A DNA stretch of 64,000 nucleotides from positions 36,127,253 through 36,191,252 of the forward strand of contig CM075939.1 of assembly GCA_038030265.1 (NCBI GenBank), given 5' to 3'. The notes beneath the pieces are model-generated. The model ran no database searches. It was given only the letters and a program-made list of their open reading frames with translations, and was not told where the DNA came from. This stretch comes from Corythucha ciliata (lineage: Eukaryota; Arthropoda; Insecta; Hemiptera; Tingidae). Shown here piece by piece: positions 1-64,000 of this stretch (positions within the stretch are counted from its first letter, which is position 1; every line of letters begins with the position of its first letter). Made by a program: the position numbers and the translations under genes.

Positions 1-245
1 TCTTAAAGAACGTAAATGTCAAGTTCAACCTAAACGACAAAGTCTTAGTCAAACTTCCCTCTCCAGCCCAGTTCAAGGAATGGATACCCGGCCGTGTCAT
101 GGAAATTTCAAGTCCGGTTGTTTTCTTAGTCAAAATGTCGTCGGGTGGTATCAGAAAAGTTCATGCAAACCAGTTGAGACCGAGCCGTCCCGACGATTCC
201 CCCTCACCAACATTCCGTCTGAACAAGTCGCTCCAGATCTATTAA
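1..245 (+). mobile_element. Ty3/gypsy integrase C-terminal tail, cut by window edge
   Basis: The frame is open from base 3 to a stop at 243-245. It reads as the C-terminal, chromatin- or DNA-binding end of a gypsy-type integrase. It has a basic and hydrophobic stretch with DKVLVK, then WIPGRVMEISSP, then the typical closing motif VHANQLRPSRP. In this family that region follows the DDE catalytic core, which would lie left of the window. No long terminal repeat can be seen in the 300 bases that follow, so the copy is probably 3' truncated or its repeat is decayed. It cannot be the missing end of the minus-strand gypsy element at 54140-57300, because the orientation and distance do not fit. The family assignment is inference from motif similarity only. 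Confidence 0.75.
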
Positions 246-547
246 CCTCGAACGAAGAGATTGGCACGCCTCCTCGTTTCCCCACCAGGTCTTGCCTGAG
301 CTCCCAGTCCACTTCCCCCAATTGTAGAAAATCAGTTCGAATTGTACCCCCCACTCGTAACACTTCCATCCTAAGTTCTCCTCGAGTCGTTGTTTCTTGT
401 TTTCATTCTCAGATTTTCCGTATGCATTGACGCTAGTCACAAAGATTTTCAACGCTACAAGCGAGGTTAAAATTTTCACGTTAGACAATTTAAAATTTCT
501 TAATCCCATTGTTGTTTCCCCCTCTTTCCACTCTCTCTCACTCTCAG
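246..547. other. Spacer ending in an intron 3' end
   Basis: No gene is visible. The last 35 bases are a strong pyrimidine tract ending in CAG, which is the 3' splice site of the cathepsin-like exon that follows. This is therefore at least partly the remnant of a host intron. Confidence 0.5.
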
Positions 548-756
548 GTATTTACTCAAGCCCTAACTGCAGCAGACACTAACTAGACCATGCCGTCCTC
601 GCCATCGGTTATGGAATTCACAAAGGTAAAAAATACTGGTTGGTGAAGAATTCTTGGGCTACGTCGTGGGGAATGGAACGGATGCTTTTGGATGGCGAAG
701 GATGAGAGTAATATGTGCGGAATCGCTATACAAAGGCACCGTACCCCATTGTTTAA
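548..756 (+). pseudogene. Cathepsin L-like cysteine protease, last exon, broken
   Basis: The exon starts right after a polypyrimidine-CAG acceptor and encodes the end of a papain-family (C1A) protease. Recognisable blocks in order are [19 protein letters not shown] with the catalytic His, KYWLVKNSW with the catalytic Asn, a glycine-rich WG turn, [12 protein letters not shown], and a final APYPIV followed by TAA. These match the cathepsin L C-terminus. It is disabled by an in-frame TAA at 581-583, a shift near 668-672 and a second shift near 726. The kept acceptor shows an unprocessed gene copy rather than a retrocopy. A possible AATAAA signal lies at 863-868. Upstream exons are absent from the window. 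It may be a decayed duplicate of a functional locus elsewhere, or the breaks may be assembly errors; the stop plus two shifts in 200 bases favour decay. Confidence 0.8.
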
Positions 757-1249
757 TAGTTTGTATGCACGAATCGGCGAAGTTCGTTAAGCTCTCCACA
801 GCACCCTCATTATGCAGCTTTCTGTGCTGAATAGAAAGCATCCCTTTTAATTTGAAGCTCTAAATAAATCCATTCTGCTGAAACATACGATTTTTTCTAT
901 AATCATGAGCAATATGTCTCGCAAAAAAACGTGGAAACAAAAACAAAAACAGCTAATTATGAGATAGACATGCACGTAGAATTTTTTTTTCAAATAGCTG
1001 AGGAGTTGGGGACGATATCTAAAACAAATTGGTTGTTATATTATCTTCAGCAACACCGCTCCATAGCATTCAAACTCCTGTCTTAAAATAGTATATTTCA
1101 TATCAAGAGCAGAAAGTGAGAAATATAATGCGGGCGTTGTTTGACGAGCGAGGCAATTACGCGAGCAACGATATTTCACTTTTTGCTCGAGTTGTTGAGC
1201 AAATTTTTCATAATTAATTAGTGAGATTGTGTATGAAGTAAAAACCTGA
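757..1249. other. AT-rich intergenic DNA
   Basis: Nothing recognisable beyond the probable polyadenylation signal of the preceding pseudogene. Confidence 0.5.
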
Positions 1250-1450
1250 ACTAAGGATCTATAAGTTCCTACGAGTACTGATAGTCCGCCATGTTTGGTC
1301 CCCCCCCCTCCACATAGGGATCAAATAGATTTGATATCTATCATTCGCTGTAGGTTACGCTCACCAGCCAATCACGAGCCCTCCACTCTCTAGAAGACCA
1401 CATAATTATGGCGGGTATTGTCAGTACCTGTGTGTAACCATAGGTTCTCT
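1250..1450. repeat. Imperfect inverted repeat, MITE-like
   Basis: The two ends are diverged reverse complements over about 45 bases: GAGTACTGATAGTCCGCCAT on the left pairs with the complement of the stretch around 1395-1427. A run of cytosines sits in the loop. It looks like an old non-autonomous DNA transposon. No target duplication is evident. Confidence 0.4.
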
Positions 1451-3216
1451 ACCTGAACGTCTGACAAATGCTAGGGTCTCGAATAGCTGACTGGCGATCG
1501 CTTTTTTACGAGTTAACCTCCCGTTTGAGTTTTAAATTAACTTTAGCCCATTCCAAAATTATATAATACTAATAAATCATCTTTTTAAAACTGTAAGCTA
1601 AAATCGGTTTTCGTTCATCTCTATTCAATAAATAAATCGCTCCTCCGACAGCGTCTAAAAAATAAATCCGTTTATTAAAAAAAGGTAAACTACCACTCAT
1701 CGAGTCGTCATCTTCGAGAAGACATGAAGCAGCGACATGAAGCGATATTATATCGCACGCTCCTAACATACCCGTATGATATATATTCGACTTTCTTAAT
1801 AGGTTTTGGGTTCGGAAAGCTGTACTTTCTTTACTGGTCGTACGAAAACTTCAAATTTAGACACAAAGTGTGACTGCTCGGTCATCGGTCCGAAAAATAA
1901 CGATTACATTTCATTAAAATATTATGCCAGTTTCCGATTTTCTAGATTCGGCAAATATAACGAACGAAAAAAAGATGTTTCTGAAAGGGATCAGCAACAT
2001 TGGCTCGAGTACTGTTTTGCTTGGCGTAAAAAAGTAATGTGATGTCATTGACTGTGGGAAGGAAAATAAAGATTTAGTTGGTTGGTGGGTGGGTGGAAGA
2101 CCGTTACAAATGTGAATTTAAATTTTCCGTGAATTTGAAGCGCAAAAGGAATGACGGAAACAGACTAAAATAGATTGGGAGCAGTAAGACTGGAAATAAA
2201 CTTTGCAAATCGCGCGAAAGAGAAATACAGGTGAGTGGGGGGGGGGCGAGCATCTGACTCGTGCTATTCCATTTGTTGTTTTCAAACCAAACAAACACAT
2301 ACATCCGGAATGTTCAAATCGCTGTCTGTTTGTCCCTTTGTGGGAATGGCACCGAGAGATTTTCTTATTTCCTACCATTTCTCCGTCACCACCCCGTGGG
2401 TGGACTTACAAGCATTTCACCCTCTCACTCAAGAGTCATGTTCGAGCAAGCAAATGCGCAAAATTCACGGACTGATTTCGAAGTGGTGAGCTTCGAGTGG
2501 GGAGAGGTAGCTGAGTTTTATTTTTGCGGCCTTTATTTTTAGGGGCTCAAAGACAAATCGACCAGGCGGGGTGGGGTGGATGTGCGAGCTTTGGTGAATA
2601 GTAAATACCTCACGGCATTGACTGTCTCCGTGATTATGTATGTGTTGTGTGAAGAGTATAGGAATGTTTGGGCTTGAAAGCAAAAAACAGAAATGCTACT
2701 CCCACAGGAATGTGTGTGAGAGTGATCGAGAGAAAGAGGTTTAAAAGAGTTTGTTGAGAGTGAGTGCGTGGGGATCTTGCTGTAAGCTGTACTTGATGTA
2801 TGCTGAGCACGTAGCGTTGTCCTAATTTCGAGCCATCGAAACTTCTCCGCTCTGGTGTGTTCTGTTCTCCTCTTTTGTTACAAATGTGTTTCATAGCAAA
2901 CACACACAAAAAATATATGAAACGCGTTCGTTATCGCATTTTAATTTTCATTTCATTAAATTGGAGCCTCGATTAAGAGTAATACTTAAATGATGGATAT
3001 TACGGATGGAGAGACAACCTGACTGAAAATGCGTTTTCAAAAAACATGGGAATCTCTAACATCGGCCGGGACCTTTTAAAATTTCAGTGGTTTCAACCTC
3101 ACTTCAGGAAAAATATCATATTTTATGACTATGACATTCAACGACACTAATAACGTCAGAGACATTATGTTCCTTAACGTAGTCGCTTTATAGCTTGACT
3201 ACTTACTGATGATGTG
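1451..3216. other. Intergenic DNA without a recognisable gene
   Basis: Several open frames of 60 to 90 codons overlap one another on both strands. None shows a domain, codon pattern or splice context that I can support. A short poly-G run lies near 2238. Confidence 0.5.
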
Positions 3217-3792
3217 AAAATACAAGAACATACAGTTTAATTGTCCAGACAAATTACTCCCGGTCCAGGGATTTTGATTGTTGAACTTTTTAGTTATGTA
3301 CATGAGGCGCGGGTGCAGCATATCCAGACGAGTGTGCCGCGCGTTTACATCAAGGGACGAATTCAAGTCATGGTCCAGTCAGTCCCCCATGGCCCCAGTT
3401 TCTATTGGTTGTAAATCACAAATCAGTCCGTCAGCTCCCAACAGTTTATTGGCAGACGCATAGTTGTTAAGCTCGATAACTAACCTATTAAGACTTTGAG
3501 TTTGTATAGAAGTCACACTTTTTGAAATATCTACACAAGATTAAAAGTTGACGTTACCGATCGACATGGGGTGCATTCTGGTTAACCCTGCCATAGCAGA
3601 ATTCAAGCTTTCCAAATATATTTTCAAAAGTCCGGAGTCCCCCTTACGAAATAGTCTCTTCTCCTGGGCATTATCGTTTATGACATTCGTCTCAATTTCC
3701 ATATTACTGCCGCTCGATCCACCCAGAGCATCCCCCCAGTTGAGGTTTCCGGGGAAACCATCCGTTTCCTCCCCTTCCGTCTCCTCACCCAT
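3217..3792 (-). pseudogene. Fossil retroelement ORF1/gag-like frame
   Basis: One minus-strand frame stays readable for about 190 codons with only two stops in frame, after VNF and after GAMGD. It begins with an acidic leader (MGEETEGEETDGF), then LLKIYLESLNSAMAG, TRMHPMSIG, RLVIELNNYASANKLL and HPRLMYITKK. The order 'hydrophobic helix, HPM-x-IG, a strand, then NNYxSANKL' resembles the RNA-binding N-terminal module of retroelement ORF1/gag-like proteins that I recall from insects. That link is inference and weak. Persistence of a single frame across stops shows it was once coding. No flanking polymerase is visible. It could instead be a decayed host gene. Confidence 0.4.
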
Positions 3793-3882
3793 ACCGAAAA
3801 TAAATAAAAGAAACCCGCCTAATCTTTCAAGAGAGCAATAATAAATGAATAAAAATACTCCACTTCAATGAAACGAGGGGGC

Positions 3883-4406
3883 CTATTCAGAGTTGTCGAG
3901 AAGAAAATGCCGCAAGAGGGATCCAAGGACGACGTATATGAAATGATATCTAACGTGTCAGTTACTAAGAGTATGAGTCAAAAAATTGAAGTTTTCAAGA
4001 GAGCGTTCCAAACTCATACTTATGAGGCCTATAGAATTTGTGTTTAGAGATTGACTTAGATCATTGATCAACAGAGTAGACAGCACAATTTTATGCAAAC
4101 AGTAGGTAATCCGATTCTCTTTAAGTCAACTGGGGGAAAAGTGCTACTCTCTTAATGCTTAAAACAATTTAAATAAACCCAAACTATACTGTTAGGCACA
4201 AGTCCCCTTAGGAATAGGAATTCGGGTTTTTTCGTGACTTTTCTCTTGAGAACAGAAGAGTAGAGGCAGGCCTTCAAGCTGAGTGCAAGAACGGAAAATG
4301 GCTAATTTTTGACTTATACTCTTAGTAACTGACACGTTAGATATTATCCTGCCTTGGCAACCGCACTTCGGGATTTTCCCCCAACGCCTCTGAATAGGGC
4401 CCCAGG
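3883..4406. mobile_element. Non-autonomous element with about 110-bp inverted ends
   Basis: The left end (GGGGGCCTATTCAGAG onwards) is the diverged reverse complement of the right end (CTCTGAATAGGGCCCC). The match continues inwards to a well-kept block, ATATCTAACGTGTCAGTTAC, at about 3947-3966, whose complement lies at about 4322-4341. The interior has no convincing protein. The outer end resembles that of the smaller element at 11687, suggesting related families. Confidence 0.65.
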
Positions 4407-4891
4407 TGATAATTATAATCGTATGAGGCCCAAACATGTCGCTGATTTGCATGTTTCCGTACTCGTGTTGTATAGTACTGCAACGTGCGCTACGCAAGGG
4501 AGACGAGGTTGCCGGTCCCGAGGTTGCCTACATTACGGTATGGGACAGGGGGCTGAGCTAAGAGTCCAAAGCTCACTTGAACGGCACGGCAAGTGTCGGA
4601 ATAGGCAACCTAGTTCCAATTCCCCTCTTACCCAATCCCGAGTTTTCCAGGCGGACGGAGTGCCGAAATAAAGGAGTCGATCGCCAGACACCGGCTCGAG
4701 AGTGTGTTTAATTGTGCCTTGAGAGCCATCGTGCCCCCCCCCCCCCAGTAGTCACTTTGTTATAGTTCTAAGAGGTTTTGGTTGCTTAGTTAAGTTAATA
4801 AAGTTGAGAGCGTATTAACTCGTGATTTCATTATTTTGTCCTGTCTCCCCTGTAACGGCCCTAAAAGTCCAAAAATCCTCCCCCCCGTTAC
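4407..4891. other. Spacer with poly-C tract
   Basis: A run of about 14 cytosines lies near 4733-4746. No gene or clear repeat boundary is visible. Confidence 0.4.
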
Positions 4892-5055
4892 AGTACCTTA
4901 ACGACACAAGGTCGTAATGAAGCCTATTTCGGGTGAGGGCGGAAGTTGCCAGCACGAGACGCAAGTCAAGTGCCAGCAACCGCCCGAACCTGAAATGCCC
5001 ATTACGATCGAGTATCGTACGCTACTTTTTCTACGCAGTCGTTCATTTTTGTCAT
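4892..5055. repeat. Fold-back repeat, 'CATTACGATC' family, copy 1
   Basis: The arms around AGGTCGTAATGAAGCC and its complement near 4995-5010 enclose a GC-rich core with GGGTGAGGGCGG and CCGCCCGAAC. It ends in TCGTACGCTACTTTTT. The same plan and the same tail (GTACGCTAATTTTT) recur at 6058-6215, so this is a dispersed family. Confidence 0.55.
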
Positions 5056-5093
5056 TTCCAAAAACCATAAAATTACACCTACCACCAAACCAC

Positions 5094-5272
5094 TAAGGCT
5101 CGTTTCACACATACGCGGTTTCCCGAGGCGCGGTTGCTACGCGGCGTGAACGCAGAGGGTGCCTCGCACGATGCCGCGTAGAAACCGAATTTTGGTTCAC
5201 ACATGCGAGGCAACCTCCGCCTTCGCATCACGTAGCAACCCTAACTCGGGAAACCGTGTATGTGTAAAGGTG
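5094..5272. repeat. Palindromic MITE with 'TTTCACACATAC' ends
   Basis: The left arm TTTCACACATACGCGGTTTC pairs with the complement of the right arm ending near 5268. Both arms continue into GGTTGCTACG. The terminus (AAGGCTCGTTTCACAC) resembles those of other fold-back repeats in this window at 5684, 6249 and 46752. Confidence 0.65.
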
Positions 5273-5683
5273 GGAAGGTGCTTATTTTTCGTGGAAATAA
5301 TTTTCGCTTTATTCATTATTTTTAAACAAATGAATTTAAAACATGTGATCCTACAAGAAAAATACATTCATAAAGTTTAGAGAACAGTGAAACACAGGCC
5401 ACATTGTTGTTCTAGTTTACTGGAGTAAGAACATTGCCCAGTGCCCAAATACTTCAGATTGGAGGCCGATGGAAAAAGTGGGGGAAGGACCGTGAGCAAT
5501 GGGCCACGCTTGGATTTCATTTCGCACGGTCAGGAGCAATAACCCTCGTTGCATCTTCCACGGAAGGTAGCAAAGTAGGTCATTTCTAACGACTGTAAAA
5601 AACCTCCTTTCCAGTGGAATTATATCGGACGATGAACCATTCATATTTCATTGAATTTATAAAACGCTATCTTGCGCCGCATT
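5273..5683. other. Spacer
   Basis: AT-rich; nothing supported. Confidence 0.4.
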
Positions 5684-5932
5684 AAGGCCAGGTCACACCT
5701 ATCATGCACGCTTCCGATCCGACACCGATCATGCATTTTTTGATAGGTGTGGGGACCGTAATAGGCGTTAATACCGAATAATTCACGGCTATTACGCTTC
5801 TCAGCCCTCTCAAATTGCCTTTCCAACCCAAATATAGTCTAACCGTTACGAGGGTTTCCACAGTCTCCGATCCGACATGCATGATCGGTGTCGGATCGGA
5901 AGCGTGCATGATAGGTGTGACCTACTGGCCTT
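5684..5932. repeat. Palindromic MITE, GATCGG family, copy 1
   Basis: Both ends carry GGTCACACCTATCATGCACG in inverted orientation. Each arm continues through CTTCCGATCCGACACCGATC, leaving a core of about 120 bases. It is flanked by TTAA on the left and TTTA on the right, consistent with a decayed TTAA target site. A second, closely similar copy lies at 63313-63561. Non-coding. Confidence 0.8.
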
Positions 5933-6057
5933 TATGCGTTATTAACATCTTTCATAAATACAACAGCGCTCTTGCCGAATAAAGACGAACTACGAACGAG
6001 GGTAACATCTGACCGGTGTCACTTGCTATGTTTTGTTTATTGTGGTAGTTAAAATCA

Positions 6058-6215
6058 GAATAGTATGTTACGATCCAAGGGCGGTATGACGCTCATTACA
6101 GTCGAGGGCGACAGGTAGTGCCCGAGGTGAAGCCGAGGGTAGTTGTCGCCCGAGATCGTAATGAGGAATACCGCCCGAGTGTTGTACGCTAATTTTTGTA
6201 CAGCGAAGTTCATAA
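6058..6215. repeat. Fold-back repeat, 'CATTACGATC' family, copy 2
   Basis: Inverted arms TTACGATCCAAGGGCGGTAT and their complement near 6155-6175 surround a core with AGGGCGACAGG and its complement. It ends with GTACGCTAATTTTT as in the copy at 4892. Confidence 0.55.
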
Positions 6216-6248
6216 TTATTATAATAATAATCATAAAACCCAGTCTTT

Positions 6249-6380
6249 AAAGCCCCGTTCAGAAGCTATGTGCTATGTACCTGTGGAGTCGTCTATGCAA
6301 ATGATAAAATTAATTCCTTCGAAAAATTAAGCATTTTGATATGTTGCGCAGACTCCACAGACGCATAGCATATGGTTTGC
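6249..6380. repeat. Palindromic MITE, GTTCACAAGC family, diverged copy
   Basis: The arms GTGGAGTCGTCTATGCAA and TTGCGCAGACTCCACAGACG enclose AATTAATTCCTTCGAAAAAT, the same core as the better-kept copies at 6575, 7518 and 31027. TTAAAGCCCCGTTC marks the left edge. Confidence 0.65.
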
Positions 6381-6574
6381 TTAATATACTGTAATGAACG
6401 CACACTCCAGCCAGCCAGGATGACGTAGCTGATACTTGTAAATGTAATGTACAAAGTAATTGTAAATGTCTATGCTGTTCACTCACCTTGAGTCGCAAAG
6501 ACCGGGGCCTTCATTTTCACTGTGCCCTTCAAACAACAGTGTTTTATGGTGATAACATAGGTATCCCAAAAGTT

Positions 6575-6702
6575 CCGTTCACAAGCTCTATGTTTTCGTT
6601 GTGTGGTGTCTATGCAACCTATCAAAATGCTTCATTTTTCGAGGGAATAAATTTGATTGGTTGCGTAGACTCCGCACAACGCAAACATAGAGCTTGTGAA
6701 CA
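6575..6702. repeat. Palindromic MITE, GTTCACAAGC family
   Basis: CCGTTCACAAGCTCTATG opens it and CATAGAGCTTGTGAAC closes it. Each arm carries the TCTATGCAACC block or its complement, around a core with TTTTTCGAGGGAAT. About 130 bp, non-coding, typical of a MITE able to fold into one long hairpin. Confidence 0.75.
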
Positions 6703-6910
6703 TGTTGTAAACCCCACCGCATCCGCATCAGCGTTAACCATAGAAAAGTTTTTTTTTTTTTTTTTTGCATAATATCCCCTCGCACACTGCCTTTCGGCAT
6801 AAAGTAATATCACCCGTAAAATTCCATTAAAAACATCATGCATGTATAGCATACACAAAAGAACAAAGATCCCCTTACATCATTATTCATTGAACACTCC
6901 ATCCGGAAAT

Positions 6911-6956
6911 TGACTTGTATTCTCCGTAGCCTTCGAGCTACGGAGAATGCAAGTCA
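6911..6956. repeat. Near-perfect 46-bp palindrome
   Basis: Arms of 20 bases (TGACTTGTATTCTCCGTAGC and its near-perfect complement) are separated by a 6-base loop. It would form a stable hairpin. Function unknown; it may be the centre of an eroded fold-back repeat. Confidence 0.7.
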
Positions 6957-7265
6957 TTTTTAATATTTTATAATATTTCGCTTCTTTTGGCAATCTGCCC
7001 TCGATTTTCCCCTTCGTTCCTCTAGTTTCTCGGGATTTTTTTCATGTCAAGTTATTTTTTCAAGTTCATGCAGATGTGGGATATGAATTTGGTTAAAAGG
7101 AATGGGAAAGGAAAGAACTGTTCCACCTTCCTAAATTTTCCTAAATTTCTTGACGTAGTTGAAATACAAAAAAGAAGAAGAAGAAAAAAGTTTTGTTATC
7201 TTATTACCATGTTTTAGGACATTATACTTATCGTCAAAATAAATCGAATATTCCAGCAGAAATTG

Positions 7266-7366
7266 ATTTATTATAAATTAACACAACTCTGATGATTCCA
7301 CCCACAAGTTCTTGAACGCCCACAAGAAGAAGTGGGGGGAATCATCAGAGTTGTGTTAATTTATCA
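7266..7366. repeat. 100-bp hairpin
   Basis: About 33-base inverted arms, well seen as TTAACACAACTCTGATGATT and its complement at 7339-7358, with a loop of about 35 bases. Non-coding. Confidence 0.7.
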
Positions 7367-7517
7367 AAGCACCCACTCACTCTCTCTCCATAAATAAAGT
7401 AATTGATTTATTATGGTCTTCACGTTAATGCGGAGGGAATATGTTTGTGGTTGCTTCCTATTCACCGCAGAAAGCCGTATAAAAAGGTTTGTTGGTGCAA
7501 TCATATGCAAACTAATA

Positions 7518-7650
7518 GGCCCGTTCACAAGCTCTATGTATACGTTGTATGGAGTCTACGCGACCAAACAAATTTATTCCCTCGAAAAATGAAGTATTTT
7601 GATAGGTTGCATAGAGTCCACAGACGCATTGCACAGAGCTTGTGAACGGG
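7518..7650. repeat. Palindromic MITE, GTTCACAAGC family
   Basis: It runs from GGCCCGTTCACAAGCTCTAT to GAGCTTGTGAACGGG with the AAATTTATTCCCTCGAAAAA core. Same family as 6249, 6575 and 31027. Confidence 0.8.
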
Positions 7651-8424
7651 GATGAAGATCGTACGCTTGTGCGGAATTTCCTGAATATTTAAATGAGCCC
7701 TTGAAGTCCAGGATTGGTGCAGAAATACGGTGGTAATTTCCGTAACGCGGAGTAGGCGAGGTATGATTGGAGGGGTGTCGAGGAAACACATGTGCAACTC
7801 CCCCTTAAAATGTAAACCTCTCTACTTGTAGCGGTGAAAATCCTCGTGACTGGCGTCGATGCACACGGAAATAGTACAAACTTGACCTTTGGCTACCGCT
7901 TTTTAAAGAGCTTTCTTATTTTTACTCTTAATATTTTTGTAACCGTGATCTTTGGCACCATCGTGTTTTCACAAGAATTTACTCTGCCCTTCCTGAACAT
8001 TGAGATTGATTGTTATAGCTTAACCCTTTAACGTACCGGGGGTCCAAATGAGTTTTTGTCTGGACGTTTTGTGTACCTCATATTGGACACCTAGTTGGAG
8101 ACTGCGCTATACATGAAATGACCTGGCTTTTGAATCGGAGCGGGTTAGAACACGTTTATGAGTTGAATAAACTCCAACTAATAGTGGTAGGACACGTTTT
8201 TCCCGGCTTTTTGTGCGTTGGGTCCAACATAGGGAACTCTTTCGGGGTTTTCGACGCCATTTTGTTGTGATTTTCAGTGTTTGTTTGGTTCAGGAAGTCA
8301 ATGTCAATGAACTCGGCGGAACTGGCAGTGATATTCCTCCAATTTTTCGCTGGTGAATGGTAATTTATACTTCATATTCTTAAACTGAGTGCCCCATAAA
8401 GTGCAATTATGGATTGTTAACCCT
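7651..8424. other. Spacer between MITE and gypsy element
   Basis: No gene is recognisable. TTAACCCTTTAA at 8023-8034 and TTAACCCTTAA at about 8408 mirror an inverted TTAACCCTTTAA at about 11945-11956. The gypsy copy may therefore sit inside an older TTAA-bounded element. Confidence 0.35.
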
Positions 8425-8515
8425 TAACTTCCTGCTGAAAATGAAAAACTGCTCCACCGTGCATACCCTTTTTGGGAAGTGGTCCGATGAGGTCGACGTG
8501 GATGTGTTGAAAACG

Positions 8516-9870
8516 CTACGTGGCTGTAGGAAAGTTGCCAGGTGGAGAGTGTACGTGGCGAGTTATTTTGGCGCGTTGGCAAGAAATACACGCTCGTGAC
8601 CACGCTCGGCAATCTTGACGGATTCGAGGCCACACAAAGCGTTGTGAAATGAGCCGGGTAGTTGCTTTGATGCCGGGATGACTCAAATTATGGAGAGAGT
8701 CGAAAATGCGGCGTCGAAGTGGAGTAGGTACGAAGGGTCGAAGAGTTGATGTTGACGTGTCGCAAACAAGAGTAATGTCGGACCCGGGGATGTCAACGTT
8801 TTGGAGGCGAAGGGACGAATCGTTGGTTTTGAGGAGGTCACGAAGTTCATCATCATGATTTTGCGCTTTAGCTAGTGTTGTGAGATCGACAGGGGGAGGA
8901 ATTGCAGCGGTGAGAGAATCGACTCGAGATAGAGTATCGGCGACAATGTTTGCAGCGCCGCTGATGTGTTGAATGTCGGTCGTGAACTGGGAAACAAACG
9001 AGAGCTGGTTAAGTTGTATTGGGGGTATCTTTTCCTTGCGTTGACGAAAGGCGAACGTGAGAGGCTTGTGATCCGTGTAGACAGTGAAAGTTTGGGCTTC
9101 AAGGGTATGACGAAAGTGTTGTATGGCAGCGTAGACGGCATGAAGTTCTCGATGAAAAGCTGGCCACTGCTGTTGGCGTGGAGTCAGTTTTTGGGAGAAA
9201 AATGTGAGGGGCTGCCACTCGTTCACCACGCGTTGTTGAAGACATGCCCCGATGGCAGCTTGAGAGGCATCAGCGAAGAGCCCGAGTTGAGCCTTGGGGT
9301 CAGGATGAGCGAGAATGGTTGCTGTTGCGAGATGTTCTTTGCACGACTGGAAAGCTTGCTCGAGTGCCGGGGTCCAAATTATTGGTTGTTCACCGCGGAG
9401 ACCGGCGAGAGCGGAGTGAAGGGGCGCTTGAAGTTGTGCTGCGGACGGGAAAAAACGACGGTAGAAATTTATTATCCCGAGGAAACGGCGAAGACCTTGG
9501 GCTGTTGTCGGGCGTTTGAAATTTTGAAGCGCCGCGATACGATCGCCTTCCGGGGTGACCTCATATCCCAAGAAAGTGACTTTTGATGAGCCGAGAATGC
9601 ATTTGTTGGCATTGATGAGGAGTCCATGTTCACTCAGACGTTTGAAAACGGCGTGAAGATGCGTTTTATGTTCGTCGGCGTCTCGGGAGAAAATAAGAAT
9701 GTCATCAATATAGGGATAACAAAAGTCGAGGCCTCGGAGGACGTCGTCTATGAACCGTTGAAACGTCTGGGCGGCATTTCGAAGACCAAAGCTCATGTAC
9801 GGGTACTCATAGAGACCGAAAGGCGTTGTGATAGCCGTCTTAGGGACGTCGTTGGGAATTTGGGATTGAC
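8516..9870 (-). pseudogene. Gypsy RT-RNase H-integrase part
   Basis: It continues the polymerase after the frame break. [12 protein letters not shown] and YIDDILIF give the reverse transcriptase palm with its two catalytic aspartates. FADAS and TDHKPL mark the RNase H. HNLSHPGIKATTRL with CISCQRAK gives the HHCC integrase zinc finger. The frame is lost near 8516, and fragments of the integrase core are seen only to about 8470 (GPLP followed by KKG). The DDE catalytic core is missing, so this copy cannot encode integration. Confidence 0.88.
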
Positions 9871-11598
9871 GGGGATTTGATAATACGCCTTGACGAGGTC
9901 CAGGACGGAGAAGATTGTGCATCCTTGGAGATTGTGGGAAAAGTCATGGATATGACGGACAGGGTAACGATCAGGAACGGTCCTGGCGTTTAATGCACGA
10001 TAGTCGCCACAGGGGCGCCACCCAGAACCTTTCTTCGGCACCATGTGAAGTGGTGATGACCAAGGGCTGTCTGATCGTCGAACGATTCCTTGTTGAAGTA
10101 TAAGGTCGAATTCAGCCTTGGCAGGTAGAAGCTTATCGGGAGCAAGTCGTCTAGGGCGTGCGAACACAGGGGGTCCGGGCGTCGTGTTGATGTAATGGAC
10201 AGTAGAATGGTGAACGACGCGAGGAGGGCCCGACGGTAGAGTGAGCTGAGGGTATTGTGCGAGAATGTCGTGAAAAGGGGATGGCTGTAATGATTCAGAG
10301 GACAGCGACTTGACATTCGGTTGATGGGTCAGGTTCGTGATGCAAGTTGCAGCAAGGCCGGTGGTGGCATCGAATAAACGATTGTTGCGACAATCTTGAA
10401 GAAGAGAATAGTGTGCGAGGTAGTCGGTTCCGATAATGGGAATTTGCACGTCGGCGATGACGAAGTTCCAGGAGAAATCCCGACGAAGATTGAAATCCGG
10501 GCGAAGACAAATAGTTCCGTACGTTGAAATGTGCGTATTGTTGGCGGCGAGAAGTTGGAGACCAACGCGATGTCGTTTTCCAGGAAGAAGACGGCGAGGG
10601 AAACAACACAAATCGGAGCCTGTGTCGAGGAGGTACTGGTGCTTGGTGAGGCGATCGAGGATGAACAAGCGGTGGTCGGTCGCCGCTACTGTCGACTGCC
10701 CTGAGAGTTTAACTTTGGATAGGAGCACGGAGGGGTGCATTGCGTGGCACGATTTCCCCAGCGGCGATGGTACCATCATACTCGCGATGGTGAGTCGGAG
10801 GAGGGGCTGTGGGAAGGGGTGGAATGCCTGTGATGAGACCATGGTTGACCGCGCCGATGTTGATAGCGTTCGAGTCAGTGTGGCAAGTTGTTGAGTGACA
10901 GTTTCGAGAAGGCGAGCGATTCCCGGGTCCGTGGGAGTAACCATATCGACAGGGGAAGAGTGACGGTTGAAAGTGGGAAACACGGGTTGGACTTCGACGA
11001 TCTGGTCGGCAATGATGGCTAGGCGGTCGAGTGGAAGGTCTGCCTGTGTTTGAACGATCGCTTGAACGTGTGGAGGTAGGCGTTGCGTCCAGAGTATCCG
11101 CAGCAAATCGTCGTGTACGAGTGTGGATCCTGCGAGGGATCGAAGATGCCGTAAGAATTTTGACGGTTTGAGGTCTCCGAGGTCTTCTTGTGACAGAAGG
11201 CGACGAAGACGTTGTCCGTCCGAGAGCGAAAGGCGTTCGATTAGTGAATTCTTGAGAGTGGTGTAGGGGTTTTGAAGGGGGGGTGTCGTGATGAGATCCT
11301 CGACCTCATTTATATACCGCTCATCGAGTTGAGAAATTAGGTATCTGTATTTCGTCGCTTCTTGGGTGATGCCGGCGAGATCAAATTGAGCATCGACTTG
11401 GGCGAACCAGAGCTGCGGCTTGTCGCTCCAAAACGCGGGGAGTTTTATGGCGACGCGATTGACGAAGATGGGAGCGGCTGCATCGTGGGCAATTCCGGCG
11501 GTTTGTTCAGCGATGTGAGGCAACATGCCTTGAATTTGCTGCCGGAGGTTATTGAGTTGCTCGAGTTGAGCAGCAACGTCGTCAGGAGCTTCTGCCAT
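9793..11598 (-). pseudogene. Gypsy gag-protease-RT N-terminal part
   Basis: 601 codons from an ATG 5 bases after the primer site. Residues 1-300 are a CsRn1-type gag ([20 protein letters not shown], lacking an obvious zinc knuckle). The aspartic protease has its catalytic LLDTGSD at about residue 325 and the partner strand IIGTDYL near 395. The reverse transcriptase starts with [12 protein letters not shown] and reaches [10 protein letters not shown]. The frame is then lost and the last 20 or so residues are out of register. The rest of the polymerase continues in another frame from about 9870 downwards. In an intact element the product is a polyprotein cut by its own protease in virus-like particles. 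Confidence 0.85.
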
Positions 11599-11603
11599 GG
11601 TGT

Positions 11604-11620
11604 TCGGGTCGGGGTCACCA
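11604..11620 (-). promoter_or_regulatory. Retrotransposon primer-binding site, tRNA-Trp type
   Basis: TGGTGACCCCGACCCGA lies immediately upstream of the gag ATG. The first 13 bases match the usual complement of the tRNA-Trp 3' end, which primes minus-strand synthesis in CsRn1-group elements. Confidence 0.75.
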
Positions 11621-11686
11621 ATTGGAGAGATTTTAGGATGTCCTATTTAGATACTTACGATTATTTGTTGTAACGATAAAACCGAA

Positions 11687-11829
11687 CAGGGGGCTTATTC
11701 TCTAACTCCGAAGCAATAGCTTTTTCGAAGTCATATGTTTATTTCATTGATTTTCTTCAAACAAATGAATGAAATAAACACATGGCTGGCGAAAAAAATA
11801 TTGCTTGTTGTTAGAGAATAGGCCCCCTG
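11687..11829. repeat. 143-bp hairpin MITE with CAGGGGGC ends
   Basis: It opens with CAGGGGGCTTATTCTCTAAC and closes with GTTAGAGAATAGGCCCCCTG. The arms extend further around GTTTATTTCATT. The CAG-ended terminus is of the kind seen in hAT elements, but no 8-bp duplication can be seen. Confidence 0.7.
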
Positions 11830-12289
11830 CTTTATTTTTGTTAACCATGTGTCGGAACATAAATAAAAATAATAAAAGTAGTTGAAGGGGGGCCACCGCA
11901 CTCCCGGGGTATAAAGCAGGTGTCCAGAATACGACGCACTAAGACTTAAAGGGTTAATAGTCCAGTCAATTGGAGCTCTGGAAAGCCTGTTTCAGGACAA
12001 ACGTAAAGAAGTTTTTTTCTCAACGGATTTATATGTTTTTGGGGGTGCTGAATCCGAATCTGAACTTTGCCAACAAAAAATCTGTCGGCTTCACGTCGAA
12101 AATTGCACAAAACCTCAAATTGTTTTGACTTTTTGCACTCAATCGCTTATATCCCTGAACTATGGACTTTTTGATATTGACGCTCCTTAGCATTCTTGAA
12201 GTAGATTATACATTTGAGACAATTCAAGTCTAATTACTGCTCCGTACGACCAATAGTTCCTGAGATATGAACCCTAAAAAATTGACGAG
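11830..12289. other. Spacer
   Basis: AT-rich, with no gene recognised. It includes an inverted TTAACCCTTTAA at about 11945-11956. Confidence 0.4.
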
Positions 12290-12928
12290 TGCGTGGGAAA
12301 TCCACCACCAGTTTTTGTAGAGAAATATTCAGAAGAACAGAGTATCGTCAGTTTTGTGGTAAAATAGCCGATTTCTGAGGTTGATAAAATTTGGTTATTG
12401 GGTAAAATCGCCAGTTTTGTAGTGTACTGTGTTTTCGAATTCCCAGAAATTGAATTTTTGAAAATGTCAATACTACAAAACTGCCTTTTTAGCGAGTCAA
12501 TCCCGCGAAATTGAATTTTTCAATGCGCAAAAACCGTGAAATTGTATAATAGTGCTAACTCATTGCAATAAAATATGTGGAATTGTGGATACATCGCCAA
12601 TTAGCTACGAAAATGGAGAAACAGTGGTAATTCACAGCTAAAATTGAAAAACAGCGCAAATTTGCAGCTCATGAAAAAAACGATAACATGCTGCAAAATA
12701 GAAAAAAGTCGCTTATATACGGCTAAAATTTAGAAAAAAACGCTAATTCGTCGCTAAATAGGAATACGTCGCAAATATGTTTCTAAAAAGTATGAAAAGT
12801 GCTAATTCGCGGCTTAAATTGACAAAATCGCTTAGTTCCCTTTCGAAATATATAAAAAGGGCTAAATCAAGGCCAAAACTGAAATTTCATCAGTGGGGGT
12901 CGGTGTGGGTTAAGCCCACCAATTTTAA

Positions 12929-13121
12929 GCTATGTCTCCACTTGTGCGCTTTCGTCTTCCTCTTTCAATTCAACTTTCAACAACGCATGCGTCTAAGCTG
13001 TGCACGCAATTAGTGATTTTCTTCCAGCTATTTGAGGCATGCAATTGTGAATTCCTCACGTTCAACACACCGTGCGCTATGAGGCATGCCTCTGACGCAC
13101 GCGAAGTGGAGACATAGCTTT
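12929..13121. repeat. MITE 'AGCTATGTCTCCACTTGTGC', copy 1
   Basis: AAGCTATGTCTCCACTTGTG and CGAAGTGGAGACATAGCTT are inverted ends of a roughly 190-bp element inside the duplicated block. The second copy is at 14613-14805. GCATGC occurs repeatedly inside. Confidence 0.75.
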
Positions 13122-14612
13122 AGGATGAAATCATCAATTTTGAGGTAAAGGCTTGGGTTTTAAAATCACCAGTTAGGTAGCATAGTGTACTCTGTACTTT
13201 AGAAGTAACACGTCAGTCGGTTTTACAGTAAAATATTCAGTTATAGAGTGAACTCTTCAGTTTTGGGTTAAAAAAACGTCAGTTTTGAGTTGAAAATCGT
13301 TAGTTTTTTACAAGAAATTGATGAAAAGTCGAACAACCAGTATTTGAGTGTGCCAAGCCTTTCCTATACGAGTATCGAATTAGGGGGAAAACATTGTCAG
13401 TTTTGGAGTCAAATATCCAATTTTCGGGAGAAAACGTCGTTTCGGGTGTGAAATATTCATTTCTTGAATAGAGTAGACAAATTTAGTTTTAGGTTAGGTC
13501 AGTTTTGTAGTGAAATCTTCAGTTGTATGTGGACGGGGATAACACGTCAGCTTTAGCGAGAAATCGTACGGTTTTTGGGTAAAATCGCCAGTTTTTGTAG
13601 TGTACTGTGTTTTCGAATTCCCAGAAATTGAATTTTTGAAAATGTCAATACTACAAAACTGCCTTTTTAGCGAGTCAATCCCGCGAAATTGAATTTTTCA
13701 ATGCGCAAAAACCGTGAAATTGTATAATAGTGCTAACTCATTGCAATAAAATATGTGGAATTGTGGATACATCGCCAATTAGCTACGAAAATGGAGAAAC
13801 AGTGGTAATTCACAGCTAAAATTGAAAAACAGCGCAAATTTGCAGCTCATGAAAAAAACGATAACATGCTGCAAAATAGAAAAAAGTCGCTTATATACGG
13901 CTAAAATTTAGAAAAAAAACGCTAATTCGTCGCTAAATAGGAATACGTCGCAAATATGTTTCTAAAAAGTATGAAAAGTGTTATTTCACTGCGAAAATGG
14001 AAGAAATCGCTATTCTGCAGTTTAAATTTGAGAAAAACTGCCCATTCAATGGTAAAATTCACATAACGCCAAATCGTAACATGTAAATACATCGCCAAGT
14101 CGGCGATAAAATGTAAAAAAGGCGCTAATTCACACCTAAAATTGAGACAAAGTCAGCTTTGGCGTGCAATTGTTTGTTTTGCCATAAAATAGTCACATTT
14201 GGGGTGAATTCGTCAGTTTTGTGTTGAAATCGTCGGTTTTCAAGGCAGAGTCGTCCTTTTTGGCCTAAAAACATCCGTTTCAGAGAAAACTTTACTGTGT
14301 GACATTGTCAGTTTTGGAGTCAAATATCCAATTTTCGGGAGAAAACGTCGTTTCGGGTGTGAAATATTCATTTCTTGAATAGAGTAGACAAATTTAGTTT
14401 TAGGTTAGGTCAGTTTTGTAGTGAAATCTTCAGTTGTATGTGGACGGGGATAACACGTCAGCTTTAGCGAGAAATCGTACGGTTTTTGGGTAAAATCGCC
14501 AGTTGAGTGATAAAATAAAATCATCAGTTTTCAATGCAGAATGGTCTGTTGTAGTATGATCATTCGTTTTTTATCAGTGTGGGTCGGTGTGGGTTAAGCC
14601 CACCAATTTTAA

Positions 14613-14805
14613 GCTATGTCTCCACTTGTGCGCTTTCGTCTTCCTCTTTCAATTCAACTTTCAACAACGCATGCGTCTAAGCTGTGCACGCAATTAGTGA
14701 TTTTCTTCCAGCTATTTGAGGCATGCAATTGCGAATTCCTCACGTTCAACACACCGTGCGCTATGAGGCATGCCTCTGACGCACGCGAAGTGGAGACATA
14801 GCTTT
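14613..14805. repeat. MITE 'AGCTATGTCTCCACTTGTGC', copy 2
   Basis: Nearly identical to the element at 12929. It was copied as part of the larger 12890-13405 block rather than by its own transposition, because the identity extends well beyond its ends. Confidence 0.75.
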
Positions 14806-15180
14806 AGGATGAAATCATCAGTTTTGAGGAAAAACCTTGGGTTTTAAAATCACCAGTTAGGTAGCATAGTGTACTCTGTACTTTAGAAGTAACACGTCAG
14901 TCGGTTTTACAGTAAAATATTCAGTTATAGAGTGAACTCTTCAGTTTTGGGTTAAAAAAACGTCAGTTTTGAGTTGAAAATCGTTAGTTTTTTACAAGAA
15001 ATTGATGAAAAGTCGAGCAACCAGTATTTGAGTGTGCCAAGCCTTTCCTATACGAGTATCGAATTAGGGGGAAAACATTGTCAGTTTTTTGACAGAAAAT
15101 TAGGAATAGAAGGCAAAAACCGATAGTTTCCTAACGGAGATGTTAGTTTTGGTGGATTTCGACTCTTTTTGTGAAAATCT

Positions 15181-16605
15181 CAGTTTCTGGGGAAGAATTT
15201 GACGATATAATGAGCCTACTTCTGATTTAATGAACTACCAGTTCTTTTGCTGGGGTCTCTTGCGCATACGACATCTTCTGCCTCCCCCCCCCCCCAGGGA
15301 CGATTAGTTCAAACTATGTTCATGCCAAACCGTGTCACTATTATCGAATCAACTGGGAATTACGTATATATGGCGATTACTAATCGTCGCTCTATACCCA
15401 CTGAGATTTCTTCAGTCATTCTAGGACTTCGTGTCACGAGTTTTCAAACGTGATTGTGTTCTTAAAGTTGACAGAAAACCACTGCAGGGAGCGGAGGAGT
15501 GCAAGCTTTTGGCAGAAAGCCCAAATTGAGGCCCTGCCAACTTTTCAAGCGTACTCATTAACGGAGTGAGAAGAAAAAGCGGGGAAATACAAGCTGACCA
15601 AAGGCTATCATTAAACTCTTTCCTCCAGTTGCAGTGATTCATGGATATACATATTTATTTTATTTTATTTTCAAGTAATTTTGAAAGTTCGTGGTTTTAA
15701 ATTAAAAAGAAATGACTGTTAGAAATTACTTGGTTTAAACTGTAAATTTTACTCTCTTCATTATATGGAATCATTAGTAGCGTTGTGCAAGCTTCAATGA
15801 ATCCGAATCATTAATGTAATTAACCCGGATAAACTCACAATATTTGTTGTTCTTGTTAACAAGTTCATCATTATCTATAGGTATACACAGCTACTTTATT
15901 ATAACAATCCCTTCCTCTAATTATAAAAAAGGCCTTCGCAAGAAACTACGGGAAGGATGAAGTTTCCGACACCTCGGCCCTTTCCTCTTTCATCGGCCCG
16001 TTATAGCTAGCGCGGTCCACCAAGTCACCCCCCCCCCCTGCCAAGGGAATTCAAGTTATAGCGACAAGCCACCTCCCTTTTCAAGCAGCCTTCTATACGT
16101 ATACCTCAAGTCTGCCAGACCCATACCAACGCCGACGACCCCCCCCCCCCCCATATTAATTATAGTTCTTGTACGGGGATCTAAACTGAATAGTTTCGAA
16201 ACAGGAAGCCCTTCGCCGCGTGAAAGATGGGTAAGAAGGGTTTTAACTCAGACAGAGATTTGCAATTTGAAACTTCCACTTGCCCCCCCCCCCAACCATC
16301 CCTGCTTTACAACTATCCCTCACCACCGCTTAAAAAGGATTACTTAGATTATTTTGAAGCTTTCATCGTACAAGCCGGAACACAAAGAAAACAACGAAGC
16401 TAGAAAAAAAACTGTTTATTTTAACACAATCAAAGTGTAATTAGCCCGGGGCTTGGAAACTATTAATCCAGATCAAACATAATTTAGGACGCCCACACAT
16501 CATGCGTTGGGTGTGCTCAAAGACTTTAAGTTATGAACCAATGAATTAGAGTTGAACGGCTAAATATTTGTTCCGACAACGTCGAGGGCTAAGGAATGGC
16601 CATTA
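15181..16605. other. Intergenic DNA with four poly-C tracts
   Basis: Cytosine runs of about 9 to 14 occur near 15285, 16028, 16140 and 16285. No gene recognised. Confidence 0.5.
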
Positions 16606-18127
16606 TCCACGTATACGATCTATGAACGGGAAAGTGAAACGACGAGCTTTGTTATTTTGGTGTTTCAGGTGACTTATTAACGGGTTAGGAACGATGTAAT
16701 TATCGCTGATTAACATATCTCCGTCGTATCCTCAATGCGTGTTTACGTCATACCCGGTTACTATATCTCCCCCGCCACCCCGCCATCATTAAAACGACGT
16801 ACTTTATTTTTGGTTAAGTGTGGTGCAGACGGGGGGGAGCCGCGGAATTCTCGTTGGACCATTTTCCTTCGAACATGAACATATTTTTGTCCCCTGAAGG
16901 CATGTTAACATTATTTATTTTGTATTGAGTGTATAACTCTGCGTATAGTCGTTCGAGAGAATTTCCTTCACCATTGAGCCATTTTTCTTGTTTATTCGGA
17001 AAATGAAGAAAATACCCTGTGGGCTTGTATACAAAGAGATCTTACAGGTATAGAGAGGTGAGGGATTTTTAGAGTTCAAATGACACGCTATTTCTTTTAT
17101 CATTTTTGTATTGACACACTGGTTCAGAAAAAAAAAAGAAAAAAAAAGAAACATACTCTTTTTATGAAGTTTATATTTACATTTGCCGTCATTAAATATT
17201 CACGGAAAGCTGTTGTACGTGATTGTTAAGGCGGGGTTTCAGGCGGGTTTCCTCGACCCCTTCCCAGCCGACCCTCACCTAAACTTCGCACATGAATTTT
17301 GGCCACATTTCTGCACCAATATTCGATTTCAAAGTATAATTTAAATGTTCAGGAAGTTCTACAGTGACGTTAGATCTTGCTTTTCCAAATTTCATCCCTG
17401 AAATAACCCCAAAACACTTTGGAATTCGAATGTGTTTTAAGGTTATTTCAGGGATGAAATTTGGAAAAGCAAGATCTAACGTCACTGTAGAACTTCCTGA
17501 AGATTAAGTTATACTTTGAAATCGATATTGGTGCAGAAATGGAGCCAAAATTTATGTGCGAAGTTTAGGCGATGGTCGACTGGGAAGGGGTCGAGGAAAC
17601 CCGCCTGAAACCCCGCCTTAACAAACATGCTGTTCTGATTATGTCCCACCAAAATTTTCAAGGAAATACATTATAGAAAAAAAAACGTCAAGTACCATTC
17701 TTTTGTTGAAATTTGACAAATTGTGACGTACTCGGGAAACTATAGGGAGGCAGCGTTGCTAACTGCCATTTTGCTTTTCCCGTCAAGTCAAGCTCAAAAT
17801 TCTGTTAGAAATCCGTGAAAACGTATTCCATTCCGTCAGTGGCAGATTTTTGGGGTAGGTTTAGAGGGTTTAACCCCCCCCCCCCCTAATAAGATGCCGC
17901 CTACTACGATTTGTAGATTGTTGAGCTGCACAGATGATTCCTCGACCTCCCTCCAATCGTCCCTCGACAACAAAGCATCCGCAGTAGTGCATCAACATAG
18001 TGGCAAGGGGAGCGGTCCGCCCCGCAGCTACCGTTGAAAGGGGGGCCCGAAAATCCAAAACAAAGGTTTTAAGGCGTTGATTAGCGGCAAATATTGAGAA
18101 CAAGCGCTCATTTACCACTAAAATTAA
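16606..18127. repeat. 1.52-kb direct duplication, unit 1
   Basis: It is almost identical to 18186-19707 (offset 1579-1580), with scattered single-base differences. A 58-base spacer separates the units. The unit contains a purine-rich run, a 396-bp palindromic element and a poly-C tract. Its open frames duplicate in both units but show no recognisable domain. Confidence 0.9.
17226..17621. mobile_element. Palindromic TTAA element with GGCGGGGTTTC ends, copy 1
   Basis: Exact TTAA flanks both ends. The inverted ends GGCGGGGTTTCAGGCGGGTT extend through TCCTCGACCCC. A second inverted pair near the centre (AGATCTTGCTTTTCCAAATT and its complement) makes almost the entire length one hairpin. TTAA targets are characteristic of piggyBac-type and Kolobok-type transposases. 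Confidence 0.8.
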
Positions 18128-18185
18128 TAGCGTTCCCCATTTGCACAATATTCTGCAACGGGGCTATTCAGTTCCACTCGTCTTC

Positions 18186-19707
18186 TCCACGTATACAATC
18201 TATGAACGGGAAAGTGAAACGACGAGCTTTGTTATTTTGGTGTTTCAGGTGACTTATTAACGGGTTAGGAACGATGTAATTATCGCTGATTAACATATCT
18301 CCGTCGTATCCTCAATGCATGTTTACGTCATAGCCGGTTACTATATCTCCCCCGCCACCCCGCCATCATTAAAACGACGTACTTTATTTTTGTTTAAGTG
18401 TGGTGCAGACGGGGGGGAGCCGCGGAATTCTCGTTGGATCATTTTCCTTCGAACATGAACACATTTTTGTCCCCTGAAGGCATGTTAACATTATTTATTT
18501 TGTATTGAGTGTATAACTCTGCGTATAGTCGTTCGAGAGAATTTCCTTCACCATTGAGCCATTTTTCTTGTTTATTCGGAAAATGAAGAAAATACCCTGT
18601 GGGCTTGTATACAAAGAGATCTTACAGGTATAGAGAGGTGAGGGATTTTTAGAGTTCAAATGACACGCTATTTCTTTTATCATTTTTGTATTGACACACT
18701 GGTTCAGAAAAAAAAAAGAAAAAAAAGAAACATACTCTTTTTATGAAGTTTACATTTACATTTGCCGTCATTAAATATTCACGGAAAGCTGTTGTACGTG
18801 ATTGTTAAGGCGGGGTTTCAGGCGGGTTTCCTCGACCCCTTCCCAGCCGACCCTCACCTAAACTTCGCACCTGAATTTTGGCCCCATTTCTGCACCAATA
18901 TTCGATTTCAAAGTATAATTTAAATGTTCAGGAAGTTCTACAGTGACGTTAGATCTTGCTTTTCCAAATTTCATCCCTGAAATAACCCCAAAACACTTTG
19001 GAATTCGAATGTGTTTTAAGGTTATTTCAGGGATGAAATTTGGAAAAGCAAGATCTAACGTCACTGTAGAACTTCCTGAAGATTAAGTTATACTTTGAAA
19101 TCGATATTGGTGCAGAAATGGAGCCAAAATTTATGTGCGAAGTTTAGGCGATGGTCGACTGGGAAGGGGTCGAGGAAACCCGCCTGAAACCCCGCCATAA
19201 CAAACATGCTGTTCTGATTATGTCCCACCAAAATTTTCAAGGAAATACATTATAGAAAAAAAAACGTCAAGTACTATTCTTTTGTTGAAATTTGACAAAT
19301 TGTGACGTACTCGGGAAACTATAGGGAGGCAGCGTTGCTAACTGCCATTTTGCTTTTCCCGTCAAGTGAAGCTCAAAATTCTGTTAGAAATCCGTCAAAA
19401 CGTATTCCATTCCGTCAGTGGCAGATTTTTGGGGTAGGTTTAGAGGGTTTAACCCCCCCCCCCCCTAATAAGATGCCGCCTACTACGATTTGTAGATTGT
19501 TGAGCTGCACAGATGATTCCTCGACCTCCCTCCAATCGTCCCTCGACAACAAAGCATCCGCAGTATTGTATCAACGTAGTGGCAAGGGGAGCGGTCCGCC
19601 CCGCAGCTACCGTTCAAAGGGGGGCCCGAAAATCCAAAACAAAGGTTTTAAGGCGTTGATTAGCGGCAAATATTGAGAATAAGCGCTCATTTACCACTAA
19701 AATTAAG
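18186..19707. repeat. 1.52-kb direct duplication, unit 2
   Basis: The second unit of the tandem pair; see 16606-18127 for content. The differences are mostly single substitutions and one-base indels in homopolymers. Confidence 0.9.
18804..19199. mobile_element. Palindromic TTAA element, copy 2
   Basis: It equals the element at 17226 and was copied by the surrounding duplication. The right TTAA has mutated to ATAA. Confidence 0.75.
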
Positions 19708-20300
19708 AAAAATACACAAATTGGAAGTATCTAAAGGCAACTTCGTGCATGTGTTCAATACAAGAGAAAATACGCTAACCCCAAGTTGCTGAAGGACGTT
19801 AATAGGCGGACAAAATTGAGAAGCGTTCGAACGTGCTTATCTCGGAGGAAAAAAAACGCGGTCAAAAGTTGGGCGCTAATATTCGCGGCTGAAATAGCGA
19901 AATAATGCGGATTCTTAGAAACAAACTGAAAAAAAAAATTTAAAAAAAAGAATAATTCGTAGCCAAAAATTGGGGAAAACACAAAGTTGCAGCCATAATT
20001 AGGAAAAAGAGCTAATTCGCACAATTGATGCAATTGAGAGAAAGCTGCAATTTACTAGGCAGGCTCAACTGCTGCTGTATTAAGAAAGCACATATTCCTG
20101 GTTTCTCGAGGCAACATCGGGACTGAAATTTATTTCAGCGCTTATTTGTGGCTAAAGTTGAGAGAACTCCATCTCTAATTCATGCAAAATTGAGAAAACC
20201 TCTTATTCCCACATAAAATGGAAATTAAATCTCATACGTAACTAAAATGGAGAACGAATTTAAATTCGTGATTACAGTAGGCTAACAGCGCGTATTTACG
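19708..20300 (+). repeat. Array of degenerate 30-bp GCTAATTCGCGGCTAAAATT units, forward
   Basis: Repeated, highly diverged copies of a unit near GCTAATTCGCGGCTAAAATT followed by GAGAAAAAGC. Non-coding. The same unit forms arrays at 29880, 35040, 43220, 52580, 60690 and 62460. Confidence 0.65.
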
Positions 20301-20305
20301 CGTAT

Positions 20306-20943
20306 GTAACTTCTATCCTGTTACAAAACATTGCCTAGGTGTATTTTATAAAGTGCCTAGACATTCTGCACAATGCCCAAAGCGAACTAGGCAAAGTATG
20401 AAATTCGTACTATCTTACAAACGCAAATAATTTTTTTGAATAAAATAAATGTCAAGTATGTAAAAATGGAGTATGTCGATATCGAAATTATTAATCAGAC
20501 GATAAAATGTATAAAATTGTTTTTGCAACAAGCTCCGGAACCATGGTAATTTGAGTTCCACTTCAAATTCTAAACATTTCCATGAACATTTCCTGGAAAA
20601 GCATCGAGTTTTGCAGGAGAGTTTGAGGAAACCCTGCCTGGATCCGGATGACTTGCAACTTACCTAGTAGAGTCGGCTTGCAGGCCTTTACTGTCACAAT
20701 GGTCTGGGCATCAGGCGTTAAACCAATTCGCGCTTCGTTAGACTCCGGTTCACAACGAAGCTACACAGCTTCTTCGGCACTTGAAGTCACGGGTTACGAA
20801 CCTGTTCGAACGTGAAACGGTCTCGCATTCGTTGTTTGGTGGTGCACAGACGGCTGTCCTCCACCGTGTCTATAGAATTCATCTTGGTAACATTTCCATG
20901 AGTTGTCGTTGTAATTTTTAGGTCCTTGACCAACCTGTCACCT
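20306..20943 (+). mobile_element. Internally deleted copy of the 22455-23744 BEL/Pao segment
   Basis: 20306-20652 matches 22455-22760 and 20653-20943 matches 23451-23744. About 690 bases of gag and zinc-knuckle sequence are missing between, with a short shared ACTTGCAACTT-like join. The remaining part includes the aspartic protease start (RALLDSGSQRSY-like) and LFGGAQTAVLHRVY, broken by shifts. Its right end abuts the LINE fragment. Confidence 0.75.
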
Positions 20944-20959
20944 TACGCCCGCGAAAATT

Positions 20960-21855
20960 TAATGGGCTATCGGCTCATTTAAGCCCTATAAATCCCCTGG
21001 GCCGGACGGGATATTCCCGGTCATGCTACAGCGTGGCCTGGAGGTCCTGGAGCCGCGTCTCAGAAGGATATTTAGGGCCAGTTATGCATTATCGTATATA
21101 CCGAAGGCATGGAGGGAGGTCAGGGTTGTGTTCATTCCTAAGTCGGGAGCAAACTCCTCGGCCCAGGCAAAGGCGTACCGACCCATAAGCCTCATGTCCT
21201 TCCTCCTTAAAACAATGGAAAAGATAATTGGCCTGGATATCAAGGACGGTTGCCTTAAAATTAAACCAATCCAGAGGGGGCAGCATGCCTACCAGGCGGG
21301 CAAGTCTACTGAGACCGCCCTAAACGAACTGGTGGGTAAGGTTGAGAAATCTCTGGAGGCGAAAGAAACTGCGCTGGGCTGCTTCCTGGACATAGGTGGT
21401 GCTTTTGATAACACCACCTATGACTCTATGGAGGCTGCAGTAAGGAGCAGAGGTGTTGATCCATCTTCAGTGAAATGGATCAAGGGGATGCTGGAATGCC
21501 GCGTCGTGACTTCGGAGCTGGGAGGGGAGACTGTTTCCGTGTGCCCTCAAGGGGGTGTCCCCAGGGGGGTGTGCTCTCTCCTTTGCTCTGGTTGCTCGTG
21601 GTGGACGAGCTTCTCGCTATCCTAAAGGAGCAGGGTTATGAGGTAGTTGGTTACGCGGATGACCTTGCGATTCTAGTTAGGGGCAAATTTGATGATACCA
21701 TATCCAGTAGGATGCAGGGTGCCCTTAACATAGTGCAGCGATTGTGCAGCAGGCATGGTCTCAGGGTTAACCCTGAGAAGACCACCCTTGTTGCGTTTAC
21801 CAGGCGGAGGAAGCTGGCATTAAAGGTAGTTCGACTGAATGGAGAAGTGTTGCCC
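20960..21855 (+). pseudogene. Jockey-like LINE reverse transcriptase fragment
   Basis: The frame reads through fingers (SFKPYKSPGPDGIFP), PKAWREVRVVFIPKSG, AYRPISL, GQHAYQAGKSTETAL, GCFLDIGGAFDNT (palm motif A), then CPQGGV. A shift near 21560 moves it to the frame with SPLLWLLVVDEL and YADDLAIL (catalytic motif C), then VNPEKTTLVAF. No endonuclease domain precedes it and no 3' tail follows; both ends are cut. The motif style suggests the I/jockey/R1 group of non-LTR retrotransposons, but the exact clade is not certain. Confidence 0.88.
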
Positions 21856-22454
21856 GAGTATTTTTATACTCGTTGCCTGTTTTTTCTACATGGACTTTTT
21901 TGTAAGGGTTTCTTTCCCTTTTTATCCTCAATGAATAAAAGGGGCGTGGGGGGGGGTTCATCGTAGTGGCGATAAGATTGCTGATGAGGGGCACCGGGAT
22001 TGGGCCCGAAATGCATACTGTCAAAAACTACGCGGCTATATTTGTTCAAATTAAAAAACGAACTTCCTATCAATGAAGGGGTTCTTCTTACTTCCAAATT
22101 TTTCTTCACCACAGTAGCCCAACTTATCAGCGTTTTAAGCGAATCAAATTGAAAATTATGGAGATACGAGCATACGCCGCACGTGTTTTCTTGGATATTT
22201 GCATTACTTCCTAAATTTAAGATTTTCTTCATTCAACATGATCCAGAATTAGCAGCGAATGTGCTAGATTTGAATGGAAAAATCATTTTTCCGTAAAGAC
22301 TGAAAAGTCTCAGTTGCAGAACATAATTTTTCTAGTGTGTGCATCTGTATATGTTATAGGCAGAGTGTGAAATTCCGGCATGGTGTACAATGCCTATAGC
22401 CAGTTTACACAATGCCTATATGTATAGGCGTTTCAGGCAGAGTGCAACATTTCT
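21856..22454. other. Spacer with short GGCATTGT palindromes
   Basis: No gene. Near 22360-22450 are several copies of ACAATGCCTATA and related palindromic words, also seen at 47490-47690. Confidence 0.4.
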
Positions 22455-24012
22455 GTAACTTCTATCCTGTTACAAAACATTGCCTAGGTGTATTTTATAA
22501 AGTGCCTAGACATTCTGCACAATGCCCAAAGCGGACTAGGCAAAGTATGAAATTCGTACCATTTTACAAACGCAAATAATTTTATTGAATAAAATAAATG
22601 TCAAGTATGGAAAAATGTCGAGTATGTCGATATCGAAATTATTAATCAGAGGATAAAATGTATAACATTTTTTGCAACAAGCTCCGGAACCATGGCACAT
22701 TTCCTGGAAAAGCATCGAGTTTTGCAGGAGAATTTGAGGAAACCCTGGATACGGATGACTCGGAAGTGGCTGCAGACTGCAGAGTGGTCTCGGTTTATGG
22801 AACGCCCTGTGAGCTCATCAGATTCTTCGGGCACACGGTGAACTGCGATCTCGCATAAAGTTGTTTTAAAATACCTCTGCTGGTCCATATTTTTTTAAAA
22901 CCCCCCAAAACTCCCAAGATTACAGAAGAAGAAGAATAATCCCAATAAATTACAGAAATGCTCTTAAAACGCTGAAGGATCGTTTTGGAAGGGAGTATGT
23001 GCTTATTGAGCTTTATTTTCTGGATATGAGCAGGCTATTCATCGCTAATATTCGCCATCAGTCACCAAAGAACCTGTCTTCTCTCTATGTAATAGCGACT
23101 ATGTCAAGAAAAAGAGAAAACTCCTGTTCCCACCGCGATGGGGCTTCTATCGACTAAGGACGACCCAAAATTGTGTGTTTTCTTTGATGAGTCGACACAC
23201 TTGACCCTACAATGTCCCTAGGCCTGGGCTATCTATGACGCTAACTGAACGTTCTCGAGCTCTAGAAGAAGGGACATGTTATTTTATTTGTCTATCACCG
23301 GGTCATTTCAGAAATAAATGGAAGGCCAAAATCAAGTGTATCAGATGTGGAGGTCGGCATTATCGGCTTGTTTGCCGACAGAGCGCTTCGTTACCGACAG
23401 AAAAGAGGACTAACAGTACTCCCGCCCCATGGGATCAAGCGCTCACTAGCTTGCAACTTACCTCGTAGAGTCGGCTTACAGGCCGTTACTGTCACAATGG
23501 TATGGGCATCAGGCGTTAAACCAATTCGCGCTTTGTTAGACTCCGGTTCACAACGAAGCTACACAGCTTCTTCGGCACTTGAAGCCACGGGTTACGAACC
23601 TGTTCGAACGTGAAACGGTCTCGCATTCGTTGTTTGGTGGTGCACAGACGGCTGTCCTCCACCGTGTCTATAGAATTCATCTTGGTAACCTTTCCATGAG
23701 TTGTCGTATGTAATTTTGAGGTCCTTGACCAACCGGTCACCTGTCACAGTGTTTCGCCCGTCCAGGTGGAATCCCTCCCCCCGGATTTAATCTCCGTGGG
23801 CGTCGTGATTTACGACGTTCATCCCGGACCAATTAAGTTGCTCATCGGAGCCGATATAATAGCAAAACTCCTTACTGGTCACGACGTATCAACCAAGAGT
23901 GGCCTCGCGGCAATCGAGACGCAGTTGGGATGGACTGTCATGGTGAAAACCCCGCCTTACTCAGCGTGTAACGAATCTGGAGAAACAATGGCCCTGGGTG
24001 AGCTTCGGCTAA
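22455..24012 (+). pseudogene. BEL/Pao retrotransposon gag-protease remnant
   Basis: In order: a gag piece with LKDRFGREYVLIE (about 22961-23104), two zinc knuckles (CFxCLSPGHF-like and CIRCGGRHYRLVC, 23275-23390), and the pepsin-like protease with LLDSGSQRSY (about 23535-23565). After a shift near 23605 come HSLFGGAQTAVLHRVY, then LISVGVVIYDVHPGPIKLLI, GADIIAKLL and LGWTVMV (23766-23950). Knuckles of the form C-x2-C-x3-GH followed by CxxCGGRHxxLxC and an LLDSGSQ protease are the BEL/Pao hallmark. Multiple stops and shifts show decay. No reverse transcriptase follows; a SINE and a piggyBac fossil take its place. Confidence 0.82.
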
Positions 24013-24040
24013 GCTGATTCCTTGGAGTACGACATAAAGG

Positions 24041-24216
24041 CGTCACCGTGGCGCAATAGGCAGCGTGCTGGACTAGTAATCCAGAGGTTGTGGGTTCAAA
24101 TCCCGCCGGCGTGCCCATTTTTTCTCGAAACTCGAATCGTGTTGGGCTATGCCCTTCCATCGTCGTCCGGAAAAATATCACTTTCATTTAATCTTACTAT
24201 ACTTATTTTTATTTAA
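24041..24216 (+). mobile_element. tRNA-derived SINE, copy 1 (tRNA-Thr-like head)
   Basis: The head folds as a tRNA. D arm: GCGC/GCGT with A-box TGGCGCAATAGG. Anticodon stem: CTGGA/TCCAG with loop CTAGTAA (anticodon AGT, Thr). T arm: GTGGG/CCCGC with loop TTCAAAT, the B-box. The acceptor stem pairs poorly, so this is not a working tRNA. A shared tail, CCCATTTTTTCTCGAAACTC, then GTGTTGGGCTATGCC and GTCGTCCGGA, recurs in two other copies. Confidence 0.75.
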
Positions 24217-25012
24217 TAAAATGTCACACCTCGGAGGACATCGCGCAAGTGCTGGAGGGGCTGATTGCAGTGAACTTTGATGACTCTGTTGGAATTGCAG
24301 GCGGTGTTCTTGACTCGGATGACTCTGTCTATATTTGTGACGCCCGAGATGCAGCAGATGACGATTTTATTATTATACATCAGTAACAGAGGCGAATGAT
24401 CCGGACGTTTCTTTTCCGGAAGACAAGCAATACGCATTAAAGATCACAAAGAAATCAACCAGGAAAATAAAATGGCTGGAGAATAACGAAAATTCGAAAA
24501 GAATAACGAAGATGACGCGAAGGGAAAATCAATTGAACTTTACAAAGACTGCATGATCGAGTGTAATGGGTTCGAGTGGAAAACACATCCAATTAGTACT
24601 ACGAGCAAAACCTCAGTGAAAAACATCGTCCCCGTGAAAATAAAATCGGAAAACGAGGAATAGAATGCTGCGAATCCTATTTTACCCCTGGCTTGTTCGA
24701 CATTATTTTGGAAAATACAAACATCGAGATTGCTAGGCCAAGAGATAAATTATTTGACACTGGCTGAGTTGAAGAATCTTTTTGGAATCAGTGCAATAAT
24801 TGGCAGAGGTAAAAAAAGGACGCCCGCATGAACATCGAAACCCGCCTAGAATGACCGGGTTATAATGCGCTGAAAAGTACAACGCCACGTTGTCAGCGAA
24901 GAGATTTATTTTTTTGCTGAATGCACTACGTTTCGATTCCCGCGCAATTCGCCGGGAAATACAAGGAAAAGACAAGTTAGCGCTACTTAGAGAAATGGGG
25001 GGGGGGGCTACT
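24217..25012 (+). pseudogene. piggyBac-like transposase fossil
   Basis: Broken frames give an acidic N-terminus (DSDDSVYICDARDAADDDF), then FEWKTHP, an ANPILPLACSTLF stretch, YLTLAELKNLFGISAIIGRG, and finally KRFIFLLNALRFDSRAIRRE followed by KDKLALLREM at 24893-24998. The last two blocks are the classic start of the piggyBac DDE domain (a helix with ELKxLFGI, then 'RFxFLLxxLRFDD...R...DKLAxxRE'). The first catalytic Asp and everything later is lost at a poly-G run near 25000. It is defective by several shifts and stops. Its presence fits the many TTAA-flanked MITEs in the window. Confidence 0.78.
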
Positions 25013-25119
25013 CGATCCTTGTTCTATCGAAAGGAAAACATTAAGTCATTCTTCGTTATCCTTTGGTTCAATAATGGAAATTCCTTCCTGTAAAGTACTA
25101 AATTCTTAGAGATATAAAT

Positions 25120-25243
25120 TAATTAACTGATGTCCGGACGACTCGGGAAGGCAAAGCCTAACACAATTCGAGCTTCGAGAAAAAATGGGCTCCCAGGCGG
25201 GGTTTGAACCCGTAACCTCTGGAATGCTAGTCTGGTGACGCCC
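25120..25243 (-). mobile_element. tRNA-derived SINE, copy 2 (minus strand)
   Basis: Read on the minus strand it has TTCCAGAGGTTACGGGTTC, the B-box GGGTTCAAACCCC, CCCATTTTTTCTCGAAGCTC, GTGTTAGGCTTTGCCTTCCC and GTCGTCCGGA, ending in TTAATTAA-like sequence. This is the same tail as copies 1 and 3. It lies head to head with copy 3. Confidence 0.75.
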
Positions 25244-25307
25244 TTGGGAGACGCAGAGAGAGGAATGAACAAAGCCAAACCCCATTCAGGGCCAGTTTTT
25301 CTCGAAA

Positions 25308-25412
25308 ATCGGTTACGGGTTCAAATCCCGCCGGTGAGCCCATTTTTTCTCGAAGCTCGAATTGTGTTAGACTTTGCCTTCCCGAGTCGTCCGGATATCA
25401 GTTAATTAATTT
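25308..25412 (+). mobile_element. tRNA-derived SINE, copy 3 (5' truncated)
   Basis: It starts at the T arm (GGTTACGGGTTCAAATCCC) and carries the full shared tail to GTCGTCCGGATATCAGTTAA. With copy 2 it forms an inverted pair with about 100-base arms and a 65-base spacer, so transcripts across it would fold into a long hairpin. Confidence 0.75.
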
Positions 25413-25633
25413 ATATCTTTAATTAAAATACCGGCAACAGAATTTCTCGTATCTATCCTAAATCCTTCATAAAACATTAATAGATCAAATCCCCGTCACC
25501 ACATTGCTCATGATTAAAATTCAAAGGAAAACGGGATTCTTGAACTTGGAGAGATAGAAAGTCGTCTCTGAACACCACCCACGGTCCCATAGTCTAAATA
25601 AATTGTTTTAATGGGTGAATAATTAATGAAACC

Positions 25634-25755
25634 AGGGGCTGAAGTACGAAGGGGTGTTATATGGAATAACACGGGTGGTATCCACGTGGCAACCATTTTA
25701 ATTGTTATAGGATAATGCCGTGTTAAAATTATAACACCCTTTCGTACTTGCCCCC
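25634..25755. repeat. MITE with GTACGAAGGGGTGTTAT ends
   Basis: GAAGTACGAAGGGGTGTTAT and the complementary ATAACACCCTTTCGTACTTG bound a 122-bp AT-rich unit. Confidence 0.7.
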
Positions 25756-27690
25756 ACCCCCCCTTTCACTTCTTGGACTACCCTAGAAAAACGCACTTTA
25801 TTATTAAAAATGAATAATAAAATCCCGTTGATCGGCGACGACTGTTTAACACGTAATCTAAAGCAAATGACAGAGGAGTGGAGTGGTTGAAAAAGACGCC
25901 AAATTCGTCACGACGATATAAAACAAAAATATTACTCCCCACCCTCCAGCCCAACAGTCAATCTGTTCCACATCTTCCTTCGTTCTTAACTCCAAAGTTG
26001 AAAATAAAGCTAACGAACTGGTTTAGAGGGAAAGTCTTCGACTGTATTTGGATCACGTAGGAAACGTGAAAACCCTCTTCTACGGGCGCTTTCGATTTAT
26101 ATTTTGAAAATGCTTTGTCTTTGACTTGTGTGTTTTGTGAGTGTCTGGGAGTGAACATAAGTTGAATAAAATCTGAAACGTATTTTTTTATATATCTTCT
26201 TTACATAACACCGCGTTCACCCAGAAAGTACGAAACTGATCTATACCCCTCCGTTTCCTTAACAGGCTAGAAACGCTTATAAAAAAACCGCGGCTCGATT
26301 TTGACATTCTTAGAAGATAAAAGTTCAAGAGAAAATTCCTTTTCCTCGACTGCTGGCGTGTATAAATCTATATATGGTTGAAGGGGGTGGGAGATAGCAT
26401 TTTGTGCTGGCAACTGGACGGCGAATAAATCCTCCCCAACGAGCTAAACGTTTGGTTTCTGGGGACGCAACCGAGAAAGACGAAAGAGTTGGGCCATTCT
26501 TCATTCTCTACTAAAGGGACGAGCGCCATATTTTTCCAGCCACCTTTTCTTGTTCTAGTCATCCGGCTTCTTTTCCTTTATTATTTTTTTTTTTTTTTTT
26601 TTATATATTTTTTGGTCGCTTGTCTCCCAGTGTTGAGGCTTCCGACATTTCGCCTATATTATTGTATTAAAAACCTCTCTTTTATAACAATAAAACCTTC
26701 TATTTAACTTTCTTATTTCTCTTGTTAAAGTTGTCGTAATCATCCAGATCTAACAAAAACTGTTAAATTCAAATCGTAAGAAAGAACTACTGAATAGCCC
26801 CAAAAGTCGTTGAAAAGTACCTGAATTCCATAATTATGACATCGGTATCATCCCTTTGGGAACAAAAGAATTACCGGTTATTTAAAGAGATGAAGGTATG
26901 AGTAACCCCCGTCCTTCACCACCAAACCCTACCGGGATCTTGCAAACTTATCTCGCTGTCTCTTCTCTCGAAATTCAAATGGAATGCTTTTAATAGTCGT
27001 TTGAATGAAGATATGATAAATCTGCTTTAGGATTTTCTTTAAAAGAGGAGCAATCTTTTTACGGTAACGTTTTATTAAACTTCCGAAACGTCTCTGTTTC
27101 CTTTCCTTGGGATGGTTAACGGGACAGTTGATTACCGACGACCGTTCAAGTTTTTATTCACCGGCAAAACTGGGCTATTGTTAAAAACTTTTATTCCTTC
27201 ACGTCGAGAGTCGTATCTTCACGTTGAAGGGATGGCAATGGATACTGGAAAGTTAGGCAACAGTTCTCAAGACAGAGAGCCTTAGTTATGCAAAAACCCT
27301 CAAGACAATGCCTCGTAATAATTCATTTTCTTGACTGATTCTGGCGCGATTTGAGAGGGTTGGAGGAGAAATAATTGGAAAGGGCGGTAGTAGCCACACC
27401 GAGAAGAGAATTATACTGCTGGGCATGTGGTGGTGTTATAGACGACTGTTTGAGAGAAGTCGTGTGATTCAATCACAGAATGTAAATAACAAAAAAGTAG
27501 GTATGCAGCTCAACACGAAAAACAGGAGCAACCGATTAGTTTGTTCTAACAGTGTAGGCCCTTCTACAACAGTGAGTGTAGTTTTTCCCACTTCGGAAGG
27601 CTTTTATACCTGTAAAATCAATTTTTTAAGAGAGCTGTGCTCCCATTTTCATTTGTTTAAAGCTGTACCTATGTTTTCCTTTTTTTTCAG
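25756..27690. other. Intergenic or 5' intron DNA upstream of the dpr-like exon
   Basis: No coding exon could be supported. The signal-peptide exon of the dpr-like gene may lie here or left of the window. A long T run lies near 26580. The last 20 bases form the acceptor tract of the exon at 27691. Confidence 0.5.
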
Positions 27691-27896
27691 GCGGGAGCCG
27701 TCTTCAAAATCCGGTGAAATATGAACCGACCATTTTTCCTACGCCATTCACCACGATGACGTCGTCTCCAGCAGCAAATCACCGGACAACAACACCCGGC
27801 CTTCTAGTCAGTTCGGGCCCGAACAATTTCACCGTTCAAGCCGGCGCAAAGATAACGCTCCAGTGTCAAGTCGATCAGCTGCGGGACAATACGACG
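27691..27896 (+). CDS. dpr: dpr-like Ig receptor, exon with start of Ig domain 1
   Basis: The exon lies between a T-rich CAG acceptor ending at 27690 and the donor GTAAGT at 27897. It encodes a Ser/Thr/Pro-rich linker (TTMTSSPAANHRTTTPGL), then the first half of an Ig-like domain: GPNNFTVQAGAKITLQCQV, with the first disulphide cysteine in LQC. It ends in phase 0 at RDNTT, and joining to the exon at 58310 gives a normal Cys-to-Trp distance of 13 residues. The dpr (defective proboscis extension response) proteins are two-Ig neuronal surface proteins that pair with DIP receptors at synapses. The true N-terminus (signal peptide) is not visible. The symbol denotes the family; the paralogue is not resolved. 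Confidence 0.8.
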
Positions 27897-29879
27897 GTAA
27901 GTGTATTGTTATTAGGTATATTTCGACCTTGCAGTTCACCCGTGTTTTTCTCATTAACATTTCACATTCCAGTGCCTAATTATTAGTATGTTCCAAGTTG
28001 AATAGCCAGTTTTTTCAATAGCAAAATTACTGTTCTGAGAGCCGAGTTGCGGCTTTTCCATCTATGGAAATTATTTTTACAAATGTCAATTTCATTTTTC
28101 CTGTGTTGTCCCAGTTTCTTGGACTAAATAATTAGCGCACAATTTGTTTATCGCGCTACTCTCACACAATTTGAGATATGTAGTTCCCCTTTTCCTTCCT
28201 CTTCTGTCACAATGTAGATCCTCACCAAGGGATTCACGCTATATTATTATTCCTGTCGTCATTCCAATCCTTTTTACCCATACCCATGGTTCGAATCCAG
28301 AATAATATCATGTTTGCATGCAAACGACTGTATTTAAACAACAAGGACATCCATTCCCAATTGTCCCAAGAGTAACAACGGAAGAGGGAGGGCATATTTA
28401 CCGTAAATCTCTAATGAATAATACATGTCACTCCGTCAGGTCCTAAAATGAGACCAAGAGCTCATGATTTAAAATTTTTTTTTTTTTTAAATTAAACTTG
28501 AAGTTAGTTCAATCAATTGTGGAACTCAGTGTCAAAGTAAAAGAGAAACAGTTGCAGGGAACTTTGCCAGAAAACCAATTCATATAGCGCTCTTCATTAA
28601 ATAAGCCCTCCCCTCCGGCCGAAAAACTTCAAAAATTGTTTCTTCTCGTTACATGTTCGGAGTGTTTTGACTCGGTTTTTTTTTGTGCTAATCATGAAGC
28701 CTCCGCGTATTCGTTGAAACGATGTTTATTTAACTTTCAAATTACACAGTATAAGCTTTAAATTAAGATTTCATCTCACTTGAAAATGAAAAGAGAAGGC
28801 GAAGGAGAAAGCCAGTGCGTTCTTTATTGACTTTTATCTCGAGGGACCGTAGAGGAAACGTGGAGGGAAGCCCAAAAAGGATTAGAATTTTAATTTGAAA
28901 TTTTTGCGCAGCGTGTTTGAAACGAAAGAAGGCAAAGGTTGACATCGGATCCTTCATTTCGGTCTCTCTCCGGTTATTGAAAATATTCCGTTAATGCGCA
29001 TCCTAAAAAAGAGAATACCATGATACTAATAGAAAAATGAATTAAATTGTCTCCGCGTTGGCTTACCCATCACACAACGCCCGGGTTGAAGCGTTTGTTT
29101 TTCAAACGATTTACCCCAGCCCAAAGAGAAATATTAAACAATTGAACTCAATGGGTGAGGGGGGAGAGGATTATAATTGGCGGCTTGAAAACTCCAAGTT
29201 AAGTAGTGGAATGGAAAAGGGAAAGGAATAAAAGCAGCATTCAATATTTGATTACGTTTGAGACAAAAAAAGAAGAATAAAGAACAGAATTGACTCTTTT
29301 TTTTTTTTTATCTTAACGAATTGTAAATACTACTTTCTCGATATTTTCGTGCAATTCAATTCTTATTTTCCCCTTGATTGGACTGGAAGAAATAAGCTGG
29401 ATAAATTAGAACCCTTAATTGAACACATTTCGTCTCTTGAGTCAAACTTTCCCATTCCCCCACCCCTTTATTTTTGTTCCTTTCTTACGAAGCACGTAGC
29501 ACGAATCTCTGACTCTTGGAGACATAAAGTGGAACCGGAGACGGAAAGAGATTTGCCGGATTTTCCGTCAGATCTTACGGATTTCGAAAATGAATGACGA
29601 GCAAAAATTCTGTCCAGCGGACGACAAAAATTGTTGTAACGGAATTTCGGAATCGCCCAATAATTTTCATTATTATAATTCTTCTTATTTTAATAACTTT
29701 GAACACAATTGGAGGGGGGAAAGAGTACGCGGTGTCAAAATGAATGAGAGAGAACTCATTCCTATTATTATTACGACATTGGCTATAGAGATCATGACCG
29801 AGCTTGCTAGGATGTGATCAACCGGTTCACTTGCATCTGCGGCGTGATCAACTCAAATGGTTGTGTATGACCACTTTTT
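27897..29879 (+). other. 5' part of the 30.4-kb dpr-like intron
   Basis: The intron runs from 27897 (GTAAGT) to 58309 (TTTTTCAG). This first part has no recognisable gene or repeat except A/T-rich tracts near 28480 and 29300. Confidence 0.6.
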
Positions 29880-31480
29880 ACCCATTTCTAGCCGTGAATT
29901 TGCGCTATTTCACATTTACAGCCACAAAGTTGCCTCTAGAAACTGCGAATTCGCATTTTATAGATTTTTGCGCTCAATGTTTGCGTGATTTTTGCGCTTG
30001 TATCTAGTTTGAGTCTCGAATTAACATTTTTTCACACTTTCAATCATGAATTCAAGATTTTTCTCTATCTTAGCCATGATAAGTTGTCTCCATCCCCTAA
30101 ATTGGCGTTTTCCCTACCGGAAGCGCGTGCCACAGCAAAGCTGCGTATTAGAGATTTTTTCTTAATTAATTTTAGCCGTGAATTACCGCGTTGTCATCAT
30201 AGCGCTATTTTTGGGCTAAATTTATGATTCACAGACGAAGTGCTAAATCGCGGCTAAAATTAAGAAAATTACATAGCTAATTCGCGGGGTGAAACGTTAC
30301 TTCATTGAGAAAAAGCGCTAAAAACGCTGATAAAGTGAAAAAAAAAAAAACAGCAATTCGCGGTTAAAATTGCGAAACATGCTTAGTCAATAGTGACAAA
30401 TCAATAATTAACCAATGGTTTGGCGAAAAAGCGCTAATTCGCGCCTAAAATTACGTAAGCATTAATCTCTGCTTATTTAGAACGGCAAGTTCGTACAAGG
30501 CTCAATGCAAGATAAAGCGCTAATTCATGGCTATAATAGTGAAAAAATCTCTAATTCGCGGGAAAAAGTGCTCATTCACGGTTGAAATCGGGGGGAGCTC
30601 TTTATTGGCTAAAATCATGAATTCACAACTAAAGTGGAGAAAATCGACAATTCCCAGCTAAAATGGGGAAAAAATCATTAATTCACCGTTAAAGTTGAGA
30701 AGGAGAGCTAAAGTGTAGAAAAAATCGTCAATTCGCGGTTAAAATGGAGAAAACTACAATTCTCGACTTCTGAAGGTAACTTCTTGGCTAAAAAAGAACA
30801 AAATCGCTATTCCACGGCTAAGTGAGAAAAATGCGCTCATTCGCGGATAAAATTCAGAAAAAGCGTTAATTCTTGGCTGTTGCTTCGACTAAAAGCGTTA
30901 ATTCGCAGCGAAAATTGGGGGACTAACACGGCTTGCTAGGAGACTAGAATTAGTTAAAACGTTAAATTCACAGCGAAAATAAAGAAAAAAGCTAATTAGG
31001 GAGTTAAAATGAGAACATTTGTTCATGGCCCGTTCACAAGCTCTATGTTTGCCTTGTGTGGAGTCTATGCAGCCAAACAAATTTATTCCCTCGAAAAATG
31101 AAGCATTGTTATAGGTTGCATAGACACCACACAACACATGTTTGTGTTGTGTGGTTTCTATGCAACCAATCAAAATGCTTCATTTTTCTAGGGAATCAAT
31201 TTGTTTGGTTGCATAGAATCCAGAGAACGTAAACGTAGAGCTTGTGAACGGGGCCTTAAGCAACTTCTTGGCTAACATTATAAAATAGTGCTAATTCACG
31301 GGTAAAATTTGGAAAAAATTGCTCAGCGGCTAAATTCAGGAAAAACACAAATTTATTACAAGAAAAATCGCCAATTCGCGGCTAAACGGAGACAAATCGC
31401 TTAATTGACCGAAGAAATTTAGAAGAACTGATGAAGTGTGGAAAAAACCATTATTCACGGCTTCTGAAGGCCACATCATG
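29880..31480. repeat. 30-bp unit array: reverse half to 30230, forward half after
   Basis: Up to about 30230 the units read as TTTAGCCGTGAATTxGCG (minus orientation). From there to 31480 they read as GCTAATTCGCGGCTAAAATT (plus orientation). The unit length is about 30 bases with heavy divergence. The forward half is interrupted by the MITE at 31027-31256. Confidence 0.7.
31027..31256. repeat. Dimeric MITE, GTTCACAAGC family
   Basis: The ends are GGCCCGTTCACAAGCTCTAT and GAGCTTGTGAACGGGGCCTTAA. Inside are two copies of the core (TTTATTCCCTCGAAAAATGA and its complement) around a central CACAACACATGTTTGTGTTG palindrome. It is almost twice the length of the 130-bp members, as if two units fused head to head. 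Confidence 0.75.
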
Positions 31481-32049
31481 GGGGTCGTTGGTGAGAAATA
31501 TTCACCAGGGGGCGCCAAATGTCAAGGCCGGCCCTGCAATGACCTGCCCCGGGGCACATTTTTGTGCAAATGGGAAACGCCATGTACATTTTCGTTAACT
31601 AATGTTGTTTAAGTTATTGAACAGGCCCCCAGTGGGTTTTATTCAGAGCGTCTCGGGCCTTTTGATGAAATTAAAGTGTTTTTGCTCGAGGTACGGGGGG
31701 GGGACCGAGGATGGATGGCCCACCTGAGTTTTACAGCCAGGTTTATGGGCCACGACCAAAAAAGGTTGACCGGCCCTGGTATATGTGAATTTTTGGGGTC
31801 AACTTTCCAAGGCTTGCCTTCCGTTGGGCAATCACAAGGCGATAGATATAACAGGTGGCGCACCAAGAGCACTTTTCTTGGAACTGAGTAGGACTACCTA
31901 CGTGCTCACAGACCAGAAAGTCTGATTGCCTGACCGTCAGGTTTGACAGTTACTTTTCTCAGTCTTAAACGGTGTAAAGGGCCGTTTTTAGGGGGTAGGC
32001 GACCGCCTGTAGGGGCCCCGACCCATGGGGGGGGGGCTCCCGGCTTGGA
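31481..32049. other. GC-rich low-complexity intronic DNA
   Basis: Fragments rich in GGCCGGCCCTG and poly-G (near 31690 and 32025) resemble each other loosely. No gene. Confidence 0.4.
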
Positions 32050-32600
32050 ATACAAATAATTACAAAAAAAATCTCAATGGAGAGAAAATTCTGGAAATAG
32101 GGGTTTTACAGAGCTAAAATCCGAATAATTTGGTTTTTGAAGAATTCAGACCCATAAAATTTCCGAACCACGAAAATCCGTGAAATTGGCTTTATTGGCT
32201 TTGAAGGCGCCAGATCCACAAAAAATGGTCTTAAAAAAAAGATCCACACTTGTGAAAGTGAAATTGGCGTATTTGAGCCGAACACCCGAAATATCTATTT
32301 TAAATAGTCAAATCAACGAAATTTGGTTGCCAGAGTGGACCAAACCGAGAATTTTAAAATAAAATAAATCTGCCAAATTGAGGCTTTAAAGGGCCAAATC
32401 CTGAAAATTCGATATTTAAAGATCTCGCGAAATCGCATTTTCGAATGAGAGCAACCTCGCGAAACTGTCTTTTGAAGAAAACAAAATTACGATTTACGAA
32501 ATTGGCTTTTCGGTTAAGAAAAACCCACAAAATTGATACTTGAAAGACCCAAACCCGCACAACAGGTAATAGAGGTTGAAAATGGCTGAATAGCCGAAAC
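32050..32600. repeat. Degenerate repeats of a CACGAAATTGGxTTTT unit
   Basis: Recurring words of the form GAAATTGGCTTTTT and CCAAATCC at 25-40-base intervals. The same unit recurs at 37320-37930. It differs from the GCTAATTCGCGG unit. Confidence 0.55.
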
Positions 32601-32772
32601 CGTTTCCGAAATATAAAAAAATTAAAGCGACGAGAACACCATTTATTTCACCCAATAATCAATTTTGCGTCTATTTCAAGGCTCTAATCGTGTTTGTTTG
32701 TTTGTTTTTGCTTTTTTTTGCTTAGCCGTTTTTGTAGTGAGAATAGATGGTTTAATTATTTTTTGACTGTAA

Positions 32773-32999
32773 TGACCGTATTCAGAGACCTTCCTTATCA
32801 AGGCCTTAACTTAAGTTGTGCAAATATCATACGGTCTACTAAAATGTATCATCTGCTTTTAAACACTATTCAGAGACCTTCCTTATCGGAGGAGCCTTGA
32901 CTCAAGTTGTGCAAAGATCATGCGGTTTATTAAAATGCATCACCTGGTTTAGAATCACATTAAGGCTGCCTTAAGTTAAGGAAGGTCTCTGAATACGGC
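32773..32999. repeat. MITE with CCGTATTCAGAGACCTTCC ends
   Basis: CCGTATTCAGAGACCTTCCT and AGGAAGGTCTCTGAATACGG are inverted termini about 225 bases apart. Internally the ATTCAGAGACCTTCCTTATC stretch is repeated directly at 32869, suggesting partial duplication of one arm. Confidence 0.75.
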
Positions 33000-33350
33000 C
33001 AATACAGTATTCAGCAGTAATATAATCATATTTAGTAACAAATTTGTGGTTTCTGGGCTAACATCACAAGCTATACGCTTGATGAAGAAGCTATACGTTC
33101 TTCATCGATTTAATCCTGTGACATTTGGCTTTAGAAAAATAAATCCCTGTGATATTCGGATTAACCAAATCCGTAAAATTTGATTTTTCAGGAGCCAAAT
33201 TCACGACTCTGGTTACTTGAAGGTGGAAATTAATACCAGGGGCGAATACACAGATTTGACCGGCCCGGGGCACTGGGAAAATATCGGCCCAATAAACAAA
33301 TATGTATACAGGGTGATTCAGGAGGAACGTGACACACTTGCACTGGTGAT

Positions 33351-34471
33351 TAGTGATGTGGTCTTGCGAGACCAAGACCAAGTCGGTCTTGGTCTTGGTC
33401 TTGCATTCGAGAGGGTGGTCTTGGTCTTAGTCTTGGTCTTGTCTAAATCCGAGGTCTTGGTCTTGGTCTTGCAAAAATATAAGTGATTATTCCATGGCGA
33501 TTGAAAGCGTATGAGCTCGAAACTCGAATGAAGAATAAAAACTTCCCTTTCTTGTCTCTGCGAGCGTTCCTTTTTGTAGGGGTCGTAGCGTAGCAGAAAA
33601 CATTGCTTGCGTAGCGCTTTTTTCTCTATTATGAAGGAATCCCCAAACTACGTCCTTGAAAAGGACCGCTCGACCGCTGCTCTTTTTTCGCCATCCCAAT
33701 ACTTTTCATAAGTTCATCGTTCATCAAGTCTATCTTAACCGCGGATTTTAATTACATTATCTTCTCCCAAACTTTCATGGGCGCATCGTAATTATTATAC
33801 ACCTACAAAAGTTAATGCCCTTTCACCCGATGTATGATACAACATTTCAAAGGGCTCACACAAAATCACATTCCTAAAGGGGAACCAACTGTTTGCACAA
33901 TATTGTTGTCGTGATTTGAAACCAAAATTCTCGTCGTCGGGCCGTTTCCCAAAATTTTAGGGTGAAGGAGCTGTACATAATAGGTACAATATTTTTCTGG
34001 ATTGAATTAGAATAAGAATGACACATAAAATGGCGGGGGGGGGGGTTAAAATAAGCAACACTTTATGGTTATCGTGTGTAACTTTAAAAATAAATGAAAT
34101 ACCCATACACGTAAATCCAGCTATTGGCAACCCACTCCCCACCCACCACTCACCAAAGAACATTATGTAGTGTAGGTAAGCAAGTGGCCGCTGCAGAACA
34201 AACGCTATCGATTTGATACCAATTACCAAAGTTTTCAATTTATTCAATTTAATGAATAAATTGTTGAGAATTGTCAGATTGAAATTGTTGAGATGGTCAG
34301 GGTACCTACCGGAATGTTAGTCTCGCAAGACCAAGACCAGGATAGTCTTGGTCTTGGTCTTGCAGACCATTAAGCGGTCTTGGTCTTGGTCTTGGTCTTG
34401 GTCTTGGTCTTGGTCTTGTAAGCAAGACCAAGACCAGTCTTGCAAGACCACCATGGTCTTGCTCATCACTA
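33351..34471. mobile_element. hAT-like non-autonomous element with CTTGGT arrays at both ends
   Basis: TAGTGATG(T/A)G forms both ends in inverted orientation. An exact 8-bp duplication CTGGTGAT flanks it (33343-33350 and 34472-34479). An 8-bp target duplication with short inverted ends is the hallmark of hAT superfamily transposons. Next to each end is an array of the hexamer CTTGGT/ACCAAG: 33356-33475 on the left and 34320-34455 on the right. The 0.8-kb interior shows no transposase. Confidence 0.85.
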
Positions 34472-35039
34472 CTGGTGATAGTGCGTACCTGGACGCACAA
34501 AAACGTCATGTAGACGCATAACCGAAAATGCTTTGGTTAAGGACTGTGGGCATTTTCCTACTTTTCTCTAGTTTCATTAGTTTTTACGGTATTAGTCATG
34601 TTCACGGCATCTTACAGATTCAGATTGTACCTCATTGTGCTCAGATTGTGCTCATTGTACATCGTTTGTCTCTTCAACTTGGTTGAGATCAATTCACAGA
34701 GACAACCTTAAATTGAAATAACAGCATAACATCATTTAAGTTTTCAAAAAGTCCACCCCCTTCGTGGACACACTTGGACGCTATTTTCTGCAAAGCTCTG
34801 GTGGCTCGACGAATTTATGTATGTCGTTGTCTGATCGATTCAGCACAGGTCGGGACTTTGTTGATCAGCTCCTCGCTTCGTGTGCAGCGCTTGTATTCGT
34901 ATACCATTGTATTCATCCACAGTGGAGTACTGAAACACTATTCACTAAGATTAAGCGCCGGTGCTATCCACCCGTCTTGTCGAAAAACTTTTTTTTTTTT
35001 TCACACTTTTTTCAACACTTCAGAGTTTCTTCTCAATTT
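34472..35039. other. Spacer with a partial CACCCGTCTT element
   Basis: 34936-34982 reads CACTAAGATTAAGCGCCGGT followed by GCTATCCACCCGTCTTGTCG, which is one arm of the small MITE found whole at 61487 and 62736. The matching other arm is not seen. Poly-T near 34990. Confidence 0.5.
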
Positions 35040-36560
35040 CATCGGTGAATAAGATATTTCCAACCGCGAATAAGCGATACGTCTCCAGTTTAGCCGCGAA
35101 TTGGCGATTTTTCCCAATTTGTGCCGCGAGTTAGCGATTTTCTCAATTTTTGCCGTAAATTAGCGCTTTTTGCTAATTGGCTGTTAGTTGCCTCCGGAAG
35201 CCTTCGCTTGCCATTTTCTCAGTTTTCTGTGAATTAGCAAATTTTCTCAATTTAACCCCCAATTAGCCATTTATCCTAATCACAACCACACATTGACGTT
35301 TTTCCTCATTTTAGCCGCTAAAATGATAGATTTTTATACATTTTAGCCACGAATTAGAGTTTTCTCCCAATTTTCGTCGCGAACTACGTAAAGCTTTTAC
35401 TGAATTTGGCTGTGGATCAGCGATTTTTTCACTTTCTGGCACAAAGCTACCTTTAGCAGCTGCGAATTTGACGTTTTGTCCATTTAAATCGCAAATTACC
35501 GTTTTTCCTCACTTCAGCGCTTTTCAGTTTTATCGGAGAATTAGCCACGGATTAGCGATTTTTCGCCATTCTAGTGGTGAATTAGCGTTTTACTTCCATG
35601 TTTTTCTGAGTTTTTGCGGTGATTTCGTATTTTTCTTGATTCTAACCGCTAATGAGCCATTTTTCTCACTTTCAACTTCAGGAAACTTGAGCCGCAAAGT
35701 AGCGCTTTTTCTCACTTCTGCCCGAGAATTAGTAGCTTATCGAGATAGGGGTGAGGGGCCGGATCGACCCACGCGAGCCTAAAAATGTGGATATTAAGGA
35801 GCTATGCTCATGTTTGTAGGTACGTGAAAACGAGTTTTTGGCATACAGTTGAACAGCGATGATGGCTCCTTTCGACGATTTTCAATCCATCCGACCCGAA
35901 TGAAATTGACAAAAAGCGCTACTTAGCTGCTGAACTTGGAACAATCCTATTTCGCTGACTTGATTGAAAAGAATACTAGAATAGATAATTAATTCGCAAC
36001 TAAAATTGTAAAAAATCCGATAATTTGCGGATAAAGCACATGAAAAACGTTCATTCGCGGATTCAAATGAGAACAATCGTCTAATTCACGGCTATATGTA
36101 TTAGAGAAAAATGCCAATTCACGACTAAAGTTTAGTAACAACGCTGACTCGGGACTAAAATTCAGCAAAAGACAATAATCTGTTGCTTCTGAATGCAACT
36201 TCGGACGTTTACCTGGAAAAAAGCGCTTGTCCATAGCTAAAAGTTGAAAAGAAAAATGCGGCCAATATTGAGAAATTAATTAATTAATTAGCGCGGCTGA
36301 AATTATTGACAAACGCTATACTTGTAGCTCAAAGTGCTAATTCACTGCTGAAAAGGTGAAAAATCGCTGATTTGCTGCAAAAGTCGAGGAAAACTTCAAT
36401 TCATGGCAAAAATTGAGAAAAATCGCAAACACGGGATAAAAACGCTACTTCGCAGCTAAGATTGAGGAAAATCACCTATTCGCGGACAAGTGTTGAGGAA
36501 GCTCTGTAATTCACAGCTAAAACTGAAAAAAAAAACTTCAATTTTCGGCTATTTTATAGT
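35040..36560. repeat. Divergent pair of 30-bp unit arrays
   Basis: 35040-35740 holds reverse-orientation units (CGCGAATTAGCGATTTTTCT). 35880-36560 holds forward-orientation units (GCTAATTCGCGGCTAAAATT). A central stretch of about 140 bases without the unit separates them. This is the same plan as at 29880-31480. Confidence 0.7.
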
Positions 36561-37319
36561 TTTGAAATATTCATAAATCAAAAGCGCTTCTTAGGTCATT
36601 TTGTCTCGTCTACCTTCCCTCCCCCTCCTCATTTTGCTAGATCCTAAGGACACGGCGCCCCTGGGTGGTTGCCCGGCTCGCCCCCCCCCCCTTAAAGCCG
36701 GCACTGGTTGATCTCAACCAAGTCGAAGAGAAAAAACTACACACGAATATCACAATCTGCTTTGCTGAGCTGAATCTAACGAGTAACGAGGTAGAATGCC
36801 TAAGTCCCCGATCAAGTCCTAACGCCCAGTTCCCTGAAGATTGCAACGAGCAACGAGACCATAAAATCGGTATCGGTGCTGATGTAAGACAGCAAACATG
36901 CAGCATGAGGGCTGATGAGGCACAAACTGCTGCGGCAGGCCTTTGGAGTACGTGTATTCTGGGTATTCTCAATGAGTGAATTTTGAATCAACTGCTAAGC
37001 TATACGCTATCAAACAGCCTTGTGTCTTGAGTCATGGGTTGAAGGGTGTCCCTTTTTTAAGAAAACCCAACTTGATAGGTTTTCTCGTTTGTCTCATTGT
37101 ACCTTGTACCTATGCTAAATGGGCCAGTGGCAGGATTCTATAGGCTTACCTTAAGGACCATTACCGAGGATTAATCTGTAATTACCGTTTTCTCAGGAGG
37201 ACTGGGATCCGTCAAAGAGTTGGGGGGGGGGAGGCATCGGCCCTCCGGCCGCACTGGGCCTCCGGCCCTTCGGGCTCAGCCCGATCACCCACCCCTCTGT
37301 ATCCGCCCCTGATTAATAC
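36561..37319. other. Intronic spacer
   Basis: Two poly-C/G tracts with GC-rich fragments (36680, 37225). No gene supported. Confidence 0.4.
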
Positions 37320-37930
37320 CGCACAATTGATTTTTGATTACCAAAATCCATAAAGCTGACGTTTTAAAAGACTTCATCTGCGAAATATAGATTTTATGAA
37401 AGTCCGGACGCTTGAAATAGAGGTCTTATTCGAAGCCAAATCTTCGAAAAAATGTGTAACAATGGATACAACCGCGGCGAATTTGGTTTTTCAACGACTA
37501 AACACTCTAGAAATTTGGTTATTGATGAGCAATGCCTATGAAATTGGTTTTATTCATAGCCTAATCAAAAAAAAAAAATGTGTTTGTTTGAGCAGGTTGA
37601 CTCGTAAAATTGGGGTCAATCCACGAAATAAGAGGTTTTCACGACTTAACACCGCGAAATTGGCTTTTAAAAGTTCATTCGTTTGAAATTGGTTTTACTC
37701 GAAGCCAATTCCTCGAAATAGTATGTAGTTGCTTTAACCATTACCCCGCGAAATTGCATAGTTCGACGACATAACTTCGCAAAATTGGTGTTTTCAGCAA
37801 CTTAACCCCACGAAATTCTGATTTATATAAATGCAGGAGAGTAGATTTTAAACTGCTGAACCCACGAAATTGATTTTTTGGAGGGCCTAACCCACGAAAA
37901 TAATTTTTATAGAGTCAAACCAACCATTTG
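37320..37930. repeat. Degenerate CACGAAATTGG repeats, second block
   Basis: Units of the form CCACGAAATTGGTTTTT recur at 30-50-base spacing, as at 32050-32600. Confidence 0.55.
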
Positions 37931-38693
37931 TTTTTTTATGGACTGAAAAAGTGATGACGTCACATCACTCGATTCATGTCATTGATATTGATAGTAGTGA
38001 TGACATAGGAAAAGCCCTAAATAAGGGGGTTTTGCAGTTTTTTCGGCTTGTATGCTATAGCGTCTCTCTTAGGGGTTCGGGGGCTCGAAATTCAGATTAA
38101 GCACACCTGAAGACGTAAGGAATGTGAGTGAATCATATTGAAAAAAATATGTATTACGCGTAGAATGGCAAAATACCAGAAAAAACGCGAGTTATAAAAG
38201 TTATAATCAACGTTGGGCAAAGTTGAAATTGGGATTAATCACATCTGAAAATATTAGAATCAGTCATAAAACTTAGTCCCGGAGTTTTTTCCTCCCAGAA
38301 CTACCTGCTTCCTGGACTATCAGCTTGAATTGAATTCACTATAGCTCATTTTATTAACAAATTATTACATGTAATTTAATGTGAAAATGGTGAATGGTTC
38401 ACAGGGATGGGCAAAAAACAACGGTACACTTAAAATTTACCTTGCATGCTCGCACTGCCTGGGGTATTCACTATGAAAATGTGAACGATGACGAAGAGGA
38501 CTCGTCTAGATTGATGAGGAGTTAAAACCAAGCTGCTGTGGGTTAATTTCGAACGGGCTAGTTGTAGTGTGATAAAAGCAATACTTCATCCTATACCTGT
38601 CGGTTTGGATTGTCACAGGGATATACTGGAAAATTGAAGCGACAAAGCCTTTAATATTGATAGGATTGAATGAGAATATTCGCCGACACGTTT
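37931..38693. other. 3' flank of the spermine-oxidase-like gene
   Basis: No gene recognised. The oxidase stop codon itself lies inside an AATAAA-like signal (minus strand, about 38693-38699). Confidence 0.5.
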
Positions 38694-40389
38694 TTATTGG
38701 TTTTCAGCCACTTTGTGACATTCTATATCTTTCGGTTTCCCCTGGAAATTTTTCGTCAACTCAATTATCCGCTGAGCCTCGCGAAGCCCCGAAGCTCTGG
38801 CACCCTGTAATGTTCCGTGTAAACCGACCGCCGTCGCTTCACCGGCGAATAAAATGGTCGGCGTTTCACCGGCACACGGGTCGGGCTCGGGGCGCATCAA
38901 CTCGCATTGATCAGTCGCCGTTGACTCTACACTGAAATAACTTCGAGCGCCGACAAAATAGGGTGACTCGGCCCACTGGGATTTTATGACGTTCACCGGG
39001 TAGGGTAGGGTGGGATCTTTGAGGAAACGACGGAAAACTCGAGTGAGATCTTCAGCGATGGTGATGTCGGTCAGACTTTCAACGCATTTAGCGAGTTCAC
39101 CACCGACTGTTACACGGAGGACTTGCTGACTGAATGGTACTTCGCGAATGGAGCCGATGGCGTGAGTCCATTCGTCTTTTTTCATGTACAGGTCGTGATT
39201 CCAAGCCAGTGATATACCACCCTCCTTCCACAACCAAAACGGTCGTTCATATTCGAGGTAAATGTGTGTAATGTAACCGTAGCCCATCCTTTTAATCGCG
39301 TCAATTTTAGTTGGTGAAAGTTTCGGTTCAAACATTGACGCTTGTTTTGCTTTCAACACGCCTAATGAGCACGTAACAATCGCATAGTCCCCGCAAATGA
39401 TGTCTCCGTCGCAACAAAATACCTGAAAATTCATCAAATCAGATAAAGTGATTGTTCTATGTGCTTTGGCTGTACTTTGACTCTCGGAGAAATACGCTCT
39501 GAACTGTACAGAATCCTCCCAGCCGGCTTACAGTAGCGTATGTTGTCACAACGGGGCATGGAAGTGAGCAAAGGTGCCAGAATTTGTACCAGACCCGTCG
39601 AAAAGGATATACACTGCGAATAGTTCAACGGCTCGATCACTTTCGCGCCAAACATGCAGGCTGATACTTTTGGAAGGTCAGCACCGAGTCTCGAAGCGAG
39701 ATCTATCTTTTTAGACACCATTGTGCGAGCGGCTAGAGCTCTCAAATGACTGGGAAATTGCCGGATTTCTTGTTTGATTCTCGAGCATATGAAGTCGCAG
39801 AGATTACCGCAATTCACGCCAGGACCACAATTAGAGTATAGGTCGGCTGCCTATAATTTAAATTAATTTTAAAAATAGCCCCCCCCCCATCCATTTTAAT
39901 AATCACGAATCAACAAACCTGTTTAAGAATGATGTTGAAACACTCATCAGCTGCCATTTTAATATCGACGGGCACAATCTCACCCTCGTTGGTAAACGCC
40001 AGTGTTTTTGAGTCGCTCAGTTTGGCTGTCGGCCTGCTAAAAAGCTCCTGTTGAGCCGCCAGTCCCGTGATACAATTTCCCATCGAAGAACCCTCTACGA
40101 ATGGAGCTCCAATTTCTGCGACCGTCTCACCCAACCAACAGCTGTGCACACGGCCTCCTGGCCTGTTATGAACAAGCTTATCGTTACTGCTAAAACTATG
40201 ACACCATGATGGATGGTGGGGGGGGCGGTGAAAGGAAAACCTGTCAGTGGCTTCCAAAATTGTAACGTCGGTGATACCGGCTGAAATAAGGTGTTGGGCG
40301 GCGGAAAGACCGGCTAAACCGGCTCCAATTATTACGACAGACGGCGATTCCCAGCATGGATTTATCGTGGATTCATCAACCAAACATGA
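38694..40389 (-). CDS. SMOX: Spermine/polyamine oxidase-like flavoprotein, four exons
   Basis: Exons are 40389-40241, 40162-39919, 39850-39476 and 39422-38694, joined in consistent phase through GT-AG introns of 78, 68 and 53 bp. They give about 498 residues, close to the usual length. The N-terminal FAD fold is seen in VVIIGAGLAGLSAA, LEATDR and, only after removing the 78-bp intron, PGGRVHSCW. CGDYAIVTCSLGVLK, KRMGYGYITHIYLEYERPFW and SQWAESPYFVGARSY lie in the middle, and LFAGEAT near the C-terminus is the second FAD-contact motif. Such enzymes oxidise spermine to spermidine, 3-aminopropanal and peroxide. No break is seen, so it is probably functional. The first coding exon is upstream: the visible sequence starts after an acceptor at 40390 without an ATG. 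Acetylpolyamine oxidase is an alternative identity. Confidence 0.87.
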
Positions 40390-43219
40390 CTGTCAATGAA
40401 TGAAAAATAGTTTCTCGCTTTCATAAATCATGAGGGCGAGGTTTGACGGTTTAATAAAGACCTCAAGTTTCGCGTCTTTTCGGCATTTTAAATACTTTTT
40501 CATTTCAGGAGTCAGGTCGCATATTTCATTCGGTACTTGCAAGAAATTTGACGTTGTCAGCCATCTTGAAAACAGTGGGAAATGAAAATTATAACTCATT
40601 TAACGAAGTAAGCGTGACTTTGGGCGTACCTCCTGGCTAGAAATCGGAGACCAGTTGAAGTTAACATCTTTGTCTATTTTCTACACCAACTCTCGACTAA
40701 AAAATATACTTTCACTGAAAATTTTGAACTATTTTCCTTGCTAAAATATGATAAATCTAAATTATGGTCATCTGAATTCATTTTGAAGCGTCGTAATTAT
40801 TGAAGGACACCGCCCAAATTATACGCTTATTAGATAAAATCAACTTTTTTTGGTAATAGACCGACAATTTTTAAGGATGTTTTACCAGTTTTCAGTGAGG
40901 CGGGATGACACTTGTAGTCTGAGTTTAAGAGCACTGGCCGATAAGATTACTTGGGGGAAATTCGTGGCGTTAGTGTCCGGTCGAGGGGTGGAATAAAAAT
41001 GGTTTATCGAGATTTTCCATTCGCAACCCACCGAGAGTTGAGAATTCATCTTGTCTCTTCCGTAGTGGCTGAATCCGCCTAACACTGACTCTCGTGTAAT
41101 GTGACCATGTTCAAAAGTTCTAAAGAAACGATCTGGGAATTCCTCGCTTTGATTCGGTAAAGGAAAATTGGTCATTTCCGCTTTTTATCTCAATTTGTAT
41201 CGCCTTTTTCTATTGGGGAAATAAAATGTTTTGTTTTTGTGAGAACCCAATGCATATTTTTTTGTTATTCATCCTCTCCTTCAATCCTTTGTATGATGCT
41301 CATTGTTGAAATGTCTTTTAGTTAAGCGTGAAGCTCACCATTATTCGTCTTTACAGGGGTCAGTTCATCAGTTGTACATATTTTATCTTCTGATCCCTTA
41401 TCCCATGCTCAATGTTCGAATTTCGGGCAAATATCGAACCCATTATGTCTGACTCTAAAGGAAATGTACTAATCACTCAAATTACCAAATTATTTTCATT
41501 TCAAAGCTGCATTTAGGGGGAAGTTTCCACGTGAACAACTTTTGAACTCAAATAAGTTTAATTCAAAATCAGTGTGTTTTGTAAAATTAGTGTGTAGGAA
41601 GCACTGTATGTCCTTTCCCACGTGTGCATGATGAAAACATTCCACCCTTTAAATGCTAATTTCAAGGAGGGTTTTCTCCTTTCAATTCTAACTCCCTCCC
41701 TCTTCGGCCTGTCCATCGATTCAATCTCACCTTTCCTCTTCGCGTAACAATTCTCGAAGCTCTCGTATAATTACAAGGGTCTTCTGGATGCCGTTCGAGC
41801 ATTTCATCGCATATCGTCTTTCTCCAAGTTGGAAGAAGAGGGGGGGGGGATGAAAACCTCAAAGGAGGGCCAACACCTTTTCATCTGTGGGGCAAATCCA
41901 TTCTCTTAATTCAGTTGGATCTTTAATTATGTCTCTCGATCTAGAAATCAGAGAATGGTTCGGGATAAAATAACGTATGCTCCTTCTCCACATAAAGTTC
42001 CTCTTTTTACACAAAAACGCAAAGCTCGTAGTATTATGTCGTAGGTGTTCCTGTACGCGTGATTAGTGTATAAATAGGTAACAATGACAATCGGTCTTTC
42101 TAAACAATGGAAATCCATAGTTACCTAACTAAAATGAAGGCCGAATCCAGATGGTCATGGAAGCCGGTGGTAACATCATCTCATTGCAAAAAACATGGCA
42201 CCTACCAAACTCGTGTGACATTGCACTTGTGCAAGAAAGGTGTTGGTGGTATAAAATTATACATGACTGTCCGAATATAAGTGTGTCATTCTCTCCTTTT
42301 TTGGGCTTATACCTTCAGACCTCTCTGCCTGTTCTCGTTGGCATCGGCCGAGCCGGATCCCTCTGACTTGATTTGCCGGGTAGGCTGGCTCGTCAGCTAG
42401 TATTCGTATTGCAGTCTTTACTCCTGGGGAGCGGTCCACGAGAAAAAAGAAGAAAGGTTGGAGGGGGGCCTTATCTACGCTTACATCAAATATCAACCCT
42501 TCCCCCCTCCAACAATTTGAAATGCTACTCGATTTCAGCCAGCCACTCTAAAGAGATTTGTAACGCGACCTCTCATTGGCTGGATTGTATTACAAACGTC
42601 CAAACGTCTCACCAAAGCTGCTCATAGAAATTCCTCCAACTCAAAGTGAACTTCAGGTCAAATTAGAATTTTACCTTACGAAAAGCCCAGTATCTTATTT
42701 TTTTTTTTTTTTTTTTTTTTTTCCATATCGTCAACTACAGGGTGTTTCAGGATGAATGATCAGGATTTTAAATAGTTGTCCCAACTAGGACAAACCAAAA
42801 TCGTCAGGATCGCAAATGCTTGGTTTCCTAGTTACATTTTTTTTTTTGTCATTTCTCGGCCAAACGCGTTCTTTTCGTCAATAAGCATTTTCATTGTCCT
42901 AGCCATTCGGAGCAAAACAATACAGATTACATTTCTGAAAAAAAGCACAACATTTTCGGTCAAGAAATGCTAGTTGTAACTTGCTGATCTCATGTTTCAC
43001 TATTTTCTTTTATTCGTTGAAAAAGTGTTAATTTGATTTTCATCGTTTCTTTCAAACTCATCAATCTTCCTCAGTCATCGTGTTCAAAATTTTGTAAATT
43101 CAAATTGAGCCATATTTTCACCAAACATAAAAAGTAAAAACAGCTTTTGGCACTATAACTTTGAATATGCTCACGATAAACAAAATACCTACCTCATGCA
43201 GCGGCGGGTTTACAGGGTG
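40390..43219. other. Upstream of the oxidase; first exon not resolved
   Basis: A minus-strand ATGGCTGAC near 40568 could begin the missing first exon, but no donor in the right phase is convincing. A 97-codon minus frame at 40882-41175 has no recognisable domain. A poly-T run at 42697-42722 precedes CAGGGTGTTTCAGGATGAAT, a terminus of the kind common on arthropod repeats. Confidence 0.45.
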
Positions 43220-44320
43220 GTTTCAACCCCCCCCCCCCATGAGAAGATGGCATCTTGGCGTTTGTCACCAAAATTAGGAAATTCTTATACACCATTGATT
43301 CGAAATAGTTGAAGGAAACTTTGCGGAGAAAACAGAGAAAATACGCTAGCACCATTTTTTTATAGGCCCAAATTGAGAAGGCGTTCGAATGTGCTAATCT
43401 TGAGGCAAGAGGTAGTAGAAAAGCGCTAATATTCGCGACTGGAATAGCGAATAAGCGCACATTCGCAGAATAAAATTAGTAAATCACTAATTCGTGGCTA
43501 AAGATTGAGAAAAACACTTAAATTTTCGGCATATAATTGAGAAAAAACGCCAATACGTGCTTATAAAATTGAGAAAAAGCTGTAATCCATCGCTCAGCCG
43601 CATCAACAGAATAATATTGAAAAAACACTAATTCGTGATTTCTCAAGGCAACATCAAGACTGAAATCAAGACTCGAGGTCAACATGAAAGACTGAAGAAA
43701 AAGCACTAATTCATAAGGATAAAAGTGAAAAAATCGCTCACGGTTATAAATAAGACATGCATAGAGCTCCTACGACGTTAAAATTGCGGCAAAACTAGAG
43801 AAAATATTTAAATGTGCTGCTAAAATTTTAAGAAAAAGCAAATTTAAAGACGAGTTTTTGCTTAATCGGGAATTGCTTCAATTCGTGGCTACAGCTGCCA
43901 ATCAGCGCGTATTACCTGCTAAAATGAAGACTGACGCTAATTCGCGGATCAATATTCGAGAAAATGCCTAATTCGTGGCAAAACTGGAGAAAAACATGGA
44001 ATTAAAAACCTAATGTCTTGTTAAAATTGAGAAAAACGCTAATTCACGCAAATATGCTTATTCACGGCTAAAACTAAGGCAAATGCAGGTCCCCGCCTGA
44101 AATTGTGATAAATGGCTGTGCTGTAATTCGCTTGTAAAATTAAGAAAATGCGTTAACGCATGCTAAAGAAAGAATTCGAGGCTAATTCCAGGTCATTCGC
44201 AGCAAAATTTAAGAAAAACGCCAATTTGTAGATCAATTTGGGAAAATCCGCGATTGAGAAATAGCGATAATTCGCCATAAAAATGGAGAGAAAAGAAACG
44301 TTTGTCCGCACGACTTAAGG
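43220..44320 (+). repeat. Array of 30-bp GCTAATTCGCGG units, forward
   Basis: Degenerate tandem-like units such as GCTAATTCGCGGATCAATAT occur throughout, beginning after a poly-C tract near 43230. Non-coding. Confidence 0.65.
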
Positions 44321-45327
44321 TGCGTTTACACTGAAGTGCCTCGCTACGCTTATTGCTTAAAATTTAGTGTCAGACACTTTCCTTGGTGTAAACACAAACT
44401 TCAAGAAATTTTCATCAGAATTTGTGCAGTCAATATACATGTGTCTGACACTTTACAGACATAAATGTTAGGATAAAATCCTAGAAGGTTGAAAAAATTG
44501 GTTTTCGGGATGCTGTCGCTCTTTTCCCGTTAAATTACATGAAAATAAAACCCCAACCGTTTCTTGGTGTGAAAAGCGCATATCAGACCTTTGTTATGAG
44601 AAAAAAAAACTAATTTATCGGACATGTTCTCCCTGTACCGAAATGTCGTTTCCAGTAATAACTTCCAAACAGGTGATTCCACAATGCTTGAATTATTTTT
44701 TAAAAAAGAATTCCTCGTGAAATTTTCTTGCGAATTGACTACAATATTACCGAAAAAATCAACTTTTGTAGCCAAAATCGTCGTTCTGAGCGCAAAAGGA
44801 CCAGTAGCACAAAATAACGGTCGAAAGTGCAAAAAAAGGGGTGCGAGAGGGCCCCTAAAAAACGAAAATTAAGCAAAAATTGTGGGAGAAGTAGGATTTG
44901 GCGTGACTGCTTCAAAAATTATTTCACCGAATTACCTAGTACATAATCGAAACCTAGTTGTTTCTTGGTATGTAAAACGCAAATACCTTGTTTTGAAAAA
45001 AAATAATAATTTTCCAGGCATGTTCTCCCTGTAGCAGAATGCTATATTTTCGGTTTTTAAATTTTGTTTATTTTTTATTTGTTTTTTATGCAATCATTGA
45101 TGTACCTACGCTAAAAATTACCGTTTACACAACGCGCAACCTTCAACACTCAATCCATTTTAACTCAGTTCACATATTTATAATTTCGGTGTGATTTTGG
45201 GATATTCGGGGGGATTTTTGGATGGGTAAGTGATTAGGAGGGGGGATGGTGAGGGATAAGATAATTTTTGTTTAATGGAAGTGTTTCTGTGAGTAGGTAC
45301 ATTTGAAGATCAACGCGGAAATATCTG
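44321..45327. other. Intronic spacer
   Basis: AT-rich; no gene supported. GTGTCAGACAC-type words recur near 44370 and 44440. Confidence 0.4.
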
Positions 45328-45563
45328 TACTATCCGCGCGCCGAAAGAATGCCCCTGACGAAAAATTCCCTCCAACCACCCCCTCGTCTGATACACTGCC
45401 TTTTCTAAAAAAGATGAGCTCCCACGGAGCAAGGAGGCAGACCATCAACCTGTAGAGGGGTAAGAGGAACCCTGTCCGTCATCGAAGAGCCGAATGTTTT
45501 TGAGACTGTAATACAAGTGTCACAATTCTTTTCTCAGAGGCATTCTTTCGGCGCGCGGTCTGT
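45328..45563. repeat. MITE with GCGCGCCGAAAGAATGC ends
   Basis: TCCGCGCGCCGAAAGAATGC on the left and GCATTCTTTCGGCGCGCGG on the right are inverted termini about 235 bases apart. No coding sequence. Confidence 0.75.
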
Positions 45564-46751
45564 ATTTACTTTTTCATGTTTCATACGGCTAAAATATGAC
45601 GATATGATGAGGAATATCTGAACTTTTGCTGTGAGAATTTTAAAGGCTGTTCGTGTTACAAGTTGGTAGTAGTAGTAGTAACCATCTTCTTATTTCTTGG
45701 TCAAGGAAGGTTCAACATTTTCAACTGAGTCGGAGGGCCTTGAAAAGTTGGGATGCAAGGTAAACCGTTTTTTTGGGATACATACATTATTTACTGGATT
45801 AGTTAGGTAGGTAGTATTATCCAACAAAAACTTGTTGATGTTTGCTTTAGAGAGATCGCGACTAACAATAAGACTTATTTAATCCTCAGGTATTTTATTA
45901 AACAATCTTCGACAACGCGATAGTCTATTGATTGTATTTGTAACAGTAAGTTTGGCATTAACGTGATTGTAATGGTTGCGTATCACATTTTTTTTCTTTT
46001 CGTGAAAACAGTCGCAAGTGTAAACAGCAACTAGCAAGCAACGTAAGATGAATAAAGTGGCAGAATCCATAACTCCCATTATCTAATCCATCCTTAGTGG
46101 CGACGTCTTGGAGGTTGACTACATTGTTAGGGAACCCCCCTGCAATCCGCGAAGTGTAATCCAAATTATTAATGACATGACTTTGTCTCTCCTCTCCGCT
46201 GTGCTTCGAAAGCATTGTTTAATTAAGCCTGAGTGACGATATCCAGAATTGGTGGATGCCAGAATTCCATACCGTAGGTGAGACTGAAAACAAGCAAAAT
46301 ATGTCGTTCTCAATGTACATTCCAAAATTATTCCGTTGCATTACATAATTGAGCTTTTTGCCCAGCCAAGTGATCTCATATCCGTGAAAGGGAAATGATC
46401 GAGAGCCAGTTATGAAAACTTGTGTGAATGTGGAATACACTAGTTTTGCGGTGACAGAATTGTAAGTGCATGTATAGAATTCACCCGTCACTGGTACAAA
46501 TCGGATACATAAATCCTCAGAAAGTAATGACTGAAATTGTGTACCTCACGATCGTGAATTTCGGATTCACGAATGAAATTCGGAAAAAGTTGCCCGTTCG
46601 CGGCTGAATGCATGCGCCGTAATTAAACTCGCTTCTGGTATTTGTCGTATATGCCATAACTCAATTATTCGTATTTGCACATTTTTGCGATTAATGTGAA
46701 GAAAACGAAATGTTCGGTGCACTAAATCTGATAAACTTGAGTATTATGTCT
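45564..46751. other. Intronic spacer
   Basis: No gene supported. A GTAGTAGTAGTA microsatellite lies near 45668. Confidence 0.4.
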
Positions 46752-46896
46752 TAAGCCCTGTTCACACGATGCAACGTTTGAAGCTAAATTGCATGCTGGA
46801 TTTTTAAAAAAATCCGGTCACTGCCAAGGAACATATGTTTTTAAAAAACCAGCGTGCAATATAGCTTCAAACATTGCACCGTGTGAACAGGGCTTT
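46752..46896. repeat. Hairpin MITE with GCCCTGTTCACAC ends
   Basis: AAGCCCTGTTCACACGATGC and the complement of GTGTGAACAGGGCTT frame arms of about 50 bases (TTTGAAGCTAAATTGCATGC and its complement). TTAA on the left and TTTA on the right fit a decayed TTAA target. Confidence 0.8.
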
Positions 46897-47480
46897 ATTT
46901 ATGATGTAAACAAGATAACCGCTAAACGGCATTGAATCTTCCATTAGCCAATCAGAGGCCATGAAACAACTCCTGACTGAAATCGAGTAGCATTTGAAAT
47001 TACGCCTCCTCATAGTCTATAACTTTACTGATGCTTTACTTGTTTTAAAACATGAATCTTTTGAAGAACGTGGCTCAGCTAGAAAAAGATAGCACTCCCT
47101 CGAGCAACATCGCGCGCGGTCGGTCCAAAACACTCCACATCTGTTCAAAGCTGCAAAATTGCCATCTGCACTGTAAGAAAACCGCCGTCTGAGGTTTCAG
47201 TGACTACATCCCGCAAAATTGTTTTTTTGAAGACTCATAACCGTTAACTTGGTGTTGTATTTGAAGCTTTCTCCCCTCTCCCTACCATGCCGTTATTGTA
47301 CAACATATTTGCCTTTATTACATTTTGCGAGAGTTTCTCTCCCTCCCCCCAGCACTATGGCATTCAACTGCCGCAAATTACCTTTTCTTTGGGGGCATGG
47401 CAACCTTGAGCTCAAATCGGGCATTGCAAAATAATTCAAGGAACACTGTGAAACTGCGCGTAGGCCTGTGACTGTTTATG
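46897..47480. other. Intronic spacer
   Basis: Nothing supported. Confidence 0.4.
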
Positions 47481-47699
47481 TTACTGGCGAAGTCAGAAAT
47501 CCAGGCATTGTGAGAAATGCCTAGGAATTGTTAACAGTGCCTGGTGAAATCAGGCAATGTGGGAAAAGGAGGTGAAAGAATTATTATTTCCCACTTTGCC
47601 TAGGAATTGTGCACATTACCTATCGCTGAGCAGGCATTGTGCACAATGCTCAACAGCACTGCCGGCAATGTGAGAATCAGCTTGTTTTCTGGGAGTAAT
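47481..47699. repeat. Cluster of CAGGCATTGTGCACAATGC-like palindromes
   Basis: At least six variants of AGGCATTGTG and GCACAATGC, some joined as palindromes, occur within 200 bases. The same words occur near 20330-20390 and 22360-22540. Confidence 0.5.
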
Positions 47700-47942
47700 A
47701 ATAATTAGTTAGCGCCGGGTTTCGAACCCGGCAGGCGCCAAAGCCTCCTTTGGGCTCATACGCCGTACCCTGATCCAACTGTGCACTTCACACCCGTACT
47801 ACGCGGGCGTTTCGGTCGGTGCGCGGTTTGTTGAACCCACAGCGCCGGGAACGCCCACACGAAGCCGAGTGTGCCGTGTCACAGTTCGCCGCTGCCCGCT
47901 GGGCCCGCTGCGAGTATTGTATCCATTACACCACCGAGGTGC
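47700..47942 (-). mobile_element. Possible dimeric tRNA-like SINE
   Basis: On the minus strand a GGTGGTGTAATGGATAC A-box-like stretch is followed by a B-box-like GTGGGTTCAACA. A second tRNA-like head then appears, with anticodon stem GAGCC/GGCTT around CAAAGGA and a perfect T arm CCGGG-TTCGAAA-CCCGG. The acceptor stems do not pair well, so these are not functional tRNA genes. It ends exactly where the next transposon begins. Confidence 0.45.
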
Positions 47943-47961
47943 AATAGCATTAATAAGGGAC

Positions 47962-49215
47962 GTCCTAATTTGCGGAAAATCAGTAATGCTTGCGGACACG
48001 ACATGAAAAATTATCCGAGGACGCTGAAAAAGCACACAGATCCTACTTGCACTGATCTCAAGAATATTTGTCCACAGTTACTCCGAGTTACCGAAAAATA
48101 CTAGTACTTCTCCTCTAAGAGTCATTTGCGGAAACGATAAAAGCTTGCGGAAACGATATGCACAAAATTTTGAGGACGCTCAAACCACTCACAGTTACTT
48201 CTGACATAAATTGGAAAAATATTTGCTGACAGTAATCTCGGATAACCAAAAATTACTAGTACTTCTTCCCGAAGAGTCATTTGCGGAAACGATAAAAGCT
48301 TGCGGAAACGTTATGTAAAAGAGTTGGAGGACGCTCAAACCACTCACAGTTTTTTGTGACATAATTTGGAAGAATATTTGCCGATAGTTATCTCAAGTAA
48401 CCGAAAAATACTAGTACTTCTCCTCGAAGAGTCATTTGCGGAAACGATAAAAGCTTGCGGAAACATTATGTAAAAAAGTTGGAGAACGCTCAAACCACTC
48501 ACAGTTACTTCTGATACAGTTTGAAAGAATATTTTCTGACAGTAATCTCGGATAACCAGAAAGTACTAGTACTTCTCCCCGAAGAGTCATTTGCGAAAAC
48601 GATAAAAGCTTGCGGAAACGATATGCACAAAATTTTGAGGACGCTCAAACCACTCACAGTTACTTCTGATATAATTTGGAAGAATATTTGCTGACAGTAA
48701 TCTCGGATAACCAAAAAGTACTAGTACTTCTTCCCGAAGAGTCATTTGCGGAAACGATAAAAGCTTGCGGAAACGTTATGTAAAAGAGTTGGAGGACGCT
48801 CAAACCACTCACAGTTTTTTGTGACATAATTTGGAAGAATATTTGCCGATAGTTATCTCAAGTAACCGAAAAGTACTAGTACTTCTCCTCGAAGAGTCAT
48901 TTGCGGAAACGATAAAAGCTTGCGGAAACGTTATGTAAAAAAGTTGGAGAACGCTCAAACCACTCACAGTTACTTCTGATACAGTTTGAAAGAATATTTT
49001 CTGACAGTAATCTCGGATAACCGAAAAATACTAGTACTTCTTCCCGTAGAGTTATTTGCGGAATCGATAAAAGCTTGCGGAAACGATATGTAAAAAAAAA
49101 TGTAGGACGCTCAAACCACTTACAGTTACTTCTGACATAGTTTGGCTGATTATTTGCTGACAATTATCTCGGGTAACCAAAAAGTACTAGTTCTTTCCCC
49201 GAGGAGTCGCTTGAA
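47962..49215 (+). repeat. 155-bp satellite with 465-bp higher-order period
   Basis: Unit starts (GTCATTTGCGGAAACGATAA or variant) are at 47962, 48121, 48276, 48431, 48586, 48741, 48896, 49051 and 49206. Spacing is 155 after the first. Units come in three types, and the triplet 48121-48585 is repeated almost exactly at 48586-49050. Each unit holds the palindrome AGTACTAGTACT. Confidence 0.9.
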
Positions 49216-49222
49216 AGAACGA

Positions 49223-49987
49223 CAAAAGCGATACGATTCCCGATCATGACGTTATATTCTTCCCTATTGTAAGCAATGATCACTGAGTAGTCGTGGTACA
49301 AAGATTTAAGACTATAGTGTACTTGGACAGTTTGGGGAGCTCAAAGGGACAGTGTGCAATCCGAAAGGTTCTGAAAATATTAGCAACGTACTACGCGTTG
49401 CGTGGGATTAAGCTAGGTACGGACACGTACAGAATTGTTGCGCCCTCCGACTTGCCCCAACAAAATAATAATTACGACTGTGGAATCTACGTAATTAAGT
49501 TTGCTGAATATGTTCTTACGCAACCCATAGGTATCACTGGATACGTCTGCAATTAACTTATCTCGTCACGAGATTCATGACAAAATTTTGGAGTACTTCA
49601 AGCCTGGCTACTCAGTTCCACCGCCTTACAAATTTCAGTTCGATGGCCGTGGACTAGAGAGTCTACCTCTACCACCAGATTTTGACGTAACCGTCTCACG
49701 GACATTCCAAAACTCAGCGATAACTACGCTCGACGTCCTACGTCTCACGATAAATGAAAGCTGGGGAAAAGACAAAATATTTTAAATGCAAAGAAGAAAG
49801 TTGTTTGATAGTAGACGGAACTGGTACGTGGATAACGTGCAAGGGATGTGGAAGTAGCTTCCACGCGCAATGCGTTTCTGACAGAGGTAATCATAGTGGA
49901 ATTTTTACCTGTGCCCAGTGCAACATCGCCCCCAAGAAAAGAACACAGAGCCAGAAAACCCGCCCTTATTATATGTATAAAACCTAG
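49223..49987 (+). pseudogene. Ulp1-type cysteine protease plus PHD finger, broken
   Basis: The protease part reads VIFFPIVSNDH, where His is the catalytic His. An in-frame TGA then stands where Trp is normally found. It is followed by VYLDSLG (catalytic Asp), then QQNNNYDCGIYVIKFAE with the catalytic Cys. This is the C-terminal half of the C48/Ulp1 fold. The frame then shifts near 49556 to a linker (YFKPGYSVPPPYKF). It shifts again near 49770 to a C4HC3 PHD finger: KCKEESC, CKGC, FHAQC and CAQC at 49780-49921. It was once a single protein with domains in that order. Ulp1 enzymes cut SUMO-like modifiers; PHD fingers read histone tails. The nonsense change and two shifts make it inactive. Confidence 0.82.
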
Positions 49988-50640
49988 AATAATCTGGCAA
50001 ATGAAAAAAAAAAAAAAAAAAAAAAATCAGTGAACAGAGTCGATAAGTTTCACGAGATACAATTTAGTTTTGTACACCGTCTGACGATTTTAATTAATTT
50101 CGTATAATTCGTAATACACCCGTTAACAAACAGGATAATAATATGCAATCTGGTTTCTTTAATTTTCATAACGTTTTGCAAATAAAAAAAATGAATTAAA
50201 AAAAAAAAAACTGGAAAAAAATAAATAAATAAATAAAAAACTGGAAGAAATATACAAAAATTGAAAAAAATAAAAAACTGAAAAATAAATAAATAAAAAT
50301 ACAGCATATAACCCAAAAAATGAATAAATATTTCGCTAAGTAGGCTTACATTTAATTTTCCGGTTCACACATACATAATCATTATAACAGTACAATAAAT
50401 TATTCATGTTGTTTTCCATAACGATTGAACCATATTAAAAAACGGAGAAAAAAAATAGCTGAAAAAATAGAAATACCCTTGAAAAGGGTTGTATTTAGCA
50501 TCAAATTTGATTGTAATACTTTAAAATTGAGCTAGAACGATAATTATACAAGATTTAGTAAGTATATAAGAAACATTTTCGATAACTCACTTTTCCTATT
50601 GTATTACCTAGCTCTACACCCCCAAAATAAGATAAACCAA
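49988..50640. other. A-rich interior of the transposon
   Basis: A run of about 24 A at 50004-50027 follows the PHD stop within 20 bases, like a captured poly(A) tail. AAATAAAT-type low complexity occurs at 50200-50330. Confidence 0.5.
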
Positions 50641-50971
50641 ATACTACTAGTACTAGTACTTTTTGGTTACCCGAGATTACTGTCAGCAAATATTCTTCCA
50701 AACTGTGTCAAAGGTAACTGTGAGTGGTTTGAGCGTTCTCCAACGTTTTTACATAACGTTTCCGCAAGCTTTCATCGTTTCCGCAAATGACTCTTCGGGG
50801 AGAAGTACTAGTACTTTTCGGTAACTCTGGGTAACTGTTGACAAATGTTCTTGAGATCATTGCTAGTAGGAACTGTGAGATTTTTCAGCGTCCTCGGATC
50901 ATGTTATATGTCGATTCCGCAAGCATTACTGATTTTCCGCAAATTAGATCCTCCCCATTAATAATGCTATT
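50641..50971 (-). repeat. Right terminal inverted repeat with about two 155-bp units
   Basis: Inverted relative to the left array, ending in CCGCAAGCATTACTGATTTT followed by ATTAATAATGCTATT. Unit content equals the outermost left units. Confidence 0.85.
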
Positions 50972-52579
50972 AATTTATTTATTACTATTAATTAATTAGT
51001 GAGATGGGAGGTAAAATCCAAGACTCCAATTGTATAAGGAGTTTACCAAAAATTCATTACTGACCCAAAACGAGACAGTTAATCATCACGCTTTCCCGTC
51101 ATGGAAGAGCGTACGCAAATGTCTTACTGGTGGGGTGGGGGAAAATCCGGCTACCACGTGGCATTGATTTAGATGGCCAACTTGACGACATAGAACACAC
51201 AATAGCATCCCAAACATACCAAAGAACAAGGGGTGGTGAATCTTGGACACCTCACTTCTATCGTGTAGAAACAGTGGCTTAGCTTGTTGAAAATGCCCCC
51301 CTCCCTGGGCCAAGCCAGCCTTTGACGCCCCTTCGTCTCATGACAGTTCAAGCTTACAAACAAATGAGAAGGGAGATTTTGACGTTTTTTGATGGAATTC
51401 CTCATCACATATTTTAACGTGCAACGCTACGTGGAAACATTGGAATCAGGAGAAATATATGATGTTCTCATTTATTAGTACCGGTTTCGGCTGACTTCAG
51501 CCATTTTCAACTGTATAAAACCAAATCGAAAAATTAAAAAACAAATACATTAATAAATACAACCAGAACAGCAGAACCGTGCCTAACCACCCCTTAGAGG
51601 GGAACTTACGGTGTAATAAATTGCAAATTAGACGACCCTTGTCTTAGGACTTTTCAAGAGATTACGCCCCCCTCACCGCCGGTTACGGTATTACGGTGTA
51701 ATAAGTAATAGAAGATACGATAGAGATTAAAAACTGTCTTCTTGATCCGCGAACTAGATGTTGCGAGGGGAAATGTACACTGTAACATTTTTTTTCGCAC
51801 TCCATGCCCCGTAAGTAGCCAATTACTGTACTATTCCAGGACAGAAAAGTCCAGGACTTTACCATACTCAGTCTGGTAAAGTTACTTTACCATACTCAGT
51901 CTGGTAAAGTTACTTTACCAGACTCAAGACTGAGTACGGTAAGTGAAAACCCTTGAAAATCCTTTTCACATTTTTCATGGATTTGGAAAAAAGTGAAATC
52001 TAGAAAAAATGAGTTAGGTCCCAATGTTTTACTCTTAAATTTGGGATTTAAATGCCCCCCCTCCCACTATTCAATCAGAGCAATCAATGATCAGCAATCC
52101 CTCACTGATTAAAATGATTCTTCTGAGCAGTTATTTGCGGTTTGCGATTGTTCACTATGAAAATATTTGAAATTGAATGAACCGTGCATATATGTAAAAT
52201 AAATCCGCGAGACCGAAAATATCGTTTTTAAAAAGAAAAAAAAGTTTATTAATGAAACACAACTGAACGTAACTTCACGATAACAACTACTGAGCAAAAG
52301 GTCGAGCTCTCGGAGGCTTCTTATACAAGTAACCCGTGCTGCTTGTCTGTTAGTTTTTTGCAAGGAGAGAGGAGGGTGGAGGATAAAGAGTTTTATTTTG
52401 AACTGTTATTATATTTCATCGGGTAAGGGGTTTACTGGATATAAGTTATACACCATCAATTCACTAAATAATCTTTGACGTAAAGAAACCCCCACTCAAA
52501 ATCTTTAAAAATTCCCTTTAAAAGAAAATCCTTGACAGATTTCAATGTTTATAGTGAGGAAGAGCCCTCTTCTAGAAAC
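50972..52579. other. Intronic spacer with a small palindromic tandem
   Basis: At 51857-51912 a 28-base palindromic unit (CTTTACCATACTCAGTCTGG) is repeated twice, with a third rearranged copy up to 51936. ACCGGTTTCGGCTGACTTCA near 51480 is a word I associate with arthropod interspersed repeats. No gene. Confidence 0.5.
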
Positions 52580-53060
52580 ACCGTTACTTGAAAAACGTGC
52601 AAGTTCCCCACTTAGCGTTCTTTTTAATTTATCTGCTATAATTAGCGATTTTTCTCGATTATGCTATGAATTAACTATTTTTTTTGTTTTACCCGCAAAT
52701 CAGCACTTTCTATCGCGTTTGCGTCGAATTGAATTTTTTTCTCAAATTTAGCTGACAATTTTTATTTGTCTCAATTTTACCTGAGAATTAGCTTTTCGTT
52801 TGTTTTTTCAATTCTTCCTGGCTCTTTTCCTAGCCATAAAGTTGCCTGCACGCAGAAGCCGCGAATTTGTGTTTTCTCAATCTTAACCGCGAGTTAGCGA
52901 TTTTATAATTTTTTTAACCTTGAATGAGCATTTGTCTCATTTTTAGCCGTGAAGTAGTGTTTTTTTTTCCTACACTTCATCCACCAATTAGCGCTTTTCC
53001 CCAATCCGAGTCACTAAATAAAGATTTCAATTAGCGGTGAATTGGCGTTTCTCTCCACAT
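52580..53060 (-). repeat. 30-bp unit array, reverse orientation
   Basis: Units such as ATTAGCGATTTTTCTCGATT and CGCGAGTTAGCGATTTTATA recur. No forward partner array lies to its right. Confidence 0.6.
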
Positions 53061-54139
53061 CACCAGCAATGTAGTGTGGTGTGTTGGAGGGGGAAAATCG
53101 TAATTTTCAAGTTCAATAATTTCCTCGTGAAGCGAATGGTTTCTTTTTCGAACAGACATTACAAGAATGATTGTGATACATTAAACTGCTAAATCTTCTG
53201 CTCATATTAATACATGTGGCGGTGAAACATCTTTAGTCCTACTATCAAGTAAAAATCGTCTCTGTGAAAGCGCATTCGTAAGTAGAGATTTCACCACTGC
53301 ATCCACTCACGGAACACGTATTTTGTTTAATTCCATATTTTATCGAAACATTATGAAGGAAACCTCCACTTGAACTTTGGTCGGCTCTCTAGATCTACAA
53401 CCAGTCTTATTCAATAACAAAACTCTATCGCCCATGTTATAATTATGTTTTTAATGCTTTAAAAAGTAACGACCGATATGGGCTAATGAAAACAACTATA
53501 TTATAATTAAAAAACAACGTTTCAACGGCGTGATATGCCGTCCTCCTCAGGTATTTTATGGAAATAAGCTGTTAAACCCAACATTTACACAACAAACAAG
53601 CAAAACGCTGGTTTTTTCCTTGTTCCCCTGGTTTTAGAATTTATTTCAACGGGCAGGGCGCTATCCACACAGGAATGTAATTCCTTCGTTCATCGTAAAC
53701 TTGTATTCAAAGTTCTTTGACAATTGACATCCGAAGAAGGGAACACCATGTGTACGTTGCTCAGCTACGTGGAACTGATCAAACCGAGTTGGCTGTCCGG
53801 TGTCAAACCCTGCTCGAGAGCAATTTTGGCTCACTTAGAACGCTTAACATTCACGTCGAAATTTTATTTCTTAAATGTATTTGCACATTTAAATAGTCCG
53901 GGAGCCCACAGTATGAAAAATCCGGGTTATTTGATCGTGTCTGGCACCTGCACATGACGTTATCGCGACAGGCGTGCTTAAATGTGACGCTGTGCGGCTT
54001 AATGAAGGGTCGTTCGGACGACCCGGAGATGAGGGTTGAAGATGCAAGAAATTAAACGGTCGCCACCTGTTGTTTGTCTTGGGTAACAGGCCCCAATTAT
54101 TCTCAATATAATACTACGGATTTACAATTTGTGTCGGTA
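53061..54139. other. Intronic spacer
   Basis: No gene supported. CAACGTTTCAACGGCGTGAT near 53515 is again a typical interspersed-repeat word of unknown family. Confidence 0.4.
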
Positions 54140-54544
54140 AAAAATAATATAATTGTTGACCAAGAGTTCCCTTGAGTTTTATTTCAATCCATTTCGTTGT
54201 CGCATCAACCAGGATAAACCAATTTTTCCTTCAAATGGTCCAGCAAAATCGACATGTACCCGTGACCACGTTTCCTCGGGGACGTTCCATGAGTGAAGAG
54301 GCACCTCTACATCCTTCGATTTATTCCTTTGATAAGAAAAACATTTTTTGACGAAAATTTCGGAGTGTTTATCTATGTTTGGCCACCAGCAATATAACTG
54401 AGCAAGTGATCTCATCGCTCCAATCCCTGGGTGCCCCTCATGGAGCATATGAAGAAATTCATTTCTTAGATCTTTTCGCCCTTTCCAGAGCAAAATCCCC
54501 TCTTCGATGGATAGTTCATCCCTTTTCTCATAGTATGTGTTCAT
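54140..54544 (-). pseudogene. Gypsy integrase N-terminal part
   Basis: GHPGIGAMRSLAQLYCWWP with CFSYQRNK gives the zinc finger, and HVDFAGPF has the first catalytic Asp. One shift near 54210 moves to a frame with VDATTKWIEI. The sequence then leaves the element. Confidence 0.8.
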
Positions 54545-54750
54545 ACTCTGGCTTATATATTTTTTTTCTGGTCAGCCACATTCGAGCGATCTGCAAACTG
54601 AACTGAGCTCTTCGTCAGACCAAATTTTTTTCTTTAACCGACTTTTTGTGACAGGAAATTCGTCTAACTTGATGTGTAATAGTCGCCCGCAATCTTCCCC
54701 AGATGATGTACCCAAGCTACTGTCTGCAATGGGGAGTCTCGACAATGCAC

Positions 54751-56140
54751 TCAACGGTATATTGATATGAGCTCAAAGACAGAGCCCAGTGAGACAAACG
54801 GTTGGCAGCAACAATTCTCCCCAAGAATTCGAAGTAAAGGTCGATGATCTGTTCGGAGAATAAAACGTCTACCAAAGATGTATTGATGAAACTTGGAAAC
54901 TGCGAAGATCAGCGCTAAAGCTTCGCGGTCAATCGACGAGTAACGTGACTCACTTTTGTTAAAAATTCGTGATGCGAAAGCTATTGGTCTTTCGCTTCCG
55001 TCCGGATACCTATTTGCTAAAACCGCGCCCATTCCAGCTTCACTTGCGTCAGCCGAAAGGACCAGGGGTAAATCCTCCTTATAATGAACCAGTGTTTGCG
55101 GAGAACACAGTTTTTCCTTCAGCTCGTTGAAGGTCTTTTCATGGGTGTTAGACCACTTCCAACGGATTCCTTTGCGACACAAGGCATGTAGCTCGTAGCA
55201 CTCAGGTTGTAAATTCGGTAAGAACTTACCGTAAAAGTTGATAGCGCCCGAAAATGATTTCAATTTTGTCACATTGGTGGGAGATGGCATATCCTTGATG
55301 GCTTTTACGTGATCTTCCGTTGGGTGAATACCTTCTTGGTCAAGCCGATGACCCAAATATACTATTGAGTCCTGGAGCCACTTACATTTTTCTGGTTTGA
55401 CTTTTAGTCCACTTCCTTTTAATCTCCTTAAAACTTCTCGTAGACTGGTCATATGTTCCGCCGAGGTTTTCCCTGTTATAATTATGTCATCGATAAAACA
55501 CGAAACGTTATCTATGCCAGCCAAAATGCTATCCATAGTCTTTTGGAACAGAGATGGTGCGAAATTAACCCCGAACGGAAGACGTCTGTACCTGAAAAAC
55601 CCTTTGGATGTGGAAATTACCAAATACTGACGGGACCGTTCCTCTACTTCCATCTGAAGGTACGCGTCTTTCAAATCTATGATCGAAAATTGTTTCCCAC
55701 CTCGTAGTTTGTCACGAATTTCGTCAAATCTGGGATTGGGATGATGGTCCTGAGCAATCACCGGATTTATTGTTACTTTAAAGTCAGCACATAATCTGAC
55801 ACGACCATCGGGTTTCAAAACTACGACGAGAGGAGATGCCCATTCTATCAGAAACTGAGTTGTATCAATCTGTTCAATAACACCTTCTTTGAGTAACCGT
55901 TCCAACTCTAGCTCCACCTTGTCCCTCAAGGCGAAAGGAACCGGCCTTGGTTTGAAAAGTTTCGGTACGGCCCCTTCTTTGATATGAACGATGGCCTTAT
56001 GTCCTTTGATTGTACAAAGTCCTGGACTAAAAATTTCTTTGTGGTCGTCTAGAATGGATTGTAATTTGAGAGTGTTGTCGTTTTCTGACCTCTTTACGTT
56101 TCAAATTCTAGCTCCAGGAGGTAGGGGCAATTGGAATTTT
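54751..56140 (-). pseudogene. Gypsy reverse transcriptase and RNase H
   Basis: Open for 392 codons from 55929 (LKEGVIEQIDTTQF) with an upstream linker up to the protease. Motifs: SPLVVVLKPDGRVRLCADFK, FSIIDLKDAYLQ, LPFGVNFAPSLFQ and FIDDIIITG (catalytic pair), then the tether, SADASEAGMGAV and LRTDHRPLL of RNase H. The frame shifts near 54830, and ALSRLP of the RNase H end is found at 54740-54755. Confidence 0.87.
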
Positions 56141-56145
56141 AAACA

Positions 56146-56421
56146 TCAATCCAAACCAAACAGAGGGACATCATCTGATTCCACGACACATAATTTTAAT
56201 TTGTACGATTTTCCGAATGCTTCTACCGCCACGAAAGCTTCACCGAGTGTTTTAATGGGTACTTCAGTGTACGCAACTAAATTCCGAGAGGCTTTATTCA
56301 GTTTAGGAGACCCAAACTTAAACCAGGTTGATTTTCCAATCACCGTTTGTGAAGCACCAGGGTCATACAGCATTGATAACGTCCAACATTGCTTTCTGCC
56401 CTCTAGAAATGACACACACAC
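56146..56421 (-). pseudogene. Gypsy aspartic protease with altered active site
   Basis: A retropepsin fold with YDPGASQTVI where D-(T/S)-G-A is expected, so the middle residue of the catalytic triplet is Pro. VVESDDVPLFGLD is the C-terminal strand. The change should inactivate the enzyme and fits the decayed state of the element. Confidence 0.75.
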
Positions 56422-57299
56422 TATCTGTCTCAGAATGTGAACTTCCAGATCGAGATGCAGAACTGTGTCTGACTTGGGCTAATTTATCCCTGACAATTTT
56501 AGCTCGACCAGTTTTAAGACATGTCCTTGCAAAATGACCCTTCTGTTTGCACAGAAAACATTCCTGCCCCGCAGCTGGACAGGAAACCTTGTCAATGTGT
56601 ATACTAGTCCCGCACTGAAAGCAATGGCGACCTTTTTTGAGCTCTAGACACCTTGTATGTTTGTTTTTACCCGACTGCTTAATGGTATTCGCCGAACTCG
56701 TCGTTCCCAAATCCTTTAATCTTTGCTGGTGGGTGGATACCTGCTCAAAAAGCAATACAGAATTTTCTATTTCCTCTAGATTTGTGATCTTTGACGGGTG
56801 CTTAGCTATAAGATCGTGTTGCCAAGAATCATTGTTGATGCCGATCACGATCTGATCCCTTAAATGTTCTTCCAAGCACTTCCCGAACTCACACTTATTT
56901 GCCAAAGAACGTAGCTCACGAATAAAACATTTTACGCTTTCTCCGTCCTGTCTAAATCGCAAAGCAAAAAATTAGTACATCTCTTTTATAAAAGGACGAT
57001 AACTGTTTTGTCAAACCAGAATAGCCAATTTTTTGAACATTACGGGGTTGAAAATGTTCAACTAAAAGTTTGAAAGGCGCTGGGCCTACGGAACACAGTA
57101 ATAAAAGACCACGCACCTTGTCATCCGCGGGAATTTGATTTTTTAGCAGTTCAAGTTCAAACCGCTGAATGTAGAAATTTCAATCTTCCAACTCGTCGTC
57201 GAAATTTGGAAACTTGAATTTGGAAACATAATCTTGAACGGGCCGTTGTTCGACCGGTTCATCGAGCTCTACACGACTGTTCCTGGTTTGTCTTGGCAT
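56363..57299 (-). pseudogene. Gypsy gag
   Basis: ATG at 57299. The N-terminal part includes KFKFPNFDDELED, an in-frame TGA near 57180, then NFYIQRFELELLK, LLLLCSVGPAPFKLL, another stop near 56968, and RFRQDGESVKCFIRELRSL. The tail carries two zinc knuckles, CFQCGTSIHIDKVSC (imperfect) and CFLCKQKGHFARTC, that bind genomic RNA in intact elements. Confidence 0.8.
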
Positions 57300-57300
57300 C

Positions 57301-58309
57301 CTCGTTCGCCAATATAAAGACACACAAGAACCGAACAAGTAGAATGTTTATCATTATATAAAGATGATGAGAACTCATCTGTTGTTTTTAGTATTGAAGG
57401 TTCAATATCATTACATTTCCCAGTCGAGTAGTCCGTTCGCAGGCTGAAGAGCTGGTCCAGGTTGGAGAGGTGTTCACCGTTCGACTTCTTGACAAAAAGT
57501 GATTTCTCGGGTCCCGCTGCGCTGCTTATACATATAGTCGATGGGTGGTTTCCGCCCATTTCAGTGGGTTGACCGGTGGTTGGTTCCTTTTCCCCCACTC
57601 GGAGGCATCTGTGGATGACTTTTTTTGTTGTGTAGGGATCCCTTGGAATTTTTCCCTAGGGGTTGGCGATTCGCTGTATTTTTTCTTCGTGGGGTTTTTT
57701 GCCCGACGTCAAATGATTTTGGGCGTCATTATCGGGTTGGGATATTGGCGTTTCTTGAGTTGTCAGATTTATCACGCTCGAGAGCCATTCCGGCCCACAT
57801 ATCATGCTTAAATCAACGTGGGAATTTTATGGTCATTCAAGCCACACCTATAACCACTGATAGGACAAAATTATTTGCAAGCTTCAGATCGCGTTTTGGA
57901 GCGTTCTGAATGGGTCTATGTTGAGAGATCGGCATTTCTATGGAGTGTCCGATATCACACTCTCTAAATGTTTTGGCCAGCTGGGAAAGATTATGCCCTA
58001 TTTTCACCAGACCATACCATTTATGAGAAAAAAAATTTTCTGATTCCGAGCTTCAAGCACAATCACCATAATTATTCTCCTAGTACGACAGATGTTAGTG
58101 AATAATGCTACTGATGTTGTGTTCTCCTCCAAATTTTCAAAGTTCGAGAGTTATCTGGGCAGATACCTAACTGTAGTTCTCTGAATATTCGGCTGACTTC
58201 TCCTTGCTTGCACCAAGCTCAAATAACTTTATTTTGTCACGAAAAGGATAATTGTAGGCCATACATTTTAACCTTGCTCGATTTTTCTTATAATACTGTG
58301 ATTTTTCAG
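57301..58309 (+). other. 3' end of the dpr-like intron
   Basis: The first few hundred bases may contain the 5' LTR of the minus-strand gypsy copy, but no second LTR exists to confirm it. The stretch ends in TTATAATACTGTGATTTTTCAG, with a plausible branch point and acceptor. Confidence 0.5.
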
Positions 58310-58523
58310 GTTTCATGGCTGCGACGCCTGGGAGACTCACTCATACTCGTCTCAGTCGGCAAAGAAATGTACAGCAGCGATCAGCGCTTCACGTCGACCT
58401 ACATGTCGGCTCAGGACTGGCGCCTGCATATCGACGGCGTTAACGTCACAGATCAGGGTCACTACGAGTGTCAAATCTCGTCCCATCCACCGGTTGTTCA
58501 CTCGGTGTACATTCACGTTTTAG
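58310..58523 (+). CDS. dpr: dpr-like Ig receptor, exon with second half of Ig domain 1
   Basis: Phase 0 start at VSWLRR, with the Ig core Trp. Then DSLILVSVGKEMYSSDQRF, DWRLHIDGVNVTDQGHYECQ and SVYIHVL. The words SDQRF, DWxLxI and the D-x-G-x-YECQ second-cysteine motif are the family signature of dpr proteins. It ends in phase 1 before GTAAAA. An N-glycosylation site, NVT, is present. Confidence 0.9.
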
Positions 58524-59437
58524 GTAAAAGATAGTTTTTAATAATTTCACGCCCGGGCCCTTCTTATTTTCATTTAGAGCCACTTTTCCGAGAATAACTG
58601 TTTTATCGTCCTAATTGTGTTAAAATTTAATTCTGCTTCTGAAATTGATCATTTTCTTTTACATTAACAAAGATAGAGGGGTTTGCTGGTCCTGAAGAAG
58701 GGAGGGGGGTCATCATCCTCGGCTAACCTGTTAACCTTCATTCTCTCAATCAAGCCTCTGACAGCATAAGTTGGAGCGTTTTTGGTGAACCTTCACCTGT
58801 TCACCTATAGAGCACGAAACCGGTGGCCTCTAAAATATTACTGCGGGCATAGTGAAGATTACAAGTTATGTAAACTGACGTTATATTCGAATAGTCTGCC
58901 CAGGGATAGCCTGCCTGCTGGGGGGAGGGGAAACTCTCGTAAAGTGTTTCTTTACCTATAGAGTTTTGCCTTTCTATATACGAAGCAAATGCGGTGATCG
59001 GTGGTGTGGAGCTGCGAAGTGGTTGCACGGTGCGCAACCCCTAAGGGTGTACTTTACGGAGTAGTAAAAGGTTGGAGAAGATAAAGACGATTGGAGTGAG
59101 AGTTTACAGGGAAAGTTCAACATGTTTCTCGATGAATTTAGATTACGGTTGAAGGGGGCGGGATTATATTATTCGGGAGACCAAGGGAAATTCTGGTTAA
59201 ATGTTAGTAAGTTCAGACTGCGTTTTCCAGGATTTTCGTCGGTGGGTCAACAAGCCTGGCGACCACACAGGCCCCTTTCTCGTATAGTCATGTTTATCTA
59301 CTCTTATAAAGCCTTTATTTACTTAGTTTATACACTTGATCAATGCCCTTAGTAATGATATTTCCGCAATTCAATCCATTCCCCGAACTTTCCTTTTAAA
59401 ACGCTGACATCTTAAACGTGCTTCCTTTCTGTTTCAG
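58524..59437 (+). other. Intron, 914 bp
   Basis: GTAAAA donor and TTTCTGTTTCAG acceptor. No repeat or gene recognised inside. Confidence 0.7.
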
Positions 59438-59615
59438 TACCAGAATTGGAAATTGCCGACGAGAGGAGTCTGCCAATCAAAAATAAATTCTACAATTCGG
59501 GTAGTACGATCGAGCTGAAATGTGTAATAACTAAAGTGCCTCAGCCCACACAATTCATCATTTGGAAGCATAATTCGACGATACTCAATTACGATACGAC
59601 CCGAGGAGGAATCAG
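59438..59615 (+). CDS. dpr: dpr-like Ig receptor, exon with start of Ig domain 2
   Basis: It continues in phase with VPELEIADERSLPIKNKFYN, then SGSTIELKCVI (first cysteine of Ig2), PQPTQFIIWKHNSTILNYD and TTRGGI. In dpr proteins the second domain carries the same order: SGSTIxLxC, P-x-P, FIxWxHN, INYD and RGG. It ends before GTAATG in phase 2, so further exons (end of Ig2, C-terminus) lie right of the window. HNST is a potential N-glycosylation site. Confidence 0.9.
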
Positions 59616-60689
59616 GTAATGTTTCTATAAACTTAATTTGCAGTATATGCCTTGTATTTCTGGGCTTAGGCATCAGGTTTATCACTTGAAAGAGCACGTG
59701 AAAATGGATTTGTTTTATACCATCAAGCCGTGAATAAAGTTTATAATGCGCATAATGCAGAAGAAGTGCGACGTCACATTTCTCAGGGACCAAGCACGGG
59801 TTCTGAGAGCTCTAATGCAAAGGAACCTTCTAGTTTTATTTGTATATTAAGAGTGAGAGGGGGATGCTCGTATACGGTCTAATTTCTGTCTTCTTTATTA
59901 TTTGTAAAGAACAGAAACCTCCACATCATTTTTCCACCTCCTGAAAAGAGCGAAGAAAGCTGTACGGGGAACAGGCGGCATCGAAAACCGCAAAACTCCT
60001 TCACCACTCACCCTTCAATCGCGTGATCAAACGCGAACTTCCCTTTATAATGAGAAACTCGAGTGGGATGAGCCTTTCGTCGCCGGCAGACGGGATGTAG
60101 AGGCGGGAAAGAGAAAATCACTCAGGACAAGAATACACTAAGGCCTTTGTCAAGACGAAAAGAGGCACTTTACTTGATTGGATTGGCAGTAGGTATAAAG
60201 TTGGCAGTCAATAGTATAACAAACGATAAAGTTGACGACACGAAATTCAATTGGTGACGTTCAATTGGTCGGGATACAGCAATTGTGCCTGTATTAAAGA
60301 GGATCGGTTTTTCAAAAAACAGAAACATAACGTAGTTTGTCATCTCTGACTCAACAAGTAACACCCCCCCCCCTCACATCCAATATTATTTCTGATTTGA
60401 TTGCGATAAGCCAAAAAAAAACATTTAGGCCAAGGTGTCTAATTAAATTGTGACAGCTCATTCCAAGAGCAAAACAAAACACGAGACCCCAGTCTGGCAA
60501 AATCTGATTGTTCGTTAATTAGAACATTATTTGGTTTCGCCTTCTCCGCCGGCGGCGGCTAAGTAACAACGAGCTTCTGGGAACGATTGCATGGCATTGG
60601 CGGATCCAATCGGAGTCGAGGTCACTTGGGCGCAAAAATCGTCAAAACCACTTCCAAAATCCCACGGAGGGGCAATTTGTCTAAATTTC
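59616..60689 (+). other. Start of the next dpr-like intron
   Basis: GTAATG donor. AT-rich, with a poly-C tract near 60363. No exon found. Confidence 0.5.
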
Positions 60690-60930
60690 ATCCACGAATT
60701 AGAGTTTCTACCATTTTCGACGCGAATTACCTAACGCTTTTTCTGAATTTGGCCGCACTTTTTGGCACAAAAGTTAACTTCGAATTGACGTAAAATGCTC
60801 CATTTAAACCGTGAACTCGAGGTCTTTTCACAATTTTAGCAGTGAATTAGTGATTTATCTCATTTTTAACCGAGAGTTGACAATTTTTCTGAAATTGTGT
60901 TTCTTTATTTTAGCCGCAAATGAACGATTT
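60690..60930 (-). repeat. 30-bp unit array, reverse orientation, short
   Basis: Seven or so diverged units such as GCAGTGAATTAGTGATTTAT. Confidence 0.55.
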
Positions 60931-61486
60931 TTTTCAATTTCATTCATTAATAAGTTATAGCACCTTTGAATGTAATACACTCGTACAGTGTAAGTTTTTT
61001 CACCCGTCCTCTGCGAATTGAAACGTATGTTTATTGTAGGTGAGCCCAAGAGGGGATTTCGGGATTTACTCAAGCGCGTCAGATTAACATACTGCGGATA
61101 CCATGTACCTAGTTGAGTATCTCCACCAAATATGAGCCCTATAAATGTGGCCGCCCGTCAAGGATAAAGCGTCAGATTAGTAAAAAAAATTGATCATCAG
61201 ACATTCTCGAGCGCGTCAGATTAAGGAAGTGGGAATTAATTACATGCTAAAAAGTCTATATTCCACTAATCTGACAATTTAAGAGTGACGCAAAAACGGA
61301 GGAGGTCTACAAACTTGTAAAAAAAAAAAAACGTCATCTTGACATTCTCGAGCGTGGCTACTTTTTTTTTTCATTTTGAAGGGAATAATTCAAGGATAAC
61401 GAAAAATATCTAATCTGACGATTTCCATAAGCCGAAATAGAACAAAATCGTCGATAAAGTTTAGTCATTATTCAACTCTTGGGGCC

Positions 61487-61582
61487 AATTCAGTGAAACT
61501 TAGCGCCCACCCGTCTTGTGTGAAACATATGTTCCAATTCGGGAAGACGGGTGGATAGCGCCGGCGCTAAATTTTACTGAAT
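61487..61582. repeat. 96-bp MITE with CACCCGTCTT arms
   Basis: ATTCAGTGAAACTTAGCGCC, then CACCCGTCTT, are mirrored by GACGGGTGGATAGCGCCGGC and TACTGAATA. A second whole copy is at 62736 and one arm is at 34936. Confidence 0.75.
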
Positions 61583-61836
61583 AGGTTGCCATATGTGTTG
61601 AATAATTAAGTTTAAAAAAATTGCGCTTTTCTCTCTCAAATCAGTTGAATAATGTTATCATTATTCAACTATTGTAGAAAAAGGTCCTTTACATCACAAC
61701 TTCAGTTAACCTCAACTTACTCTTTCGAAAATGGTGCAGAAAACTAGGACTTAGGCACCAAATATAGGGCGAATTTTTTAAAAAGTGTCAGATTAGGCGA
61801 ATCCCTCCAGATAATCGTAAGATTACTAGAGAGCAC

Positions 61837-62114
61837 CAAGGTGACTAAACTTTACTATAGGTGCAGCAGATTTCCCCCCGCCCATCGGACGGGAGGGGTG
61901 GAGACAGACGTCACCAGCAGTCCTTTGCTCCCGATTGCTCACCGTAGAGCAGCAAAACAAGTTAATTTTGAAATTGACAGTGATAAATCACAGCCCAATT
62001 ACAATTAATAATGTACTGGGTCCAGCACAAAGGAACTTGGGACTGCTCGTGACGTAGATGAAGGACAGTAATGGCCGAAGATCTGCGGGACCTATAGAAA
62101 GTTTAGTCACCTTG
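61837..62114. mobile_element. 278-bp hAT-type MITE with exact target duplication
   Basis: CAAGGTGACTAAACTTTACT opens it and its complement AGTTTAGTCACCTTG closes it. Exact 8-bp repeats GAGAGCAC flank both sides (61829-61836, 62115-62122). The intact duplication shows a fairly young insertion into the older fold-back element. Confidence 0.88.
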
Positions 62115-62459
62115 GAGAGCACGTTTAGAACGTCAGTATGAAGCATACATATCTTAATCTGACGCGCTCGAGTATTTCAAAATGACGATTTTTTTTTGCA
62201 CATTCTGATAAGGGCCACGAGTTTGCGTCACCTCCAAATCGTCAGATTATTGAATGAGAGCTTATTTTAGGTTCACTTAACATTCCCTTAGAAAATCTGA
62301 CGCGCTCGATTAATTTTTTTTTTTTTTTTTTCATTTTCAACCCTTGCGTACGACCACCCCCACCTGCAAACTGTCAGATTAACACGCATACTTCATTAAA
62401 ACTACGGAGACAATTGATGCTGTAAATATCTGACGCGCCAATCGACCATTCTCGAAGAC

Positions 62460-62735
62460 CAAACAGAAAGGTCGCTAATTCGCAGCTAAATTGCGGAAAA
62501 CGCTAATTCACGACTGAAATGTAGATGAATGACTAATTAGCAGCTAAAATAGAGAAAAATCACTGATTTCGTGATGAATAAGACAAGAAGCGCTAAACTG
62601 CTGAAAACGCTAATTCAGACTGAAATTTAGATGAATGGCTAATTAGCAGCTAAAATAGAGAAAAATCACTAATTTCGTGATGAATAAGACAAGAAGCGCT
62701 AATTAGCGTCTGAAATTTGGACAATCCAGAGACCC
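62460..62735 (+). repeat. 30-bp unit array with an 80-90-bp direct duplication
   Basis: Forward GCTAATTCGCAGCTAAATTG units. A block with GATGAATGACTAATTAGCAG is repeated once at about 62631, with CACTAATTTCGTGATGAATA. Confidence 0.65.
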
Positions 62736-62836
62736 TTTTCACTAAAATTAAGCCCCGTCCACCCGACTTTTCGAGACACATATGTTTTATTCCGGGAGGA
62801 GGGGTGAATAGCGCCGGCGCTAACTTTTAGTGAATA
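62736..62836. repeat. 101-bp MITE with CACCCGTCTT arms, copy 2
   Basis: CACTAAAATTAAGCCCCGTC and the mirrored GCGCCGGCGCTAACTTTTAG bound it. It is diverged from the copy at 61487. Confidence 0.7.
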
Positions 62837-62838
62837 AT

Positions 62839-62999
62839 GCTTGGGTTTCCTAGGAAAGCGGTGCCGCAATGTTGCGGTAGAAAACATCCCCTTTTAAATC
62901 ACGCTTATAGTTGCCTAGGGTACGGTCAACTGGCGTGATTTAAAAGGGGGTGTTTTCTACCGCTACATTACGGCACCACTTTCCTAGGAAACCTAAGCT
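62839..62999. repeat. 161-bp MITE with long GC-rich arms
   Basis: GGGTTTCCTAGGAAAGCGGT and onwards through GGTAGAAAACATCCCCTTTT is mirrored almost perfectly by the right half, with arms of about 65 bases. Confidence 0.8.
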
Positions 63000-63312
63000 T
63001 AGCTCCTGTTTCGCAGACAAAACTGAAAAGCATTGCTAGTCAATTCGCAGCTGGAATAGAGAAAAATCGCTAATTCATGGATAAATTGGGGAAAAACTAT
63101 AATTCACGGAAAAAGTCTAGAAAAAACGCTCAAGTCTAGACTTGAAATATATATATATAGAAAGAACGCTAAGGGTGGGTTTATCATTCACTGGATATCT
63201 CATGGAAGAGCTTTCTCTCGAATAACTTTGCATTACTGTTTACAAAAAGGCCCATAGCAACCAGACTTATCCCAGCTATGTCTGTAGAATAAGTGCATTG
63301 ATAAACGCACCC
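63000..63312 (+). repeat. 30-bp units, then spacer
   Basis: Forward units up to about 63150, an AT dinucleotide run at 63147-63160, then unassigned sequence. Confidence 0.5.
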
Positions 63313-63561
63313 TAAAGCCCAGTTCACACCTATCATGCACGCTTCCGATCCGACAGCGATCATGCATTTTTTGATAGGTGTGGGGACCGTAATAGGCGTT
63401 AATACCGAATAATTGACGACTATTACGCTGCTCAGCCCTCTCAGATTGCTTTTTCAACCCAAATATAGTCTAACCGTTACGAGGGTTTCCACAGTCTCCG
63501 ATCCGACATGCATGATCGGTGTCGGATCGGAAGCGTGCATGATAGGTGTGAACCTGGCTTA
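63313..63561. repeat. Palindromic MITE, GATCGG family, copy 2
   Basis: The same arms (TTCACACCTATCATGCACGC) and core as the copy at 5684, with only scattered differences. TTAA-like flanks. Confidence 0.8.
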
Positions 63562-64000
63562 AGTCACGGATACAAATGAAAAAAATTGGCTAGTTCACAG
63601 CTGAAATTCATCAAAACGTGGATTCACGACTCTTAATTTAAAAAAAAATAAAATAAAATAAAAAAATAAATAAAAAAATAAATAAAATAAAAGCCAGTTA
63701 CATATTTATTTCCTTCGAGTTACTTGACAGCTAACCCTGATGGGTCGAGGGAAAAAACCTATTGGGAATATTCCCAGTTTTTGGGAAAAAACCAAACCCG
63801 GTTTTTTCCCAAGAAAGTATTTTCCCACCCGAATTGGGTTTTTATTCGTTCAATTTAAATAGAACTTATAACAGCAGAAATTAGATAAGTCAGCCTCGAA
63901 GCGTGAGGTTTTTTCCTCGCGCAGCCTCATGTAACCTTTCCCTCAACTCTGAGAAGTCTCTATCTGTTCCATAGAGATAATTCATTTCGCATTACGCCAA
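63562..64000. other. Low-complexity DNA at window end
   Basis: AAATAAA-type repeats at 63630-63690, then repeated CCCAGTTTTTGGGAAAAAAC palindromes at 63745-63815. No gene. Confidence 0.5.

Follow-up and report, generated by a model that had tools for sequence, protein, structure and literature searches.

A very probable internally deleted Mutator-superfamily transposon with satellite-built inverted ends and a transposase-derived Ulp1-PHD remnant in Corythucha ciliata

The window, the whole 64,000-nucleotide stretch of Corythucha ciliata DNA analysed here, contains an element of 2,999 bp (47957-50955) flanked by 9-bp target duplications, its limits being given by the direct repeat CATTAATAA, found as the same 9-mer at the left (47948-47956) and right (50956-50964) borders. 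The left terminal inverted repeat (47957-49237, plus strand) is made up of the tip GGGACGTCC, a terminal unit, seven inner 155-bp units and a degenerate ninth, with the right terminal inverted repeat (50649-50955, minus strand) containing two 155-bp units and the tip GGGAGGATC. The arms 47957-48263 and 50649-50955 are inverted relative to each other and 88% complementary over 307 nt. The preliminary description had placed the borders at 47943 and 50971, limits that enclose the element together with the outer flanks of a palindromic target. The empty target site of the window is a perfect 21-bp palindrome AATAGCATTAATAATGCTATT (47943-47956 joined to 50965-50971), and palindromes with arms of at least 9 were found five times in approximately 61 kb as against none or one in each of five local shuffles. 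A palindromic target was considered as a trait of the family and rejected because the sites of other copies are not palindromic, the best mean of five offsets over 13 sites reaching 3.1 of 10 pairs where the background is 2.6 (SE 0.39), with the window site alone scoring 10 in the same comparison. Adjoining the insertion site, a tRNA-like A-box and B-box about 200 bp apart can be made out by eye on the minus strand (47713-47946), with an Rfam search over 47600-51100, which covers this stretch, giving no match at E ≤ 1.

Tandem 155-bp units make up the left arm (TRF score 1664, 7.4 copies), with eight unit starts mapped at 47970-49055 and a degenerate ninth at 49210. Nine units had previously been claimed for one arm, of which eight hold and the ninth is a remnant only; the broader claim of long inverted ends with one arm amplified into a satellite is confirmed by the 307-nt arms and the 155-bp array. 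A 31-mer from the unit, allowing up to 3 mismatches, occurs eight times in the window versus zero times in each of 100 shuffles, and the motif TTGCGGA, which is doubled in most units, was counted 15 times in the left arm, four times in the right arm (reverse strand) and five times in the rest of the 64 kb. The two terminal units share 88% identity, as against 64-70% between them and the inner units. Within the left array a block of three units has been tandemly duplicated (units L2-L4 and L5-L7; 48125-49054, plus strand), the paired units, at 96.8, 99.4 and 95.5% identity, being closer to each other than are the terminal units.

The interior carries a decayed gene on the plus strand. A Ulp1 (Peptidase_C48) fragment lies at 49215-49553 (PF02902, profile positions 82-185 of 217, E 8e-15), its coding sequence starting where the array stops and its N-terminal part lost at the array junction. 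The closest solved structures by sequence are SENP2, SENP1 and Ulp1, and alignment by eye indicates that the fragment keeps the His, Asp, Gln and Cys of the SENP catalytic site, although the codon immediately following the catalytic-type His is an in-frame stop. Alignment to the open frame of a longer genomic copy (L031, see below) shows the C-terminus continuing after a frameshift at 49537-49776 and then in a third frame at 49757-49987, where a PHD-type C4HC3 finger and the end of the gene, with stop codon TAG, are found; by eye the C4HC3 ligands are kept, but the finger scores 22.8 bits, below the Pfam cut-off of 24. No DDE domain was detected in the three interior reading frames scanned, such that the earlier account of a decayed Ulp1-PHD gene with no visible DDE transposase is borne out. 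In the protein database, the 246-aa read-through of the gene gave 0 confirmed matches among 117 candidates and a longer X-padded query 0 among 473, while searches of viral_contigs gave no match and 22 stretches of genome_contigs fitted a pattern with none confirmed.

The copy search covered a 400.9-Mb assembly of 57 contigs, in which the terminal repeat gave at least 194 matches, many of them units inside one array, and in keeping with the preliminary description the inverted ends are common to other copies. Sixteen copies were sampled, the window and 15 loci with opposed ends, leaving out 14 places with one listed end, of which the copy at 57.9 Mb of contig C5 was examined separately. Both tips were found by motif in 14 of the 16 loci, the second tip not being found by motif at L039 and L045, and opposite-orientation unit matches on two sides were present at all 16 loci mapped. 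Among the 14 two-tip copies the 9-bp duplication was perfect at the same offset in eight, had one mismatch in three and two mismatches in one, with none at L034 and L038; by way of control, random pairs of 9-mers from the window are identical 1 time in 20,000. The two tips of a copy differ in 13 of the 14, a GGGACGTCC-type tip standing opposite GGGAGGATC or GGGAAGATC (single-base variants included). Array length differs among copies, and the interiors of L034 and L036 are approximately 96% identical to that of the window.

A full-length copy of the family was found on contig C5 (57886398-57893682, 7,285 bp) with 155-bp arrays at both ends, the tips GAGACGTCC and GGGAAGATC and the duplication CTTTTCAGT on both sides. 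It matches, in pieces and with frameshifts, residues 10-1030 of a related 1,032-aa transposase encoded at L058. Of the readings offered in the preliminary description the best, loss of the core of a larger DNA transposon by deletion, is borne out by this longer copy with the same ends. Both window-family copies with transposase sequence (that at C5:57.9 Mb and one at C5:29.4 Mb, the latter by coordinates only) have frameshifts or stops. In a copy of 8.6 kb (L031) an open frame of 405 aa codes for Ulp1 (E 7.5e-23) and ends in a PHD-like stretch (18.8 bits, under the cut-off); this copy keeps part of the N-terminus, with no match to residues 101-503, the DDE part. The short copies take up the Ulp1 frame at residue 155 or 158 of the L031 open frame, 21-37 nt from the end of the array, a junction counted in 18 entries among the 45 loci L001-L045, equivalent to 11 genomic places by genome ranges. 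A single ancestral internal deletion followed by multiplication of its product would best explain the common junction.

A genome search with the L031 protein gave 104 matches, several in long frames. The L058 open frame of 1,032 aa contains CG-1, MULE DDE, a SWIM-like motif, Ulp1 and a weak PHD finger, while at L051 (923 aa read of a 1,040-aa open frame) a MULE region, a SWIM-like motif, Ulp1 and a PHD-type finger lie in one polypeptide; the L060 frame (754 aa) stops within Ulp1. The MULE family PF10551 (cut-off 27.6) was above cut-off in L058 (28.1) and L060 (33.0), both with C48 in the same frame, and under it in L047 (24.8) and L051 (15.5), with the catalytic D, D and E conserved in every aligned row covering them. 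PHD (cut-off 24) was above cut-off in L051 (24.1) and below in L058 (18.9), the L047 and L060 frames ending before it. The SWIM-like motif has the form CxC...CHH in L051 and L058; no match to Pfam SWIM reached its cut-off in the proteins scanned, and the matches listed at E ≤ 1 for L047, L051, L058 and L060 included no integrase family. Pairwise identity between transposase lineages is 32-60%. The element at L058 (C5:56952409-56959294) has a perfect duplication GTCGGAATA and that at its sister L059 (C1:54992810-55002556) has GGCTTAACA on both sides, both elements having inverted 155-bp arrays on either side of the open transposase frame.

Outside the genome, a search with the L058 protein found 21 proteins among 7,996 candidates scored, with relatives in Cyamophila willieti (P0005), Apolygus lucorum (P0006), Allacma fusca (P0019) and, weakly, Batillaria attramentaria (P0021). 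In one outside protein (P0007) MULE, Ulp1 and PHD are each above cut-off. A MULE-Ulp1 protein (P0009) is assigned to the metagenome bin of a bacterial symbiont (Candidatus Thiodiazotropha taylori), perhaps through contamination from its animal host.

The preliminary description regarded the Ulp1-PHD gene as cargo, possibly captured from the host, and a non-autonomous transposon carrying a host gene would be in keeping with the lack of transposase in the window copy taken alone and with the reported tendency of MULEs to pick up host gene fragments (PMC6446971). This notion of cargo has to be given up, as MULE, Ulp1 and PHD occur in one open frame of L058 and the Ulp1-PHD part is thus the C-terminal part of a MULE transposase; with Ulp1 in frame with the MULE region in L051, L058 and L060, PHD as well in L051 and L058, and the same three domains joined in P0007, host capture is highly improbable. 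A 5′-truncated processed retrocopy of a Ulp1-PHD mRNA lying between the inverted repeats might be suspected from the missing 5′ part and from a run of 23 A (50004-50026) that starts 16 nt past the stop codon. However, T runs of 18 or more are present at four further places in the window, the stretches compared contain no flanking direct repeat of more than 6 bp and the gene is in frame with the transposase in full-length copies, with the junction common to 11 places and the full-length copy together refuting such an origin, which we regard as having almost no probability. Ulp1 and, in one family (Ginger1-9_HM), PHD are also listed at the C-terminus of Ginger1 transposases (PMC2836005), but Ginger1 elements are described as making 4-bp CCGG/CCGT duplications and starting with TGTNR (PMC2836005) in contrast to the 9 bp and GGGA tips here, and their core is described as a Gypsy-type integrase as opposed to the MULE core seen here. 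Assignment to Ginger1 is accordingly exceedingly improbable.

The window element is very probably an internally deleted, non-autonomous member of the MULEs (Mutator superfamily), cut-and-paste transposons, and most like Rehavkus. The family has the MULE DDE (L058 and L060; absent from the window copy) and the long inverted repeats of the group, and its 9-bp duplications, perfect also in the C5, L058 and L059 elements, fall within the 8-11 bp of MULEs. Rehavkus is counted as MULE-like, its reported features being 9-bp duplications, a PHD finger and a minisatellite that precedes the 3′ inverted repeat (PMC6446971), with 164-bp satellite units in the inverted termini of Rehavkus-1_TC (PMC6446971; PMC10218199), and very few elements are reported for the group, in Repbase only (PMC6446971). 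The elements described here share the 9-bp duplications, a DDE grouped with MULEs, a PHD finger (above cut-off in L051) and a satellite array at the inverted terminus, and differ in having Ulp1, SWIM-like and CG-1 matches, which the excerpted descriptions of Rehavkus do not mention. Their anatomy best matches Rehavkus, a MULE relative, the likeness being one of description rather than sequence, and on the same footing it is doubtful that the transposon is undescribed, as had been proposed. Ulp1 has been reported in Mutator transposons, including MULEs from hydra, lancelet and plants, and, according to a figure legend, Ginger1 and Mutator transposases have been aligned over Ulp1 and PHD (PMC2836005); the excerpted description of these MULEs makes no mention of satellite-array ends (PMC2836005).

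Tandem-repeat-built long inverted ends, 8-10-bp duplications and defective copies are also described for Tetris of Drosophila virilis and Tm1 of Meloidogyne (PMC4079207; PMC3169594), with units of approximately 220 bp in Tetris and 14 bp in Tm1 as opposed to 155 bp here; no autonomous copy of Tetris was reported found (PMC4079207), and Tm1 is attributed to a FLYWCH-MULE transposase (PMC3169594). A foldback-type MULE of the Phantom or Tm1 kind in place of Rehavkus would fit the mostly 9-bp (8-10-bp) duplications and repeat-built ends of Tm1 (PMC3169594), together with the 8-10-bp duplications, ends of 18-613 bp and, in aphids, minisatellite given for Phantom (PMC6446971, Table 1). Yet the Tm1 paper has 0 occurrences of Ulp1 or PHD and describes Phantom with a FLYWCH finger (PMC3169594), and it is Rehavkus for which a PHD finger and, in Rehavkus-1_TC, 164-bp units in the inverted termini are described. 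FLYWCH is absent from the families listed for the N-terminus here (CG-1, with WRKY in 4 of 10), although for Phantom SWIM or the lack of a finger is given as well (PMC6446971, Table 1). Placement with Phantom or Tm1 is unlikely, if the most credible of the alternatives to Rehavkus.

A full element of this Rehavkus-like family would encode one long transposase with a CG-1-like DNA-binding domain, a MULE DDE core, a SWIM-like motif, a Ulp1 (SUMO-type) protease and a PHD finger. The transposase of full-length copies may bind the repeated motifs of the arrays through its N-terminal domain, cut at the GGGA tips and join to the target with a 9-bp stagger, which would generate the duplication, and deleted copies would then be mobilised in trans by it. 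For Galileo it has been proposed that additional binding sites in repeat-built ends increase transposition (cited in PMC4079207), and for the Ulp1 and OTU domains of transposons a role in repair has been suggested (PMC2836005). Here de-SUMOylation by Ulp1 and chromatin reading by PHD may play a part in target choice, at the target site or during repair, and the arrays presumably lengthen and shorten by unequal exchange. The internal deletion explains the puzzling Ulp1-PHD cargo, with a deleted transposase tail able to multiply with satellite-like ends, and full-length references become available for the Rehavkus-type group, including two copies of the same lineage (on C5 and C1) with 1,032-aa open frames.

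CG-1 is the DNA-binding domain of CAMTA transcription factors. The N-terminus of L058 matches CG-1 (PF03859) at 39.5 bits (cut-off 23.5; E 5e-10) over profile positions 3-114 of 116, and a CG-1 match at the N-terminus of a MULE transposase is possibly new. CG-1 was found at E ≤ 0.1 in nine of ten transposase N-termini scanned (L081:239-649, P0002, P0004, P0005, P0007, P0009, P0010, P0014, P0017 and P0018), some of which had been chosen for an earlier CG-1 match, with WRKY matches in four of the ten overlapping CG-1 in some. When 14 outside proteins were scanned whole, CG-1 was above cut-off in one (P0018), below in four and absent from the listing in nine, several of which lack the N-terminus. 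A WRKY/NAC/WOPR-like fold is predicted for the N-terminal domain. Against the PDB, a profile of this domain gave ten matches, all weak and nine to WRKY chains (E 0.02-0.6), and a single N-terminus gave none; Foldseek with the domain gave none at E ≤ 0.001, and no CAMTA- or CG-1-named chain was among the listed matches of the PDB-profile and structure searches. In the 7,285-bp C5 copy a second piece in the opposite orientation matches residues 10-100 of L058. Both long copies contain a diverged second N-terminus piece that runs opposite to the transposase gene (L076:1197-1478, plus strand; L031:2801-3054, minus strand), and the opposite-strand piece might represent a second, divergently read gene with a CG-1-like domain, the CG-1 match of L031 being 17.4 bits and so under the cut-off.

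In what is possibly a new pattern, arrays next to divergent transposases repeat every 144-165 bp or approximately twice that, with most unit sequences looking unrelated. Periods of 144 (L069), 156-158 (L075, L084 and L085), 156 (L062) and 163 bp (L087) were measured, together with 145, 165 and 310 bp at L086 and, in the L068 lineage, 165-bp arrays that by coordinates are inverted on both sides of the gene. Longer periods were seen at L060 (318), at L066, L067 and L071 (282-284) and, by autocorrelation only, at L051 (255-306). When 21 pairs of units were compared, 19 fell within the range of 100 shuffles and two exceeded all: the window and L058 units (52 versus a shuffle maximum of 27), which share AGTACTAGTACTTCTC and a doubled TTGCsGAA core, and, marginally, the L068 and L069 units (24 versus 22). 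This is suggestive of a period kept while the unit sequence changes in the loci examined beside transposase genes. Against a strict period rule, or inverted arrays in every lineage, stand the longer periods, the stretches examined at L052, L063, L072, L082, L083 and L088, in which no array was found, and L060, where no inverted partner array was found near the gene.

Taken further, these observations raise the tentative and on balance somewhat doubtful idea of a MULE lineage whose transposase has five parts (CG-1, DDE, SWIM-like, Ulp1 and PHD), in which CG-1 would read the terminal motifs and share ancestry with the CAMTA domain in a WRKY/NAC/WOPR-like fold group, and in which the satellite ends would keep a nucleosome-scale period (144-165 bp or approximately twice that) across lineages with mostly unrelated units, as if spacing and not sequence were selected. 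Selected array spacing would fit a transposase equipped with a SUMO protease and a chromatin reader. Should the CG-1 link hold, the CAMTA DNA-binding domain would be tied to MULE transposases. The array period would connect, in a way open to testing, transposon ends with nucleosome spacing and the origin of satellite DNA.

Elsewhere in the window, retroelement regions with reverse transcriptase, RNase H and integrase zinc-binding domains, which we take to be Gypsy-like, lie on the minus strand at 8516-11646 and 54179-56100, with a further region on the plus strand (20963-21622) containing reverse transcriptase only. At 12610-14991 the same two tandem-repeat units recur approximately 1.2 and 1.7 kb apart, which suggests a duplication, and at 51856-51926 a 28-bp unit, present two and a half times, makes long near-perfect palindromes. 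A tRNA-Thr gene (24042-24117) has stretches of 84-85% similarity, one in each orientation, about 1 kb away at 25133-25232 and 25311-25395. Exons of a flavin amine oxidase were found on the minus strand at 38694-40392, and exons of an immunoglobulin V-set gene on the plus strand at 58115-58534.
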